DNA of 64,000 bases from Rosettibacter firmus (lineage in GTDB: Bacteria > Bacteroidota > Ignavibacteria > Ignavibacteriales > Melioribacteraceae). The DNA is taken from contig NZ_JAYKGJ010000001.1 of the NCBI RefSeq assembly GCF_036860695.1, positions 248,001 to 312,000 of the forward strand. The letters run 5' to 3'. The position numbers and the translations under genes were made by a program. Shown piece after piece: positions 1-64,000 of this stretch (the stretch's first letter is position 1; every line of letters begins with the position of its first letter). The notes beneath the pieces were generated by a model. It searched no databases and had not been told where the DNA came from. It worked only from the letters and a program-made list of their open reading frames with translations.

Positions 1-1283
1 AGGTAACCAAGTATTATATCATCGTGATGAGGACCTGTATGTAATATAACCTGATTGACTGGAGTTTCCATCCCTTTGTTCAATCTATCTATAATTGTTT
101 TATGTATTTTTTCATTAATCTCTTTTATTGATTTTCCTGATTTCTTCAATACTAACGAAGCTAACTTATCACTCTCATAATCTGTTTTATTTAAAGAAAG
201 AATTGGTTTATTAATTTTTGTTGATAAATCGAGTACTGCTTTTTCAATTAAGAAATCAGAAATTTTATTTTCTTTTTCGATATTAAAATAAATTCGTTCA
301 CTTAGTTTTGAAGCTGAACCATTAGTTAAATAAAAACGAGAATTTTTCAATCTTTGCAAAACTGTGGCTGGATAACGATTTGTAGGAGAATTTTCTATCG
401 ATTCTTTTACAATATTAGCTTTTGATTCTCCAGCTGCAATAATGATAGCGGTTGCATCAGGATTATAAGTTATTGTATCCAAGCCAATTGTTATTACCAA
501 TCTATTTGATGCAATTTCAAAACCACCTAAATCTGTTGATGCAGCTGCCTGTGTTTGATAATTGGTTGTTGTCAATCTTGTAGATGAATAATGATCACTT
601 CCCTGAACATTAAATCCAATGTGACCATCCGGACCAATTCCACCAAGAAAAAATCCAATACCACCCATCTCTCTAATTTTCTTTTCGTATTGAGTACAAA
701 ACTCATCGACAATTTCTATTGCTTCCTTTTGCAGTCTTTCGAGCCTATTGGCTGGTAATTTTGTTCTTAAAGAAAGATCTACTTTATTATCAGGAAAAAT
801 GGTCGAAAGAGGTAAATTTTCTGGAGTAGGAATTTTATTAACATTTATCAATAATGCATTATTAATATCAAAGCCAAATTTTTTTATATAGAATTTTTTG
901 ACATAATAATAAAAGCTATTGTGTTGTGATGAATCAATCGGATAAAATTCATCTATCTGAACAAATTTATATTTTTTTAAATCGGGTTTTCTTTTTGTAT
1001 CTAAATCTACTCTTTTTAATATTTCGATGACTTCGGGTTTATCCCAATTTTTCATTATGTAAGTAAACCAGTAAATAAAATATTCGGGTGTTTTTCCTGT
1101 AGGGAGAGAAACAACACCTTCTGGATTTTGCTGCAACCATTCAATAAAACGAAGTGCAGTTAATTCACCTAATTCTGGAATATTTTCAACCTGTATTACA
1201 GGTATTTTTTCTGTTGGTTTATAAATAAATTTTTTACCAGACTTTTTTAAAAAATAATATTCAACTTTCGAATTTGTTTCCAT
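1..1283 (-). CDS. nagB: Glucosamine-6-phosphate deaminase fused to PIG-L/LmbE-type deacetylase (3' end outside window)
   Basis: The ATG lies at 1283 (complement) and the frame stays open to the left edge, giving about 427 residues without a stop. The N-terminal half is a NagB domain: a phosphate-loop-like SLPTGKTP, an Asp-Glu pair in DEFYPI, and the active-site motif GGIGPDGHIGFN, as in glucosamine-6-phosphate deaminases (GlcN-6-P to fructose-6-P plus ammonia). At the very edge the frame reads HTGPHHDD, the metal-binding signature that opens PIG-L/LmbE N-deacetylases. NagB-LmbE fusions of about 650 residues are known in Bacteroidota, so roughly the last third is missing here. It is the third gene of a minus-strand run after an MFS permease and a ROK kinase, which suggests amino-sugar catabolism; use of the deacetylase half on GlcNAc-6-P is inference. 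Confidence 0.88.
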   Translation of the reverse strand, partial: METNSKVEYYFLKKSGKKFIYKPTEKIPVIQVENIPELGELTALRFIEWLQQNPEGVVSLPTGKTPEYFIYWFTYIMKNWDKPEVIEILKRVDLDTKRKPDLKKYKFVQIDEFYPIDSSQHNSFYYYVKKFYIKKFGFDINNALLINVNKIPTPENLPLSTIFPDNKVDLSLRTKLPANRLERLQKEAIEIVDEFCTQYEKKIREMGGIGFFLGGIGPDGHIGFNVQGSDHYSSTRLTTTNYQTQAAASTDLGGFEIASNRLVITIGLDTITYNPDATAIIIAAGESKANIVKESIENSPTNRYPATVLQRLKNSRFYLTNGSASKLSERIYFNIEKENKISDFLIEKAVLDLSTKINKPILSLNKTDYESDKLASLVLKKSGKSIKEINEKIHKTIIDRLNKGMETPVNQVILHTGPHHDDIILGY

Positions 1284-1298
1284 CTTCCTCCTTTCGTA

Positions 1299-2408
1299 TT
1301 ACTCAATTTTTTTATTTAATTCATTTAAGGCAAAAGAATATGCACCAAGTGCAATAGCTTTACTCGTTCCTATTTGAGTTATTCCTATGCCAATCTTTTT
1401 TGATGGATTATAATTAGCTATTAGATTTGTTCCATAAACAGGTATAGCTCTATACTCATTTACTAAAAATTCTTTTAAATCATTTTCATTTGTTAAATCA
1501 TAAATTTCTGCCATTAATCTTTTTACTTTTTTGCCATCCAGTGATTTAACGTAATCACTTTTCATTTCTTCAATTAAAAATGGCATAAAAAGAGGATATG
1601 CACCTGCAAGTCCTCCACCAATTACTACAAGACAATCAAGCAGTGTAATTGCATTTGCAAGAGCATCGCCAACAACCTGTGCCATAGTTTTATAAGCTTG
1701 AATTGCTGCTTCTTTATTCCCTTGTTTTATACCCATACCTATTTCAAAAATTTCTTTAGGTGTAGGAGCTTCAGAAATATTTATTCCGGTCAATTCACTA
1801 TAAACTCTTCTTACTCCACGTATACTTGCATGTTCTTCAACATATTCATTTGGTGATATTCGATTTCTCATCAACCAGATTTCACCAGCCATAGAGTTAT
1901 CACCAAGATACAATTGACCATTAACTGTTAAACCAAATCCAAAACCAGTTCCTAATGTTACACCAATTAAGTGTTTATATCGTTTTGGATTATTTGCTTC
2001 TTCTAATTTTTTATTTATCCATGGAAGAAATCCCCATAAAGCTTCTCCATAAGAGTATAAATCGCCATCATTATTAATAAAGACAGGTAAATTAAATTTT
2101 TCTTTTAAGAGAGGACCTAAAGCAACTCCGCCTCTATAAGCTGGTAAATTTCCAAGATCTCCAATAATTCCATTAGGATAATCTGCTGGACCAGGGAAAG
2201 CGATACTAATTGCAACCGGTTTTTCTTTTACTTTACTTAAAACAATCTTAAAACCTTCGATAATGTTATTTAATGATTTATCAAGATTATTTGCTTCTGA
2301 GTCGAATCTGATATCTTCTACAATTTGTTCGCCAGATTGGATTGCTGAAAATACAAAATTTGTTCCTCCAGCATCTAATGTCATTACAATTCGTGAATCT
2401 GATTTCAT
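1299..2408 (-). CDS. ROK-family sugar kinase
   Basis: 369 residues. The N-terminus carries the phosphate-binding DAGGTNF motif (residues 12-18), followed by the ROK core segments FPGPADYPNG and NNDGDLYSYGEALWG and the GVTLGTGFGFG glycine loop, so an ATP-dependent hexose or N-acetylhexosamine kinase is the best call. The usual ROK zinc site (CxCGxxGCxE) is not present: the matching stretch reads NEYVEEHASIRGVRRV and has no cysteines. The start is supported by AGAGGAA upstream. It sits 15 bp before the NagB fusion and 19 bp after an MFS transporter gene, so N-acetylglucosamine or glucosamine is the likely substrate by context only; glucokinase activity is the alternative. Confidence 0.85.
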   Translation of the reverse strand: MKSDSRIVMTLDAGGTNFVFSAIQSGEQIVEDIRFDSEANNLDKSLNNIIEGFKIVLSKVKEKPVAISIAFPGPADYPNGIIGDLGNLPAYRGGVALGPLLKEKFNLPVFINNDGDLYSYGEALWGFLPWINKKLEEANNPKRYKHLIGVTLGTGFGFGLTVNGQLYLGDNSMAGEIWLMRNRISPNEYVEEHASIRGVRRVYSELTGINISEAPTPKEIFEIGMGIKQGNKEAAIQAYKTMAQVVGDALANAITLLDCLVVIGGGLAGAYPLFMPFLIEEMKSDYVKSLDGKKVKRLMAEIYDLTNENDLKEFLVNEYRAIPVYGTNLIANYNPSKKIGIGITQIGTSKAIALGAYSFALNELNKKIE

Positions 2409-2427
2409 AATTTAATTCCTCTTAGAA

Positions 2428-3609
2428 TTAAGATTTTTTATAAGAAATTATTGCAGTAAATAATATGTATAATAAACATATTAAAGGCACATTAAAACCA
2501 ATTAATAGACTTTTTGCGTCACTAATTTTACCCATTATCAATGGAACTATTGCTCCACCAGAAATAGCAGAAATCATCAATCCAGAAAGTTCGTTTGACC
2601 TTGCTGGAAATTTTTCGATTACAAGTGAAAATATTAGCGGGAAGATATTTGCGAATCCAAAACCTATCAAAATAATTCCAAAATAAACTAAATATTCTTT
2701 AGCTGTAAATAATGTACATAAACCAATAACTGAAAGTAATGTAGTAATTAAAAAAAATTTTTTTGCATGAACCTTATTCAAAATTTTTGCACCAGAATAT
2801 CTTCCAATTACCAATGGAAGAAAGAATAATGACCAGCTAAGCCATAATGAATAATCTGACTTCCCAAAATATTCTTTTATATAGATTGGAATACCAGAAC
2901 TCATTGAGACTTCTGCCCCCACATATAGAAATATAGAAATTACCATTAAGAGAACATATTTTTCTTTTAATAAACTAAAGCATGAACTGAATGTTGCATG
3001 TTTTTTTTCAAATTTTGTTTCAATATTTAAATGCTGAATTGAAAAGAATGTAAATAAAACTAAGACTGCAAAAACCGGGAATAAAATACTCCAATCTAAA
3101 TTAAAATAAATTGCAGAAATTGGAGGAAGTAAAAATCCTATTGAAGATCCAATTGACTTATAAAACTGTGCTAATGATAAATTTTTTGAATATTTCCCTT
3201 CCGGTGAAACATCATATACAACTGGATTACCAACTACTTGAAGAATAGTTGCCCCTGCACACAAAGAAAGAATTGTAATTAATAATAAGTAAAAGTTAAG
3301 AGAATTGTTATTTGTGAATGAAATATTATTACCATGCAATCCACTTGCTATTGCAATAAATAAACCTGTTAATGCTGTCATTAAACCAATTTTTAATACA
3401 AATTTTTTACCAACTCTATCCTGAATTATTCCTACAGGAATTGAAAGTAAACCAAACATAATAAAACCTGTAAAGGGAATTAACTGAGCCATAGTATAAG
3501 ATAATGTAAACGATTCTTTAGCTAAACCAACCAATGGTCCTACTACATCACCAAAACCCATGCATAAAAAAATTAAATAGATTGGAAAGATTCTTGTTTT
3601 CATGAGCAT
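2428..3609 (-). CDS. MFS sugar permease (FHS/NagP-like)
   Basis: 393 residues with about twelve hydrophobic segments typical of the major facilitator superfamily. The first half holds the MFS cytoplasmic loop pattern (GIIQDRVGKK) after the second helix, and the N-terminal GFGDVVGPLVG resembles the fucose/glucose/GlcNAc permeases (FHS family). It is the first gene of a three-gene minus-strand group with the ROK kinase and NagB fusion, so inward transport of an amino sugar is plausible. The ORF could start at either of two Met codons (3609 or 3603); neither has a clear Shine-Dalgarno. Substrate is inferred from neighbours. Confidence 0.8.
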   Translation of the reverse strand: MLMKTRIFPIYLIFLCMGFGDVVGPLVGLAKESFTLSYTMAQLIPFTGFIMFGLLSIPVGIIQDRVGKKFVLKIGLMTALTGLFIAIASGLHGNNISFTNNNSLNFYLLLITILSLCAGATILQVVGNPVVYDVSPEGKYSKNLSLAQFYKSIGSSIGFLLPPISAIYFNLDWSILFPVFAVLVLFTFFSIQHLNIETKFEKKHATFSSCFSLLKEKYVLLMVISIFLYVGAEVSMSSGIPIYIKEYFGKSDYSLWLSWSLFFLPLVIGRYSGAKILNKVHAKKFFLITTLLSVIGLCTLFTAKEYLVYFGIILIGFGFANIFPLIFSLVIEKFPARSNELSGLMISAISGGAIVPLIMGKISDAKSLLIGFNVPLICLLYILFTAIISYKKS

Positions 3610-3659
3610 AATATTATTTGTGAATTGAAAAGTTAAGTGAATGTAAATTTGTAAGAACT

Positions 3660-3703
3660 TAATTTTGAGAAAAATAATCAGCCGGTTTTGAAACCGGCTG
3701 ATT
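3660..3703 (-). terminator. Intrinsic terminator after the beta-helix gene
   Basis: A perfect 13-bp inverted repeat (AATCAGCCGGTTT and its complement, arms 3676-3688 and 3691-3703) is followed on the minus strand by ATTTTTCTC. It lies 16 bp past the stop of the T9SS beta-helix gene and before the MFS gene, so it separates the glycan locus from the amino-sugar module. Confidence 0.85.
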
Positions 3704-3718
3704 TAATAATAGGGGGAA

Positions 3719-5494
3719 TTATTTCATCAATACAACTTTTCTAAATGCTTTGAAAGAATCGGATTCAAAACCAATTAAATAAACGCCACTGGAAACCTGT
3801 CTACCTAAATCATCTCTTCCATCCCAGGAAGCTGCATATTTACCTGGCATCATTTCTTGATTGATTAATGTTCTTACTTTTTGTCCAAGAATATTATAAA
3901 TGGTTAATCTTACTTTAGCCTGTTTTGCAATGCTGAAATTAATTTTAGTTTCAGGGTTAAATGGATTTGGATAAGCATCAGAAATTGAAAAATCTGTAGG
4001 AATTGTATGGTCAATTTCTTTGATACCAGTTAACCAGAGTTGTTTCTTTTCAGGGAACCAGTTTAAATCACCAACTGGATATCCATCTGTACCAAAAGTC
4101 ATAAGAGCTGAATTTGAATAAACTAATTTTTCTGGAATAGGCCATTTTGGCGGGAAGTTTAATTCATAATGCCATGGATTATCAAGTTTTCTGGACGCAA
4201 TTTTTCTTACATAATCAATTAATTGATCTAAATGACCTAATACACCTGCATCAGTGAAGTTTGGATTAGCATCAATATTATTAGTGCAAGCAATATTAGG
4301 TGAATAATCCCACGATTTAGGATTGGTAAGAGAATCCAATGCATCCTTTCCATAATCATTGATCCATCTAGCTAAAGTAATTTTACGCACAAATAATCTT
4401 TTTCCACCTGATGGTATTTCAACGCTATCAGCAATTTTAACTGTGTCGTTCCAGTCATTATAAAATTTTACAAGTTTTTCCGGGAAATGATATACATTAT
4501 TGACTGTAATATGAACTCTTTTACTTGGTACAAAAAACGAAGAATCGATACCTTTAGCAGGCTCGACAAATGCTTCTGGACCAACTACACTTCTACCTTG
4601 ATAAGTTCCAGTTCTTCTAATCTGGTATATACTTGAAGAAACTGTATCTGGCCAGTTAAAGAACCAACCACCCATAATTTGTTCAGGATCACCACCCCAT
4701 GCATGCATAGCATACATCAAATTATTTCTCATGTATAAATTTGAAGCCTGTCGGGTTAAAAATGGATTAACAGCACCATAAACCATGGTATTATGTTCAA
4801 AAAGTGAATAAGGATCATACCCACGAATAGAGAAAATATATGAATTACATGCAAAGAATGTGTTGTTTATAAACTTAATTGTATCAGGTTGATCAAGACC
4901 TCCGGAAAGGAATGGTTGACCACCAAAGTAAGCAGTGGAATGTAACATATTTCTAAAATGACAATCCTGTACATCTAATTTTACAAAATCAGCTCCATCA
5001 ACACGAATACCAGCTTCTGTGAAACCATCAAATACAACTCTTCTTAATTTTAGAGAAATATTATCTGCACCAATATGAATTCCTCTACTCCAACCAAGAG
5101 TTTTACCATCTGCACGCATAGAAAGTAAATATAAATCATTTAATTCAACTTTAATACCCTGCTTAATTAGTTTAAAGAACCATTCTTCAGAAGAACCATC
5201 TGCACGAATTGCAGGAGCTAATACAGGAGGACGTTTTGTAGGATCCCCTTTAGCAATAAAAGTACATGGGTGATTAATTTCAAAAGCTTTTTCAATATAG
5301 TAAATTGCACCCCGATCTAAAACATAGACACGATGTGCACTAACTGCTGTGTCCGCGTTTATTATATCACTAATTTGTAATGACTGAGCACCAGGGATAT
5401 AAACTGTATCTGTGGTTGATTGAGCAAATAGATTATTAATTAGTGGTGTTACAATTAATAGTAACAAATAGAGGTAGAATTTTTTCACCTTCAT
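3719..5494 (-). CDS. Secreted right-handed beta-helix protein with T9SS sorting domain
   Basis: 591 residues. A signal peptide (MKVKKFYLYLLLLIV..., cleavage near residue 25) is followed by a region with the repeated short-strand, Asn-rich character of right-handed parallel beta-helices (for example IGADNISLKLRRVVFDGF and FINNTFFACNSYIFSI), as in pectate-lyase-fold proteins. The last ~85 residues are a type IX secretion C-terminal sorting domain: YPNPFNPETKINFSI, VRLTIYNILGQKVRTL and a final FRKVVLMK. The start has an AAGGAG site. It follows the TonB-receptor gene by 92 bp on the same strand. It is probably surface-anchored or released and binds or cleaves a polysaccharide; no lyase catalytic residues could be assigned, so enzymatic activity is unproven. 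Confidence 0.85.
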   Translation of the reverse strand: MKVKKFYLYLLLLIVTPLINNLFAQSTTDTVYIPGAQSLQISDIINADTAVSAHRVYVLDRGAIYYIEKAFEINHPCTFIAKGDPTKRPPVLAPAIRADGSSEEWFFKLIKQGIKVELNDLYLLSMRADGKTLGWSRGIHIGADNISLKLRRVVFDGFTEAGIRVDGADFVKLDVQDCHFRNMLHSTAYFGGQPFLSGGLDQPDTIKFINNTFFACNSYIFSIRGYDPYSLFEHNTMVYGAVNPFLTRQASNLYMRNNLMYAMHAWGGDPEQIMGGWFFNWPDTVSSSIYQIRRTGTYQGRSVVGPEAFVEPAKGIDSSFFVPSKRVHITVNNVYHFPEKLVKFYNDWNDTVKIADSVEIPSGGKRLFVRKITLARWINDYGKDALDSLTNPKSWDYSPNIACTNNIDANPNFTDAGVLGHLDQLIDYVRKIASRKLDNPWHYELNFPPKWPIPEKLVYSNSALMTFGTDGYPVGDLNWFPEKKQLWLTGIKEIDHTIPTDFSISDAYPNPFNPETKINFSIAKQAKVRLTIYNILGQKVRTLINQEMMPGKYAASWDGRDDLGRQVSSGVYLIGFESDSFKAFRKVVLMK

Positions 5495-5550
5495 AACATA
5501 ACTCCTTATAATGTTATTAAATTATAGCCTTACCAGGCAGTTATTTATAA

Positions 5551-5571
5551 GAAAAAGCATTAAATGATGCT
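5551..5571 (-). terminator. Weak hairpin with T-tract between receptor and beta-helix genes
   Basis: On the minus strand AGCAT-CATTTA-ATGCT is followed at once by TTTTC. A 5-bp stem is weak, so partial attenuation between the TonB receptor and the beta-helix gene is more likely than full termination. Confidence 0.3.
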
Positions 5572-5586
5572 CCTTATTTTTTCATA

Positions 5587-8553
5587 TTATAATTTCAAAC
5601 GTACTCCAAGCTCTGCAGTCATACCATAATGTTGTCTAAGAGTAACAAATCCCGTTTTTTGATTAATGTCCACATCGTCTTCACTTGTAAAATTATTCAG
5701 GTTAAAGTATGCTTGAATTCCATACCAAGGGAGTTCCTGTTTTACAGAAAGATCAAATCTTATATATTTATCTGAGTGAACTCTATTTTGTAGCCAGAAA
5801 TCTGGTTTCTTAAAAATATTATCCTGATAAAGCATTGATATTCTTAAAGAGAATCCTTTATAATCATAACCCAATGCTATATTAAGAATATCATTTGGTT
5901 GATTTAATAATCTTGTTGTATAGAAAGTATCTATTGAAACTGTTTTTTGAATATATGTTTCGGGATCGAGATAAGTATATAAATATGATTTTGGGTAATC
6001 TGCTTCTGAGAATATATGAGTATAGTTTACATTAAGAACCAAACCTGATAATGGACCTGGTAAATACCAGAAATGTGTTTGCCATTCTGTTTCCATTCCA
6101 ATTACATCAATAGGAATGGAGTTATTATCATAAGTATATAATGTAAATTTCTCTTTCCTATTCTTTAATTTTTCTTCGAGTTCAGGATATTTACTGAAGT
6201 TCTGTGGATAAGTTTTAACTGGAAAGATTAAATTTTCGATACGTTTTTTAAAACCACCTATACTTAATAAACCTATACTATTTGTATAAACTGCTAAAAC
6301 CACATCCAGGTTTTCTGACGTTGCAGGTTTTAATCTATAATTGTTATAAAGAATAAAGTTTGTACCAATGAAATATCTTGGAATAATTGTATTATAATCA
6401 GGATAATTCAAAGTATTTGTATAAGCTACTTGCAGTTGTAACCAATCAAGAGGTTTAAATCGGAAATGAAACATAGGTAACCAGTAACCATGAGATTGTT
6501 CTTCTTCTGCATGAGTATATTGAATACCACCTGGAATTTGTTCACCTCTAATACCTTTATACTTGGTAGTCAAATTTTGATATCTAACACCAGGAATAAT
6601 AGAAAACATTTGACCAATATTTAATGTTGCCATTACATATGCAGCACTTTTTACTTCGTGACCTGAATAATCATATAAAGTTGATTGCAACTCTCTTGGT
6701 TTATATCCACCACCACCTGCCCCTACACCATAATTTTTTTTAGCCACTTCAATTACATCCAGCATCAAATTAACATTAAAAGGTGGGCCTAATGTATAAT
6801 CTCCATTTAAGAATTTTCCATAGCTATAACTTGAATCAATAAAATCTGCAAATGTTATGCTTGTTCCAAATTGTGGATATGCACGCATTATTGCAGCAGA
6901 AACCTGAGCACCATCATCATAAAATACAGAACCACTATTTTCATTATAATCATAAGTACGTTTTCTATACTGATAAGCTCCACCAAATTTTATTTTGCTT
7001 GTAAGTAACTCACTAATTGTAATATCTCTACTAATATCTATAGCACTATTATAGGTTCTATCTTTCGTATTATTTGAAACATTGTATATATCGAAAAATA
7101 CTGCATTATCAGGGTCGTGAATTACATGTTTTACTATTTCATTAGGTGGTGCATATCTGAGCAGAGTAAACTTATTTGCAAAGCCAGCTGCATTCTGCCA
7201 GAAATTAAATCTTACATCTTCAGGATACTTACTTCCTGAAAATGAGTGAGACAATTTTGCATCGATAGTAAAACCAGCTAAATTATGTTTTATACTTAAG
7301 AGATTACTATAAACATCAAGTATATTTTTTGAGTTAGTTGCAGAATAAAATAAATCATCATCAAGTAAAGAATAAGATTCATTTCTTGAAATTGTTCTTG
7401 TATCACTTCTACTAAAGAAATTCATGAAACCTATACTTCCATTTTCATATTGATAATCCAGAACAAGAGTAGCACCATATCTCTGACGATCTCTTAAAAC
7501 ATCAGTTAAACTCATTGATTGAAATTCAGGATTGCCTACATCTGTGATAAATAATTTACCTGCAAAGTTGTAATTAGAATTAAGTTCGTTAGCACTCAAG
7601 TTTCTCTTTTCAGCACTACCCTGCAAGAATATACCAAAGCTATTATTCCAGAATCTCTGTTCGTATGAGGCTACAAATTTGTAATCTTTATAAGTGTCTT
7701 TTAAATTATTATAACCACCCTGAGAAAAGATTTCAAAACTTGGTTTGCCAAATTGAGTTTTAATTGCTTTTCTCATAGTAAAGTTTATTACACCACCAAG
7801 TAAAGTAGCATCCATATCTGGTGTAATAGCTTTTACTACTTCAATTCCACCTAGCATATTCGATGATATCATACTTAAATCTGTAGCTCTATCTTCAGAA
7901 AATGATAACTCGTCATTAGCTCTGTATTCAGATTTATGTTCATTTGGATCACTTGAAGTTACATTTGAAGGAAGTTCAACACCATCAATTGTTACACGAT
8001 TATATTGTGGAGACAAACCACGAACAACAACTTTAGCTCCTTCTCCGCCTGTCCTTATAATAGAAATACCAGGCAGTCTTGCTACAGATTCTGCTGCGTT
8101 TGCATCTGGTAATTCTCTAATTCTAGCAAATGAAACAACATTTTTAATAGCTATTGAGGTTAATTGTTCATTAATTGCTTTTGCTTGCCCTTCTGCTTGA
8201 GCAGTAATAACTACTGTATCACCATAAACAGTTTCTGGACTCAGGTAAAAATCATGAACTGTAGTTTTTCCAGCCTGTACATCTATAGTTACATCTGAAT
8301 TTTTATAACCAAGAAATGAGGCTCTCAATTTATACCTGCCAGCAGGAACATATTTAATTACATAATTGCCATCCATATCACTTGCGCTTCCCAGACTTGT
8401 CCCAACTATAATCACGTTTGTAAATGGGAGAGGTTCTTTTGTTTGAATATCCCGTACTTTTCCTTTAATAGTTCCACTTTGTGCAATGATTGTACTTTGG
8501 GAGAGAATTATAAAAATCAGAAGAGCCTCAATAATTTTTAACTTCTTATTCAT
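5587..8553 (-). CDS. TonB-dependent outer-membrane receptor with carboxypeptidase-like regulatory domain
   Basis: 988 residues: signal peptide (to about residue 24), a CarboxypepD_reg-like domain opening GTIKGKVRDIQTKEPLPFTN (about 28-105), a TonB plug (about 125-260) with ELPDANAAESVARLPGISI and VVRGLSPQYNRVTIDGVELP, then a long 22-strand-type barrel ending in an aromatic-rich C-terminus. The plug wording, including DMDATLLGGVINFTMRK, resembles the TonB-Xanth-Caul class used for oligosaccharide import in Xanthomonas and Caulobacter rather than classic SusC. No SusD-like gene is adjacent. It should import the oligosaccharides handled by the neighbouring glycoside hydrolases and phosphorylases. 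The start has GAGGT seven bases upstream. Confidence 0.9.
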   Translation of the reverse strand: MNKKLKIIEALLIFIILSQSTIIAQSGTIKGKVRDIQTKEPLPFTNVIIVGTSLGSASDMDGNYVIKYVPAGRYKLRASFLGYKNSDVTIDVQAGKTTVHDFYLSPETVYGDTVVITAQAEGQAKAINEQLTSIAIKNVVSFARIRELPDANAAESVARLPGISIIRTGGEGAKVVVRGLSPQYNRVTIDGVELPSNVTSSDPNEHKSEYRANDELSFSEDRATDLSMISSNMLGGIEVVKAITPDMDATLLGGVINFTMRKAIKTQFGKPSFEIFSQGGYNNLKDTYKDYKFVASYEQRFWNNSFGIFLQGSAEKRNLSANELNSNYNFAGKLFITDVGNPEFQSMSLTDVLRDRQRYGATLVLDYQYENGSIGFMNFFSRSDTRTISRNESYSLLDDDLFYSATNSKNILDVYSNLLSIKHNLAGFTIDAKLSHSFSGSKYPEDVRFNFWQNAAGFANKFTLLRYAPPNEIVKHVIHDPDNAVFFDIYNVSNNTKDRTYNSAIDISRDITISELLTSKIKFGGAYQYRKRTYDYNENSGSVFYDDGAQVSAAIMRAYPQFGTSITFADFIDSSYSYGKFLNGDYTLGPPFNVNLMLDVIEVAKKNYGVGAGGGGYKPRELQSTLYDYSGHEVKSAAYVMATLNIGQMFSIIPGVRYQNLTTKYKGIRGEQIPGGIQYTHAEEEQSHGYWLPMFHFRFKPLDWLQLQVAYTNTLNYPDYNTIIPRYFIGTNFILYNNYRLKPATSENLDVVLAVYTNSIGLLSIGGFKKRIENLIFPVKTYPQNFSKYPELEEKLKNRKEKFTLYTYDNNSIPIDVIGMETEWQTHFWYLPGPLSGLVLNVNYTHIFSEADYPKSYLYTYLDPETYIQKTVSIDTFYTTRLLNQPNDILNIALGYDYKGFSLRISMLYQDNIFKKPDFWLQNRVHSDKYIRFDLSVKQELPWYGIQAYFNLNNFTSEDDVDINQKTGFVTLRQHYGMTAELGVRLKL

Positions 8554-8605
8554 ATAAACCTCAATAAAGATTTATAAAAAATTGTTGTTTCGTTTTTTTG
8601 TAATA

Positions 8606-8634
8606 AAAATAAACTTATGTAAAATAAAAAGCAA
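8606..8634 (-). promoter_or_regulatory. Candidate promoter for the TonB receptor
   Basis: On the minus strand TTGCTT (8629-8634) and TATTTT (8606-8611) are separated by 17 bp, with the predicted start about 45 bp before the receptor ATG. The region is very AT-rich, so chance matches are easy. Nothing else is seen in the 165-bp gap at 8554-8719. Confidence 0.35.
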
Positions 8635-8719
8635 TACCTTTTATAAAACATTCATATAATCACAAATTACAGTGTTTTTTGACATAATAAATTTTATTAT
8701 AGAAAAAACTAGGTGGTTT

Positions 8720-11293
8720 TTAGTCTATATATACGTTTTTTTCTATTATTTTTTTATTATCCGAAGATGTACCAATCATAAATATATATTCTCCTTTTTG
8801 AAAATTATAACCATCCTTTTCAGTCCATCTAGTTAATAATTTTTTATCTATACTTATTTCTACTTTCTTTTTTTCTTTAGCTTTCAAATAAACTTTTTTA
8901 AAACCAATTAAACTTTTTTCTTCGTAACTATCCTCTGGATATTTTACATATAGTTGTATTGTTTCTTCTCCATCATAAGGACCTTTATTATTTACATTTA
9001 GAAATAAATTAATATCATTTGAATTAGGTTTTACTTTTATCTCAGGATTTCCTAATGTAAAAGATGAGTAAGATAATCCATATCCAAATGGATAGAGAAT
9101 TTTATTTTTATAATAGCGATATGTTCTATTAGACATATTATAATCACTAAATTCAGGTAACTCATCTAAAGAATAATAAAATGTAACTGGTAATTTTCCT
9201 GAAGGATTATATATTCCAGTTATTATATCATAAATAGCATCTCCACCTGCTTGACCTGGATACCATGCTTCAATAATAGCAGGTATATGTTCATTTTCCC
9301 AGTTGATTGTTAATGGTCCACCATTAAATAAAACGAGTACTATAGGTTTACCAGTATTATATATCTTTTTAATAAAATTTAATTGTACTTCTGGCAGATT
9401 TAATGTTAATCGATCTCCTCCTTTAAATTCTTTTGACTCTGTTTGTAAAGCTTCACCTTCTAAACGAGGTGAAAGACCCATAAACATTATAATTAATTCC
9501 GATTCTTTTGCAATTCTAAGTGCATTTTCTTCCATATAATCTTCTGGTAAAGACCACAACAATTTCATAAATGAATAGCGTTCTTTTTTGTATAGTTCTA
9601 CTTTAATCTTATAAACCGAATCTTTCTTTAGTTCTATAAAATTATATTTTATTTCGGGATCAAATTCTCCATGATACTTTACCAATAGCGAATCATTTAA
9701 ATATATTTTAAAACCATTATAACCATACCCACCCAATGCATATTTACCTGTAACAGGAGGTAGAATATAACCTATCCATACTATACTAAAAGTATCTGAG
9801 TTAGTAACTGGTGATTTATCCAGCCAGCTAAAATTAATTTCATTATCTATTCTTATAAATTCTGGATTGCCTTCCATTTTAGTATTTGAATAATATTTCC
9901 CTATTAAACCATTCTGCTTTTTATCAATTGTTGTATATAAATACTTACTGCTTATTAAATCAAATGATGGAATGTTTTCGGCAAAATAACATCCCTTCTC
10001 ATAAAGTATTTTAGTATTACTCATTCTTGTTTGAAATGCTTTTAGTGGTGTAACAGGATTTGAGGGAAAACCAAAATAATTACCAAGTAAACTTTCCAGG
10101 TTATCTGCATTTGGACCTATAATGGCAATAGTTTTATAATTTCTTTTTAGTGGCAATAAATTATTATCATTTTTAAGTAAAACAATTGACTTTCTTGCTG
10201 CTTCAAGTGCAAGTTGTTTATTTTGTGGTGTATCAATATCTTTTTCTGTTAGATTACTATATGGAACTAATTCTGGTGGATCAAACAATCCAAGTTTAAA
10301 ACGAATTAAAAATATTTTTTTTACTGCCTCGTTAATTATTTCTTCATTAATTATTCCTTTTTTAAAAGAATCATATAATAAATGATACGAATTACCACAT
10401 TCTAATTCGGTACCTGCAATTAATGATAAAACAACTGCATCTTCCAATGTTTTTGTTACATGATGAGAATTAAAAATATCATGCACAGCCCAACAATCAG
10501 ATACTACCAAACCATTAAATTTCCATTCATCACGTAAAATCTTTTTTAATAAAAGATTACTTCCGCAACATGGTTCTCCAAGTACCCGGTTATATGCACA
10601 CATTAGTGATTGAACATTTCCTTCTTCAATACATTTTTTAAAATGTGGTAAATAAGTATTTCTTAAATCATATTCACTTACAATTGCATTGAAATGATGT
10701 CTTTCAGATTCAGGGCCACTATGAACAGCAAAATGTTTAGGAGTAGCAATTGTTTTAAAATATTTTTCATCATTACCATGCAATCCTTTTATATATTGCA
10801 CTGCAAGTTCACCTGTAAGGAATGGATCTTCACCATAAGTTTCCATTCCTCTTCCCCATCTTGGATCTCTAAAAATATTAATATTCGGAGCCCATAATGT
10901 TAATCCACAACTACCAAACTGTTTCTTTCTTACGGCAATATTGTATTTTGCTCGTGCTTCGGTTGATATTAATTCACCAATCTTATACATTAAATCTTTA
11001 TCCCATGTAGCTGCCAAACCAATAGGCATTGGAAAAACTGTAGCCAAACCATTTCTTGCTATACCATGAAGAGATTCATTCCACCAATTGTATGCTGGAA
11101 TTCCCAGTCTTTCTATTGCAGGTGATTTATGAACCATTTGAGAAATTTTTTCTTCAATTGTCATTCGAGATATTAAATCATCTACTCGTTCTTCAAATGA
11201 TAATTTATGATCTAAATATTTTGGTATTTCTTGTGGGACAATAGTTTTTGATAGAAATAAAATTGTTATTATGATGAATAATCTATTATGCAT
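8720..11293 (-). CDS. Glycoside hydrolase family 3 enzyme with inserted PA14 domain
   Basis: 857 residues with an N-terminal signal peptide. The GH3 catalytic barrel contains FRDPRWGRGMETYGEDP (about 141-157), KHFAVHSGPE, and the nucleophile motif GLVVSDCWAVHD with Asp near residue 266. A PA14 carbohydrate-binding domain (about 460-590, starting GLIGKYYSNTKMEGNP) is inserted into the second domain, and the C-terminus is a fibronectin-III-like domain (NNKGPYDGEETIQLYVKYP). Such GH3 proteins act as exo beta-glucosidases, beta-xylosidases or similar. It leads into GH125, CBM9, GH130 and GH94 genes on the same strand and would be a periplasmic or surface enzyme. Linkage specificity cannot be read from the sequence. 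Confidence 0.93.
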   Translation of the reverse strand: MHNRLFIIITILFLSKTIVPQEIPKYLDHKLSFEERVDDLISRMTIEEKISQMVHKSPAIERLGIPAYNWWNESLHGIARNGLATVFPMPIGLAATWDKDLMYKIGELISTEARAKYNIAVRKKQFGSCGLTLWAPNINIFRDPRWGRGMETYGEDPFLTGELAVQYIKGLHGNDEKYFKTIATPKHFAVHSGPESERHHFNAIVSEYDLRNTYLPHFKKCIEEGNVQSLMCAYNRVLGEPCCGSNLLLKKILRDEWKFNGLVVSDCWAVHDIFNSHHVTKTLEDAVVLSLIAGTELECGNSYHLLYDSFKKGIINEEIINEAVKKIFLIRFKLGLFDPPELVPYSNLTEKDIDTPQNKQLALEAARKSIVLLKNDNNLLPLKRNYKTIAIIGPNADNLESLLGNYFGFPSNPVTPLKAFQTRMSNTKILYEKGCYFAENIPSFDLISSKYLYTTIDKKQNGLIGKYYSNTKMEGNPEFIRIDNEINFSWLDKSPVTNSDTFSIVWIGYILPPVTGKYALGGYGYNGFKIYLNDSLLVKYHGEFDPEIKYNFIELKKDSVYKIKVELYKKERYSFMKLLWSLPEDYMEENALRIAKESELIIMFMGLSPRLEGEALQTESKEFKGGDRLTLNLPEVQLNFIKKIYNTGKPIVLVLFNGGPLTINWENEHIPAIIEAWYPGQAGGDAIYDIITGIYNPSGKLPVTFYYSLDELPEFSDYNMSNRTYRYYKNKILYPFGYGLSYSSFTLGNPEIKVKPNSNDINLFLNVNNKGPYDGEETIQLYVKYPEDSYEEKSLIGFKKVYLKAKEKKKVEISIDKKLLTRWTEKDGYNFQKGEYIFMIGTSSDNKKIIEKNVYID

Positions 11294-11306
11294 AAAAATC
11301 CTTTAC

Positions 11307-12638
11307 CTAAAATATTCTTTTTAATATATCTGGCTTTTCATTGTACAATTTTAGAATCATCTCGCCAAAAAGTGAATTAGGCCAAGGGAACCAGCTTCGT
11401 GTGTAATCATATGGATTATCTTTATTAAATGATTCATGCATGAAATATGTATCTGCATGTGTGTTCTTAAGGAATCTAATATTATTTATAATTTCATCTT
11501 CGTTATCAGTTGTAATAATTCTCATTATTATACTTAAATGCCAGATGTTATTTAATAACGTATGTGGACTACCAATTCCTTCTGCAAATTTTCCTCTAAA
11601 GAAATATGGATTATTATCACTCAAAATAAATTTTCTTGTCTCCTGATAAATCTCGTCATCTTTATTTAAACAACCAAGGTAAGGAAGTGATAATAAACTT
11701 GGAATGTTTGCATCATCCATAAATAATTTATTTCCAAAGCCATCAACTTCATATGCAAAAATTTTATGATAATTTAGATGTGAACTTACAGCATGTTCAT
11801 ATATAGCTTTTTCAATTTCATTGGCAAGAGAAATACATTTTTCAGAGAATTCAAAGTCATTATATATCTTAAGATACATTTCAGATAATTGCTTCAATGA
11901 AATAACAGCAAAAAAATTAGAAGGAATTAAAAATGGAAAAATTGTTGCATCGTCTGAAGGTCTAAATATTGAAACAATCAATCCATTTGGTTTAATTGGA
12001 TTTCCGTAGCCATTACCAGGTACTGTATCTGTACTCCAAGCTGTCACTCTTCCAAATTTATATGAACCACAACCATACTTACGTTGCTGTTCAATAAATG
12101 TGTTGTAAATTAATTTAGTAGCACTAATCCATTCATTATTAAAGCATGAAGTATCTCCTGTTAATTTCCAGAATTTATATGCCAATCTAATTGTATAACA
12201 TAAAGAGTCCAATTCCCATTTTCTTTCATGCAATTCTGGTTTCATTTCTGTTAAATCATTACTCCACATACTTTTCTTTTTATCATAATTAAATGCATTA
12301 GCATAAGGATCGATTAAAACACATTTTGTTTGTCTATTGATTAATCCCATAATTAAAAGTTTTAGATTATCATCTTCATTAACAAATTCTAAATAAGGCC
12401 AGATCTGTGCAGTTGAATCTCTTAACCACATTGCATCAATGTCGCCTGCTAAAATATAAGTATCGGGAATCCCATCATTAAAAGTAAATATAACACTTGT
12501 ATCTAATGTATTAGGAAAGCAATTAGAAAAAATTTTTGCAAGTTCTTTATCAGCAATAAAATCAGAAACTTCTTTAATTTTTTCTTCTATTGGTTTACTG
12601 ATAAATTTTCTTTCTTTTAGTGCTGGCCGAGAGTTCAT
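11307..12638 (-). CDS. Glycoside hydrolase family 125 exo-alpha-1,6-mannosidase
   Basis: 443 residues, the usual length of GH125 (formerly DUF1237). The family hallmark GDIDAMWLRDSTAQ is at residues 65-78, and further family segments include RKWELDSLCYTIRLAYKFW and the C-terminal TRSWFPWPNSLFGEMIL. GH125 enzymes are metal-independent inverting exo-alpha-1,6-mannosidases known from N-glycan and yeast-mannan degradation. No signal peptide is seen, so it is probably cytoplasmic. It lies 13 bp upstream (in transcription) of the GH3 gene and just after the CBM9-like gene. Its presence is the strongest hint that the locus targets alpha-mannosides. Confidence 0.92.
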   Translation of the reverse strand: MNSRPALKERKFISKPIEEKIKEVSDFIADKELAKIFSNCFPNTLDTSVIFTFNDGIPDTYILAGDIDAMWLRDSTAQIWPYLEFVNEDDNLKLLIMGLINRQTKCVLIDPYANAFNYDKKKSMWSNDLTEMKPELHERKWELDSLCYTIRLAYKFWKLTGDTSCFNNEWISATKLIYNTFIEQQRKYGCGSYKFGRVTAWSTDTVPGNGYGNPIKPNGLIVSIFRPSDDATIFPFLIPSNFFAVISLKQLSEMYLKIYNDFEFSEKCISLANEIEKAIYEHAVSSHLNYHKIFAYEVDGFGNKLFMDDANIPSLLSLPYLGCLNKDDEIYQETRKFILSDNNPYFFRGKFAEGIGSPHTLLNNIWHLSIIMRIITTDNEDEIINNIRFLKNTHADTYFMHESFNKDNPYDYTRSWFPWPNSLFGEMILKLYNEKPDILKRIF

Positions 12639-12646
12639 TTATTGCT

Positions 12647-13753
12647 TTAATTTTTTTTAATATTAATTAAGCCATCATGATAAAGTGTATAAATATTTTC
12701 ATCATCTAAAAATGTGCATTTATACATATCATCTATTACTTTTATTTCAGGCGTATAAAAAATTCCATTTATCTGTAATGGTTCTATGCCCAGAGCAGAA
12801 ATATTATCTGCATATTTTTTATTCTTATCGAAATATGCTCTTTGTTGATAATAGATATTTCTCAAATACCATTTTATTTGTTCGGATTGATTTTCAATAA
12901 AATCAATATAACCTTTACCTGCTTCAATTTTTGAAAACTGAACATAGCCCCACATTTCAGGATAGTGCATGTTTATTACACCCTGTGGACTCCAGACCCA
13001 GTTATCTTCTGGATAAGGTTTATTTGTTTCAGGATTAATTACTTTTTCATATTTACTATTAACTACATTTGTTCTCCACTCAACTCGTGAAAAATTTATT
13101 CTCCATTGATCATTATCTTGCGGAGGTACATTTGCACTTGTTATTTCTTTAAAGGCTTCCCATGGAAAAGCAATTTCTAATGTCCAGCAACTATCTATAT
13201 CGGATGGATTATTTATTGACCCAAAAATTGAAACAGCTGATTTCAAATTCTTAATATCAAAACCATGTAATGCTGCTTTATCTGTATCGCGATAAGGTTT
13301 TATTAAAAACAAATCCCACACAGTGTTTAAGGCATTCATTTCAAATTCTACATATCTATGAGTATCGCCATCAGGATCTATGAATACTTCGAAGTCATTA
13401 TCATAAAAAATAATGTCATCTCTATTTTTTAATGTTGCCCAGATATGGGGTTCTTCTAATTGTGCTGCTATATAAAAATAATTTTTATCCCACAGCATTT
13501 TAACTTTTGTATTAAAACGTGGTTTTGGTTTTAGATCTCCTTCTATATCCACAAAATCTTCTGTCCATTTTACATTCTTCCATGAAGTTTCATCAAGTTT
13601 CCCATCAATGGTTATATTTTCATGAGTGAAATAACAAATATATTTTCTTGGTGAAAATTTAATTTGCGGAACAGGAATAGATTGAGCAAAAATTGTTTGG
13701 GAAAATAAAATTAATAAGATGACTATTAAAAACTTTTTATTGTTTAGCTGCAT
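12647..13753 (-). CDS. Exported CBM9-like carbohydrate-binding protein
   Basis: 368 residues from the ATG at 13753; a TTG one codon earlier would also be in frame but the ATG is preferred. A signal peptide (FLIVILLILFSQTIFAQ) precedes a CBM9/DOMON-like beta-sandwich recognisable by TIDGKLDETSWKNVKWTEDF, VKMLWDKNYFYIAAQLEEP, DFEVFIDPDGDTHRYVEFE and WRINFSRVEW, the standard order of the 'carbohydrate-binding family 9-like' proteins of Bacteroidota. The C-terminal ~100 residues are unassigned. The gene overlaps the end of the GH130 gene by 17 bp, indicating translational coupling. Role is likely glycan binding in the periplasm or at the surface; no catalytic site is recognised. Confidence 0.85.
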   Translation of the reverse strand: MQLNNKKFLIVILLILFSQTIFAQSIPVPQIKFSPRKYICYFTHENITIDGKLDETSWKNVKWTEDFVDIEGDLKPKPRFNTKVKMLWDKNYFYIAAQLEEPHIWATLKNRDDIIFYDNDFEVFIDPDGDTHRYVEFEMNALNTVWDLFLIKPYRDTDKAALHGFDIKNLKSAVSIFGSINNPSDIDSCWTLEIAFPWEAFKEITSANVPPQDNDQWRINFSRVEWRTNVVNSKYEKVINPETNKPYPEDNWVWSPQGVINMHYPEMWGYVQFSKIEAGKGYIDFIENQSEQIKWYLRNIYYQQRAYFDKNKKYADNISALGIEPLQINGIFYTPEIKVIDDMYKCTFLDDENIYTLYHDGLINIKKN

Positions 13754-14699
13754 CAATTAGTTCTCCAATAGTTGTGTATGCAAGACAAACAGAAGTATCT
13801 GCTGCACCATAATAAATTAAAACTTTGCTAGATTTTAAAGCAAAACCTTCGTTATCATACTCTTCGACAATAATTCCTGAAGGAAAACAAACATTTGGAA
13901 CCTGCCCAACAAGTTCATACAATTCACGGGGTTCCAGAATGTTATATCTGCTTCTATGAATTAGAATCCCTGGATCATTTAAATCGTGAAGTGCAACACC
14001 TGCTTGATAAATATTTGAAGCTGCAAAATGAGTTGCAACTCCGTGATAGATATGTAACCATCCTTCGCGAGTTTTTACTGGAGGTGGACCTGAGCCAATT
14101 AATTCATCCCAGTAATGAAATCTTCCTGCCATAACTTCCTTTACATACTTCCATTTAATTAAATCTGTTGACTCAGATAAGAAAATTGAATTGCCAGTTT
14201 TCGGTCCACCTTTAAGACTTACTTTATTTGGTCTTTCAAATCGTAAAAACTTTCCATTAAATTTTTCTGGAAATAATACACCATTTCTTGAATCATCTCT
14301 TGATACTATTCCTAAAAATTTATAGTCTTCAAAATCATCAGTCACGGCCAGTCCAAGTTTACATCCATCATCCATATCCATTGCAAACATTATATAGTAA
14401 ACATTATCAATTTTAGTTATTCTTGTATCGTAAATGTGATATACTTTTTCTTTTAATTTTTCTATTCCACTAAAGTGAACGATTTTGTTATCGACTTTGA
14501 AATTTATCCCATCCTCGCTCTCTGCTTTTACAATAAAAGTTTCCCTTCCTCTATTTTGAACTCTCAATAACAAAATATACTTACCATTATGTTTGATTGC
14601 TCCTGGATTAAAAACCGAAGAGACATCAACCAGATGAGGTTTTATCTCAGGAATGTCTTTTCTTGTTATTATTGGATTGTTGTGGTATCTCAATAGCAT
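13737..14699 (-). CDS. Glycoside hydrolase family 130 (beta-mannoside phosphorylase or mannosidase)
   Basis: 320 residues. The GH130 five-bladed propeller signature is visible: VFNPGAIKHNGKYILLLRVQ near residues 29-48, NRGRETFIVKAESEDG, YHIYDTRITKIDNVYYIMFAMD with the family Asp-Thr-Arg, and GSGPPPVKTREGWLHIYHG. GH130 enzymes reversibly phosphorolyse beta-mannosides, for example Man-beta-1,4-GlcNAc or Man-beta-1,4-Glc, and a subgroup hydrolyses beta-1,2-mannosides; the subfamily cannot be fixed by eye. No signal peptide, so cytoplasmic. It is 12 bp from the GH94 gene and overlaps the CBM9 gene. With the GH125 enzyme it supports a mannose-containing substrate. Confidence 0.92.
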   Translation of the reverse strand: MLLRYHNNPIITRKDIPEIKPHLVDVSSVFNPGAIKHNGKYILLLRVQNRGRETFIVKAESEDGINFKVDNKIVHFSGIEKLKEKVYHIYDTRITKIDNVYYIMFAMDMDDGCKLGLAVTDDFEDYKFLGIVSRDDSRNGVLFPEKFNGKFLRFERPNKVSLKGGPKTGNSIFLSESTDLIKWKYVKEVMAGRFHYWDELIGSGPPPVKTREGWLHIYHGVATHFAASNIYQAGVALHDLNDPGILIHRSRYNILEPRELYELVGQVPNVCFPSGIIVEEYDNEGFALKSSKVLIYYGAADTSVCLAYTTIGELIDAAKQ

Positions 14700-14711
14700 A
14701 TTTATCTCTTT

Positions 14712-17084
14712 TTATTTGCCCATAATAACTTTTACATTACAGATTTCTTTTTGTACAGGAGGAATTATGAATGATTCTAATTTTTTCCCGTCCAGATATA
14801 TTTCTTTAATACCAGACTCAACACCAGATTCATTTACTACTTCAATTATATATCTTGTACCTCTAAATACTCTTTCTACTGTAAAATATTTCCAGTGAGA
14901 TGGAATTACGGGGTCGATTATCAAACCATTATAAGAAGCTCTGACTCCTAAGATATAATCATAAAACACTCGATACATCCATGCTGCTGTTCCTGTTTGC
15001 CAGGAATGACTTGCTTTACCAGGTGATGAATGTTCATTGCTTGTAATATATTGAGAAAATACATAAGGTTCAGCAGTATAAATATCTGAATCGATACGAT
15101 TGGGTAATATTTTTTTTAGATAATCATAAGCGACATTTCCCCTTTTCATAATAGCTTCGGCTTGAATTAACCAGGTAACAGGGTGACAAAAAATAGCTCC
15201 ATTTTCTTTCTTACCCGCTACACATCTTGTTATAAGACCAATGTTTGGATCAATTTCTCGAAATGCAGGGGCACAAATTTTAGGACCATATTCAGTATCA
15301 AGATATTTTTTTACACTATCAAGTGCTTTCAATAATCTTTTTTTATTAGATAAGTCAGCAATAACCGACCAGCTTTGAGTATTTATAAATATTTTTCCGT
15401 ACTTATTTTCATGTGAACCAATTTTTTTCTTCCCATTTCCAAAAGCTCTAATATACCATTCTCCATCCCAGCATAATTCATCAATACTATTTTTGATTTT
15501 ATCTCTGAGACTTTCGATATCTTTACTGTCAATATTTACATATTGAAATAATTCAATTAATCGATTTAACATTGCAACATAAAACATTGCAGCCCATACA
15601 CTTTCTCCGCCATCTTCACCTCCAATGTAATCAAGGGTATCATTCCAATCTCCTCTACCAAATACTGGTAGAAATCGAGGTGTTAAAATATTTTTAATAA
15701 AATTCACAACAGAATATAAATGAGTTAATACGGTACCTTCGGGATTATCCACATAAGAAACTTTTTCATCAAGAATACTAACATCTCCAGTTTCTTTAAT
15801 ATACTCTGTTACTGCCAAAATATACCATACTGGATCATCGCAATGTTTTGTTAATTCACCATTCGCATCATCATAAAAATGGTGATAAACTCTGCCATCA
15901 GTAAACATCTGTCGTGATAATAATAAGATTCTTTCTTTCGCTTTGTGAGGGAGTGCAATAGTAACAGCTATAGTATCTTGAGCAGTATCTCTAAATCCAA
16001 ATCCACGACTAATACCCCAATAATAAAAACTTGCTACTCTCCCGATATCAAAAGCAACCTTAGCCTGATAAGGAATCCAATTATTCATAAAAATATTTAT
16101 ATCTTTATCAGGAGTATTACAATGTGTATTATTAATAAATTTTTCCCACTTATTTTTTACTTCTTCAAATGCATTATGGACAGCTTCGGGATTATTATAT
16201 TTTATAATAGTTTCTTTCTTTGCATCGAAATCCTTTTTAGGTATAACACCAAGAGAAAATATTATTTCTTTTTCTTCAAAAGGTTTTAAATCTACATCAA
16301 TTCTTAGAACACCAACAGCATTCCCATAATCAGTATCTTGAGAAGATAATTCACCTGTTTCTATACTTATAGGATTATTTTCATTACGATAATTTCCAAT
16401 AAATCTTTCACGCAGAGTTTCGTATTGAACTACAGGAAGGTTAATAGTAAAAAATGCCCATTGGTCCCATTCTTTGTTCTCTTGTTGTTGTGTTCCATTT
16501 GATTGAGTAACCCAGTAAGTTTTTGTTGCAAATAATGTATTAAGTTTTTTATCGAAATAGACTCGATTAAAATGTTGATCATCACACTGGTTAATTAAAT
16601 CGATTAAACCATGCCCCAATGCAAATTCAACATAACCATATAAAGATAATTTACGAATCTTATCTGATTCATTTTTTAATTTTATTCTCCAAATTTCGCG
16701 GTTATCAGAAACGGGCACAAAGAACAAACTTTCGGATTTAATATCTTTGACATTCGATTCGATTTTTGTATAGCCGAATCCATGTATAACTCTATAAGAT
16801 TCTTTGTACTTTCCTACAGGTTGCCAGCTTAAACTCCAGTACTCATTATTATCCCAATCTTTTACATATATATATTTACCAGGTCTATCAGGCGGGACTT
16901 CGTTGATTCTGTATCTTGTTATTCTGCCATGCAAGGGATTTTTAATATAACTAATACCACCGGCATTATTCGATATTGTAGAAAAATATTCGTCATTATA
17001 TATGTAGTTTATCCATGGAGTAGGTGTTGCAACATTATAAATGATAAATTCCTTACCACTTTCAGAAAATTCTCCGTAATCCAT
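14712..17084 (-). CDS. Glycoside hydrolase family 94 phosphorylase (cellobiose/chitobiose phosphorylase-like)
   Basis: 790 residues from the preferred ATG at 17084, which has GGGAG eight bases upstream; the frame extends 32 codons further to 17180 but that extension is Phe/Tyr-rich and lies over the promoter. The N-terminal beta-sandwich, helical linker and (alpha/alpha)6 barrel of GH94 are evident: FGYTKIESNV, ALGHGLIDLINQCDDQHFNR, RGFGFRDTAQDT, and the catalytic GRGDWND near residues 476-482 with the general-acid Asp. GH94 enzymes split beta-linked disaccharides with phosphate. Cellobiose, chitobiose and beta-1,2-glucan substrates are all possible. First gene of the GH run. Confidence 0.93.
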   Translation of the reverse strand: MDYGEFSESGKEFIIYNVATPTPWINYIYNDEYFSTISNNAGGISYIKNPLHGRITRYRINEVPPDRPGKYIYVKDWDNNEYWSLSWQPVGKYKESYRVIHGFGYTKIESNVKDIKSESLFFVPVSDNREIWRIKLKNESDKIRKLSLYGYVEFALGHGLIDLINQCDDQHFNRVYFDKKLNTLFATKTYWVTQSNGTQQQENKEWDQWAFFTINLPVVQYETLRERFIGNYRNENNPISIETGELSSQDTDYGNAVGVLRIDVDLKPFEEKEIIFSLGVIPKKDFDAKKETIIKYNNPEAVHNAFEEVKNKWEKFINNTHCNTPDKDINIFMNNWIPYQAKVAFDIGRVASFYYWGISRGFGFRDTAQDTIAVTIALPHKAKERILLLSRQMFTDGRVYHHFYDDANGELTKHCDDPVWYILAVTEYIKETGDVSILDEKVSYVDNPEGTVLTHLYSVVNFIKNILTPRFLPVFGRGDWNDTLDYIGGEDGGESVWAAMFYVAMLNRLIELFQYVNIDSKDIESLRDKIKNSIDELCWDGEWYIRAFGNGKKKIGSHENKYGKIFINTQSWSVIADLSNKKRLLKALDSVKKYLDTEYGPKICAPAFREIDPNIGLITRCVAGKKENGAIFCHPVTWLIQAEAIMKRGNVAYDYLKKILPNRIDSDIYTAEPYVFSQYITSNEHSSPGKASHSWQTGTAAWMYRVFYDYILGVRASYNGLIIDPVIPSHWKYFTVERVFRGTRYIIEVVNESGVESGIKEIYLDGKKLESFIIPPVQKEICNVKVIMGK

Positions 17085-17129
17085 ATAAAATCTCCCAAAG
17101 TATATTTTTTTCAAAAAATAACTTACACT

Positions 17130-17158
17130 AAAATATAAACGGTAACTTATAAAATCAA
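17130..17158 (-). promoter_or_regulatory. Candidate promoter for the GH94-led operon
   Basis: On the minus strand TTGATT (17153-17158) and TATTTT (17130-17135) are 17 bp apart, which would start transcription about 40 bp before the GH94 ATG. This also argues for the shorter GH94 start. The remaining gap up to 17380 is AT-rich and holds nothing else recognisable. Confidence 0.4.
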
Positions 17159-17380
17159 TTATATTTTTGAAAATAAACAAAAACTAAAATTAATATGTCA
17201 AATTTTTGAAGTGAGTATTTTTTATAACAATAAATATTAAACGGCAAATGACTACGTTTTCAATTGGAAATAACATAGCCATTTTATAAAATTTAATCTG
17301 TGTAAGAATAATGGAATAAAGATTTAATTTAGCTTAACTTAAATATTATTTAAATTTGCAGTATAATTAAGATTTGGCAA

Positions 17381-18070
17381 TTAAATAATATCTTCCAGAT
17401 GTGTTTTAACTTGGATTGTATCTATAATTGAATTTTTTTCAATTATTACTGCACTTAATTTATTGCCAACACAAGCTCCTGTATCGATATACAATGCATT
17501 TGAATCTTCAATATAAGTAATATCTGGTTGTTTTGTGTGTCCTACAACTTGAAGCTTTCCAAGATTAAGTAGCGGGTCTCTTGTCCACATTATTCCTCTG
17601 TCACTCGAAATATCATTATATATTAATGGTTCTAATAAATCAAGATTATTTCTAAAATCTTGAGGCAAAAATTTTTCATAGTAAACAGATATACCTGCAT
17701 GAGAAATAAAACAATCTTCAAGATTATAAAATAACTGTGCTGATTTAATAAATTCGATATGTTCAAACATTTCTTTTTCATGCTTTTCATATGAAAGCAA
17801 TGTAGATTCATTTCCATTAAAAAACCAGGAGCGAGCAAAAATACTCGATGGCTCTTTAAAGAAATGATAGAACATGTAATCATGATTTCCCGGTGTAAGT
17901 ATGATATTCTTTTCTTTCACAAATTTTACAACTTCATAGCTAAAATTACCTCTATCAACCAAATCTCCAATTGAATATACAGGAATTCCAGGATAGCGAT
18001 TTATAATTTCATTATAAAGTTCTTCCAGTGTATAATAACAACCGTGTATATCTCCAATAATAGCAATCAT
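17381..18070 (-). CDS. Calcineurin-like serine/threonine phosphatase or Ap4A-hydrolase-type metallophosphoesterase
   Basis: 229 residues. The four metal-ligand motifs of the PPP-type phosphoesterases are all present: GDIHG (residues 6-10), GDLVDRG, GNHD and a C-terminal VVGHTKQPD with ISHAG. Size and order match bacterial PrpA/PrpE/ApaH-like enzymes that dephosphorylate proteins or split dinucleoside polyphosphates. It sits 2 bp after the stop of the CoA-transferase gene on the same strand, so the two are probably co-transcribed. Which substrate it uses cannot be decided from sequence. Confidence 0.88.
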   Translation of the reverse strand: MIAIIGDIHGCYYTLEELYNEIINRYPGIPVYSIGDLVDRGNFSYEVVKFVKEKNIILTPGNHDYMFYHFFKEPSSIFARSWFFNGNESTLLSYEKHEKEMFEHIEFIKSAQLFYNLEDCFISHAGISVYYEKFLPQDFRNNLDLLEPLIYNDISSDRGIMWTRDPLLNLGKLQVVGHTKQPDITYIEDSNALYIDTGACVGNKLSAVIIEKNSIIDTIQVKTHLEDII

Positions 18071-18072
18071 GA

Positions 18073-19425
18073 TTAGATATGGTAGGTTTTTTTCGCAAAT
18101 TCAGTTAATTCATCCCTAAATAAAGGATGTGCAATGTTTATGAGTGCTCGTGCTCTTTCTTGAATACTTTTACCATAAAGATCTGCAATACCATATTCAG
18201 TTATAACATAATGAACATCACCTCGTGATGTAACAACACCAGCTCCAGGTTTAAGCATAGGAACAATTTTAGAATATTTTAAATCACGAGTTGCCGAAGG
18301 AAGTGCAATTATTGGTTTTCCTCCTTCTGAACGTGCAGCTCCGCGAATAAAATCAACCTGTCCACCTATACCACTAAATAATTTAGTACCAATACTATCT
18401 GCACACACCTGTCCTGTCAAATCCACTTCGATTGCAGAATTGATTGCAACCATTTTATAATTCTGTGAAATAAGAAATGGATCATTTACATATTCCTGTG
18501 GATGAAATTCAAATATTGGATTGTTGTCTATGTAATCGTATAATTTTTTAGTTCCAAGTACAAATCCTGCTACTACTTTTCCTGGATGCAAAGTTTTCTT
18601 TTCACCAGTTACAATCCCTTCTTCAATTAATTCTATTAATCCATCAGAAAACATTTCAGTATGAACACCAAGATCATTTTTATCTCTCATATATCTTAAA
18701 ACAGCATCTGGTATTGCACCAATTCCCATTTGAAGTGTAGAACCATCTTCTATTAAACTTGCAACATTCTTTCCGATTTTATCATATATTTCAAGCATAT
18801 CTGGAGTAGCATCAGGATCAACTTGAGGAAGTTCTTGAAGTGGAGTATCAACTTCAACTATATAATCAATTTTATTAATATGAATAAAACTATTTCCAAG
18901 ACCACGAGGCATTTGTTTATTAACCTGAGCAATAACACATTTTGCTTTTTCTGCAGGAGTTTTAATATTTCCTACATCAATGCCATAACTACAAAATCCA
19001 TGCTCATCGGGTGGCGAAACATGAATTAATGCTACATCTGCTTTAATAATTTCTTTTTTGAATAATAAAGTAACTTCTGATAAAAAAATTGGAATAAATT
19101 CAGCTCTTCCTTCATTAATTGCTTGACGAACATTAGCTCCAATAAAAAAAGCTTTGTGCTTAAAATGCTTTTCCATACCTGGTTGAGTATATGGAAGATC
19201 ACCAACTACAAGTATATGATAAATTTCTACATTATAAAGTTCGTCCTTTCTCTTTACCAGTGCATTTATAAGTTCTAATGGAGCTGCACAACCTGGTTGA
19301 ATAATAATTTTATCTCCACTTTTTACTACTTTAATTGCTTCTTCTGCCGTAGTAATTTTTGAATTATATTTTTTTATCCAGGCGGCATTTGTATGCTTAT
19401 CAATTTTAAGTTTTTCAACTGTCAT
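18073..19425 (-). CDS. Acetyl-CoA hydrolase/transferase family (4-hydroxybutyrate or butyrate CoA-transferase-like)
   Basis: 450 residues, the usual length for this family. The N-terminal domain contains IIQPGCAAPLELINAL; the second domain has MGIGAIPDAVL, LGVHTEMFSDGLIELIEEG with the Glu expected to form the CoA thioester, IGGQVDFIRGAARSEGGKPI, and the C-terminal EYGIADLYGKS. These enzymes move CoA between short-chain acyl-CoA and acetate or hydrolyse acetyl-CoA. Close to 4-hydroxybutyrate CoA-transferase by motif. It is flanked by alanine dehydrogenase upstream (21 bp) and a phosphoesterase downstream. Acyl specificity is unknown. Confidence 0.88.
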   Translation of the reverse strand: MTVEKLKIDKHTNAAWIKKYNSKITTAEEAIKVVKSGDKIIIQPGCAAPLELINALVKRKDELYNVEIYHILVVGDLPYTQPGMEKHFKHKAFFIGANVRQAINEGRAEFIPIFLSEVTLLFKKEIIKADVALIHVSPPDEHGFCSYGIDVGNIKTPAEKAKCVIAQVNKQMPRGLGNSFIHINKIDYIVEVDTPLQELPQVDPDATPDMLEIYDKIGKNVASLIEDGSTLQMGIGAIPDAVLRYMRDKNDLGVHTEMFSDGLIELIEEGIVTGEKKTLHPGKVVAGFVLGTKKLYDYIDNNPIFEFHPQEYVNDPFLISQNYKMVAINSAIEVDLTGQVCADSIGTKLFSGIGGQVDFIRGAARSEGGKPIIALPSATRDLKYSKIVPMLKPGAGVVTSRGDVHYVITEYGIADLYGKSIQERARALINIAHPLFRDELTEFAKKTYHI

Positions 19426-19446
19426 AATTATTCCATGTAATTAAAT

Positions 19447-20568
19447 TTAATTTGTAGGGAAAATGTGCAATCTCCTATGTTCTAATGAAAAAGCATCTGC
19501 AATCATTTCATTCGTACAATATCCATTATAAGTGCAAACGCCTTTAGCTAAACCAGCATCCGATAATAAAGCTCGAGATAAACCGCTATCAGCTATTTCT
19601 GATATATATTCCATTGATGCATTAGTCAATCCATAACTTGCGGTTCTGGAGACTAATGCAGGCATATTTGGTACACAGTAGTGTATTACATTATGCATAA
19701 TAAATATAGGATCAGATAATGTAGTAGGTCTACTTGTTTCTATGCATCCTCCCTGATCGATTGAAACATCAATAATCACTGCACCTTTCTTCATTGATTT
19801 TACCATTTCTTCTGTAACAATGTGAGGAGTTTTACCAGCTTTGATTTGTATTGCCCCAATTAGAAGGTCGGCAAATTTAACACCACGAGCAATAGTATAT
19901 TGATTAGCAGCAACTGTAGTGATACTCTTGGATATCAAATCATTTATTCTTTTTAATTTTCTTAAATCTTTATCAAGAACAATAACATGAGCTCCTCTGG
20001 CATGAGCAGTTCGAGCAGCATTAAAACCGACAACTCCGGCACCAATTATTACCACAGCAGCTGGAGCTACCCCTGCAATACCCCCCATTAAAATTCCTCT
20101 CCCGAGCTGAGAATCGCTACCTAAAAATCTTTCCCCCACAGAAATTGCTAATTGTCCAGCTATTTCGCTCATTGATTGGAGAACAGGTAATTGATCATCC
20201 TTTTCAATCAGTTCATATGCTATGGCTGTAACTTTTTTTGCTAATAATTTTTCGATTATAGTTTTTTTACCAACTGCAAGATAAAGAAATGAAAATATGA
20301 TCTGTTCTTCTTGAAGCATATCAGCTTCTTCATCAGTTAATGGTGCTACTTTTACTATCATCTCAGAACGATGATAAACTTCTTCTGCACTATAGACAAT
20401 ATTAGCTCCAACAGCTCGATATTCATCATCTGTAAAATGGCTTTCTAATCCCGCACCTGTTTCAATAAAAACCGTATGACCAGCTTTCACCAATGTATTA
20501 ACTCCCGCTGGTGCAAGTGCTACTCTTTTTTCTTCTCTTACTGTCTCTTTGGGAATTCCTATTCTCAT
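19447..20568 (-). CDS. ald: Alanine dehydrogenase (Tyr at the usual catalytic-His position)
   Basis: 373 residues, full family length. Substrate and NAD motifs are present: N-terminal MRIGIPKETVREEKRVALAP, GAGVVGFNAARTAHARGAHV Rossmann loop, DVSIDQGGCIETSRPTT and HYCVPNMPALVSRTASYGLTN. The enzyme converts L-alanine to pyruvate and ammonia with NAD+. The Lys in VKVAPLT is kept, but the segment that in characterised enzymes reads LHLA (His96) here reads LYLA, with TAT at 20281-20283 encoding Tyr96. That is a one-base change from a His codon. Activity, or an altered role, needs testing. It lies 21 bp from the CoA-transferase gene on the same strand. Confidence 0.9.
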   Translation of the reverse strand: MRIGIPKETVREEKRVALAPAGVNTLVKAGHTVFIETGAGLESHFTDDEYRAVGANIVYSAEEVYHRSEMIVKVAPLTDEEADMLQEEQIIFSFLYLAVGKKTIIEKLLAKKVTAIAYELIEKDDQLPVLQSMSEIAGQLAISVGERFLGSDSQLGRGILMGGIAGVAPAAVVIIGAGVVGFNAARTAHARGAHVIVLDKDLRKLKRINDLISKSITTVAANQYTIARGVKFADLLIGAIQIKAGKTPHIVTEEMVKSMKKGAVIIDVSIDQGGCIETSRPTTLSDPIFIMHNVIHYCVPNMPALVSRTASYGLTNASMEYISEIADSGLSRALLSDAGLAKGVCTYNGYCTNEMIADAFSLEHRRLHIFPTN

Positions 20569-20655
20569 TTTTATTTCAATATTAGTTTATAAATTATATA
20601 TATTTATATTTCAATCAAAAATACTTATTCTAACTTCATTCTACAAACAAATATT

Positions 20656-21612
20656 TTAAACAGGAGTAATAGGTTTATTCCCTTTCAAAACTTCTATAAC
20701 ATTTTTAGCAGCTAACATAGCCATTCTTGTTCGAGTTTCTATAGTTGCACTTCCGATGTGAGGCAATAAAAACACATTATCTAATTTCAATAAATCTGGA
20801 TTTACATCCGGTTCATTTTCATAAACATCAAAGCCAGCTGAAAAAATTTTCTTTTGCTTTAAAATTTTTATTAAAAATTTTTCATCAATTACTTCTCCCC
20901 TTGCTGTATTAACTATTATCGCACTCTTCTTCATCAAAACCATATTCTCTTTATTTAATAAATGAAATGTACTTTCAGTCAGTGGAACATGAATAGAAAT
21001 AATATCAGAATTTTTAAGCAAGTAGTTAAGAGAAACTTTTTTAGCTTCAGTTAATTTTTCAAGCTCATAATTTCTACTTCTGCTGTAGTACAAAATTTTT
21101 GTTTTAAAAGCTTTCATTCTTATTGCTACTTCTGTGCCAATTCTTCCGGCTCCAATTATGCCCACTACTTTATCTTTTATATCATAACCAAGTAAGAGAT
21201 CTGGTTTCCATCCTTTAAATTTTTTTTGACGCATTAATTTATTTCCTTCATGTAATCTTCGAGCACATGCTAAGATTAAAGCCACTGCAATATCAGCTGT
21301 TGCATCTGTGAGAACATCAGGAGTATTTGTAACGATTATATTTTTTGATTTTGCATAATCAACATCAATGTTGTTATAACCAACAGCATAATTAGCAATA
21401 ATTTTACACTTATTTAAATTATCAATAACTTCTTTATCGATTCTATTACTTAACAAACATATTAATGCATCAACATCCCGTGCTCTTTCTATTAATTCTT
21501 TTTTAGTAATTAATCGTTCTTTATCAAAAGTTTCTGTAATGAAACCATTTTTTTGTAAATAACTTTCTATATTTCCAGGTAACTTTTGAGTAATAAAGAT
21601 CTTTTGTTTCAT
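20656..21612 (-). CDS. D-2-hydroxyacid dehydrogenase (glyoxylate/hydroxypyruvate reductase-like)
   Basis: 318 residues. NAD-binding GIIGAGRIGTEVAIRM is near residues 151-166 and the catalytic triad of D-isomer 2-hydroxyacid dehydrogenases is complete: Arg238 (VNTARGEVID), Glu267 (YENEPD) and His285 (LLPHIGSAT). Closest in look to glyoxylate/glycerate dehydrogenases (GyaR/GhrB type). It is 3 bp downstream of the SpmAB-type membrane protein gene, so probably the same transcript. Phosphoglycerate or other 2-ketoacids are alternative substrates. Confidence 0.9.
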   Translation of the reverse strand: MKQKIFITQKLPGNIESYLQKNGFITETFDKERLITKKELIERARDVDALICLLSNRIDKEVIDNLNKCKIIANYAVGYNNIDVDYAKSKNIIVTNTPDVLTDATADIAVALILACARRLHEGNKLMRQKKFKGWKPDLLLGYDIKDKVVGIIGAGRIGTEVAIRMKAFKTKILYYSRSRNYELEKLTEAKKVSLNYLLKNSDIISIHVPLTESTFHLLNKENMVLMKKSAIIVNTARGEVIDEKFLIKILKQKKIFSAGFDVYENEPDVNPDLLKLDNVFLLPHIGSATIETRTRMAMLAAKNVIEVLKGNKPITPV

Positions 21613-21615
21613 CTT

Positions 21616-23229
21616 TCATCCAAATAAAAATTTAACTATTAAAAAAGCTCCAGTTATTCCAGCTATATCTGCAAGAACTCCCGCAGCCACTGCATGTCTT
21701 GTTTTACGTATATTGACAGAACCAAAGTATAAAGCCAATACATAAAAAGTAGTTTCTGTACTTCCCATAATTGTAGATACTAAAATTCCAATAAAAGAAT
21801 CGGGACCATGTTTTGAAATTATTTCAGACATAATTCCAAGTGCACCACTACCAGATAGTGGTCTCATTAATGCCATAGGAATAGCTTCCGCAGGAAAGCC
21901 AATAAGATTTGTTATTGGGGAGAGAATTAAAACCAATATATCCATGCCACCGCCTGCTCTAAAAATTCCAATTGCCATTAGCATTGCCACGAGATATGGA
22001 ATTATTTTAACCCCAATATTAAATCCTTCCTTTGCTCCATCTACAAATTCTTCATAAATTTTTACTTTTTTAATTACTCCATAAATCACAAATAAAAATA
22101 TTATTAAAGGAATTGCAATTATTGAAATGACTTGAATAATATTTCTCAATAAATCGGCATCTAAATAAAACATATCCGAAATAACTTTTTGTTTAAGAAT
22201 AGTTATTAAAAATAAAAAGCCGATAACCAATATTAGAATTTTTTTATAACTCTTTTTAATATAATACATTAGTTCATTTAATCTGAAAGGATACTTCTCT
22301 AATATTTTAACTGCGATAATACCTGTAATAGTAGCACATAAAGCACCAAAAAAAGAGGTACCAATAATAATAGTTGGATTGCTACTTCCAGCTGCAGCTC
22401 TAATTGCAATTGCTGTAGCAGGTATTAAAGTTAAACCTGCTGTATTAATTGCAAGAAAAGTACACATTGCATTAGTTGCAGTTCCTTTATTAGTGTTTAA
22501 CTTATCAAGTTCTTCCATTGCTTTTAGACCAAAAGGTGTGGCAGCATTACCTAATCCCAGCATATTCGCTGATATGTTCATTACAATTGAGGCTATTGCA
22601 GGATGCTCCGGAGGTACATCAGGAAATAAAAATTTTGTAACAGGTTTAACAAATTTTGCTATTAAATTTATCATTCCAGATTTTTCAGCTATTTTCATTA
22701 TACCCAGCCATAAAGACATAATCCCAATTAATCCAATAGCAATTTTAACTGCATTACCAGCATATTCAATAATAGCATTTGTTACATCTTTAATTTTTAA
22801 AAAAGAAATTTCTTCTAAATAAAGCATTGCATGATAATGCAATGAATCAATTTCCCCTTTAATAAATAATTTACCTGTTATATCATCTTCTTTACCAGAT
22901 GCATTTGCAATTTTTTTCCATATCTCAGGTGAATTATCATTTACTTTAAAATAAACATTAAATATCTCTGGATTCTGAGTTTTGCTTAGTTTTATTTCTT
23001 GTTCTACATTATTTTTATAATCAGTTTTGTAAAAATCATTAAATACTTTTGAATTAATCTCAAGTTTTGAGTTAATGGATTTTATATTAAAATCATTTTC
23101 ATCAAATTTAACAGTAACATATAAAGGTTTACCATTATTATATTTATTATTAGAAATATCAATTATATCTGCTGTGAATGCAGTTAAAATTCCTAATGTT
23201 ATAAGAGCAAGCCAGATGTAGTTGAGCAT
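21616..23229 (-). CDS. Fused SpmA-SpmB nucleoside-recognition (Gate) membrane protein
   Basis: 537 residues from the ATG at 23229, chosen because the hydrophobic leader begins there (MLNYIWLALITLGILTAF) with an AAGAGAT stretch upstream; an ATG ten codons earlier is possible. After the first helix comes a ~120-residue hydrophilic, probably extracytoplasmic segment, then two Gate domains: AVKIAIGLIGIMSLWLGIMK...GNAATPFGLKAMEELDK (SpmA-like) and GFNIGVKIIPYLVAMLMAIG...SGSGALGIMSEI...MGSTETTFYVLALYFG (SpmB-like). Such fusions occur in non-sporulating Bacteroidota. The transported substrate is unknown; a nucleoside or peptide role has been proposed only by family name. Confidence 0.85.
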   Translation of the reverse strand: MLNYIWLALITLGILTAFTADIIDISNNKYNNGKPLYVTVKFDENDFNIKSINSKLEINSKVFNDFYKTDYKNNVEQEIKLSKTQNPEIFNVYFKVNDNSPEIWKKIANASGKEDDITGKLFIKGEIDSLHYHAMLYLEEISFLKIKDVTNAIIEYAGNAVKIAIGLIGIMSLWLGIMKIAEKSGMINLIAKFVKPVTKFLFPDVPPEHPAIASIVMNISANMLGLGNAATPFGLKAMEELDKLNTNKGTATNAMCTFLAINTAGLTLIPATAIAIRAAAGSSNPTIIIGTSFFGALCATITGIIAVKILEKYPFRLNELMYYIKKSYKKILILVIGFLFLITILKQKVISDMFYLDADLLRNIIQVISIIAIPLIIFLFVIYGVIKKVKIYEEFVDGAKEGFNIGVKIIPYLVAMLMAIGIFRAGGGMDILVLILSPITNLIGFPAEAIPMALMRPLSGSGALGIMSEIISKHGPDSFIGILVSTIMGSTETTFYVLALYFGSVNIRKTRHAVAAGVLADIAGITGAFLIVKFLFG

Positions 23230-23369
23230 TTTATCTCTTAATTGTGAAATTATTAACATTAAATTAAAAAATTAAGAATGAAAAAGGCAGATTTTTTTAT
23301 GTCGTATTAACTGATTATTAAAATAACATATCATAATAAACCATAACGCATAATAAAATAAGAGGTAAT

Positions 23370-24131
23370 ATGAAAGCAGGACTTGTTCAGTTTTCTCCAG
23401 TATGGGAAAACAAAGACGAAAGTATCAAAAAGATAGAAACATTAATTGATAAACTAAATGAAAAACCTGATTTACTCATATTCCCTGAAATGACGCTCAC
23501 CGGTTTTACAATGCATTCTAATAAGTTTGCTGAAGAAATTGATGGCTCAGGTATGAAATATTTTATGAAACTTGCATCTGAATTAAAAACTCATATTTTC
23601 TTTGGTATAATTGAAAAAAATGATAGTAAGTTTTATAACTCACTAATTCATCTGGATCGCAATGGTTTAATAACTGCATATTACAGAAAAATTCATCCAT
23701 TTACTCACACTAAAGAGGATAAATTTTATTCTGCCGGTAATGAGATTGTAATTACAAAAATTGATCAAGCAAAAATTGGTTTAAGTATTTGTTACGACTT
23801 AAGATTCCCTGAACTCTTTAGACTATATGCCAAGCAAAAAGTAGAATTAATAATTAACATAGCTAACTGGCCTATCGATAGAATTGAACACTGGAAAACT
23901 TTACTTAAAGCACGAGCTATCGAAAATCAATGTTTTATAATCGGAGTTAATAGAACCGGAAATGATCCTTACTTTAATTATAATGGTAATAGTGCAGTTG
24001 TAGATCCCTCAGGGAATATTTTAGTAATAAATGAAAATGAAGAAAAAATAATTTTATGTGACATAAATTTAGATTTAGTTGAAGAGATAAGAAATAAATT
24101 ACAGTTTTTAAATGATATTAAGTTGATTTAA
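23370..24131 (+). CDS. Carbon-nitrogen hydrolase (omega-amidase-like)
   Basis: 253 residues. The nitrilase-superfamily triad is complete: Glu40 (LLIFPEMT), Lys107 (YYRKIHPF) and Cys141 (SICYDLRFPELF). Size and the RKIHPFT and SICYDLRFPE wording match the omega-amidase/Nit2-like branch, which hydrolyses alpha-ketoglutaramate and similar amides. AGAGGTAAT precedes the ATG. It is one of few plus-strand genes here; its last 14 bp overlap the 3' end of the convergent NDH-2 gene. Substrate not proven. Confidence 0.88.
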   Translation: MKAGLVQFSPVWENKDESIKKIETLIDKLNEKPDLLIFPEMTLTGFTMHSNKFAEEIDGSGMKYFMKLASELKTHIFFGIIEKNDSKFYNSLIHLDRNGLITAYYRKIHPFTHTKEDKFYSAGNEIVITKIDQAKIGLSICYDLRFPELFRLYAKQKVELIINIANWPIDRIEHWKTLLKARAIENQCFIIGVNRTGNDPYFNYNGNSAVVDPSGNILVINENEEKIILCDINLDLVEEIRNKLQFLNDIKLI

Positions 24132-25386
24132 TAAGATTATTAACTATCAATCTCACACCATTTCGATTTGTTATATATAACCAGATCCATTCAGTCAATA
24201 CACGGTAACGATTTCTAAAGCCTATTAAATATAGAATATGAATAAACACCCATAATAGCCATGCGATAAATCCAGTAAACTTAACATTATGAATTTGTGC
24301 TATTGCTTTAGCTTTTCCGATAGTAGCCATTATTCCTTTATCAGAATATTTAAATGGTTCTCTTTTATTTTTAGGAATTCCATTTTTAATAATATTTGCA
24401 ACATATTTCCCCTGTTGAATTGCAACAGGTGCAAGTGCAGGTAATACTCTTCCATTATCTATAAAGCATGCTGCATCTCCAATAACAAAAACATCAGAAT
24501 AATCTTTTATAGAACAATCACTTTCAACTATAACCCTTCCATATTTATCGAGTTCGACAATCAGTGATTTAGTTAAAGACTCTGCAGAATTACCTGCTGC
24601 CCATATAACATTATACGAGTAAATAAATTCACCATTAATCTCTACACCATTATGTGTAATATTTGTGACCTTTGTATTCAATAATATTTTTACACCTAAT
24701 TTCTCCAGTGATTTTATTGCATAAGTACTTAAGTTTTCATCAAATGTAGATAATATTCTATTTGATGCTTCAACCAAAATTATTTTTGTTTTTGCAGGAT
24801 TAATCTTTTTAAAATCTTTCAACATTGTTTTTTTAGCTATTTCTGCAATTGCACCTGCCAATTCTACGCCTGTTGGTCCACCCCCAATAATTACGAATGT
24901 TAAGTATTTAGAAACTTCAGTATCATCTTCTAACAGTTCTGCTTTCTCAAAAGAATATAAAATCTTTTCTCTAATGTAAAGTGCATCTGTAATAGTTTTT
25001 AATCCAGGTGCGTATTTCTTCCAATGATTATTGCCGTAATATGAATTCATTGTACCAACTGCAAGCACCAGATAATCATAACTAAATTCTTTCTGAAATT
25101 CATAATTACTATAGTCTGGATTAACATAAACTTTTTTTTCAGCTAAATTGATTCTATTAACTTCGGATAAAATTACTCTTATATTTTTTTGTTTCCTCAT
25201 AATTTCACGGATTGGAGCTGCAATGTCCCCAGGCGATAAAGCAGCAGTTGCAACCTGATATAACAATGGTTGAAATAAGTGATGATTATTTTTATCAATC
25301 AATAAAATATCACAATTAGAATTTCTTAATTCACGAGCTAATGTAAGCCCTCCAAAACCAGCTCCCACAATAATAACTTTCTTCAT
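24118..25386 (-). CDS. ndh: Type II NADH dehydrogenase (NDH-2)
   Basis: 422 residues. N-terminal FAD motif GAGFGGLTLARELR, central NAD(P)H motif GGGPTGVELAGAIAEI, and the FAD-ribityl contact DVFVIGDAACF followed by ALAPVAIQQGKYVA. The C-terminal part (FIAWLLWVFIHILYLIGFRNRYRV) is the membrane-associating amphipathic region seen in single-subunit NADH:quinone oxidoreductases. It passes electrons from NADH to quinone without pumping protons. Its 3' end overlaps the convergent C-N hydrolase gene by 14 bp. No terminator is visible between them. Confidence 0.92.
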   Translation of the reverse strand: MKKVIIVGAGFGGLTLARELRNSNCDILLIDKNNHHLFQPLLYQVATAALSPGDIAAPIREIMRKQKNIRVILSEVNRINLAEKKVYVNPDYSNYEFQKEFSYDYLVLAVGTMNSYYGNNHWKKYAPGLKTITDALYIREKILYSFEKAELLEDDTEVSKYLTFVIIGGGPTGVELAGAIAEIAKKTMLKDFKKINPAKTKIILVEASNRILSTFDENLSTYAIKSLEKLGVKILLNTKVTNITHNGVEINGEFIYSYNVIWAAGNSAESLTKSLIVELDKYGRVIVESDCSIKDYSDVFVIGDAACFIDNGRVLPALAPVAIQQGKYVANIIKNGIPKNKREPFKYSDKGIMATIGKAKAIAQIHNVKFTGFIAWLLWVFIHILYLIGFRNRYRVLTEWIWLYITNRNGVRLIVNNLIKST

Positions 25387-25438
25387 TGTATCTTTCTATA
25401 ATTCTTTCCTATTATAACAAAAATAAATCCCGGTTAAT

Positions 25439-26160
25439 TCACATATTAGCAATTACAAAATCGTAAAATAATTTCAATACTTTTTTTGAATAAGGTGTAT
25501 TTTTTATTTTTTCTATAGGTAGTTTTTTTGTGATTAGATTTTTCTTCTTATCATGTGATTTAAGCATATATTCCATCATAATATTTTTATCAAATTCTGG
25601 ATGAAATTGAACCCCCCAGGTACACTTTCCGATACGAAAAGCATAGATTGAGTTTCTGGAATCATATGCTAAAATTTTTGCTTCCTGTGGTAATGAAAAT
25701 ACTGATTGAGCATGAGAAACATTCACAAAAAATTTCTGAGGTAATTTAGAAAATAATATATCGTTTTTTGATTCCTCAGTTAATTTAATTTTTATACTGC
25801 CGGATTTTTCACCATCAGAATTATAATCAACAATTCCATTTAAAGCTTTAGCAATTAATTGATGTCCATAACAAATTCCAAGTACAGGAATTTCTTTTTC
25901 AATAAGTTTAGGGATCCACTTTTCAACTTTCAGGCTCCATTCTTTATTTTGAGTAACCATAGAATGAGACCCTGTTAAAATAACACCGGCACAATTCTTT
26001 ATATCATTTATATCTTCGCCCTCATTTATTTTAATTACTTTTACTTTTTTAATATCAATACCAATTGTTTTAACAATCCAATCATCAAAATCACCAAATT
26101 TTCTTTTAATAGATTGATAAGTGGATCCCAGTTTGAATATGTATATCTTTTTAAAAGACA

Positions 26161-26161
<1 letters not shown>
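25439..26161 (-). CDS. Class I glutamine amidotransferase (GMP-synthase GATase-like)
   Basis: 240 residues. The class I glutaminase triad is present: Cys97 in LGICYGHQ, and His187/Glu189 in WGVQFHPEFD. There is no fused synthetase domain, so it resembles stand-alone 'GMP synthase-like' amidotransferases, whose acceptor is often unknown. Its ATG overlaps the TAA of the PII gene by one base (TAATG), so translation is likely coupled to glnB. That placement suggests a glutamine-related job under nitrogen control, which is inference. Confidence 0.85.
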
Positions 26162-26502
<341 letters not shown>

Positions 26503-26524
26503 TTATTCCTCTTATTGTTGAAGG

Positions 26525-27238
26525 TTATAAAGTTATTCCAATTACATAAAAAATATTTTCCTGAGAAGGATTCAGAATAATTGAACCAAAAATAGGTAAA
26601 TTAAATTCACTTGTAATGCTTAATGTTTTAGAAACAGTAAAACCTGCATTGATAATATTAAATTTGTTAGTTAAGTAATAACTATTTTCATCCCCTGGAG
26701 TTGCTCCAATAAATAAATTAATTCCAACACCATTAAGATTAGTAGCATATCCTAACTGGAGATAAATAGGATTATTTGCAACATTGTGAACGAAAATATT
26801 AGCAGATAATGTTAAAGGAAAATTTTCTGGTCCAGTGTAATTCGCATTAAATTCAATACTGTGCGCTCCTGGACCATTGTGCGAATCATGATTAGCAAAG
26901 TTAAAAAATTTAACACCATTATCTGGATTTGTATAATCTGTTAAACCAAAACTAATGCTACCTGCATTAGATAAAGAAAATGAATAAGTAGCATAGATAT
27001 CAATCTCGTTCAATGCGGCATCTTTGAAAATTGGATACGCTCCCCAGAATCCAATAGTAAAGTTACTTATAGTTAATTTAATATTTGGTTGAATGCTTGG
27101 CGCATCTCCTCCTAAATCTAAACCACGCCAGATATATCTGTTGACAAAATCAGTATTCAAAGAAAATTCTTGTGCAAAGTTTTTCGATGTAAAAAGCATT
27201 AATAAAATACATAAAAGTAGTTTATTCATGGTTTTCAT
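26525..27238 (-). CDS. TorF/Gcw_chp-type putative outer-membrane porin
   Basis: 237 residues with a signal peptide cleaved near TSKNFAQ. The mature start NTDFVNRYIWRGLDLGGDAPSIQPN is the hallmark of the TorF/Gcw_chp family of small beta-barrels, and the rest alternates short amphipathic strands. A strong GGAGGG site precedes the ATG. It is sandwiched between amt and glnB, 23 bp from amt, which suggests that it helps ammonium or another small nitrogen compound cross the outer membrane. Function of the family is not firmly established. Confidence 0.75.
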   Translation of the reverse strand: MKTMNKLLLCILLMLFTSKNFAQEFSLNTDFVNRYIWRGLDLGGDAPSIQPNIKLTISNFTIGFWGAYPIFKDAALNEIDIYATYSFSLSNAGSISFGLTDYTNPDNGVKFFNFANHDSHNGPGAHSIEFNANYTGPENFPLTLSANIFVHNVANNPIYLQLGYATNLNGVGINLFIGATPGDENSYYLTNKFNIINAGFTVSKTLSITSEFNLPIFGSIILNPSQENIFYVIGITL

Positions 27239-27261
27239 ATTCCCTCCAAAATTTATTAAAA

Positions 27262-28554
27262 TTATTTAGCTACTTTTTCAAATTCCGGATAAGCTTCCAT
27301 ACCATGTTCTCCAATATCAAGACCTTCGATTTCTTCAGTAGGAGAAACTCTTAATCCGATTAATTTCTTAAGTATAATCCAAATGATATAAGAAATAACA
27401 AAAGTAAAAATGCCAACAGCCACAACACCAATTAATTGATTGAAAAATAATTTAAATCCACCACCAAAGAATAAACCATTTCCTGTGGTTCCTGGCATGT
27501 ACTTATCCTCTGCGAATAAACCGACTGCAAGAGTTCCAAATATTCCATTTACTAAATGAACTGCTAAAGCTCCAACAGGATCATCAATTTTAATTTTATC
27601 AAAAAAGATTACAGCATAAACAACAAGAATACCTGCGATTGCTCCTATAATAAGTGAACTCCAAACACCCACGTAAGCACATCCTGCAGTGATGGCAACA
27701 AGTCCAGCAAGACAACCATTTATTGTCATACTTAAATCAGGTTTACCAAGAACTATCCATGCAACTATTGTTGAAGATAAAATTCCAGCTATGGCGGCAC
27801 TATTTGTTGTTATTACAATTCTGGATATATTTTCGATATCTGCTGCCATAGTGCTACCGGGATTAAATCCAAACCAACCGAGCCATAGTACAAAAACTCC
27901 TATTGTTGCAGATGTCATATTATGACCGGGTATAGGATAAATTTTATTATCACGATACTTATTCAAACGAGGGCCGAGAATAATTGCACCTGTTAAAGCT
28001 GCCCAACCACCTACAGAGTGCACTACAGTTGAACCAGCAAAGTCCCAGAATCCAAGTTTAGCAAGCCATCCACCACCCCAAATCCAGTGTCCAGTTATTG
28101 GATACATAATTGCAACAAGGAAAAATGAAAAAATTATAAAGTCTACATATTTAATTCTTTCTGCAACAGCTCCAGATACTATTGTTGCAGCTGTACCAGC
28201 AAACACTAATTGGAAGAAAAATTTTGCAAGTAATGGAACTGAAGTCCAGCTAATTGCAGAATAAACACCTTGATAAGAATCTCCTGTTGCAGGACTATTA
28301 TCTGCACCACTTAATCCTACCAATCCTTTTAGACCAATAAAATCATTACCATCACCAAACATTAAACCCCAACCAATAAGCCAGAATGCTAAAGATGATA
28401 TTGCAAATACTATAAAATTCTTCGACAAAATATTTACAGTATTTTTACTTTGTGTGAAACCAGATTCCACAAGAGCAAAACCAAGATTCATAAAAAATAC
28501 CAAACAGGCAGTAAATAAAACCCAGATTGTATCAAGTATTATTTTATACTCCAT
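27262..28554 (-). CDS. amt: Ammonium transporter Amt
   Basis: 430 residues with eleven predicted membrane helices. The family motif [20 protein letters not shown] and the pore twin-His positions (GHWIWGGG and [14 protein letters not shown]) are recognisable, as are the phenylalanine-rich gate segments. It conducts ammonium/ammonia across the inner membrane. AGGAGG eight bases before the ATG gives strong initiation. First full-size gene of amt-porin-glnB-GATase; upstream lie a promoter, an inverted repeat and a possible short leader peptide. Unlike many Amt proteins it has little signal-peptide character at the N-terminus. Confidence 0.96.
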
Positions 28555-28619
28555 GTAATTTTTCCTCCTATTTTTTTTTATTTAATATTATTTAATGCAT
28601 ATTGAATAAACTAAACTTA

Positions 28620-28694
28620 TCACCTAAGCCATATAAATCCTGTGTAATAAACCTTATTTCTCTTCCTGACTTTGTAACAATTAATTGGCTTCAT
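28620..28694 (-). CDS. Possible 24-residue leader peptide upstream of amt
   Basis: An ATG at 28694 follows a very strong GGAGGAGGT Shine-Dalgarno and opens a 24-codon frame (starting MKPINCYKVR, basic and aromatic, ending WLR) that stops at 28620, 66 bp before amt. It is in the 5' leader of the amt transcript predicted from the upstream promoter. The SD is stronger than most in the window, which argues for translation. It could be a regulatory upstream ORF or a small protein. There is no homology evidence and a frame this short can arise by chance. Confidence 0.4.
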   Translation of the reverse strand: MKPINCYKVRKRNKVYYTGFIWLR

Positions 28695-28764
28695 TTTACC
28701 TCCTCCTTTTTATTTTATAATTACAAGGGATTATTAATAAATAATAATTATGGCAAATATTTAT

Positions 28765-28789
28765 AAATTCCTAAATAAGTTAGGAATTT
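28765..28789. promoter_or_regulatory. Inverted repeat at the predicted amt transcription start
   Basis: AAATTCCTAA (28765-28774) and its exact complement TTAGGAATTT (28780-28789) flank a 5-base centre. The repeat covers roughly +1 to +25 of the transcript predicted from the adjacent promoter. It could be an operator for a dimeric repressor or a leader hairpin. No tract of T follows, so a terminator is unlikely. Confidence 0.5.
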
Positions 28790-28794
28790 TATTT

Positions 28795-28826
28795 TAAATA
28801 TATTAAAAAGTATTGTTAAATGTCAA
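28795..28826 (-). promoter_or_regulatory. Promoter of the amt operon
   Basis: On the minus strand TTGACA (28821-28826) is 18 bp from TATATT (28797-28802). Read in the Bacteroidota style it is TTGA, 20 bp, TATATTTA. It is the best -35 match in the window. The rest of the 416-bp gap (28555-28970) holds only the leader frame, the inverted repeat and AT-rich sequence after lptD's start side. Confidence 0.6.
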
Positions 28827-28970
28827 GTATGCCTTATTATTTATTTGCCGTTAATACAATGATGGTGAATTTTATATGATATGGTTATTTGTTGTACTGG
28901 TAAGTTTATATTAATGGAATGACTTTAAATGCGCAGGAATATTGATTGAATAATATAGACTGTTTAGATA

Positions 28971-31535
28971 TTATCTTCTTCCAGAATATAAGCCACGAGA
29001 TTTTGTAATTTTTATATCCTGTAGTTCAGGAGCTTTCATTCTGAGTTCGAATCTAAAGCCTCTATAATAACCAAGTGGATTCCAGATAAAATTCATTTCC
29101 CAGCAATGTAGATCTCGATAAATAGTAATCTGTGGTGTTGTAATTTGCTTTAGTTCAAAATCGTAATTACCTCGAACAGTAAATTTCCAGTTCTTTGTAA
29201 GACTAAAACTCAAATTTATTCCAATATTAGAATACTTTGATACAGTTGCTGGATCAATTTTACTCAGATTAAAATTATAATTTAAACTCAAACTCCAGGG
29301 TTTAAATATACTTGTTGAATTATCCTGTTGTTGAATTCCACTTTTTATATCAGTCCTTTCCTCATTTCTTGATTCAGATTTATTTTTATTACTGAATAGT
29401 TCATCACTTAAGTTTGCTGATATTGAAAAATTAAGATTATTTAAACGAAATAATCCTTTCCCTGCAGAGATTAAATATTTATTAACTCTTGTTTTATTTT
29501 CATAATCATAAAATGTGTAACTTGAAGAACCATAAAAACTTAATAAGTTTCCTACCTGTGTTCTATAAGAAAGATTTAGATCCGATAGCTTAAATTCTGT
29601 TCTTGCAAAATTGTAACCTAAACTTGCAGATAAATTTAATAATTGAATTTTATTACTCTCAGAACTTTTTTTCAGAGTATCGCTACTTCGTCTGGAAGTT
29701 TTTATTTCGAATACATTTCCTATAGAAAAATTTATAGCCTGTTGTTCACCTGATTCTGCTCCACGAAATACTTCGCTTGTAAATTTATCATACTTAATTC
29801 TTTCCCCTTTAGATGTAGTGTAATAATCATAATATCCCCAGAAATCGGTAGAAAAATCTGGTTTATATACATAAGATATTGAAGGTGTAACTGTGTGTCT
29901 GAAAGCTTCTATTCCCAGAATATTTGGTTGAAATATTCCATAGAATTTTGTGTTTGCTGAAACACTTAAATCAAACGTACGTACAAAATTAATTTCATTA
30001 ACATCCTTTGTGATTATAGAATCTTCTTCTGTAATTTCACCTGTAAATACATTCGTTTTTTTAACTACAACATTCTCCTTCTTTATTCTTTTATTATACC
30101 ATTTTTCTGTGTAATTAATTCTTGGAGTTATACTGAAATATCCAATTTTGGGAGAAGCATTAATTGATAAATTATGTTGAATGCCTCCACGAATTGATAG
30201 ATTACCAGAAACTTTATTACGATTATTTATAAATTGTCCAGTATAAGAATATCCTAATTGTTCATACCATTTCTGTTTTCCAATTGAATTTTCTTTTCTA
30301 AAAGGGTATGAAATATTTTTTGTAAAAGTAATATTTGGAAGACTTTCGTAAATATCACCATTAATTAAATTTTGTGTTCTACTATAATTAATTACAAGAT
30401 TATTACCTGATTCATCCCATATTTTACTAAATGTAGCATTTGATACAATATTTTGTGAGAGAATATCATTATAATCAATACTATTATTTCTCAAATAACT
30501 TGAAGAATAAAATTGGAGATTCATATTTAGTTGTGTGGTTGGATTTATTTGTTGTGTATGATACCAGGATAAATTCCAATCATCAACATTCTGTCTAAAA
30601 GCAACTGGATCGTTTTCTTCTCCAACTTTAATTTTTGAATAACCTGCATTAAAATTTCCATTAAAGCTATATCTTTTAGCATAACGCAATCTCGAACGTA
30701 AGCCATATCCACCTTTAGTATAATAATCACCATTAAATGCTAAATCAAAATAATCATTGATTGCCCAGAAATAACCGAAATTATAAAAATATTGTCCTCT
30801 TCTAATATCTCTTCCATAACTTGGTACAATAATACCACTTCTTCTTCCTCCTTCGCTTGGAAAAACAGCAAAAGGTAATGGAACTGGAAGTGGAACTCCT
30901 TCTATGTGCATCAATATCCATTTTGCAAAAACTTTATCTTTCTGAATTACTTTCATTTTACTTGCTGTGAAGTATGTATGTGGAGTATCTTTTTCACATG
31001 TAGTAAACATACCATGCTCAATAAAATAAATATTTTTGTCTACCTTTTTAACCTTTTCTCCTTCATATCGTGAACCTTGCATTTCATTCTTTGCAAGAGA
31101 AATAAATCCACGTTGAGTTTTGAAATTATATTTTAATTGTGTCCCTTCGTAAGTTTCTGTTCCCTCTTTAAGAACAGGGGTTTGCTTTATTTTTATTTTT
31201 GCTGTATCTGATGTATCAGGGATACCAAAAGCTTCGAGTTCATTTGAGTTGTAATCAATAAAAATCTTACCGCTTTTTAAATCAGTATCTTTATATTTTA
31301 ATTGACCATTGCCATATATAAACATTTTTTTACTTTGTATATCGAATACTATTGAATCAGATGAAGAAGCATAAACAACAGCATCAACATCAAATTTTCT
31401 TTTAGTTTTTGAAGTATCTTTAAAAGTTGTATCAATAGATGAGTTAATTGTATCAGCTTTACTAAAATAAAAATCAATCCCCTTTGCAATTAAGGTAACA
31501 TTAATTAAAAACAATATTGAAAATATTTTTTTCAT
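28971..31535 (-). CDS. lptD: LPS-assembly outer-membrane protein LptD (Bacteroidota type)
   Basis: 854 residues with a signal peptide. The N-terminal ~150 residues form an OstA/LptA-like beta-jellyroll (VVYASSSDSIVFDIQSKKMF, GQLKYKDTDLKSGKIFIDY, EGTQLKYNFKTQRGF), then the conserved VPLPVPLPFAVFPSEGGRRS link and SGIIVPSYG entry to a large barrel ending in aromatic strands. This is the organisation of LptD in Bacteroidota. It inserts lipopolysaccharide into the outer leaflet. It is the last gene of an envelope run (T9SS plug-like, Gfo/Idh oxidoreductase, LptD); the gap to the oxidoreductase is 65 bp. Confidence 0.88.
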   Translation of the reverse strand: MKKIFSILFLINVTLIAKGIDFYFSKADTINSSIDTTFKDTSKTKRKFDVDAVVYASSSDSIVFDIQSKKMFIYGNGQLKYKDTDLKSGKIFIDYNSNELEAFGIPDTSDTAKIKIKQTPVLKEGTETYEGTQLKYNFKTQRGFISLAKNEMQGSRYEGEKVKKVDKNIYFIEHGMFTTCEKDTPHTYFTASKMKVIQKDKVFAKWILMHIEGVPLPVPLPFAVFPSEGGRRSGIIVPSYGRDIRRGQYFYNFGYFWAINDYFDLAFNGDYYTKGGYGLRSRLRYAKRYSFNGNFNAGYSKIKVGEENDPVAFRQNVDDWNLSWYHTQQINPTTQLNMNLQFYSSSYLRNNSIDYNDILSQNIVSNATFSKIWDESGNNLVINYSRTQNLINGDIYESLPNITFTKNISYPFRKENSIGKQKWYEQLGYSYTGQFINNRNKVSGNLSIRGGIQHNLSINASPKIGYFSITPRINYTEKWYNKRIKKENVVVKKTNVFTGEITEEDSIITKDVNEINFVRTFDLSVSANTKFYGIFQPNILGIEAFRHTVTPSISYVYKPDFSTDFWGYYDYYTTSKGERIKYDKFTSEVFRGAESGEQQAINFSIGNVFEIKTSRRSSDTLKKSSESNKIQLLNLSASLGYNFARTEFKLSDLNLSYRTQVGNLLSFYGSSSYTFYDYENKTRVNKYLISAGKGLFRLNNLNFSISANLSDELFSNKNKSESRNEERTDIKSGIQQQDNSTSIFKPWSLSLNYNFNLSKIDPATVSKYSNIGINLSFSLTKNWKFTVRGNYDFELKQITTPQITIYRDLHCWEMNFIWNPLGYYRGFRFELRMKAPELQDIKITKSRGLYSGRR

Positions 31536-31600
31536 CTAATTTTTATAAATAAAAAATACACTGAATACGAAATTATTTATTTTTGATGAGATAAAGATTA

Positions 31601-32605
31601 TTAAATATCAATCTTTGCTTGCTGAATCGAATTTTCTATCTTTTTAATTATCATGTCTGCAACTTTTAAAGCTTTAAGTCCATCTGCTCCTGTTATAGGC
31701 GGTTGTGTATTGTTCAAAACAGAATTAATAAAAAGTTGTAGTTCATATTGCAATGGGTTTATATTTACTTGAGATGGATTTTCATAAACTACTGTTCTCT
31801 TTTTATCTCCAACTCCAATTTCACCAAGATTTAAATAATTTCCTTTTGGTAAATTTTGAGGCGACAATAATCTAATTATTTCAGTATTCCCTTCAATAAA
31901 ATCAATGGAAAAATAAGTATCACGCTGAAAAAGTCTCATCTTTCTCATACGTTTTTGTGATATTCTACTTGCAGTAACATTAGCTACAGCAAAATTTTCA
32001 AATTCAATTCTTGCATTTGCGATATCAATATTATTTGATACAACAGAAATACCACTCGCTTTAATATCTTTAACTTCACTTTTAACAAGGCTGAGTATTA
32101 TATCAATATCATGAATCATTAAATCAAGGACAACTGCAACATCTGTTCCACGCATATTAAACTGAGAAAGTCGATCTGATTGAATAAACATAGGATTTAA
32201 ATCATACTTTTCAAGTGCAATAAGAGCTGGATTAAATCTTTCTATATGACCAACCTGTAATTTCAGATTTTTTTCATTAGAGATTTTAACAAGTTCTTCG
32301 GCTTCCCATATGTGAACAGTAATTGGTTTTTCGACAAATACATGTTTATTGAATTCAAATGCCTGTTTAACAAGTTCATAGTGAGCACTTGTTGTAGCAA
32401 CAATTATTACAGCTTCACAATCATTTAAAAGATTTTCAAGTTCGAGATATTGTTTTACATTAAATTCTTTTGAGACACTTTCTGATTTCTTAAAATCTTT
32501 ATCATAAACTCCAATCAACTCACAATTTTCAATACCTTTTAATAATTTCACATGTACTTTACCAAGATGTCCTGTGCCAATTACTCCAACTTTTAATTTT
32601 TCCAT
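31601..32605 (-). CDS. Gfo/Idh/MocA-family NAD-dependent oxidoreductase
   Basis: 334 residues. Rossmann motif GVIGTGHLGKVH (residues 7-18), the family signature FVEKPI with Glu92-Lys93-Pro94, and QVGHIERFNPA and MIHDIDIILSL further on. Proteins of this look sit in Bacteroidota lipid-A gene clusters and resemble UDP-GlcNAc 3-dehydrogenases (GnnA), but that exact role is inference. The start overlaps the end of the T9SS plug-like gene by 13 bp, and lptD follows, which supports an envelope-sugar function. Confidence 0.82.
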   Translation of the reverse strand: MEKLKVGVIGTGHLGKVHVKLLKGIENCELIGVYDKDFKKSESVSKEFNVKQYLELENLLNDCEAVIIVATTSAHYELVKQAFEFNKHVFVEKPITVHIWEAEELVKISNEKNLKLQVGHIERFNPALIALEKYDLNPMFIQSDRLSQFNMRGTDVAVVLDLMIHDIDIILSLVKSEVKDIKASGISVVSNNIDIANARIEFENFAVANVTASRISQKRMRKMRLFQRDTYFSIDFIEGNTEIIRLLSPQNLPKGNYLNLGEIGVGDKKRTVVYENPSQVNINPLQYELQLFINSVLNNTQPPITGADGLKALKVADMIIKKIENSIQQAKIDI

Positions 32606-33837
32606 ATTTCACCACTATTTATTTTTTTATAACCAATAATTTTATCATATCCACCTTTTTCCTGGGTTTTGTAGTAAAGAAATATGTGATAATCATTTTC
32701 TGTTTCCCAGAAATTTCCTTCGAGAATGTACCAGTCTATTTCATTAATATTTTCGTCACTATTGTTTACAACAACATATTGATAGTCATAAATACCTCTT
32801 TTTAATTCTATTGTGAGGTTTAATAATCCATCAATATCTAACATTTTATATTGTGGCAATAACTCCCAATTATTAAAATCACCAATAAGAAAAACAGAAG
32901 ATTTTATATTTTCAGGTGGTCGCAATCTGAAAGTAACATTCATATACTCAGCATATTCGTTTTTATAATCAATTATTATAGAGCCACCATTAAAATCTTT
33001 TTTTCTTTTTCTAAAAAAGTCAGATACTTCAATTCCATCGTATTGAGCATTGACATTTTTGAGATAATATCTATTTGTATCTCTTAAATCAGTTTGCCGA
33101 TATTCATTCCCTGGTTTTATGTCTTTGGCAATAAATAAAAATTCATTAGAACCATTCCACTCATAATAAGTTTTATCTGTTGGTTTCTCTTTTTCAATAC
33201 GAATTGGATAAGCAATTTTTTTATTTTCGATTATCTCAACAAGATCAATATATGAATTAAATAATGTATCAGGTAAATTAAAATAAACTTTTATGTAAAA
33301 TACTCTACCGAGTGCTGCAATTTCAGGTATTAAATTTTCCAATCTTTTTTTTTCGAGTAAAACTTTCAATTCCACTTCGGGATATACAACAAAAAATTTT
33401 CCTTCTGCATAAACTCTGTCATGATTTTGTGAATCAACGATGTAAAATTTCCATTTGCCAGAAAATGGGAATGTTACATTTTTATTTGGGAATATACCTG
33501 TGTAATGATAGCGAGCATCAGTTATTCGAAGAGGTAATTTTTCTAACCAGAGATTATACTCTGTGTCAAAGCCATAATTTTTTAAAAAAGCTGTGTTATA
33601 TGGCTCCCAGTTTTTATCACAAAATTTAAAAACAATACTTAGATTCGGAGCATAATTACATTGAACATCAAATTCAATTGTAATAAATTTTTTTGACTGG
33701 TCTGAATTATCAATCACAGGAAATGATGTTTGATTATTTGAGGAATAAACACGTAGGCTTTTAATGTATATATCTTCTGCGGATAGATTTAGAAATAAAC
33801 AAAATAAGAAAGTAACTATTAAAATATTTCTACACAT
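32593..33837 (-). CDS. Type IX secretion plug-like protein (DUF5103 family)
   Basis: 414 residues with a signal peptide (ILIVTFLFCLFLNLSA). The sequence follows the DUF5103/T9SS plug pattern: IYIKSLRVYSSNNQTSFPVI, LSIVFKFCDKNWEPYNTAFL, ARYHYTGIFPNKNVTFPFSG, VYAEGKFFVVYPEVEL, and a C-terminal domain with FNGGSIIIDYKN and YDYQYVVVN. Plug proteins close the translocon pore of the type IX system when it is idle. The window also encodes two T9SS substrates. The gene overlaps its neighbours on both sides (19 bp with a small ORF, 13 bp with the oxidoreductase). Confidence 0.75.
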   Translation of the reverse strand: MCRNILIVTFLFCLFLNLSAEDIYIKSLRVYSSNNQTSFPVIDNSDQSKKFITIEFDVQCNYAPNLSIVFKFCDKNWEPYNTAFLKNYGFDTEYNLWLEKLPLRITDARYHYTGIFPNKNVTFPFSGKWKFYIVDSQNHDRVYAEGKFFVVYPEVELKVLLEKKRLENLIPEIAALGRVFYIKVYFNLPDTLFNSYIDLVEIIENKKIAYPIRIEKEKPTDKTYYEWNGSNEFLFIAKDIKPGNEYRQTDLRDTNRYYLKNVNAQYDGIEVSDFFRKRKKDFNGGSIIIDYKNEYAEYMNVTFRLRPPENIKSSVFLIGDFNNWELLPQYKMLDIDGLLNLTIELKRGIYDYQYVVVNNSDENINEIDWYILEGNFWETENDYHIFLYYKTQEKGGYDKIIGYKKINSGEIWKN

Positions 33838-34058
33838 TTTATAGAAGTAAATGGTACGAAAATATTGTATGCTTGTTCTTCCCTTTGAGCTTCGAGTAAA
33901 AGTCCATCATCATATGCTGCTATAAGCTTTCCTGTTTTAAAAACTATTTCATAAAATGTTGGATGCTCATTTTCAGATCTACCATATACTACTCCATAAT
34001 TTTCGTACATGGTAATATTCAGAATTTTTCCTAAAAATTGTGACCAATCTAATTTCAT
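33819..34058 (-). CDS. Conserved-looking small hypothetical protein
   Basis: 79 residues, no signal peptide or membrane helix. AAAGGT lies upstream of the ATG and the stop overlaps the start of the plug-like gene by 19 bp, so coupled translation is likely. The sequence (LGKILNITMYENYGVVYGRS, FKTGKLIAAYDDGLLLEAQ) looks like a small beta-rich fold, and IFVPFTSIKCVEIF at the end resembles Sm-like or Hfq-type C-terminal strands. I do not recognise the family; function unknown. Confidence 0.6.
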   Translation of the reverse strand: MKLDWSQFLGKILNITMYENYGVVYGRSENEHPTFYEIVFKTGKLIAAYDDGLLLEAQREEQAYNIFVPFTSIKCVEIF

Positions 34059-34192
34059 ATTAAATACCTTTAAAATTACTTGAACAAAAAGTATGGAAAA
34101 AAGATTTTTTTTCCAATTAGGAAGGTATTACTTCTTTAAAAAAGATTGTCCTGAAAAGTTCTATTAAATTTCCACAGATATACAGTTTTAAA

Positions 34193-35110
34193 TTATTTTT
34201 CTTTTAATATTATATCACCTCCTGTTGTATATGCTCTGAGCTTATTACCACCGCCATTAAATTCTGCCAGCAGTCTTTTCCTTGTTACCTTATATGTTTT
34301 TGAATTTGAGAAATCACATTCAATTTCGCCACCAGTAGTTTCAAGTTCAACAGATGCTTTAGCAAAAGCTGGTAAGTTAATAAATATATCGCCACCTGTG
34401 GTTTTTGCCTGTAATCCTTTAAATTCATCTTGAATTGTTATTTTAATATCGCCACCAGATGTAAAAGCTTCTATCATTCCAGAAATATAATCAACCACTA
34501 TATTGCCACCAGATGTTGATGCATATAATTCACCAACAACATCTTTACAATTAATATCTCCACCAGAAGTTGATACATCAAGTTTACCAGTTACATTTTT
34601 CAACTTTATATCGCCACCAGAAGTTTTTGCTTTTATATTACCAGATAATTTTTCAAGTTCAATATCGCCTCCCGAAGTATTTAATTTATGTTCTCCCTGA
34701 ATATCATTTAATCTTATATCTCCGCCTGAAGTATTTATTTCACAATTATAATTTTTAGGTACGTATGCATCAATTCTCAAATTTAATGCAACTCCGAAAT
34801 CAAAAAGTAATCTCTTTTTCTTTTTTGCGATTACTTTTATTCCATCTTCAACTTTTTCGATCTCGAAATAAATCTCGTTTTCAGCTTTTTTGTTACCGAA
34901 TATTTTAATAAGTGCTTCGTTTTTATCCCACGATAAAACTTTTACATCAGCTCCAGAAGTTTCAACATGTAAAGATTCACCAGATTTAACTTCAAATGAT
35001 TTTTCTGAAATTAATTTTTTCTCCTGTGCAACTGTACTGGTTCTTAGCAATAATAAAGAAGCAATTATTAATAAAAATATTAATCCAATTTTCATTTTTA
35101 AATCTTTCAT
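34193..35110 (-). CDS. Exported DUF4097-type beta-strand repeat protein
   Basis: 305 residues with an N-terminal signal peptide. From about residue 50 the chain consists of a repeating unit of about 19-22 residues, each centred on T(S/T)GG(D/N/E)I; nine clear copies are seen, plus a first degenerate one (ETSGADV). This is the DUF4097/polymer-forming-like beta-helix pattern of putative adhesins. It is divergent from the PAP2 gene and 134 bp upstream of the small hypothetical. Periplasmic or surface scaffold is the likely role; no catalytic motif is visible. Confidence 0.82.
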   Translation of the reverse strand: MKDLKMKIGLIFLLIIASLLLLRTSTVAQEKKLISEKSFEVKSGESLHVETSGADVKVLSWDKNEALIKIFGNKKAENEIYFEIEKVEDGIKVIAKKKKRLLFDFGVALNLRIDAYVPKNYNCEINTSGGDIRLNDIQGEHKLNTSGGDIELEKLSGNIKAKTSGGDIKLKNVTGKLDVSTSGGDINCKDVVGELYASTSGGNIVVDYISGMIEAFTSGGDIKITIQDEFKGLQAKTTGGDIFINLPAFAKASVELETTGGEIECDFSNSKTYKVTRKRLLAEFNGGGNKLRAYTTGGDIILKEK

Positions 35111-35205
35111 TTCATATTCTCCTTTTTATTCATATCTTTAGACTAAATGAAATAATAAAAGTTACATTTACACCTGAATAATTAATAAATTTTATATCAA
35201 TTCAT

Positions 35206-36006
35206 ATGAAAAATAAACTTAGCCAATACTTTAAAGTAAGTTTGATCATAATTTTGATTTCAAACTCACTTTTGTTTTCACAAAACAAATACGATTTATA
35301 TCAACTAAAGAATGAAACAATAAATTTTTTCAAATTACCTATTAACTGGGATAAAAACGATTTTTTAAAACTCAGTATTATAGGTGCAGGAACATTTGTA
35401 ACTATGCAGATTGATCAACAGATTAGAAATGAATATTTAAAGGATAGGAGTTATAACAAAAGCTTTCCAATTAACTTTGGGAAACAATGGGGAGAAATTT
35501 ATACAACAGCAATAATTGGAAGTGCTTTTGGATTACACGGTATTATAGGAAATAACAATTCAACAAAAAGGATTGGATTTGAGATATTTCAATCTGCGTT
35601 TTATTCAGGAATTATTACACAAATACTAAAGATATCGTTGGGACGTGCAAGACCATTTACAAATAATGGCTCTAAATTTTATAAACCTTTTACTTTATTT
35701 AATGATGATTTTCACTCATTACCTTCAGGTCATGCAACACTTGCTTTTTCATTATCAACAATATTATCAAATAATACTGATTCAAAAATATTAAAAGTAA
35801 TTTTTTATATTCCTGCAGTACTTACTGCAACTTCGAGAGTTTATCAGGATAATCACTGGGCATCAGATGTTTTTCTTGGAGCTGCTATTGGATATTTTGT
35901 AGGTGAATGGGTTCATTCAATTCATAAAGAGAGTAACAATTCTAATCAAATTTTAGAATTAAGAAGTGATAATTCTAACTGGATAATTATTAAAATAAAT
36001 TTTTAA
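35206..36006 (+). CDS. PAP2-family membrane phosphatase
   Basis: 266 residues with a signal peptide or first helix at the N-terminus (LIIILISNSLLFS). All three PAP2 motifs are present: KISLGRARP, LPSGHATLAF, and SRVYQDNHWASD. These phosphatases act on lipid phosphates such as undecaprenyl-PP or lipid A at the periplasmic face. Plus strand, divergent from the DUF4097 gene, convergent with pntB and separated from it by a bidirectional terminator. Lipid-A phosphatase (LpxE-like) and undecaprenyl-PP phosphatase both remain possible. Confidence 0.88.
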   Translation: MKNKLSQYFKVSLIIILISNSLLFSQNKYDLYQLKNETINFFKLPINWDKNDFLKLSIIGAGTFVTMQIDQQIRNEYLKDRSYNKSFPINFGKQWGEIYTTAIIGSAFGLHGIIGNNNSTKRIGFEIFQSAFYSGIITQILKISLGRARPFTNNGSKFYKPFTLFNDDFHSLPSGHATLAFSLSTILSNNTDSKILKVIFYIPAVLTATSRVYQDNHWASDVFLGAAIGYFVGEWVHSIHKESNNSNQILELRSDNSNWIIIKINF

Positions 36007-36060
36007 TCCCGATAGAAATTTCTATTTGTAAAAAGTGTTTATAATATTTACAATTCTCTT

Positions 36061-36090
36061 AAAATAAAAAAGACTGCCAGAGGCAGTCTT
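36061..36090. terminator. Bidirectional terminator between PAP2 and pntB
   Basis: AAGACTGCC (36070-36078) and GGCAGTCTT (36082-36090) form a 9-bp stem with a 3-base loop. On the minus strand it is followed by TTTTATTTT, a good T-tract for pntB; on the plus strand the tail CTTTG is poorer. Confidence 0.8.
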
Positions 36091-36116
36091 CTTTGATAAC
36101 TTATTAATCACTTATA

Positions 36117-37511
36117 TTAATAATTCTTTATCTCGTGTACCAATTTTGTAATTGCATCTTTTGCATCTCCAAAGTACATCAAAGCATTTGGATAGAAGAA
36201 TAATTCATTCTCAATTCCTGCATAACCAACATTTAAAGATCTTTTATTAATTACAACTGTTTTAGCATAATCAACATTTAAGATTGGCATTCCATAAATT
36301 GGACTATTTTTATCGTGTCTTGCTGCTGGATTAACAACATCATTTGCACCAACAACAAAAGCAATGTCGGTATTTGGGAAATCATCATTTATTTCTTCCA
36401 TAGATAGCATTTTATCATAAGGTATTTGAGCTTCTGCAAGAAGAACATTCATATGTCCAGGCATTCTACCAGCAACTGGATGAATAGCAAACCTAACTTT
36501 TTTACCTTTAGCTTCAAGTACATTTACTAAATCTCTTACAGCATGTTGAGCCTGTGCAACAGCCATTCCATAGCCTGGTACAATTATTACACTGCTTGCA
36601 GCATCGAACAACATTGCAAGTTCTTCTGCATCAACAGATTTTACCTGTCCTTTTTGTGAAGTAGTTGAAGTAGCTACACCAGTAGAACCTGCGGATTCCC
36701 ATCCCCCAAGAACAACATTCATTAAAGAACGATTCATTCCTTTACACATAATATTGGTTAAAATAATTCCAGAAGCTCCAACTAATGCACCTGCAATAAT
36801 TAATTCATTATTCTGTAATACAAATCCAGTTGCCGATGCAGCTAATCCAGAATATGAATTCAAAAGAGAAATTGCAACTGGCATATCAGCTCCACCAATT
36901 GGAAGTACTAACAAAACACCAAGTATAAGTGAGATAATTCCTATCGAAATAATTAACCACTGTAAAGAAGGATTAAGTACAAAATAAATTCCACCTAATA
37001 AAACTCCTAACAACAATAAAGCATTTATTGGATGCTGGAATGGATAACGCACTACTCTACCAGTTACAATACCTTGAAGTTTACCAAAAGCAATTAATGA
37101 ACCAGTAAATGTAACCGCTCCAATCAAGATACTTAAAACAATTGTAATGCTTGTTTGATAATCATAATTAAATTGTGGGAAGTTAACTATTTTATAATAT
37201 TCAGAATATGCAACGAGCATTGAAGCTCCACCACCAAATCCGTTTAATAATCCAACCATTTGTGGCATACCAGTCATTGGTACTTTTAATGCCAGTACAG
37301 CACCAACAAAAGCACCAATAATAAATCCAATAATAATCCATTCGTAAGTTAAAACATGTTGATCAAGTAATGTTACAACAATTGCGATAAACATTCCAAG
37401 AGCAGCAAGAAGATTTCCCTTCCTGGCTGTTTTTGGTGATGCTAAATTTTTAATACCAAATATGAATAGTACAGAGGAAATTAAATAAGAAATTTCTATT
37501 ACAAACTTCAT
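36117..37511 (-). CDS. pntB: NAD(P) transhydrogenase subunit beta
   Basis: 464 residues: an N-terminal membrane domain of about nine helices (residues 1-270) and a C-terminal NADP(H)-binding domain with VIIVPGYGMAVAQAQHAV, HPVAGRMPGHMNVLLAEA, DFPNTDIAFVVGANDVVNPAA and INKRSLNVGYAGIENELFF. It couples proton inflow to hydride transfer from NADH to NADP+. The operon order is pntA1-pntA2-pntB, with an 8-bp gap to pntA2, the split three-polypeptide form. Confidence 0.97.
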   Translation of the reverse strand: MKFVIEISYLISSVLFIFGIKNLASPKTARKGNLLAALGMFIAIVVTLLDQHVLTYEWIIIGFIIGAFVGAVLALKVPMTGMPQMVGLLNGFGGGASMLVAYSEYYKIVNFPQFNYDYQTSITIVLSILIGAVTFTGSLIAFGKLQGIVTGRVVRYPFQHPINALLLLGVLLGGIYFVLNPSLQWLIISIGIISLILGVLLVLPIGGADMPVAISLLNSYSGLAASATGFVLQNNELIIAGALVGASGIILTNIMCKGMNRSLMNVVLGGWESAGSTGVATSTTSQKGQVKSVDAEELAMLFDAASSVIIVPGYGMAVAQAQHAVRDLVNVLEAKGKKVRFAIHPVAGRMPGHMNVLLAEAQIPYDKMLSMEEINDDFPNTDIAFVVGANDVVNPAARHDKNSPIYGMPILNVDYAKTVVINKRSLNVGYAGIENELFFYPNALMYFGDAKDAITKLVHEIKNY

Positions 37512-37519
37512 TTTTCAAC

Positions 37520-37804
37520 TCACTTTTTTTTGAACATTTTTAACATTCTGTCGGTAACTAAAAAACCACCGACAACATTTATTGTAGCAAAAATCATTGC
37601 TATTAATCCAAGAATTGTGCTTATAGTAAATTCGTGCAAACCTGCACTTAAAATAGCACCAACAATAGTAATTCCAGAAATTGCATTTGAACCAGACATT
37701 AATGGAGTATGTAATGTTGGGGGTACTTTTGTTATTAATTCAAAACCAACAAAAATGGCAAGTACAAATACATAGATTAACATTAAGATTCCTATACCTT
37801 CCAT
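37520..37804 (-). CDS. pntA2: NAD(P) transhydrogenase subunit alpha part 2 (membrane domain)
   Basis: 94 residues with three to four hydrophobic segments; VPPTLHTPLMSGSNAISGITIVGA is the characteristic transmembrane signature of PntA domain II (here shown in part). It supplies the helices that join the NAD domain to PntB. Twenty bases after pntA1 and 8 before pntB, all on one strand. Confidence 0.95.
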   Translation of the reverse strand: MEGIGILMLIYVFVLAIFVGFELITKVPPTLHTPLMSGSNAISGITIVGAILSAGLHEFTISTILGLIAMIFATINVVGGFLVTDRMLKMFKKK

Positions 37805-37824
37805 TTATTACCTCTTTTTATTTT

Positions 37825-38973
37825 TCAATTTTGTAAAAGTGCTTTTGTTTTTTCGTGGACTACTTTTCCATCTTTCACTATTGTTGCACCACCTATTATC
37901 TCATCATCCATGTTGTGAATAAAATTTCCATCTTTACTTGAATAATCAATCAGATTCAATAAATTTCTTGCATACATTTCACTTGCATGATATGGAACTA
38001 AACTGGGCAAATTAGGTTCTCCAATAATTGTTACATTATATTTTTCTACAACTTTACCTTTTTCACTCAACTCACAATTACCACCAAACTCCACTGCCAT
38101 ATCAAGAATTACTGAACCTGGTCTCATATTTTTAACCATTTCTTCAGTAACAAGAATTGGAGCTTTTTTACCTGGAATTAAAGCAGTAGTAATTACAATA
38201 TCTGCTTCTGTAATATGTTTGAAAATCAATTCTTTTTGTTTTCTTAAAAATTCTTCTGATTGTTCTTTAGCATAACCAGATGCATCCTGCATCGATTCAT
38301 CAGTTGGGACTTCAATAAATTTACCACCCAAACTTTGTACTTCTTCTTTTACTTGAGGACGAACATCAGATACTTCAACAACAGCCCCTAATCTTTTTGC
38401 AGTACCAAGTGCAGAAAGTCCAGCCACCCCTGCTCCCATAATGACAACTTTAGCTGGCGAAATTGTGCCTGCAGCAGTCATCATCATCGGGAAAATTTTA
38501 TGAAGGTAATTTGCAGCTAATATTACACTTTTATAACCTGCTATATTTGCCTGTGAACTTAAAGCATCCATTCTTTGTGCAAGTGTAGTTCTGGGAATTG
38601 CATCCATCGATATAACATCAACTCCTAAATCAGCTGCTTTTTTTGCAACATCGGGATAATGAAGTGAATAGAAAAATGAAATTAATAATTTACCTTTACC
38701 AATTAATTCAAGTTCATGTTTCCCTTTAGCAGGATGAATTATTGGTCTTTGAACTTTCAAAACTATATTAGCATTTTGATACAGTTCTTCAACATCATTT
38801 ATGATTTTTGCTCCTGCATTTAAATATTTTTCATCTGGGAAACCTGCTTTAAGACCAGCATTTTTTTCTACTCGTACTTCAAAACCCTTTTTTATTAATT
38901 TTGATACAACATCGGGGACAATTGCAACTCTATTTTCCCCTTCCATAATTTCTTTTGGAACTGCTATTATCAC
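37825..38973 (-). CDS. pntA1: NAD(P) transhydrogenase subunit alpha part 1 (NAD-binding)
   Basis: 382 residues. It begins at a GTG (38971-38973) with AGGAGA six bases upstream; MIIAVPKEIMEGENRVAIVPD is typical. The NAD domain has VVIMGAGVAGLSALGTAKRLGAVVEVSDVRP and the mobile-loop region with QDASGYAKE. The domain is homologous to alanine dehydrogenase but the C-terminus and operon context settle PntA. First gene of the pnt operon, divergent from the propeller kinase. Confidence 0.96.
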   Translation of the reverse strand: MIIAVPKEIMEGENRVAIVPDVVSKLIKKGFEVRVEKNAGLKAGFPDEKYLNAGAKIINDVEELYQNANIVLKVQRPIIHPAKGKHELELIGKGKLLISFFYSLHYPDVAKKAADLGVDVISMDAIPRTTLAQRMDALSSQANIAGYKSVILAANYLHKIFPMMMTAAGTISPAKVVIMGAGVAGLSALGTAKRLGAVVEVSDVRPQVKEEVQSLGGKFIEVPTDESMQDASGYAKEQSEEFLRKQKELIFKHITEADIVITTALIPGKKAPILVTEEMVKNMRPGSVILDMAVEFGGNCELSEKGKVVEKYNVTIIGEPNLPSLVPYHASEMYARNLLNLIDYSSKDGNFIHNMDDEIIGGATIVKDGKVVHEKTKALLQN

Positions 38974-39189
38974 TACTATCTCCTATTAATTTTTATTTTC
39001 AGTTATAAAACTTAAGAATTATCATTTTTATTTACTAATTAATTTTAATAATCACATAGTTATAATTTTATAAAGCACTTAAAATATTATCCACCTGATA
39101 TTAAAATTATCTATTTTTATAACGATTATACATTGAGTATGATTTTTTTAATAAATAATTTACTTTTAAACAAATTTATTCTAAGAATT

Positions 39190-42100
39190 ATGAAAAATTT
39201 AAATAGAGCACACCTTATAATCATAATATATCTTAGTTTTTTTATAAACAACTATTCACAGGAACTTAGATTTGAAATAATTAATTCAGATAAGGGACTA
39301 TCTCAAAACACCGTACTTTCTATTTATCAAGATAGTAGAGATTTCCTCTGGTTTGGCACATATGATGGATTAAATCGTTACGATGGTTACTCCTTTAAAG
39401 TTTATAAGCCAATAGAAAATAATCCAAGAAGTATAAAAGGACAATCTTTTCGATCTATTATCGAAGATCGAGATGGTAACTTATGGATTACATCACTTGG
39501 TGAAGGACTAAATAGATATAATAGACTAACAGACGATTTTACTAACTTTCGTCACGATCCTAAAAATAAAAATTCCATTATATCAAACAGAGTAAGAGTT
39601 TTACACATAGATAAAAAAAATAGATTCTGGATAGGAACAGAAGAAGGTTTATGTAGATATGATTTCAAAAAAAATATTTTTATCTCTTATACAGATATTT
39701 TTAATAACGAGAATTTAAGTAACTCAAAATATATAACATCAATCTGTGAAGATTCATCAGGATTTTTATGGATTGGTACTATAAATGGTTTAATTAAATT
39801 CAATCCAGAAACAAATAATTATAAATATTATAATAATGTTCCCAACGATCCTTTCAGCATAAGTGGAAGTTACATAGGTAAAGTTTATGTTGATAAGAGT
39901 AACACATTATGGGTTGGTACTGCTGTCTGCTTACATAAATACGATAGAAAAAATGATCGATTTATCAGGTATGAAAATCCATTAATAATTAATAGCAAAG
40001 ATAAAACAATAACTGACATTCTTGAAGATAGATACGGAGATTTATGGATTACAACTTTATTAGACGGGCTACAAAAATTTGATAGAAAAAAGGAAAAATT
40101 TTCTGTTTATAAACACGATTCATCAAATCCAGAAAGCATTGGCAGTAATATTTTATTTTCATTATATGAAGATAGAACTGGAATATTATGGATAGGAACT
40201 GAAGGAGCTGGTGTAAATAAATTAAATAGGAACAGATCTAAATTTATTTATTACTGCAATATACCATTCAATAAAGAAAGTTTAAGTAATAACAAAGTCT
40301 ATTCTATTATCGAAGATAAATCAGGAATAATATGGATTGGTACATTTGGTGGTGGACTCAATAGATTTGACCCAAACTCAAAAGATAAAAAATTCATTCA
40401 CTACAATTTTAATCCCTATAATCAAAACTCATTAGTTGATGATAGAATTAGAACTATGTTTGAAGACAATGAAGGAAATTTGTGGATTGGGACTGAATAT
40501 GGTTTATCAAAATTTAATCCTCAAAAAAATCAATTTACTAATTTTATTAGTGATGGCTCGGCAAATAAACTAAGTAATAATATTATTTTTTCAATCTATC
40601 AAATTAAATCTGGTGAAATATTAATAGGTACTTTTGGTGGTGGTCTAAATATCTATAACAAAAAAAATAATACTTTTACAAGTTACAGGCATAACCCAGA
40701 AGATCCTAAAAGTATAAGTAGTGATAATATATGGTGTATTTTTCAGGATAGTAAAGGAAACATCTGGATTGGTACTGATGATGGTGGATTGAACAGATTT
40801 GATATCAAGAAAAAAGAATTTTATCATTATACGCACAATCCAGACGACAATAATAGTCTAAGTACTAATAAAGTTCTTAATATAATGGAAGATAGTAAAG
40901 GGAATTTATGGATTGGGACTATCCAGGGAATTAATAAACTTACATTTAAAAATAATAAACCTGAATTCACATCTTACACAATGAAAAATGGCTTACCTGA
41001 TAATAATATTCAAGCAGTTCTTGAAGATAATAAAGGTTATTTGTGGATTAGTACAAATAAAGGCATTTCAAAATTCGACCCTGAAAAGATTAGATTTTTT
41101 AATTATGATGTGAGTGATGGATTACAAAGTTACGAATTTTATGTGAGAGCATGTGCTAAAAGGAAAAAAACTGGAGAATTATTATTTGGTGGGAATAAAG
41201 GATTTAATATTTTTCATCCAGATAGTATTGAAGAAGATAAAGTTATACCAAAAGTTTGGATCACTGAATTTTTATTATTTAATACACCTGTTAAGATAGG
41301 TGAAAAAATTGATAATAAAATTATTCTTAATAAAAATATTACAGAAACAAAAGAAATAATTCTTTCTTACAAAAATAATATCATCACATTTCGTTTTGCT
41401 GCATTACATTTTGCAAAACCAGAAAAAAATTCATATGCCTATATAATGGAAGGATTAGAAAGCAACTGGAATTATGTAGGTAATCAACATGTTGCAAATT
41501 ATGCTCATATTCCACCTGGGAGATATATTTTCAAAGTTATAGCTTCTAATCCAGATGGAGTATGGAATGAAAAAGGTATTAGCATTAAATTAATTATTAC
41601 TCCTCCCTTTTATCAAACTCTTTTATTTAGAATATTATCATTTATTACTACTATATCTTTAATTTACTATGCATATAAAAGAAAAATAAAATCTATTAAA
41701 AAGCATGAAGCAGAACTGGAAATACTTGTTAAAGAAAAAACAGAGCTAAATACTAAATTATCTCAAGAAATTGAAGAAAGAAAAAAGATTGAACAGGAAT
41801 TAATAGCAGCAAAAGACAAAGCAGAAGCATCAGAAAAATTAAAATCAGAATTCTTAGCTCAAATGTCACACGAAATTAGATCTCCCATACACACAATATT
41901 AAATTTTACAGAATTAATTAAAGAACAATTAAATAATTCAGAAAATGTAATAATAAAAGAAAGTTTTAATTCAATAGAAAAAGCTGGCGATAGAATTGTA
42001 AGAACAATTGACTTAATCTTAAATATGTCTGAAATTCAAGCAGGGACTTATGAATGTATTTATAAAGAAATTGATCTGAATGAAAATATTTTAAAGAGAT

Positions 42101-42525
42101 TATACCCGGAATTTTTATATAAAGCCAAAAAGAAAAACTTAGATTTAATTTTAGAAATAAAAAAAGAAGAACTAAAAGTTTTAGTAGATGAATATTCTGC
42201 CACACAAATATTTGTTAATCTAATTGATAATGCCATTAAATACACATTTGAAGGAAAAGTTGAAATCATATCGTTCTTAACAGAAAATAATAAGGCTGCT
42301 GTTAAAATTTCTGATACAGGAATTGGAATCTCAGAAGAATTTTTACCAAAACTTTTCACAGCATTTTTTCAGGAGCAACGAGGTTACACAAGAGCATTCG
42401 AAGGAAATGGACTTGGATTGGCTCTTGTAAAAAAATATTGTGAATTAAATAATGCAGAGATTTTTGTAGAAAGTAAAAAGAATGTTGGTTCTACTTTTAC
42501 TGTAATTTTTAATAACACATTATAA
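39190..42525 (+). CDS. Propeller-type sensor histidine kinase (Reg_prop - Y_Y_Y - HisKA - HATPase)
   Basis: 1111 residues from the ATG at 39190, chosen because a signal peptide begins there; the frame extends upstream to a TTG at 39133. About fourteen regulator-propeller repeats (type GNLWIGTxxGLNRF) make two seven-bladed propellers, then a Y_Y_Y domain (YMEGLESNWNYV, PPGRYIFKVIASN), one membrane helix (LLFRILSFITTISLIYYAY), a coiled coil, HisKA with phospho-acceptor His in MSHEIRSP, and HATPase with NLIDNAIKYT, DTGIGI and GNGLGLALVK. Unlike hybrid two-component systems of Bacteroides there is no receiver or AraC domain. The periplasmic part likely senses a ligand such as a glycan; the partner regulator is unknown. 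Confidence 0.92.
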   Translation: MKNLNRAHLIIIIYLSFFINNYSQELRFEIINSDKGLSQNTVLSIYQDSRDFLWFGTYDGLNRYDGYSFKVYKPIENNPRSIKGQSFRSIIEDRDGNLWITSLGEGLNRYNRLTDDFTNFRHDPKNKNSIISNRVRVLHIDKKNRFWIGTEEGLCRYDFKKNIFISYTDIFNNENLSNSKYITSICEDSSGFLWIGTINGLIKFNPETNNYKYYNNVPNDPFSISGSYIGKVYVDKSNTLWVGTAVCLHKYDRKNDRFIRYENPLIINSKDKTITDILEDRYGDLWITTLLDGLQKFDRKKEKFSVYKHDSSNPESIGSNILFSLYEDRTGILWIGTEGAGVNKLNRNRSKFIYYCNIPFNKESLSNNKVYSIIEDKSGIIWIGTFGGGLNRFDPNSKDKKFIHYNFNPYNQNSLVDDRIRTMFEDNEGNLWIGTEYGLSKFNPQKNQFTNFISDGSANKLSNNIIFSIYQIKSGEILIGTFGGGLNIYNKKNNTFTSYRHNPEDPKSISSDNIWCIFQDSKGNIWIGTDDGGLNRFDIKKKEFYHYTHNPDDNNSLSTNKVLNIMEDSKGNLWIGTIQGINKLTFKNNKPEFTSYTMKNGLPDNNIQAVLEDNKGYLWISTNKGISKFDPEKIRFFNYDVSDGLQSYEFYVRACAKRKKTGELLFGGNKGFNIFHPDSIEEDKVIPKVWITEFLLFNTPVKIGEKIDNKIILNKNITETKEIILSYKNNIITFRFAALHFAKPEKNSYAYIMEGLESNWNYVGNQHVANYAHIPPGRYIFKVIASNPDGVWNEKGISIKLIITPPFYQTLLFRILSFITTISLIYYAYKRKIKSIKKHEAELEILVKEKTELNTKLSQEIEERKKIEQELIAAKDKAEASEKLKSEFLAQMSHEIRSPIHTILNFTELIKEQLNNSENVIIKESFNSIEKAGDRIVRTIDLILNMSEIQAGTYECIYKEIDLNENILKRLYPEFLYKAKKKNLDLILEIKKEELKVLVDEYSATQIFVNLIDNAIKYTFEGKVEIISFLTENNKAAVKISDTGIGISEEFLPKLFTAFFQEQRGYTRAFEGNGLGLALVKKYCELNNAEIFVESKKNVGSTFTVIFNNTL

Positions 42526-42527
42526 AA

Positions 42528-42573
42528 AAAGCTGCAACAATTCTAACAAATATTATAAAATTGATGCAGCTTT
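42528..42573. terminator. Terminator shared by the propeller kinase and the L21/L27 operon
   Basis: AAAGCTGCA (42528-42536) pairs with TGCAGCTTT (42565-42573), extendable past one A-A mismatch by three more pairs; loop about 20 bases. On the minus strand it is followed by TTTTATAATG, serving rpmA; on the plus strand the tail is weak. Confidence 0.6.
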
Positions 42574-42594
42574 ATAAAAGATTAATTTAATTTT

Positions 42595-42855
42595 TCAGGA
42601 TAGAGATTCTAATACACTTACATATTTTCTATTATTTCTCTTTCTCTCAAATTTTACGTATCCATCTATAAGTGCAAACAAAGAATGATCGCTAGCCAAT
42701 CTCACATTTTTACCGGGATGAAAATTTGTTCCCTTTTGACGAACCAAAATTGAACCAGCAGTTACTTTCTGTCCACCAAAAGCTTTCACACCTAAATATT
42801 GTGGATTACTATCTCTTCCATTTCTCGATGAACCCTGACCTTTTTTATGAGCCAT
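42595..42855 (-). CDS. rpmA: 50S ribosomal protein L27
   Basis: 86 residues, full length. [20 protein letters not shown] and [20 protein letters not shown] are diagnostic for L27; the N-terminal tail that reaches the peptidyl-transferase centre is intact, starting at Ala2 with no extra cleaved extension as found in Firmicutes. It follows rplU by 15 bp. Confidence 0.99.
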
Positions 42856-42870
42856 ATTAACCTCCTGTTT

Positions 42871-43179
42871 CTATGCAATCTTTGTTATTTCGATTCTGGT
42901 CAATTGTTGTCTATGACCTCTTTTACGTTTGTAAGAGATTCTTCTTTTTTTCTTAAATACAATAATTTTATCATCTTTTAAATGTTCTAATACTTTAGCA
43001 TGAACCTTAACATCTTTGAGTGTTGGAGTACCAATTTTAGTTTCGCCATCATTATTTACCATTAAAACTTCATCAAAGATGATTTCGGAATTTGGTTCTA
43101 CATGTAATCTGGGTACATAATACTTCTGATTCTCTCTTACAATAAACTGTTGTCCAGCAATATTTACAACAGCAAACAT
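42871..43179 (-). CDS. rplU: 50S ribosomal protein L21
   Basis: 102 residues, standard length. MFAVVNIAGQQFIVRENQKY, VLMVNNDGETKIGTP and the C-terminal KKRRISYKRKRGHRQQLTRI RNA-binding segment identify L21. A GGAGGT site precedes the ATG. First gene of rplU-rpmA, with a clear promoter 25-60 bp upstream. Confidence 0.99.
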   Translation of the reverse strand: MFAVVNIAGQQFIVRENQKYYVPRLHVEPNSEIIFDEVLMVNNDGETKIGTPTLKDVKVHAKVLEHLKDDKIIVFKKKRRISYKRKRGHRQQLTRIEITKIA

Positions 43180-43209
43180 TATACCTCCAATTAATCAAAT
43201 TTTGAGTTA

Positions 43210-43241
43210 CAAATATAAAAATTGATAATCCATTAAGTCAA
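43210..43241 (-). promoter_or_regulatory. Promoter of rplU-rpmA
   Basis: On the minus strand TTGACT (43236-43241), 18 bp, TATATT (43212-43217), with TATATTTG matching the Bacteroidota TAnnTTTG element exactly. Predicted leader about 25 bases before the rplU ATG. Confidence 0.65.
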
Positions 43242-43320
43242 TTTCATTATTACACATTTATAAATAAATTAAATTATAAAACTTATAGGAAAATTATTTC
43301 TACTTTAATTTATTAAAATA

Positions 43321-43349
43321 AAAATGGGTGATTTTTTATCACCCATTTT
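43321..43349 (-). terminator. Terminator after tRNA-Phe
   Basis: A perfect 12-bp stem (AAAATGGGTGAT at 43321-43332 with its complement at 43338-43349) and a 5-base loop, 4 bp past the tRNA 3' end on the minus strand, followed by TTATTTTAAT. Confidence 0.85.
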
Positions 43350-43353
43350 ATTG

Positions 43354-43426
43354 TGGGCAGAGACGGAATCGAACCGCCGACACAAGGATTTTCAGTCCTT
43401 TGCTCTACCGACTGAGCTATCTGCCC
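43354..43426 (-). tRNA. tRNA-Phe (GAA)
   Basis: Reading the minus strand gives a 73-base cloverleaf: acceptor GGGCAGA pairing with TCTGCCC, D-arm GCTC...GAGC, anticodon stem-loop GGACT-GAAAA-TCC with anticodon GAA, and T-arm GGCGGTTCGATTCCGTC. Discriminator A; the 3' CCA is not encoded. Standing alone with its own promoter and terminator. Confidence 0.97.
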
Positions 43427-43450
43427 AACACAATTTCAAATTTTGTGGCT

Positions 43451-43482
43451 CAAATCTATAGAAAAAGAGATTAATTTTCAAA
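43451..43482 (-). promoter_or_regulatory. Promoter of tRNA-Phe
   Basis: On the minus strand TTTG (43479-43482), 20 bp, TAGATTTG (43451-43458): an exact TTTG / TAnnTTTG pair of the Bacteroidota primary sigma factor type, about 20 bp before the tRNA. Confidence 0.6.
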
Positions 43483-43560
43483 AAAAATTTCATATGAAAA
43501 TGGTTAATAAATTTTACCACAAATTATTGTTTTCTTCATAAATAATTATCAAAAAAAATT

Positions 43561-44493
43561 TCACATTATCAGTACCATTATGGCTTTTTGAACATGGAGT
43601 CGATTTTCAGCTTCGTCAAACACTATAGAATTTGGAGAGTCTATTATTTCATCAATTACTTCTTCGCCTCTATGTGCTGGTAAACAATGCATAAATAAGT
43701 AATCATCTTTTGCATGCTTTATTAATTCTAAATTTACCTGATAATTTTTAAATACTTTTCTTCTTTCTTCGGCTTCTTTTTCCTGTCCCATACTTGCCCA
43801 GACATCTGTATATACTACATCTGCATTTTTAACTGCTTCAAATGGATCATTAATTATTTCAACTTTACTTCCCATATATTTTGCTATTTCAATTGCATTA
43901 TCGACGATTTCTTTTTTAGGTTCATATCCTTTTGGTGATGCAACAACAATATCCATCCCTACTTTTGAGCATCCATGTAGTAAACTATGTGCAACATTAT
44001 TTCCATCACCAATATATGCTAATTTAAGTCCCTGAAGCTTATTTCTTTTTTCTAAAATTGTAAATAAGTCCGATAGCACCTGGCAAGGATGAAGTAAATC
44101 TGTTAAGCCATTAATTACGGGAATAGTAGCATATTTAGCTAAATCTATAACATCCTGATGAGAAAAAGTTCTAATCATAATACCATCTAAATATCTAGAA
44201 AGTACTTTAGCTGTGTCATGAATATTTTCGCTTTTGCCAAGTTGCAAATCATTTTGATTAAAATACATTCCATAACCACCTAATTGATAAATACCTGTCT
44301 CGAAAGAGATTCTTGTTCTTGTAGATGGTTTAGAAAAAATCATTCCTAAAGTTTTTCCTTTTAAATAATGATGTTCTTCACCAGTATAAAGTTTTCTTTT
44401 TAGAGATTTGGCAACATCAAAAATTTCATAAATTTCTTCTAAGGAAAGATCTGCAATTGAAATCAAATCTTTCCCTTTCATATTTACTGCCAT
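43561..44493 (-). CDS. argF: Ornithine carbamoyltransferase
   Basis: 310 residues. Carbamoyl-phosphate loop SKPSTRTR with Ser57-Thr58-Arg59-Thr60, MIRTFSHQDV, HPCQVLSDL, the ornithine-site YTDVWASMGQE and catalytic FMHCLPAHRGEEV are all present, so ornithine rather than acetylornithine is the likely acceptor. GGAG precedes the ATG. It is the last gene of glmS - COG2403-type GTPase - arcC - argF, 85 bp after arcC. With carbamate kinase next to it the pair could run in the catabolic direction (citrulline to carbamoyl phosphate to ATP) or supply citrulline for arginine synthesis; no arginine deiminase is in the window. Confidence 0.95.
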   Translation of the reverse strand: MAVNMKGKDLISIADLSLEEIYEIFDVAKSLKRKLYTGEEHHYLKGKTLGMIFSKPSTRTRISFETGIYQLGGYGMYFNQNDLQLGKSENIHDTAKVLSRYLDGIMIRTFSHQDVIDLAKYATIPVINGLTDLLHPCQVLSDLFTILEKRNKLQGLKLAYIGDGNNVAHSLLHGCSKVGMDIVVASPKGYEPKKEIVDNAIEIAKYMGSKVEIINDPFEAVKNADVVYTDVWASMGQEKEAEERRKVFKNYQVNLELIKHAKDDYLFMHCLPAHRGEEVIDEIIDSPNSIVFDEAENRLHVQKAIMVLIM

Positions 44494-44578
44494 TTTATTA
44501 ACTCCATTTATTGAAGTGATTATTTTAATTGTGTGTTAATAAAATTATAACTGAAAATTTTATAAACGAAAATAAAAA

Positions 44579-45526
44579 TTATTCCAGAGTAATTCTTGTA
44601 CCACAATTTTCTTTTTCAATTTCTTCTTCGTTTGTTATAATTGCTTCTTTACCACCACCTTCAAGGAATTCGATTGCTGCTAAAATTTTTGGTCCCATAC
44701 TACCAGGAGGGAATTCACCCATTTCATAATATTTTTTTGCCTCTGAAACAGTTAATTTATCCAGTGCAATTTGATTTGGTTTTTTATAATTGAGATAGAC
44801 CTTTGGCACATCTGTAATTATATAAAATCTATCAGCTTGAATTTCTTTTGCGAGAAATGCTGATGCAAGATCTTTATCAATAACAGCTTCAATTGCTTCA
44901 AGATATTTTGTATCCTTATGCCAGTAAACTGGAATTCCACCACCACCAACAGCTATAACTATATGACCTTTTTTAACCATATCTTTAATTACTTTTTTAT
45001 TCATAACATCAATTGGTTTAGGAGAAGGAACAACTCTTCTCCAACCTCTTTTGCCAGGATCTTCTTTAAAAACCCATCCATTTGTTTTTGCAAGTAAATC
45101 AGCTTCTTCTTTTAGATAAAATCTACCGATAGGTTTAGTTGGATTTTGAAAAGCTGGATCGTTAATATCGATTAAAACCTGTGTAATTATTGCAAGAACA
45201 TTTCTTCTTAAGTTTGTTTTACTTAAAGCATTTCTCATCTGGCGTTCTATCATATAACCAATTCCACCTTGAGAATCGGCTACACAAATATCAAGAGGCA
45301 TTTTAGGAATATTATAGAGATTATACCCTGCTTCATTTCTTAAAAGAATATTTCCTACTTGAGGACCATTTCCGTGAGTGATTACAAGATTATATCCAAG
45401 TCTTAACAAACCAATTAATTTTTTGCAGGTTTCAAGAGTGTGAGCTTCTTGTTGTTCAATAGTACCGATTTCATTACTTCTTAAAAGAGCATTGCCACCT
45501 AAGGCAACCACAGCAATTTTTTTCAT
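44579..45526 (-). CDS. arcC: Carbamate kinase
   Basis: 315 residues, normal length. Amino-acid-kinase fold with VVALGGNALLRSNEIGT at the N-terminus, VITHGNGPQVGNILLRNE, VIAVGGGGIPV, EAVIDKDLASAFLAKEI and GSMGPKILAAIEFLEGGGKEAIIT. It transfers phosphate between carbamoyl phosphate and ADP. The ATG overlaps the stop of the preceding GTPase gene by four bases (ATGA), so translation is coupled. Confidence 0.97.
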   Translation of the reverse strand: MKKIAVVALGGNALLRSNEIGTIEQQEAHTLETCKKLIGLLRLGYNLVITHGNGPQVGNILLRNEAGYNLYNIPKMPLDICVADSQGGIGYMIERQMRNALSKTNLRRNVLAIITQVLIDINDPAFQNPTKPIGRFYLKEEADLLAKTNGWVFKEDPGKRGWRRVVPSPKPIDVMNKKVIKDMVKKGHIVIAVGGGGIPVYWHKDTKYLEAIEAVIDKDLASAFLAKEIQADRFYIITDVPKVYLNYKKPNQIALDKLTVSEAKKYYEMGEFPPGSMGPKILAAIEFLEGGGKEAIITNEEEIEKENCGTRITLE

Positions 45527-46842
45527 AAAATGCCTTTTTGTTTCAGTACACTTTCTAATGTATTTTCACCAATTTCTTGCAATTCATACATTACACGAGT
45601 AGTAGGTTTATTAATTTTTAATATTCTTCCTAAATCGATAGGAGTACCAATAACAACAGCATCGCAATCTGTACGATTGATAGTTTCTTCTAAATCTTTT
45701 ATCTGTTGTTCACCATATCCCATTGCTGGAAGAAGAATCCCGATGTTCGGATATTTTTTATAAGTCTCAGCAATTGATTTAACAGTGTAAGGTCGAGGAT
45801 CAACAATTTCTTTTGCATTTAGTTTTTTTGCTATAACTGTTCCAGCTCCATATTTCATTTCACCATGAGTTAATGTTGGTCCATCTTCCACTATTAGAAC
45901 TCTTTTTCCAGTTATCAATTCTGGTTTATCAACAGTAATTGGTGAATTTGCTTCGATGATTATTGCTTTAGGATTTACAAGATGAATATTATTTCTTACC
46001 GTTTCAATTCCTTCTTTTGTAGCGGAATCAATTTTATTTATAATTACTGCATCGGCAATACGTAAGCAAGTATTTCCGGGATAATAATGTAATTCGTGAC
46101 CGGGGCGATGAGGATCTGTAACAGTAAAAGTTAAATCCGATTTGAAAAATGGCATATCATTATTACCACCATCCCATAAAATAATATCAGCTTCTTTTTC
46201 AGCTTCTCTTAATATAGCTTCGTAATCAACACCAGCATAAATAATACCACCTCTGGCAATATGAGGTTCATATTCTTCCCGCTCTTCGATTGTACAATTA
46301 TATTTATCAAGGTCTGAATAACTTGCAAATCTCTGAATTCTCTGTTTTACTAAATCACCATAAGGCATTGGATGACGTACAGCAACAACTTTTTTCCCTG
46401 CTTCAGTAAGTATCTTAACAATTTTTCTTGATGTTTGAGATTTGCCACATCCAGTTCTTACAGCTAAAACAGAAATTACTGGTTTAGTGCTTTTTATAAT
46501 TGTTTCATTCATTCCCATTAATCTAAATGAAGCTCCTGCAGCATTAACAATTGAAGCTTTAGTCATAACATAATCGAAAGGAACATCTGAGTATGCAAAA
46601 ACAACTTCTTCAACTTTGTATTTTTGAATTAATTCTACCAATTCAGATTCTTCATAAATTTTAATTCCATCTGGATAAAGATTTCCAGCTAATTCTGGGG
46701 GATAAATTCTTCCATCAATATTTGGAATTTGAGTAGCTGTAAAAGCAACTACTTCGTAATTATTATTATTTCTGAAATAGACATTAAAATTATGAAAATC
46801 TCGTCCTGCAGCACCCATAATAAGGACTTTTCTGCGTGCCAT
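45523..46842 (-). CDS. COG2403-type GTPase / cyclic 2,3-diphosphoglycerate synthetase-like protein
   Basis: 439 residues. An N-terminal Rossmann-like part (VLIMGAAGRDFHNFNVYFRN) is followed by a P-loop AVRTGCGKSQTSRKI near residues 148-162, DIILWDGGNNDMPF, NKIDSATKEG and VEDGPTLTHGEMKYGAG. This arrangement is that of the COG2403 predicted GTPase family, whose archaeal relatives include cyclic 2,3-diphosphoglycerate synthetase. Its function in bacteria is unproven. Four-base overlap with arcC and 16 bp from glmS indicate one operon; in my recollection the family often neighbours carbamate kinase and carbamoyltransferase genes, so a role tied to carbamoyl phosphate is plausible. Confidence 0.75.
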   Translation of the reverse strand: MARRKVLIMGAAGRDFHNFNVYFRNNNNYEVVAFTATQIPNIDGRIYPPELAGNLYPDGIKIYEESELVELIQKYKVEEVVFAYSDVPFDYVMTKASIVNAAGASFRLMGMNETIIKSTKPVISVLAVRTGCGKSQTSRKIVKILTEAGKKVVAVRHPMPYGDLVKQRIQRFASYSDLDKYNCTIEEREEYEPHIARGGIIYAGVDYEAILREAEKEADIILWDGGNNDMPFFKSDLTFTVTDPHRPGHELHYYPGNTCLRIADAVIINKIDSATKEGIETVRNNIHLVNPKAIIIEANSPITVDKPELITGKRVLIVEDGPTLTHGEMKYGAGTVIAKKLNAKEIVDPRPYTVKSIAETYKKYPNIGILLPAMGYGEQQIKDLEETINRTDCDAVVIGTPIDLGRILKINKPTTRVMYELQEIGENTLESVLKQKGIL

Positions 46843-46858
46843 AATTACCTCATTTTTT

Positions 46859-48691
46859 TTATTCGACGGTTACGCTTTTTGCTAAATTTCTTGGCTGGTC
46901 TACATTTAGACCTTTTTTAACTGCAATATGATATGCTAATAATTGAAGTGGTATAACACTTAAAATTGGTTGAAGCATATCAATTGTTTTAGGAATTCTT
47001 ATAACGTGATCTACAATTTTTTCTATATGATCATCATCCTCATTAACAATTGCGAGTATTCTTCCTTTTCTTGCTTTAACTTCCTGAATATTACTTAGTA
47101 CTTTTTCATAAACACTATCTTTCATAGCCAAAAATACAACTGGCATATTTTCATCAATTAATGCAATTGGACCATGTTTCATTTCTGCTGCTGGATAACC
47201 TTCTGCATGGATATAGGAAATTTCTTTTAGTTTAAGAGCTCCTTCCAATGCTACAGGGAAATGATATCCACGACCAAGATATAAAAAGTTTTTACAATCG
47301 CTGTAGATATCAGCTATTGTTTTTATCTCATCATTAAGTTTAAGAATTTTCTCAACCTTTTTTGTAAGTGATTGCATTTCTTTAATAATTTCCTGACCAT
47401 CCTGTAAATTCATATTTTTCTTACGAGCTAATAACAAAGTTATTAATGAAAGAACTACTAATTGAGATGTAAAAGCTTTGGTTGATGCAACACCAATTTC
47501 TGGACCTGCATGAATGTACACTCCTGCATCACTTTCTCGAGCTATTGAGCTACCAACTACATTGCAAATGCCAAGACAAAGAGCCCCTTTCTTTTTGGCT
47601 TCTCGTAAAGATGCAAGTGTGTCTGCTGTTTCACCACTTTGAGAAATAAAAATTACTGTATCTTTTGGAGTAATGATTGGTCTTCTATATCTAAATTCTG
47701 ATGCATATTCAACTTCAACTGGAATACCAGCATACTGTTCCAACATATATTCACCAACAAGACCAGCATGCCAAGAAGTACCACAAGCAGAAATAATAAT
47801 TCTATCTGAATTTGCTATTCTATCTTCATAACCTTGCAAACCACCTAATTTTGAAATTCCTTCTTCATATAGTAACCTTCCTCTCATGGAATTATAAATC
47901 GATTCTGGTTGTTCCATAATTTCTTTAAGCATGAAATGAGGATATCCACCTTTAGTAATTTCATCAACACTCATATCGACTTCATGAATTTCTTTAATTA
48001 TTTCTTCATCATGAATATTCTTTGCGTGAAAGTGATCTTTATAAACTTCGGCTATATCCCCATCTTCCAAATAAACAACTTGACTTGTATATGTAATTAA
48101 AGCATTTACATCAGAAGCTATAAAGTTCTCATTTTTTCCAATTCCAATTACAAGTGGCGAACCTTTGCGAGCTACAACAATCTTATCAGGCTCTTCTTTA
48201 TAAATTACAGCAATGCCATATGTCCCTTCTACTTCATTCAAAGCATATCTAACAGCCTGGAATAAATTATTTTTTAACTTAAGATAATGATCAATCAGGT
48301 GTGCTAAAACTTCGGTATCTGTTTCACTCAAAAATTTATAGCCCTCGTTAATCAAACCTTTTTTTAAAGAAGCATAATTTTCAATAATACCATTATGAAT
48401 AATGAATAATGTTTTGTCATTATTCATATGTGGATGAGCATTTTCAATACTTGGCTCTCCATGTGTTGCCCAGCGTGTGTGACCAATTCCTAAGTTAGCA
48501 GATAAATTTTCATTATATAAAAGTTTTTCTAAATCTGCTACTTTCCCTTTTGTTTTGACAACCTTACACTCCTCAGAATTTATAATACCAATTCCTGCTG
48601 AATCGTACCCTCTATATTCAAGGCGTTTTAATCCTTCAATAAGAATAGGAATACAATTTTTGTTGCCTATGTAGCCAACAATACCACACAT
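46859..48691 (-). CDS. glmS: Glutamine-fructose-6-phosphate aminotransferase (isomerising)
   Basis: 610 residues, full length. MCGIVGYIGNK exposes the N-terminal nucleophilic Cys after Met removal; GHTRWATHGEPS and HNGIIENY complete the glutaminase site. Two SIS domains follow (ISACGTSWHAGLVGEY, FISQSGETADTLASL, LGRGYHFPVALEGALKLKEI) and the C-terminal LAKSVTVE is the family ending. It makes GlcN-6-P for cell wall and LPS. First gene of the glmS-GTPase-arcC-argF run. The ~240-bp leader does not show a glmS ribozyme that I can recognise. Confidence 0.98.
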   Translation of the reverse strand: MCGIVGYIGNKNCIPILIEGLKRLEYRGYDSAGIGIINSEECKVVKTKGKVADLEKLLYNENLSANLGIGHTRWATHGEPSIENAHPHMNNDKTLFIIHNGIIENYASLKKGLINEGYKFLSETDTEVLAHLIDHYLKLKNNLFQAVRYALNEVEGTYGIAVIYKEEPDKIVVARKGSPLVIGIGKNENFIASDVNALITYTSQVVYLEDGDIAEVYKDHFHAKNIHDEEIIKEIHEVDMSVDEITKGGYPHFMLKEIMEQPESIYNSMRGRLLYEEGISKLGGLQGYEDRIANSDRIIISACGTSWHAGLVGEYMLEQYAGIPVEVEYASEFRYRRPIITPKDTVIFISQSGETADTLASLREAKKKGALCLGICNVVGSSIARESDAGVYIHAGPEIGVASTKAFTSQLVVLSLITLLLARKKNMNLQDGQEIIKEMQSLTKKVEKILKLNDEIKTIADIYSDCKNFLYLGRGYHFPVALEGALKLKEISYIHAEGYPAAEMKHGPIALIDENMPVVFLAMKDSVYEKVLSNIQEVKARKGRILAIVNEDDDHIEKIVDHVIRIPKTIDMLQPILSVIPLQLLAYHIAVKKGLNVDQPRNLAKSVTVE

Positions 48692-48930
48692 ATGAACTCC
48701 TAATTAATTTTAAAAAAGATGAATAATTAATACTAAATTAATGATCAGGGCAAGGACGTAACAGTAGCAGTTTTGATTTGAAGTGTACCCTCTTTTTATT
48801 ATTGATATAATTTAGAATTTTCATAAATATCGCTTAAAGTCCATACCAAATTTCTGAAAAAGTTTATGGATTATCAACTGCTTAAAATTTTGCATAACAT
48901 TTTTCAACAATATAAAGGGATTTTTATTGG

Positions 48931-48962
48931 TTTGAATGTTGAAATACGTAGTTATATATTTG
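48931..48962 (+). promoter_or_regulatory. Promoter of tRNA-Arg
   Basis: TTTG (48931-48934), 20 bp, TATATTTG (48955-48962), i.e. the TTTG / TAnnTTTG pair; in sigma-70 terms TTGAAT-17-TATATT. It lies 25 bp before the tRNA. The rest of the 48692-48930 gap is the glmS leader and shows nothing else I can name. Confidence 0.6.
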
Positions 48963-48987
48963 CAATGGTTTTTCAAAATTTTTATAT

Positions 48988-49061
48988 GCGCCCGTAGCTC
49001 AATTGGATAGAGCATCTGACTACGGATCAGAAGGTTGAGGGTTCGAATCCTTCCGGGCGTA
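48988..49061 (+). tRNA. tRNA-Arg (ACG)
   Basis: 74-base cloverleaf: acceptor GCGCCCG with CGGGCGT (one G-U pair at the end), D-arm GCTC...GAGC, anticodon stem TCTGA/TCAGA with loop CTACGGA giving anticodon ACG, and T-arm GAGGGTTCGAATCCTTC. Discriminator A, no encoded CCA. A spurious reverse-strand frame covers it. Confidence 0.97.
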
Positions 49062-49098
49062 CTAATATTCTTCCTATTCAATCTAATTTCATATAGCG

Positions 49099-49169
49099 TC
49101 TGACTACGGATCAGAAGGTTGAGGGTTCTTCCATTGGAATCCCTTTGGGAGAATCCTTCCGGGCGTACT
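49099..49169 (+). pseudogene. Partial, interrupted copy of tRNA-Arg(ACG)
   Basis: The 49 bases at 49015-49063 (anticodon stem to just past the 3' end of the tRNA) recur exactly at 49099-49169, split by a 22-base insertion (49129-49150) in the T-loop between GGTTC and GAATC. The insertion consists of two 11-base palindromes, TTCCATTGGAA and TCCCTTTGGGA. The 5' half of the tRNA is absent, so it cannot fold as a tRNA. Immediate flanking bases also partly match (6 of 8 just upstream). It may be the scar of an integration event at the tRNA 3' end or a local duplication; no integrase is nearby. Confidence 0.85.
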
Positions 49170-49304
49170 TAAACCAGGAAAAATTTTGGAATCAATAAAT
49201 CAGGTTATTCATTTATTTTGCTTGTAATCCTTTTCTTATATATTTGTATTGGATATTTCTTAAATGATAATATTAATTGTATTAAATAGTGTTTGAAGAC
49301 AGGA

Positions 49305-49322
49305 ACTATTTTTTTAAATAGT
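49305..49322. promoter_or_regulatory. Inverted repeat ahead of the metal-efflux genes
   Basis: ACTATTT (49305-49311) and AAATAGT (49316-49322) flank four T. A second AAATAGTGTTT-like half lies at 49284-49294 before it. About 60 bp upstream of the first efflux gene, it may be an operator; in such AT-rich DNA chance is possible. The 49170-49384 gap holds nothing else clear. Confidence 0.3.
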
Positions 49323-49384
49323 ATGTTTTCATGAATAAATTATAAATGAAAAAAATCATTACCCTGAAAGTTTGATTATTGAGT

Positions 49385-49708
49385 ATGAATATTAAGCTTA
49401 TTTCGATTTTCACACTATTAGTGATTGTATTTGTTTTTCTACACTCAGAAGCTGACTTATTTGCTCCCGAAAATGATAGTCATGACGTACACGATTATTG
49501 TGAAATCGTAAAAACTGCTACAACAAAAATTACAAAATACTCATTAAAAGAAATTCTCAATTTAATTACTAATCAACCAATTAGCCCTGATCTCATCGAT
49601 ACAAAAAACGAATTCAATAAATCATTAATAATTTTTTATAAAGAACGGTCATACTCTCACCAAAAGATAACTGAATTATATCTTTTCGATCGAACTTTTC
49701 GAATTTGA
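49385..49708 (+). CDS. Small exported protein at the head of the metal-efflux operon
   Basis: 107 residues from the ATG at 49385 (a TTG two codons earlier is in frame). A signal peptide (ISIFTLLVIVFVFLHSEA) precedes a ~85-residue domain with a possible metal-binding cluster HDVHDYC near residues 33-40 and no recognised family. The stop is 75 bp before the CzcC-like gene. Small His/Cys-containing periplasmic proteins head several Bacteroidota czc operons, but I cannot name a family. A metal chaperone or sensor role is speculation. Confidence 0.6.
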   Translation: MNIKLISIFTLLVIVFVFLHSEADLFAPENDSHDVHDYCEIVKTATTKITKYSLKEILNLITNQPISPDLIDTKNEFNKSLIIFYKERSYSHQKITELYLFDRTFRI

Positions 49709-49782
49709 TCTTTCACACTTCCCTACTCTGCAAATCTTTTTAAGTAATATCATTATCAATTTTAAAAATATCTGGAGTTAGT

Positions 49783-51090
49783 ATGTTCAATTTTTCTTTT
49801 ACAGGTAAGCAATTACTTATCTTTATTATCATATCGACATTTAATATTTATAATGCACAGGAAAATAACAGGGTTATAAAATTATCATTAGAAAAAGGAA
49901 TTGAGATAGTTCTGCAACATAATCCAGAAATAATTTCTGCATCTAAAGAAATTGATGCTTCGGTGGGAAGAATTCTTCAGGCAGGAAGATTACAAAATTC
50001 AGAACTTTCAATTGAAGTGAACGAAATTCCCAATATTTATGAATTTGGAAATGCAGGAGAACTCGATATAAACTTTAATCAACCAATCGAATTCTTTGGA
50101 AAAAGAAGTAATAGAATTCAATCTGCAGAAATTCAAAAAAGAATTGCAGAATTAAATTATGAAAGAATTAAAAAACTAATTACTGCTCAATTTAAAAAAG
50201 TTTATTATAACGGACTCCTTTCAAATCAGATTGTTGAAAGCATCGAAGCAAATATAAATTTACTTAATGATTTTCTTGCACAGGTTACTGATCGTTATCA
50301 AACTGGTACAAGTACCTATCTGGATGTTATTCGTGCAAAGGTTGAAATAGCAAGATTAAAGAATGAACTTTTTGATGCAAGAAAAAATTTTCAACAAGTA
50401 ATTGCACAATTAAAAATTCTTTTAGGGAATGAAAATGGAACAGAATTTATTTTGACTGATTCACTGAATTATAATTTTTCAGAAATAAACAAAGATAGCA
50501 TAATTGAATTTTACTCTTCTCAGAGTAACTTTCTGAAAATTGCAGAACTTCAGGTACTTCAGAATAAATCATCGCTGACCATTGCTCAGAAAAATGCTTT
50601 ACCTGATTTTAATTTTGGTTTGTCTTTTCAAAACAGACAATCCGATTTATACAGAAAATCCAATCAATATTTAGGCTTAAATATTGGTATCTCACTTCCA
50701 ATGTTTTATTCAAGTGGAGTGCGTGGTGATATTATTGAAGCTGAGGCTAATCTTTCCATTTCTGAGATTCGTTATCAGTATATAAAAACAAGAATTATGC
50801 AGAACATAAAAACAGCATTAAATAATTTTTTATTTGCTGAAGAACAACTGAGATTGTTTGATTCTTCTCTTTTAAGAGATATTGAAGATGAACTTCGTGC
50901 TGGAATCACAGCGTATCAAAACAATCAGATTGACTTGCTTAATCTTTTTGATATTTACAGAACATATCGTGCAACCAAAGTTGAATATTCACGCACAATT
51001 TACAATACACTTGTTGCATTAGTCGAGCTTGAAACTGCAGGAGAAAAATGGAACACAGATTTAAATAATCTGCTTAACGATGCAGATTAA
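49783..51090 (+). CDS. czcC: CzcC-like outer-membrane efflux protein (TolC family)
   Basis: 435 residues with a signal peptide. Two TolC-type repeats of long helices are seen: LSLEKGIEIVLQHNPEIISASKE ... RYQTGTSTYLDVIRAKVEIARLK, and a second one ending LRAGITAYQNNQIDLLNLFDIYRTYR. It forms the outer-membrane exit duct of the RND pump whose adaptor and pump genes follow. Only family-level evidence separates CzcC from other TolC members; neighbouring czcB and czcA decide it. Confidence 0.9.
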   Translation: MFNFSFTGKQLLIFIIISTFNIYNAQENNRVIKLSLEKGIEIVLQHNPEIISASKEIDASVGRILQAGRLQNSELSIEVNEIPNIYEFGNAGELDINFNQPIEFFGKRSNRIQSAEIQKRIAELNYERIKKLITAQFKKVYYNGLLSNQIVESIEANINLLNDFLAQVTDRYQTGTSTYLDVIRAKVEIARLKNELFDARKNFQQVIAQLKILLGNENGTEFILTDSLNYNFSEINKDSIIEFYSSQSNFLKIAELQVLQNKSSLTIAQKNALPDFNFGLSFQNRQSDLYRKSNQYLGLNIGISLPMFYSSGVRGDIIEAEANLSISEIRYQYIKTRIMQNIKTALNNFLFAEEQLRLFDSSLLRDIEDELRAGITAYQNNQIDLLNLFDIYRTYRATKVEYSRTIYNTLVALVELETAGEKWNTDLNNLLNDAD

Positions 51091-51184
51091 ACCAAATTGC
51101 TCAGATAAAATTTTTCATCTGAATTTATAAGTTATCTGTTCAATCATAGTTGTATTGATTCTAAAAATTTTTAATGGAGATAAT

Positions 51185-52306
51185 ATGAATAAAAAAATAA
51201 TTCTCATTTACTTAATAACAACAGCTTTATTATTACTTAGTTGTAGCAATCAAACAGATGAACAAAATGAAAATCAGAATTATCCCGAAAGAAATCACAC
51301 AGATGTAAAAAATGAAATTATTCTCACTTCTCATCAGCTTCAACACATTGATTTAAAAACAGCGATTGTTGAAGTAAAAGAAGTTGATATCCCGCTAATT
51401 CTTTCAGGTAGGATTGCTTTGAATGAAGCATTAACAGCTCATATCACTTCTCGTATAAAAGGTAGAATTGAAAAAGTTCACGCTCTGGTTTCAGATCGTG
51501 TAAGCAAAGGTGAAGTTTTGCTTGAACTTTACAGTCAGGATTTTCTTGCAATGCAATCAGAATTTATTCAAGCAGAAGAGAGATTAAAGAGGATAAAAGA
51601 AAACGATCCTGAATATGCAACAGCAAAATCTATTTATGAATCAGCAAAAAAGAAACTTGAAGTTATTGGACTGAATAAAGAAGAGATTCAGAATCTTGCA
51701 GATAACCATACTCCATTGACTTTGCTTCCTGTTCGTGCACCTTTTGCTGGAACTTTAATAAGTGGAGAAGCTCGACTTGGAGAATTTGTTGATGTTGGTA
51801 AGGATTTTTTCCTTCTTGCAAATCTTCAGAATCTTTGGGTTCTTGCAGATGTATTTGAGAAAGACCTTCCATTTATCAGTGAAGGAATGATAGGCGAAGT
51901 AATTCCTTCTGCATATCCAAATGATTCATTCAAAGCTAAGCTTACAAGAATTTATGATATAGTTGAATCAACTTCCCGAACAATCAAAGCAAGATTTGAA
52001 GTATCTAATACTTCTAACAAACTAAAGCCCGAAATGTTTGTCACAGTCAAAGTCTATTCAAAACTTAGTGGATCAAATCCAAAAGTTTCTTCTTCTGCTA
52101 TTATGAAAGAAAAAAATGGTGCTTATGTTTTTGTTGCATTAAATGATACAACATTTCAGAGAAGAGAAGTCAGTTTAGGCAAAGAGACAAAAGAATATTG
52201 TGAAGTTCTTACCGGACTAAAAGCAGGTGAAAAAGTTGTTACGAGAGGAACATTCTATCTTAAATCCGAGCTTGCAAAAGAAACATTTCTAGAGGAGGAA
52301 GAATGA
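51185..52306 (+). CDS. czcB: CzcB-like periplasmic adaptor lipoprotein
   Basis: 373 residues from the ATG at 51185, which has GGAG seven bases upstream (the frame opens ten codons earlier). Lipobox LLLLSC gives a lipidated Cys near residue 19. The mature protein has the HlyD/CzcB layout: beta-barrel and lipoyl halves (SRIKGRIEKVHALVSDRVSKGEVLLELYSQDF), a helical hairpin, and the second lipoyl half (PVRAPFAGTLISGEARLGEFV). It links the inner-membrane pump to CzcC. It overlaps czcA by four bases. Confidence 0.92.
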   Translation: MNKKIILIYLITTALLLLSCSNQTDEQNENQNYPERNHTDVKNEIILTSHQLQHIDLKTAIVEVKEVDIPLILSGRIALNEALTAHITSRIKGRIEKVHALVSDRVSKGEVLLELYSQDFLAMQSEFIQAEERLKRIKENDPEYATAKSIYESAKKKLEVIGLNKEEIQNLADNHTPLTLLPVRAPFAGTLISGEARLGEFVDVGKDFFLLANLQNLWVLADVFEKDLPFISEGMIGEVIPSAYPNDSFKAKLTRIYDIVESTSRTIKARFEVSNTSNKLKPEMFVTVKVYSKLSGSNPKVSSSAIMKEKNGAYVFVALNDTTFQRREVSLGKETKEYCEVLTGLKAGEKVVTRGTFYLKSELAKETFLEEEE

Positions 52307-55300
52307 TCAATAAAATAATTCTCTTCGCTGTACGCCAACGAATGTTTGTATTGCTCGGAGTTATTGCTCTCATAATCGGTGGAATAATCGCTGCCAATCG
52401 ATTGCCTATTGACGCAGTTCCAGATATTACCACAAATCAGGTTCAGATATTTACTGTTGCGCCTGCATTGGCACCACAGGAAATTGAACGTCTTGTTTCA
52501 TATCCTATTGAAATTGCTATGCAAAACCTCCCCGACATTGAAGAAGTTCGTTCAGTTTCAAAATTTGGTCTTTCTGTTGTAACAGTAATTTTTAAAGAAA
52601 ATGTTGATACTTACTTTGGTAGACAATTAGTATTCGAACGGCTTCAGGAAGCAAAAGGAGATTTACCAGAAGGACTTGAACCGGAGCTTGGACCTGTAAC
52701 AACAGGTCTTGGTGAAATTTATCAGTATCAGGTTGTCGGTGAAGGTTATACTCCAATGGAGCTTCGTTCAATTCAGGATTGGATAATTTCAAAACAACTC
52801 GCAGGAATACCGGGATTGGCAGAAGTTAATACTTTTGGCGGAGAGCTTAAACAATATCAGGTTCAAATAGATCCACAAAAACTTTTAAAATATAATCTTT
52901 CACTCCGTGATGTGATTGAAGCAGTTGAAAAAAACAATGCAAACGCTCCAGGTGGATACATCGAACATAAACAGGAACAATACATTGTAGTAGGTGAAGG
53001 TCTTGCAAAAACAATATCTGATATCGAAAACATTATTGTTAAAGCTAATGATGGAATTCCAATTTTTGTAAGAGATGTTGCTGAAGTAAAAGAAGGCGCA
53101 GCTATTCGTCAAGGTGCTGCAACTTTAAACGGTAAAACAGAAATTGTTGCTGGAATGACAATGATGCTTAAAGGCGAAAATGCTAGATTGGTTACAGAAA
53201 GAGTTAAAGAGCGTATGAAGGAAATTGAAAAAAATCTTCCACCCGGGGTTCGGATTGTTCCTTTTTATGATAGAACACAGTTAGTCGAAAAAACAATTCA
53301 TACTGTAATAAGAAATCTTACTGAAGGTGGTTTACTGGTAATTATAATTCTATTCCTTCTACTAATGAATTTACGCGGTGGTTTTATTGTTGCTTCGGTA
53401 ATTCCTTTATCAATGTTGTTTGCATTAATTATGATGAAACTTAATGGAATATCAGGTAATCTTATGTCACTTGGTGCAATTGATTTTGGAATTATAGTTG
53501 ACGGTGCAGTTGTGTTGATGGAGAATGCAATTCGTAAACTTCACGAAAGACAACATTCGCCCGGAATTAATGAAGGTGTGCAACAAACTTTAGTTGGTTC
53601 ATTTCTAGAAGTTGGAAGACCACTTGTATTTGGTGTCTTAATAATAATTATCGTATATCTTCCAATACTTTCTTTACAAGGAACAGAAGGAAAAATGTTC
53701 AAACCAATGGCATACACTGTTGTATTTGCACTCATTGGTGCTTTGTTTCTCACATTAACTTATGTCCCGGTTGCAAGTACTTTCTTTTTTAAGAATGGAA
53801 GAGTATCTGAGAAAGAAAGTCCAATTATAAAATTTTTGAAACCACGTTATCATAAAACACTTCTCTTTGCATTAAAGCATAAGATAATTGTTGTTGTGAG
53901 TGCGGCTTTAATTTTTATTGCATCACTAATTTTGTTTACAAGACTGGGCGGAGAATTTATCCCTACTCTCGATGAAGGTGATATACTTATTGAATTAAGA
54001 CGGCTTCCAAGTATTTCACTTACTGAATCAATTCATACTGCACAAATGCTTGAAGCTGAATTAAAATCTATCCCAGAAGTAATAAGTGTTGTTACCAAAA
54101 CTGGCAGACCGGAAATTGCAACCGATCCAATGAGTATTTATCAAAGTGATGTTTATATTAAGATGCTCCCAAGAGAGAAATGGAAAACAGCAAAAACAAA
54201 AGACGAAATGATTGCAAAAATGACTGAAGTGATGAATAGAATTCCCGGTATTGGTGGAGGATTTTCACAGCCGATTGAAATGCGCTTCAATGAATTAATT
54301 GCCGGTGTTCGTTCAGATGTGGGTGTAAAAATTTTTGGCGAGGATCTCGATACACTTGCACGTATTGCAAATGATGTCGCTGAATTAATGCAGAAAATCA
54401 AAGGTTCTGCAGATATTCGTGTTCAGCAGACAGAAGGACTTCCCCAGCTTCGAATAGTAGTTGACAGAAACAAAATTGCACGTTACGGAATCAATATTGC
54501 TGATGTAAATATATTGATTGAGACTGCACTTGCAGGCACAAATGTTGGAAAAATCTATGAAGGTGAAAAGCAATTTGACCTTGTTGTAAAATTGAATCAA
54601 CAATCAAGTAATAATATTGAATCAATTCAAAATTTACTTGTTCCAACAACAAATAATGGTACACTGGTTCGTCTTGGAGATATTGCAGATTTTATGATGA
54701 TCGAAGGTCCGGCAGAAATTTCTCACTCTGCGGGAAGAAGAATGATAATAACAGAATGCAATGTTCGCGAAAGAGATTTACAGAGTTATGTTAAAGAATT
54801 ACAATCAAAAATTGATAAACAAATTTATCTTCCTGTTGGCTATCAAATTAAATATGGTGGTGAATTTGAAAATCTTGAAAGAGCTACTGAAAGATTATAT
54901 ATAGTTGTTCCTATAGCATTAGGATTAATATTTATTTTATTATTTGTTTCAGTTAATTCAATTAGACAGGCACTAATAATTTTTACCGGAATACCTTTTG
55001 CGATTGTTGGTGGTGTTGTTGCATTGTGGATAAGAGATATTCCTTTTTCAATTTCCGCCGGCGTTGGATTCATAGCGTTATTTGGTGTTGCAGTTCTTAA
55101 TGGTGTTGTTATGCTAACTTATTATAACACACTGATTAAAGAAGGGATGAATATCAGAGATGCAGTTATTAAAGGTTCTGAAATTCGTTTACGTCCAGTA
55201 ATAACTACAGCACTGGTTGCTTCTTTAGGATTTATTCCAATGGCTTTATCAACTTCTCCCGGTGCAGAAGTGCAAAGACCACTTGCCACAGTTGTAATCG

Positions 55301-55392
55301 GTGGTTTAATTACATCAACTTTATTAACTCTGGTTGTTTTACCAACAATATTTGATTGGATAGAAAAAAGAAAAGAAGAAAGGGATTTATGA
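52303..55392 (+). CDS. czcA: CzcA-like heavy-metal RND efflux pump
   Basis: 1029 residues, full RND length with twelve helices and two large periplasmic loops. The divalent-metal signature GAIDFGIIVDGAVVLMENAI in the fourth helix carries the two Asp of the proton relay, as in CzcA rather than the Cu/Ag pump CusA. The porter domain contains typical GVRSDVGVKIFGEDLD. It pumps metals such as Zn, Cd, Co or Ni from periplasm or cytoplasm. Four-base overlaps (ATGA) at both ends show tight coupling with czcB and the downstream membrane protein. Confidence 0.95.
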   Translation: MINKIILFAVRQRMFVLLGVIALIIGGIIAANRLPIDAVPDITTNQVQIFTVAPALAPQEIERLVSYPIEIAMQNLPDIEEVRSVSKFGLSVVTVIFKENVDTYFGRQLVFERLQEAKGDLPEGLEPELGPVTTGLGEIYQYQVVGEGYTPMELRSIQDWIISKQLAGIPGLAEVNTFGGELKQYQVQIDPQKLLKYNLSLRDVIEAVEKNNANAPGGYIEHKQEQYIVVGEGLAKTISDIENIIVKANDGIPIFVRDVAEVKEGAAIRQGAATLNGKTEIVAGMTMMLKGENARLVTERVKERMKEIEKNLPPGVRIVPFYDRTQLVEKTIHTVIRNLTEGGLLVIIILFLLLMNLRGGFIVASVIPLSMLFALIMMKLNGISGNLMSLGAIDFGIIVDGAVVLMENAIRKLHERQHSPGINEGVQQTLVGSFLEVGRPLVFGVLIIIIVYLPILSLQGTEGKMFKPMAYTVVFALIGALFLTLTYVPVASTFFFKNGRVSEKESPIIKFLKPRYHKTLLFALKHKIIVVVSAALIFIASLILFTRLGGEFIPTLDEGDILIELRRLPSISLTESIHTAQMLEAELKSIPEVISVVTKTGRPEIATDPMSIYQSDVYIKMLPREKWKTAKTKDEMIAKMTEVMNRIPGIGGGFSQPIEMRFNELIAGVRSDVGVKIFGEDLDTLARIANDVAELMQKIKGSADIRVQQTEGLPQLRIVVDRNKIARYGINIADVNILIETALAGTNVGKIYEGEKQFDLVVKLNQQSSNNIESIQNLLVPTTNNGTLVRLGDIADFMMIEGPAEISHSAGRRMIITECNVRERDLQSYVKELQSKIDKQIYLPVGYQIKYGGEFENLERATERLYIVVPIALGLIFILLFVSVNSIRQALIIFTGIPFAIVGGVVALWIRDIPFSISAGVGFIALFGVAVLNGVVMLTYYNTLIKEGMNIRDAVIKGSEIRLRPVITTALVASLGFIPMALSTSPGAEVQRPLATVVIGGLITSTLLTLVVLPTIFDWIEKRKEERDL

Positions 55393-56030
55393 CTGGTTTA
55401 TCACAAATAATATTAGGAGCTTTTTTATTGAGCATTGTCCACGCATCAATACCAAATCACTGGATTCCGTTGGTGGCTCTTTCAAAAGCAGAAAAGTGGA
55501 ATGAAAAATTAACAATGGGTATTACAGCTATTGCAGGATTCTCACACACATTAAGCACAATAATTATCGGAATAATAGTTGGATTTTTAGGTTACAAGTT
55601 GTCTGGTTCTTATTCTTTCATTGTTTCTGTAATTGCCCCGAGCTTATTGATACTTCTTGGAATTATTTACCTTATTCTAAGTTTCAGAACAAATAAATAT
55701 CATAATCATCATTCTCACGAATTTCTTATTGATAATGTCAAAAAGAAAACTACTGCCGCAATAGTTCTTACATTGGTTATATCAATGTTCTTTTCACCCT
55801 GTCTTGAGATCGAAGCATACTTTTTTGTTGCTAGCAGATTTGGCTGGCAAGGAATTATAGCAGTTTCAGTCATTTACACTTTTATTACTATTGCAGGAAT
55901 GCTTTTGCTTGTCTGGCTTGGAATGAAAGGTGTAAGAAAAATTAAATCACATTTTCTAGAACACCACGAAAAAACAATTACAGGAGTTTTATTAACTATT
56001 TTGGGAATTGCCGGATATTTTTTATCATAG
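55389..56030 (+). CDS. Six-helix membrane protein, NicO-like, in the metal-efflux operon
   Basis: 213 residues from the ATG at 55389, whose ATGA overlaps the czcA stop; a longer frame from 55356 is unlikely. Six hydrophobic segments and the N-terminal motif LLSIVHASIPNHWIPL resemble the HAxxPDH motif of NicO/RcnA-type nickel-cobalt exporters, with Asn for the Asp. A His-rich loop (NKYHNHHSHEF) lies between the third and fourth helices, and MFFSPCLEIEAYF includes a lone Cys. It may be a fourth component of the efflux system. Metal and direction are unproven. Confidence 0.65.
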   Translation: MTGLSQIILGAFLLSIVHASIPNHWIPLVALSKAEKWNEKLTMGITAIAGFSHTLSTIIIGIIVGFLGYKLSGSYSFIVSVIAPSLLILLGIIYLILSFRTNKYHNHHSHEFLIDNVKKKTTAAIVLTLVISMFFSPCLEIEAYFFVASRFGWQGIIAVSVIYTFITIAGMLLLVWLGMKGVRKIKSHFLEHHEKTITGVLLTILGIAGYFLS

Positions 56031-56073
56031 TGATTGTTAAGTCATAAAAGGAAGAATAAAGAGATTTTCCATT

Positions 56074-58179
56074 ATGAAAAAATATCAATTAAAAAATATA
56101 GACTGCGCTTCCTGTGCTGCGAAGATTGAAGAAGGAGTTGCAAAACTTGAACAAGTTAAGTTCGTTTCTGTAAATTTTGCAAACTCAACTATGGTAATAG
56201 ATACTCCAGACATTGAAACAGTAAAACAAAAAATAAAAGAAATTGAGCCAGAAGTTGAAGTTGTTGAAACTACAGAAATCTCTGACACTATTAAAAAGTC
56301 ATCAATAAAAGATGAATTAATTGAAAAAAGAAATGAGTTAATAAAAATCTTTGTTACACTTCTACTTCTCGTTGCTGGACTTCTCTTTGAAAGTAATATT
56401 CATAATACTCCTTATCAATTTGTTGAATATTTAATTTTCATCTCTGCTTATTTAATTAGTGGATGGGGTGTATTGAATGGAGCTTTCAGAAGTATTACTA
56501 AAGGAAAAGTTTTTAATGAACATTTTCTAATGACAATTGCAACTCTTGGAGCACTGGCAATTGATGAAATGCCCGAAGCTGTAGCAGTTATGTTATTTTA
56601 TGTCATTGGAGAATTATTTCAGGATATTGCTGTTAATCGTTCACGTAAATCGATTAAAGCATTATTAGAAATAAAACCAGACTATGCAAACATTAAAATT
56701 GATGGCAATATACAGAGGGTTTCACCAACAGAAGTTCATCCGGGACAAATAATTGTAGTGAAACCTGGAGAGAAAATACCACTCGATGGAGTTATTATTG
56801 AAGGAAGTTCTTTTGTTGATACTTCTGCATTAACTGGTGAATCTGTCCCCCGTTCAGTTAAAGAAAATGAAACGGTTCTGGCTGGAATGATAAACAAAAG
56901 TGGTCTACTTACAATTAAGGTAACAAAAGAATTTGGTGAATCTTCAATCTCAAAAATTCTTGAACTTGTAGAAAATGCAAGTAGCAAAAAAGCTGAAACA
57001 GAAAAATTCATAACAACATTTGCACGATACTACACACCTTTTGTAGTGTTTGGTGCTTTACTTCTTGCTGTAATTCCACCTTTGTTTTTTGCTGGACAAA
57101 CTTTCACAGAGTGGATTTACAGAGCACTGGTAGTACTTGTAATTTCTTGTCCCTGTGCTTTAGTGATAAGCATTCCGCTCGGATATTTCGGCGGTATTGG
57201 TGGTGCTTCACGAAAAGGAATTCTTGTTAAAGGTTCTAATTATCTCGATGCTCTTACAAAAATTAAAACGGTTGTATTCGATAAAACCGGAACTTTAACG
57301 AAAGGTGAATTTAAAGTTAACCAGATCATTACTGCTAATGATTTCAAAAAAGAAGACATCTTAAAATATGCTGCTTATGCAGAAGCAAACTCAAATCATC
57401 CAATTGCAAAATCAATATTGGAGGCTTATAACAACAAAATTCAACTAAGCGAAATTTCTGAAGTAAAAGAAATTTCTGGTCACGGAATAGAAGCAAAAAT
57501 AAATGGCAATGAAGTTTTAATTGGAAACGATAAACTTCTTCATAAAGAAAATATTGAGCATAATAAATGTGAAGTAGAAGGAACTGTTGTTCACATTGCG
57601 ATAAATAAAAAATATGCGGGATATATTGTAATATCCGATTCAATAAAAGATGAAGCAGTTGAAGCAATCAATGAACTGAACAATTTAAAAATAAAAACAA
57701 TCATGCTTACAGGCGATAACAAAAGTGCTGCTGAATCATATGCAAAAAAACTTGGAATAGAAGAATATTATGCTGAACTTCTGCCAGAAAATAAAGTTGA
57801 GCATATCGAAAAACTACTAAGCACTTCTCACGATGGAAAAGTTGCCTTTGTTGGCGACGGAATAAATGATGCACCAGTTATTGCCCGTGCTGATGTTGGC
57901 ATTGCTATGGGTGCTCTTGGTTCTGATGCTGCCATTGAAACTGCAGACATTGTTCTTATGACCGATTCTCCTATGCAAGTTGTTCATTCAATAGAAGTTG
58001 CAAAAAGAACAAGAAAAATTGTTTGGCAAAATATTACATTTGCAATGGGAGTAAAATTATTCTTTATTCTTCTCGGTACTTTTGGAATTGCTACAATGTG
58101 GGAAGCAGTTTTTGGAGATATGGGTGTGGCAATAATTGCAATATTAAATTCAATGAGAATAATTAAACTCCCTAAATAA
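56074..58179 (+). CDS. zntA: Zinc/cadmium/lead-transporting P1B-type ATPase
   Basis: 701 residues. An N-terminal heavy-metal-associated domain has Cys11-xx-Cys14 (DCASCAAK). The transport core has SCPCAL in helix 6, DKTGTLTKGE with the phosphorylated Asp, HP-like SNHPIAKS, GDNKSAAESYAKK and GDGINDAPVIARADVGIAMG. The last helices contain ATMWEAVFGDMGVAI, with the Asp typical of Zn/Cd/Pb pumps. It follows the NicO-like gene by 43 bp on the same strand, making one metal-resistance operon with czcCBA. Specific metal is inferred. Confidence 0.95.
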   Translation: MKKYQLKNIDCASCAAKIEEGVAKLEQVKFVSVNFANSTMVIDTPDIETVKQKIKEIEPEVEVVETTEISDTIKKSSIKDELIEKRNELIKIFVTLLLLVAGLLFESNIHNTPYQFVEYLIFISAYLISGWGVLNGAFRSITKGKVFNEHFLMTIATLGALAIDEMPEAVAVMLFYVIGELFQDIAVNRSRKSIKALLEIKPDYANIKIDGNIQRVSPTEVHPGQIIVVKPGEKIPLDGVIIEGSSFVDTSALTGESVPRSVKENETVLAGMINKSGLLTIKVTKEFGESSISKILELVENASSKKAETEKFITTFARYYTPFVVFGALLLAVIPPLFFAGQTFTEWIYRALVVLVISCPCALVISIPLGYFGGIGGASRKGILVKGSNYLDALTKIKTVVFDKTGTLTKGEFKVNQIITANDFKKEDILKYAAYAEANSNHPIAKSILEAYNNKIQLSEISEVKEISGHGIEAKINGNEVLIGNDKLLHKENIEHNKCEVEGTVVHIAINKKYAGYIVISDSIKDEAVEAINELNNLKIKTIMLTGDNKSAAESYAKKLGIEEYYAELLPENKVEHIEKLLSTSHDGKVAFVGDGINDAPVIARADVGIAMGALGSDAAIETADIVLMTDSPMQVVHSIEVAKRTRKIVWQNITFAMGVKLFFILLGTFGIATMWEAVFGDMGVAIIAILNSMRIIKLPK

Positions 58180-58382
58180 ATTAGCATTTTGTAAATCAAT
58201 ATCATTCCCTAACTCAAAACACATTCATTACTTAAAGAAACAAATTTATAAATGTTTTCATAAGTATTTCTTAAATTTTACAAATGATCACTTCTTTAAT
58301 TGCAATCAATTAAAAAAATAATTATTGACTATAAGCAATAGATCAAAAATTTTACACTGACTAGATGTTTCTAAATTAAATT

Positions 58383-58787
58383 CTAAATTCTCTGGCAAAC
58401 AACAATAGTCCCTTTTTCTAAAGTAATTGTAAGCTTATTACCTGTGACTACAAAAGTACCGGTTGCTTTATATCCAGGTACATTTGATGGATCATTTCCC
58501 TGAAAAGAACAAGTTGTGCTTTGAAGTATAGTTGTATATTGATTAACATTCTTTGTATATGAATATATTTTAGTGCAAGAATATAACTGCCAGCTTTCTG
58601 TAATTTGAGTTTCAGTAATATCATAAATACCACCTGCACTAGATATATCGATTCCATTTGTAGTAAGTATTCTCCATTTACCAATTATATTTTGAGAATC
58701 TGAATTAGCTGGATTATCATCCTTACTACATCTGAAAATAATTAGTAAAGAACATAAAAGAAAAAAATAAATTAATAAGTTTTTCAT
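58383..58787 (-). CDS. Lipocalin-like putative lipoprotein
   Basis: 134 residues from the ATG at 58787, chosen for its GGAG site; the frame extends nine codons further. A hydrophobic leader ends in a weak lipobox (LIIFRC), then an N-rich linker and GKWRILTTNGIDISSA ... GYKATGTFVVTGNKLTITLEKG, the pattern of bacterial lipocalin-like domains. It is 34 bp downstream of another lipoprotein gene and may be co-transcribed. Ligand unknown. Confidence 0.65.
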   Translation of the reverse strand: MKNLLIYFFLLCSLLIIFRCSKDDNPANSDSQNIIGKWRILTTNGIDISSAGGIYDITETQITESWQLYSCTKIYSYTKNVNQYTTILQSTTCSFQGNDPSNVPGYKATGTFVVTGNKLTITLEKGTIVVCQRI

Positions 58788-58821
58788 ATAGACTCCTATA
58801 AATACTTTTATCACTGTCTGT

Positions 58822-59349
58822 TTATTGAGTTACAGAAATTTTTGCAATTGGTATTTGAGTCGATTTTGGATTTGTACCTTGCGGTCCCTCATTAAGTGTA
58901 TAATTTGTTTTATCTCTAAAAGGATTCAAGATATAGGTAGATAAGTAATTATTGTTTGATGCATCAGTTGTTACATTTAGTTGAACACCAATATAATATT
59001 GACCTGGGGTTACATTAGAAGGAATTGAAACTGGAATTGTTACAGTTGTGTTGGAACCATTTTCTATACTACCAGATCCGTATAAAGGACTCATAGCCCC
59101 ATTAGATACATCACCCAGCATTAGATATATTTTGCGAGTATTAGATGTTACTGATACACTAACATTTACGCTACTACCAATTTTAACAGAAGCATTGGCG
59201 GGTTGGGGTGAATTATTTAAATGAGGAAAATTTGAATCATTATTTGCAGTGTCGTTATTGCTAGTTGGATTATTCTTATCAGAATTGCAGCTGCTAAGAA
59301 TAAAAAAAGCAATAAAGAGAATTACAGAGTTCTTAATATTTCGTTTCAT
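58822..59349 (-). CDS. Ser/Asn-rich lipoprotein of unknown function
   Basis: 175 residues. Lipobox FFILSSC gives a lipidated Cys near residue 21; a low-complexity Asn/Asp/Ser linker follows, then one beta-sandwich-like domain (ASVKIGSSVNVSVSVTSNTRK, TVTIPVSIPSNVTPGQYYIG) resembling CARDB/adhesion-type domains. AAGGAG precedes the ATG. Follows the ELWxxDGT gene by 38 bp on the same strand. No family name assigned. Confidence 0.6.
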   Translation of the reverse strand: MKRNIKNSVILFIAFFILSSCNSDKNNPTSNNDTANNDSNFPHLNNSPQPANASVKIGSSVNVSVSVTSNTRKIYLMLGDVSNGAMSPLYGSGSIENGSNTTVTIPVSIPSNVTPGQYYIGVQLNVTTDASNNNYLSTYILNPFRDKTNYTLNEGPQGTNPKSTQIPIAKISVTQ

Positions 59350-59387
59350 TGTTAGCTCCTTTTATTATTTTATTTACTTGTATAATC

Positions 59388-61031
59388 TTACTTTAAGTAA
59401 ACCATCTTCTTAGTTGAAATAAAATTTTCATTAGTACCTTTAAAAGTTAGAGTGTAAAAGTAAACACCACTGGAAAAACCGCTTGCATTCCAGTTTATTG
59501 TATATTCTCCTAGTTTTAATTCTTCATTTACAAGTGTCGCCACCTCCTGACCAAGTATATTATAAATTCTTAAAGTTACTATTCCTGACTCAGAAATCTT
59601 AAAATCGATATTTGTTTTGGGATTAAATGGATTAGGATAATTCTGTTGGAGTGAAAAAGATTGAGTAGAAATATTTTTAGAAACGCCAACTATACTTTTT
59701 ACTGCCCATAGTTCATAACCCGTTATGCCATCATTTGCTCTGAAAAATAAAGTTCCATTAGCATTCGTTAATGATGAAATTTCTGACCCAAAATTCCCAG
59801 GTCTTATATCACCAACTAAAATTGTACCTGATTCTGTTCCATCACTCTTCCATAATTCCATACCATGAACACCATCATCAGCAGTAAAAAATAGAGTTCC
59901 ATTTACATTAATTAACTCATTATCCTGCGGTCTTGATCCTAAGAAGCCAGAATAAATATCTTTCACCATTATAGTTCCCGCTTCAGTTCCATCACTTTTC
60001 CACAATTCCTCACCAAAAGCTCCGCTTCCACCATCTGATGCATAGAAAAATAAAGTACCATTAACATTGGTTAAATTCATAAATCTGGGAGACCATCCAG
60101 GTGCAACATCCTTAACTAAAACAGTTCCGCTATCTGTACCATCGCTCTTCCATAATCCACCATCAGTGACGAAAAATAAAGTACCATTTACATTAGTTAA
60201 CAAGCCAGGACCAGAACCTTGCCCACCAGGACTAATATCTTTAACTATTGTTGTTCCAGCTTCTGTTCCATCACTCTTCCATAATTCAGAACCATAAACA
60301 GTTACATCATTTGCATTAAAAAAAAGAGTTCCATTTACATCAGTTAGTTCATACATCTCTGTTCCATTGTTTCCCGGTCTGATATCTTTAACCATAAATG
60401 TTCCAGTTTCAGTACCATCGCTTTTCCAGAGTTCCCTTCCATGAGAAGCATCAGGTGCAGTAAAAAATAATGTGTTGCCAACAGAAGTTAAATTTAATGG
60501 ATCTCCTCTTAAATTATCGATATCTTTTACTTTAAATGTTCCGGATTCAGTACCATCACTTTTCCATAAATCTCTTCCATAAGAATCACCAGCAGTAAAA
60601 AATAAGATACCATTAACATTTGTTAGCCACATTGGGTTAGAACTCTGATTTGATCGAGGATCAATATCTTTTACCAGAATAGTTCCCGTTTCAGTACCAT
60701 CGCTTTTCCAAAGTTCCACTCCATAAATGGGATGTGGTGCAGAAAAAAATAAAGTATTATTAACATTTGTTAACCACATTGGTCCAGGAAAATTAAATTC
60801 TTTTATCATTACAGTTCCAGCTTCTGTCCCATCACTTTTCCATAAACTATTTGTTGCCCCATCAAGGCTTGTTACTGTAAAAAAAATATTATTATTTATA
60901 CTTATAATATTCCCCACAGAAACAGAATTAGTGTTACCTGGATTAATATCTTTAACCATATAAGGTGTTTGTGCATGTGCTATCGAAATAAATAATAAAA
61001 AGAGAAAATATTTTTTAGTTATTCTCTTCAT
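59388..61031 (-). CDS. Secreted ELWxxDGT-repeat protein with T9SS sorting domain
   Basis: 547 residues with a signal peptide. Eight repeats of about 48-52 residues each carry the block LWKSDGTExGTxxVKDI, and a ninth half-repeat ends the array (YELWAVK); the repeats are also alike at DNA level. Sequences like this probably fold as a beta-propeller. The last ~80 residues are a type IX sorting domain (YPNPFNPKTNIDFKI, VTLRIYNILGQEVATLVNEE, ISTKKMVYLK). It is exported across the outer membrane and is likely surface-attached. Upstream lies a response-regulator gene (137 bp), downstream two lipoproteins. Binding role presumed; none proven. Confidence 0.88.
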   Translation of the reverse strand: MKRITKKYFLFLLFISIAHAQTPYMVKDINPGNTNSVSVGNIISINNNIFFTVTSLDGATNSLWKSDGTEAGTVMIKEFNFPGPMWLTNVNNTLFFSAPHPIYGVELWKSDGTETGTILVKDIDPRSNQSSNPMWLTNVNGILFFTAGDSYGRDLWKSDGTESGTFKVKDIDNLRGDPLNLTSVGNTLFFTAPDASHGRELWKSDGTETGTFMVKDIRPGNNGTEMYELTDVNGTLFFNANDVTVYGSELWKSDGTEAGTTIVKDISPGGQGSGPGLLTNVNGTLFFVTDGGLWKSDGTDSGTVLVKDVAPGWSPRFMNLTNVNGTLFFYASDGGSGAFGEELWKSDGTEAGTIMVKDIYSGFLGSRPQDNELINVNGTLFFTADDGVHGMELWKSDGTESGTILVGDIRPGNFGSEISSLTNANGTLFFRANDGITGYELWAVKSIVGVSKNISTQSFSLQQNYPNPFNPKTNIDFKISESGIVTLRIYNILGQEVATLVNEELKLGEYTINWNASGFSSGVYFYTLTFKGTNENFISTKKMVYLK

Positions 61032-61168
61032 AACTTCTCCTTAAAATGATTAATAGCTACTAATATTTATTCTTCTATGAATCAAATAGAATTAATATTA
61101 ATGATTTAATTCGATCGAAAATTAAATTTGGAGTACTACCTGTTCAATCGCATAATAGTAGTAATTTT

Positions 61169-61816
61169 TTATCGGGGGTAAGCTTTAAGAATTGCTTCGG
61201 TGCGGGAATTTACATGCAACTTTTCGTAGATATTTCTTATATGAGTACGAACAGTTTCAACACTAATAAAAAGTAAAGCTGCTATTTCTTTATAACGATA
61301 ACCCATAGCAAGATAATTTAAAATTTCCTGTTCTCTTGGAGTAAGATTCTGAGTTTCTTTAGAGGTTTTTTGTTCTTGAAATGAAAGGACTACTTTTCTT
61401 GCAATCTGGCTGCTCATTGGAGAGCCACCATTATAAATATCTTTTATTGCATTTAGCAATTCTGTTGTAGCAGTTTTTTTTAGAATATAACCAGTAGCTC
61501 CAGCTTTTAATGATTTATATATTGTATCATAATCTTCATAAATCGTTAACATCATTATTTGTATTGAGTTTTTCGTTTCCTTTATTTTTCTTATGCAATC
61601 AATTCCAGATATACCAGGAAGATTTATATCCATTAAAATTACATCCGGTAATACATAATTTTTATTATTCTTTTCTTGTAAAAAATCTTTTAAAAAATCT
61701 TCACCATTCGAATATTTGGCCAGACATACAAAGCCTTGTGAAGAATTTATTAAATATGCTAACCCATCACGGATTTCATCATTATCTTCTACAATAACTA
61801 CTTTAATTTCTTCCAT
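61169..61816 (-). CDS. NarL/LuxR-family response regulator
   Basis: 215 residues. Receiver domain with phospho-acceptor Asp63 (VILMDINLPG), acidic DND at 11-13, and Lys in ILKKTATTEL; C-terminal LuxR-type helix-turn-helix (LTPREQEILNYLAMGYRYKEIAALLFISVETVRTHIRNI in family order). It lies 115 bp downstream of the HisKA_3 kinase gene on the same strand, so the two form a two-component pair. Possible targets are the adjacent ELWxxDGT and lipoprotein genes; no binding site was identified. Confidence 0.92.
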   Translation of the reverse strand: MEEIKVVIVEDNDEIRDGLAYLINSSQGFVCLAKYSNGEDFLKDFLQEKNNKNYVLPDVILMDINLPGISGIDCIRKIKETKNSIQIMMLTIYEDYDTIYKSLKAGATGYILKKTATTELLNAIKDIYNGGSPMSSQIARKVVLSFQEQKTSKETQNLTPREQEILNYLAMGYRYKEIAALLFISVETVRTHIRNIYEKLHVNSRTEAILKAYPR

Positions 61817-61931
61817 TAAAAACCATTATTATTTTAAAATACATCTTGTTCTAGTTCTAGATTTATTTAATAATAACAAGCGTAACATTATAACAAATAC
61901 AAAATAAAGAGATAACATAAAATCAAAAATA

Positions 61932-64000
61932 CTACTTTAGTAGTAATTCAAATTTGAGTTCTGTACCTACGCTAATTTCAGAATTAATAATTACAATGCC
62001 TCCACATTCTTTAATTCTCTTTTCAATATTAATTAGTCCGTTCCCTTTCTGTTTCAGGTTATTAATATCAAAACCTTTCCCGTCATCTTTAATCAAAATA
62101 TTAATTTTATTTTTATCGTATGAAAAATTGAAATAGACATTTTCTGCATTGGAGTGTTTAATGATATTATTAAACGATTCTTTAACTGCAAGGAAAATAT
62201 TTCTTTTAAGCTCAGATGATAAAGGAATATCAGCATTAAAGTCACTAAAATTTATGATACAATGTATTCCTTTCGATTCAAAAAGATCACTGGCATATTC
62301 ACGTAAATATGCAGCAAGATTATCAAGTGAATCATTTTTAGGATTTATTGCCCATACAATTTCGCTGATATTATCTACAACTTGTCTCGAAACTCTTGAG
62401 ATTTTTTTTATTATTTCTTCTGTGCTTGATTTATGATCTATATTTCTAATTGCAAGTTCACTTAATACTGCAATTTGTGTAAGACTTGAACCTATTTCAT
62501 CGTGCATATCTTTTGATATTCTTTCTCGTTCCTTCTGAATTGCTTCCCGCCGCTCAATTTCAGCTTTATAAAGTTCAGACATCTGTATGATTGTAGATGA
62601 ACGATTCGCAAGTAGTTTCAATAATTCAATGTCCTGTCGCGAGAATGGTCGCTGTGATTTTTTTTCTCCACATGCAAAAAATCCGAAAATCTCATTCCTT
62701 CGTTTCTCAGACATTTCAACTTTTCTTATAAGAAATAGCAATTCAATATTTTTTAGTTCTTCTGGAAATTGCTCGATTTTTGATGAAATTATGAAAGTAT
62801 CTTTTGATGAAATATCCTGAATGAATGGATTCTTTATTATTTCTGTTTTCATCTCAGAATTTTTTTCATGAAGATTTGTTTTTTCTAAATTGCCAGTATC
62901 TGGTGAGATTTTAAAAACTGTTTTATAGTTATCATCATTATCTCTTATAAAAAATTTAAAATTGGTGAAATGAAAAATATTATCAATCTGCTGTCCAATT
63001 ATTCCATAAAGATTAGGACTATTATAATTGTTTATCAAATTGCTTTCAAAATTTAATGCAGCTTCTGTAGGATCATAAGGTTCTCTATGAAATATTATAT
63101 CAATTTTTTTTTGAACAACTTCGCGAACTGGTATAAATAGAATCGCTGAAAAAATAATACTTAATATTTTTGCAGTGTTTGATTGAGCTTCAAAAAGTAA
63201 TTCACCTAATGAAAAGAAAATGAAATAACTACCAACTACCAGTATAGTGAGAACTGTATATTGCAAAGTTCTCTTAATTATTATTTCAATATCCCATAAT
63301 TTGTATTTCAGTATGGCAATGGAAAATGAAGTTAGAAAAATGGTAGTGCCCAATCCCCATACTGTTTGTCTTAAATAAGGAGTTTCATTATTGAGAGATT
63401 GAAAAAAGTCCTGAACAAAACCAAAAGCAGTTTCAGGTAATAAACCAAGTATAATTCCGACCATTATCCATCTATATTGGTTATGTTCTACTGTTCCTTT
63501 AATTGTAAAGAAGTTATAAATTGCTATAAAAAGAGCAAACAAAAGACAGATACTCATCCACAAAATATCTAATGAAAGAATTCTGAGAACAAATTGAGTA
63601 TTAGTTGAATTAATTTGTTCTAAAAACAATGAATGAGAAAAGAAACCAACAAGTGATAGTAAAATTGTTGCTAAGTAAATAATTTTTATTAAATAGGGAA
63701 ACTTTTTAGCTATTTTATTTGGTGAAGGAAACATAAGTAAAAAATGAATAACCACTACACCTGAAAAAGGAAATATTAAAAAGAAAATTGCATCACGTAT
63801 AATTCCATAAAGTGAGTTATTTAAAAAAACAGTTTCGTTTAGGCAAAAAGCAAATACATGTGTGAATATGAAAAATCTTTTTGCAGAGTTATCAGTAGGT
63901 TTTTTATAAAGAACAAATATCCCGATAAAAGTTACAAATGCAATAAGCATATAATATGGTATAAAAAAGAAGGCAAACTTATTTAAAACTGACTTAAGTA
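61932..64000 (-). CDS. Multi-helix sensor histidine kinase, HisKA_3 type (5' end outside window)
   Basis: The frame is open to the right edge: residues before the Met at 63950 read FAFFFIPYYMLIAF and continue a membrane helix, so the true start is probably outside the window. The visible part has 6-7 helices in a ComP-like arrangement, then a GAF-like region, a coiled coil, HisKA_3 with MHDEIGSSLTQIAVLSELA (His phospho-acceptor), and HATPase with KESFNNIIKHSNAENV and DDGKGFDINNLKQKGNGLINI. It should phosphorylate the NarL-type regulator next to it. The signal is unknown. Confidence 0.88.
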   Translation of the reverse strand, partial: LKSVLNKFAFFFIPYYMLIAFVTFIGIFVLYKKPTDNSAKRFFIFTHVFAFCLNETVFLNNSLYGIIRDAIFFLIFPFSGVVVIHFLLMFPSPNKIAKKFPYLIKIIYLATILLSLVGFFSHSLFLEQINSTNTQFVLRILSLDILWMSICLLFALFIAIYNFFTIKGTVEHNQYRWIMVGIILGLLPETAFGFVQDFFQSLNNETPYLRQTVWGLGTTIFLTSFSIAILKYKLWDIEIIIKRTLQYTVLTILVVGSYFIFFSLGELLFEAQSNTAKILSIIFSAILFIPVREVVQKKIDIIFHREPYDPTEAALNFESNLINNYNSPNLYGIIGQQIDNIFHFTNFKFFIRDNDDNYKTVFKISPDTGNLEKTNLHEKNSEMKTEIIKNPFIQDISSKDTFIISSKIEQFPEELKNIELLFLIRKVEMSEKRRNEIFGFFACGEKKSQRPFSRQDIELLKLLANRSSTIIQMSELYKAEIERREAIQKERERISKDMHDEIGSSLTQIAVLSELAIRNIDHKSSTEEIIKKISRVSRQVVDNISEIVWAINPKNDSLDNLAAYLREYASDLFESKGIHCIINFSDFNADIPLSSELKRNIFLAVKESFNNIIKHSNAENVYFNFSYDKNKINILIKDDGKGFDINNLKQKGNGLINIEKRIKECGGIVIINSEISVGTELKFELLLK

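Follow-up and report, generated by a model that had tools for sequence, protein, structure and literature searches.

An intact tRNA-Arg gene is followed downstream by a partial copy of itself that a short palindromic insert cuts in two, which raises the question of what this insert is and how it came to sit in a tRNA copy. The locus lies in the window, i.e. the whole 64,000-nucleotide stretch of DNA that was analysed, and its features are listed in Table 1. The tRNA-Arg segment 49015-49063 is repeated exactly in two blocks (30 + 19 = 49 bases) at an offset of 84 bp, and the 22-mer TTCCATTGGAATCCCTTTGGGA (10/22 G+C, 45% GC), made of exactly two abutting perfect 11-bp palindromes, separates the blocks in the T-loop between C56 and G57 (C56^G57). 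The first-pass annotation, made from the letters alone, had described the exact 49-base 3′ copy with its 22-base insert, the two adjacent 11-base palindromes in the T-loop and the 84-bp spacing with no element between; the sequence, ARAGORN and Rfam bear this description out, and the offset leaves no integrase-coding capacity between gene and copy.

Table 1. Features of the tRNA-Arg locus and its interrupted copy (window coordinates).
Feature	Position	Strand	Evidence
Intact tRNA-Arg (anticodon ACG), source of the copy	48988..49062	+	ARAGORN; Rfam RF00005, 68.6 bits
D-arm remnant: weaker upstream continuation of the tRNA copy, from about 49088	49088..49098	+	alignment
5′ block of the copy, exact: anticodon arm, variable loop, T-stem 5′ strand to C56	49099..49128	+	sequence, alignment
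Palindrome 1, 11 bp, TTCC-ATT-GGAA	49129..49139	.	sequence; covariation in relatives
Palindrome 2, 11 bp, TCCC-TTT-GGGA	49140..49150	.	sequence; covariation in relatives
3′ block of the copy, exact: G57 to the tRNA 3′ end plus one base	49151..49169	+	sequence, alignment

The nearest ORFs are presumably a glmS-like gene upstream and, downstream, a small ORF and an outer-membrane efflux-like gene. A terminator scan found no terminators around the locus, and Rfam, run on the window and on the loci of six relatives, returned only ordinary tRNAs and sub-threshold noise. A same-genus genome (G002) has the intact tRNA-Arg without the copy; its flank differs too much for the insertion to be dated.

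The first-pass annotation had proposed searching this genome and its relatives for the insert, and the search uncovered a family of such inserts. In pattern searches of the organism's own 3.24-Mb genome, the generic 22-mer with TC/GA flanks occurs five times, always in a copy of a tRNA T-arm, and the reversed control gives no match; chance is thereby excluded. A strict T-arm-flanked pattern has matches in 18 of the 294 class genomes and in 24 of the 395 phylum genomes, and a relaxed pattern with two mismatches allowed has at least one match in 84 of the 164 genomes of the order, some of these being due to chance; reversed-pattern controls are near zero. Occurrence is patchy, even between close relatives. 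At least 12 kinds of tRNA (Arg, Thr, Val, Gly, Ser, Glu, Gln, Pro, Cys, Lys, Asn and Phe) have copies with a 22-nt insert at C56^G57, and the cross-phylum consensus of the inserts, TNCC-NNN-GGNA twice, is unrelated to the host tRNA.

The exact window 22-mer is also found in a Bacteroidales MAG (L021, 280-420), within an otherwise complete tRNA-Ser(TGA)-like gene that carries a second insert in its D-loop, likewise at TC^GA. No intact Ser(TGA) was seen in this MAG, which misses several other tRNAs as well and is too incomplete to decide whether one exists. Viral scans yielded two genuine phage contigs with the insert; other viral matches to looser patterns had no paired palindromes. Both contigs (L099, 2270-2370; L100, 1770-1820) carry it in late-gene regions, one within a tRNA-Met-like sequence with a reduced D-loop between late genes, the other in a late intergenic region with a T-arm-like stem right before a start codon. 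No integrase was found near the insert within the stretch read of either contig.

The explanation that we favour, and regard as evenly poised between right and wrong, is that local tRNA copying combines with a DNA-level double-hairpin mini-element that inserted at C56^G57 of the T-loop and spreads within genomes. Its competitors are weighed below with the evidence that bears on each.

For statistics on placement, 142 distinct copies were gathered among the matches listed, and for 98 of them the fetched stretch also contains the matching intact tRNA; an intact partner gene is present at most checkable loci. The copy lies downstream of the intact tRNA and on the same strand in 92 of these 98 cases, at a median distance of 146 bp. 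Nearly all inserts are in the downstream copy, a point against the mini-element explanation, as a random strike on either of two tandem full-length copies predicts otherwise. Copy and intact gene agree best across the 3′ 17 nt, with an identity of 0.95, a value inflated by a selection rule that required 13/17 matches, then 0.88 over the 5′ part of the T-stem, followed by 0.61, 0.39 and 0.32, which is background. Near full-length copies are in the minority (Glu in G130, Glu-CTC in the organism's own genome, Arg in G031 and Gln in G043). At three loci the intact tRNA has A57 where the copy has G57, which also speaks against the mini-element. Spacers often duplicate the trailer of the local tRNA (30% at 80% or more identity). 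Some copies form tandem arrays: the one behind tRNA-Thr in G037 has 11 units, each about 113 bp long and with a terminator-like hairpin; another, behind tRNA-Cys, has 8 units of 92 bp; and a third, behind tRNA-Glu, has at least 5 units.

Several individual loci are also of note. Behind an intact tRNA-Arg(CCT) gene of the organism's own genome (L239, about 1990-2260; G000:C5) lie tandem copies that have an altered anticodon arm (CCCGTCTAAAGACGAGG) and no T-loop insert, possibly a pre-insertion state. In G028, an intact tRNA-Phe and a full-length, insert-bearing tRNA-Phe are separated by a 6.7-kb segment (L306; G028:C28:87500-97500), and type I restriction-modification-like genes come next after the interrupted gene. 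The same genome holds one Arg T-arm copy that is empty, beside a tyrosine-recombinase-like gene, and another, 11 kb away, that is filled; in this single within-genome pair, the filled and empty fragments differ by exactly 22 bp, with no target duplication.

The main rival is an origin by site-specific recombination, since the copied block and its downstream position resemble a displaced integration fragment of the T-loop class; the first-pass annotation had likewise compared the repeat to an attachment-site duplication. The copies would then be displaced attachment sites used by tyrosine recombinases of the T-loop class: either a tiny integrative unit or an island since deleted would have regenerated the tRNA and left T-arm, insert and 3′ end downstream, with the 22-mer in the element-borne half-site and the crossover 3′ of it. 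The shape of the block, from T-arm to 3′ end, and its place downstream on the same strand hold up this comparison, and the preference has parallels: Islander lists 3760 islands with a 3′ tRNA fragment vs. 159 with a 5′ fragment, as well as many T-stem sites (PMC4383910), and the core of phage Ms6 is 26 bp in the T-loop (PMC1762012). However, the median spacing is too short for an integrase, most loci have no room for an island, and none lies between gene and copy; the core shared with the tRNA is interrupted by the insert, which moreover occupies the putative strand-exchange loop. Clear att-like copies in G028, beside an integrase, and in G003 carry no insert at all. Furthermore, the trailer-derived spacers hold no shared element, some copies are near full-length, and one tRNA has its insert in the D-loop. 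We therefore consider this origin unlikely, though worth keeping in view, and return to the mini-element.

The structure of the insert was assessed on 36 distinct sequences picked for variety from a 97-locus table, which was compiled by hand from the pattern-search results. Under the two-hairpin model, 99.3% of cells pair vs. 80.5% in shuffles, and the covariation score is 0.523 vs. 0.136 in shuffles (0/500). The inserts used for statistics were gathered by patterns fixing the inner CC/GG bases; stem position 2, which no search pattern fixed, is C-G, G-C, U-A or A-U and almost always complementary, and changes at position 3 are compensated (TGGC/GCCA, TCAC/GTGA, TCGC/GCGA). The alternative of a single long hairpin shows no covariation excess, scoring slightly below its own shuffles, and was rejected as the conserved structure. 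Two adjacent hairpins are thus what covariation and the long-hairpin control single out. The stems of one insert are kept different, both being identical in only 2 of 81 distinct sequences vs. 19 expected, and this places mismatches in the long hairpin. Nearest-neighbour folding of single strands nevertheless gives other structures, chiefly the long hairpin, an advantage of about 4 (DNA) to 9 (RNA) kcal/mol; for this reason, it is from covariation that we infer a double-hairpin state.

The same data bear on another suggestion of the first-pass annotation, that part of the insert is a still older, diverged tRNA end. The match on which it relied, 49133-49151 against 49041-49059, is indeed 13 of 19 positions, but we judge it coincidental because in other genomes this tRNA carries inserts of different sequence at this site (e.g. 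TGCCAAAGGCATTCCTTCGGAA in G044) and because the insert has a covarying structure of its own. A nested tRNA end was rejected, as insert sequences do not track the host tRNA.

The hairpin loops follow a rule that holds on both strands. The 5′-proximal loop is R-N-A in 70 of 81 inserts read in sense and in 58 of 81 read in antisense, and the 3′-proximal loop is never R-N-A. Imperfect stems on the sense strand contain 4 G.U and 6 A.C pairs, a small mismatch sample with no G.U excess. Strand-symmetric loops and mismatches of this kind do not fit selection on one transcribed strand, and the strand symmetry suggests a function at the DNA rather than the RNA level.

These observations count against a second possibility, in which the insert-bearing copies are functional RNAs, i.e. 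tRNA-like 3′ fragments co-transcribed with the tRNA in the manner of the E. coli tyrT repeats, and the hairpins are RNA structure. Such RNAs would account for the tandem arrays right behind tRNAs, some with a terminator-like hairpin per unit as in the 11-unit array of G037, for the conserved stems and for the tRNA-Met-like version in a phage late region. Apart from the strand symmetry and the missing G.U excess, they are difficult to reconcile with single-strand RNA folding, which favours another structure, with the patchy occurrence between close relatives, and with the Rfam scans of the window and the six relatives' loci, which gave no match, rtT included. We hold this possibility to be improbable, and continue with the DNA-level element.

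Inserts within a genome resemble one another more than chance would give. The 22-mers at different loci of the same genome differ by a mean of 3.77 mismatches vs. 5.04 when permuted (p < 1/5000), and there are 10 identical same-genome pairs vs. 1.1 expected from the permutation test. In G004, one insert sequence is common to Ser, Thr and Lys copies; in the organism's own genome (G000), the window 22-mer recurs reversed in the Glu-CTC copy, so that Arg and Glu copies carry it in opposite orientations. Near-identical inserts were found at several unrelated places within each of G004, G139, G152 and G000. On the other side, no orthologous gain or loss of an insert between strains was caught. A mobile miniature element had been the other option raised by the first-pass annotation, and it gains support from 22-bp inserts that share one architecture and a fixed position, covary, and are alike within genomes.

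Related palindromes occur outside this setting. Palindromes of the form TCCCGA...TCGGGA are dispersed genome-wide and strongly over-represented in several of these genomes (117 vs. 3 reversed controls in G018; 70 vs. 0 and 67 vs. 0 in further genomes), and they occupy anticodon, D and T loops of tRNA copies. In tandem tRNA-fMet-like copies (L316, 1-300; G054:C29), each copy has one TCCCGAT..ATCGGGA palindrome in its D-loop, a second following the D-arm and a third in the anticodon loop. The anticodon and T-loops of tRNA-Asn-like copies (L315, 640-1510; G043:C7) hold single 17-bp palindromes in place of the 22-bp pair. Outside tRNAs, 22-bp pairs lie at TTC^GAA in a repeat ending GAAATGACA (L147, 1657, in G119; L155, 1545, in G139); no empty counterpart of this context, CTCCTTC^GAAATGACA, was found for these two loci, again a point against the mini-element. 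A similar 22-bp pair lies inside another hairpin-like repeat of the organism's own genome (L089, 3704, G000:C3:9701; L090, 3647, G000:C6:5644), with flanks that are not TC/GA at both sides. The T-loop pair may thus be a special case of a broader tendency of palindromes to enter the loops of tRNA copies.

The insertion point, TC^GA, is the centre of the natural T-arm palindrome GGTTCGAATCC, and this, together with the palindromes that such copies also have in their anticodon and D loops, would suit an origin by template switching during replication at the T-arm palindrome, with no mobile element. Template switching copies local sequence, yet the cross-phylum consensus bears no relation to the host tRNA and different tRNAs can carry identical inserts, and we accordingly give this origin little credence. 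Least probable is a bacterial tRNA intron, removed from the RNA of an interrupted but functional gene: full-length interrupted genes do exist (the tRNA-Phe of G028, the tRNA-Ser with two inserts in L021), but G028 also has an intact tRNA-Phe at a distance of 6.7 kb, intact partners at most loci mean that the interrupted gene is not the sole copy there (the L021 MAG being too incomplete to judge), and no bulge-helix-bulge motif is visible.

Under the mini-element explanation, a local copy of a tRNA gene, usually 3′-partial, would first arise directly downstream of the intact gene, and a 22-bp palindromic mini-element (two abutting hairpins with 4-bp stems and 3-nt loops) would then enter C56^G57 of the copy. 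That duplication precedes insertion is our inference, which agrees with the untouched tandem copies in L239 and with the filled and empty pair in G028. The mini-element would act as DNA and spread inside the genome, either way round, through insertion or conversion guided by structure or sequence; it would presumably be actively mobile and may require a trans-acting enzyme. It would persist chiefly in the copies, since a tRNA whose sole functional T-loop took up an insert would be destroyed. More tentatively, and with somewhat less than even confidence, we propose a new class of miniature DNA elements in Bacteroidota and their phages that targets tRNA T-loops through strand-symmetric mini-hairpins, the tRNA 3′-end copies being either expendable landing sites or parts of a small site-specific recombination system. 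The insert system offers a defined case for testing the movement of tiny non-coding palindromes, and tRNA 3′ fragments behind tRNA genes need not always be island scars.

Among known systems, the E. coli tyrT repeats (rtT RNA) are tandem units with a tRNA 3′ end directly behind a tRNA gene, and in this they are like the arrays described here; we know of no T-loop insert in them. REP/BIME, the Rickettsia palindromic elements and other small bacterial palindromic repeats are short, non-coding and thought to be mobile. They resemble the insert in this, but are much longer and have other target preferences, and none of them is described as specific for tRNA T-loops in the open-access texts searched. 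In the open-access papers searched, double-hairpin elements are reported only from mitochondria, with no case in a bacterial tRNA T-loop, and no earlier description of a paired-hairpin T-loop insert was found. The recurrence of such inserts at one position in copies of many tRNAs, across the order and beyond, points to a previously undescribed miniature DNA element aimed at tRNA genes. For rtT, a 175-bp VNTR is listed (PMC2658671). The displaced tRNA fragments of islands (PMC4383910, PMC1762012) share with our copies the downstream 3′ fragment on the same strand, its extent from T-arm to 3′ end and the possibility of tandem arrays; they differ in that here no island or integrase lies between, the core is cut by a 22-bp insert and some copies are full-length.

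The closest likeness is to the double-hairpin elements (DHEs) of fungal mitochondria (Paquin et al. 2000, via PMC10085805). DHEs likewise consist of two adjacent hairpins, are non-coding, occur as near-identical copies at several places of a genome and are inferred to be mobile; they occasionally insert in structural RNA genes (rns, rnl), as the inserts here do in tRNA copies. DHEs were found by their high GC content in fungal mitochondrial DNA, whereas the inserts described here lie in bacterial chromosomes and phages, the one in the window is 45% GC, they are only 22 bp long, their stems are kept different, and they have one fixed target, C56^G57 of the T-loop, almost always in duplicated tRNA 3′ ends. 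Because compartment and base composition differ, and because mobility is so far putative, we describe the insert as resembling DHEs in architecture and probable behaviour without classing it as one. If the mini-element explanation is right, it would be a bacterial counterpart of the mitochondrial double-hairpin elements, aimed at a precise point of the tRNA T-arm and built to strict rules, namely perfect local palindromes, unlike stems, and an R-N-A loop first on each strand.
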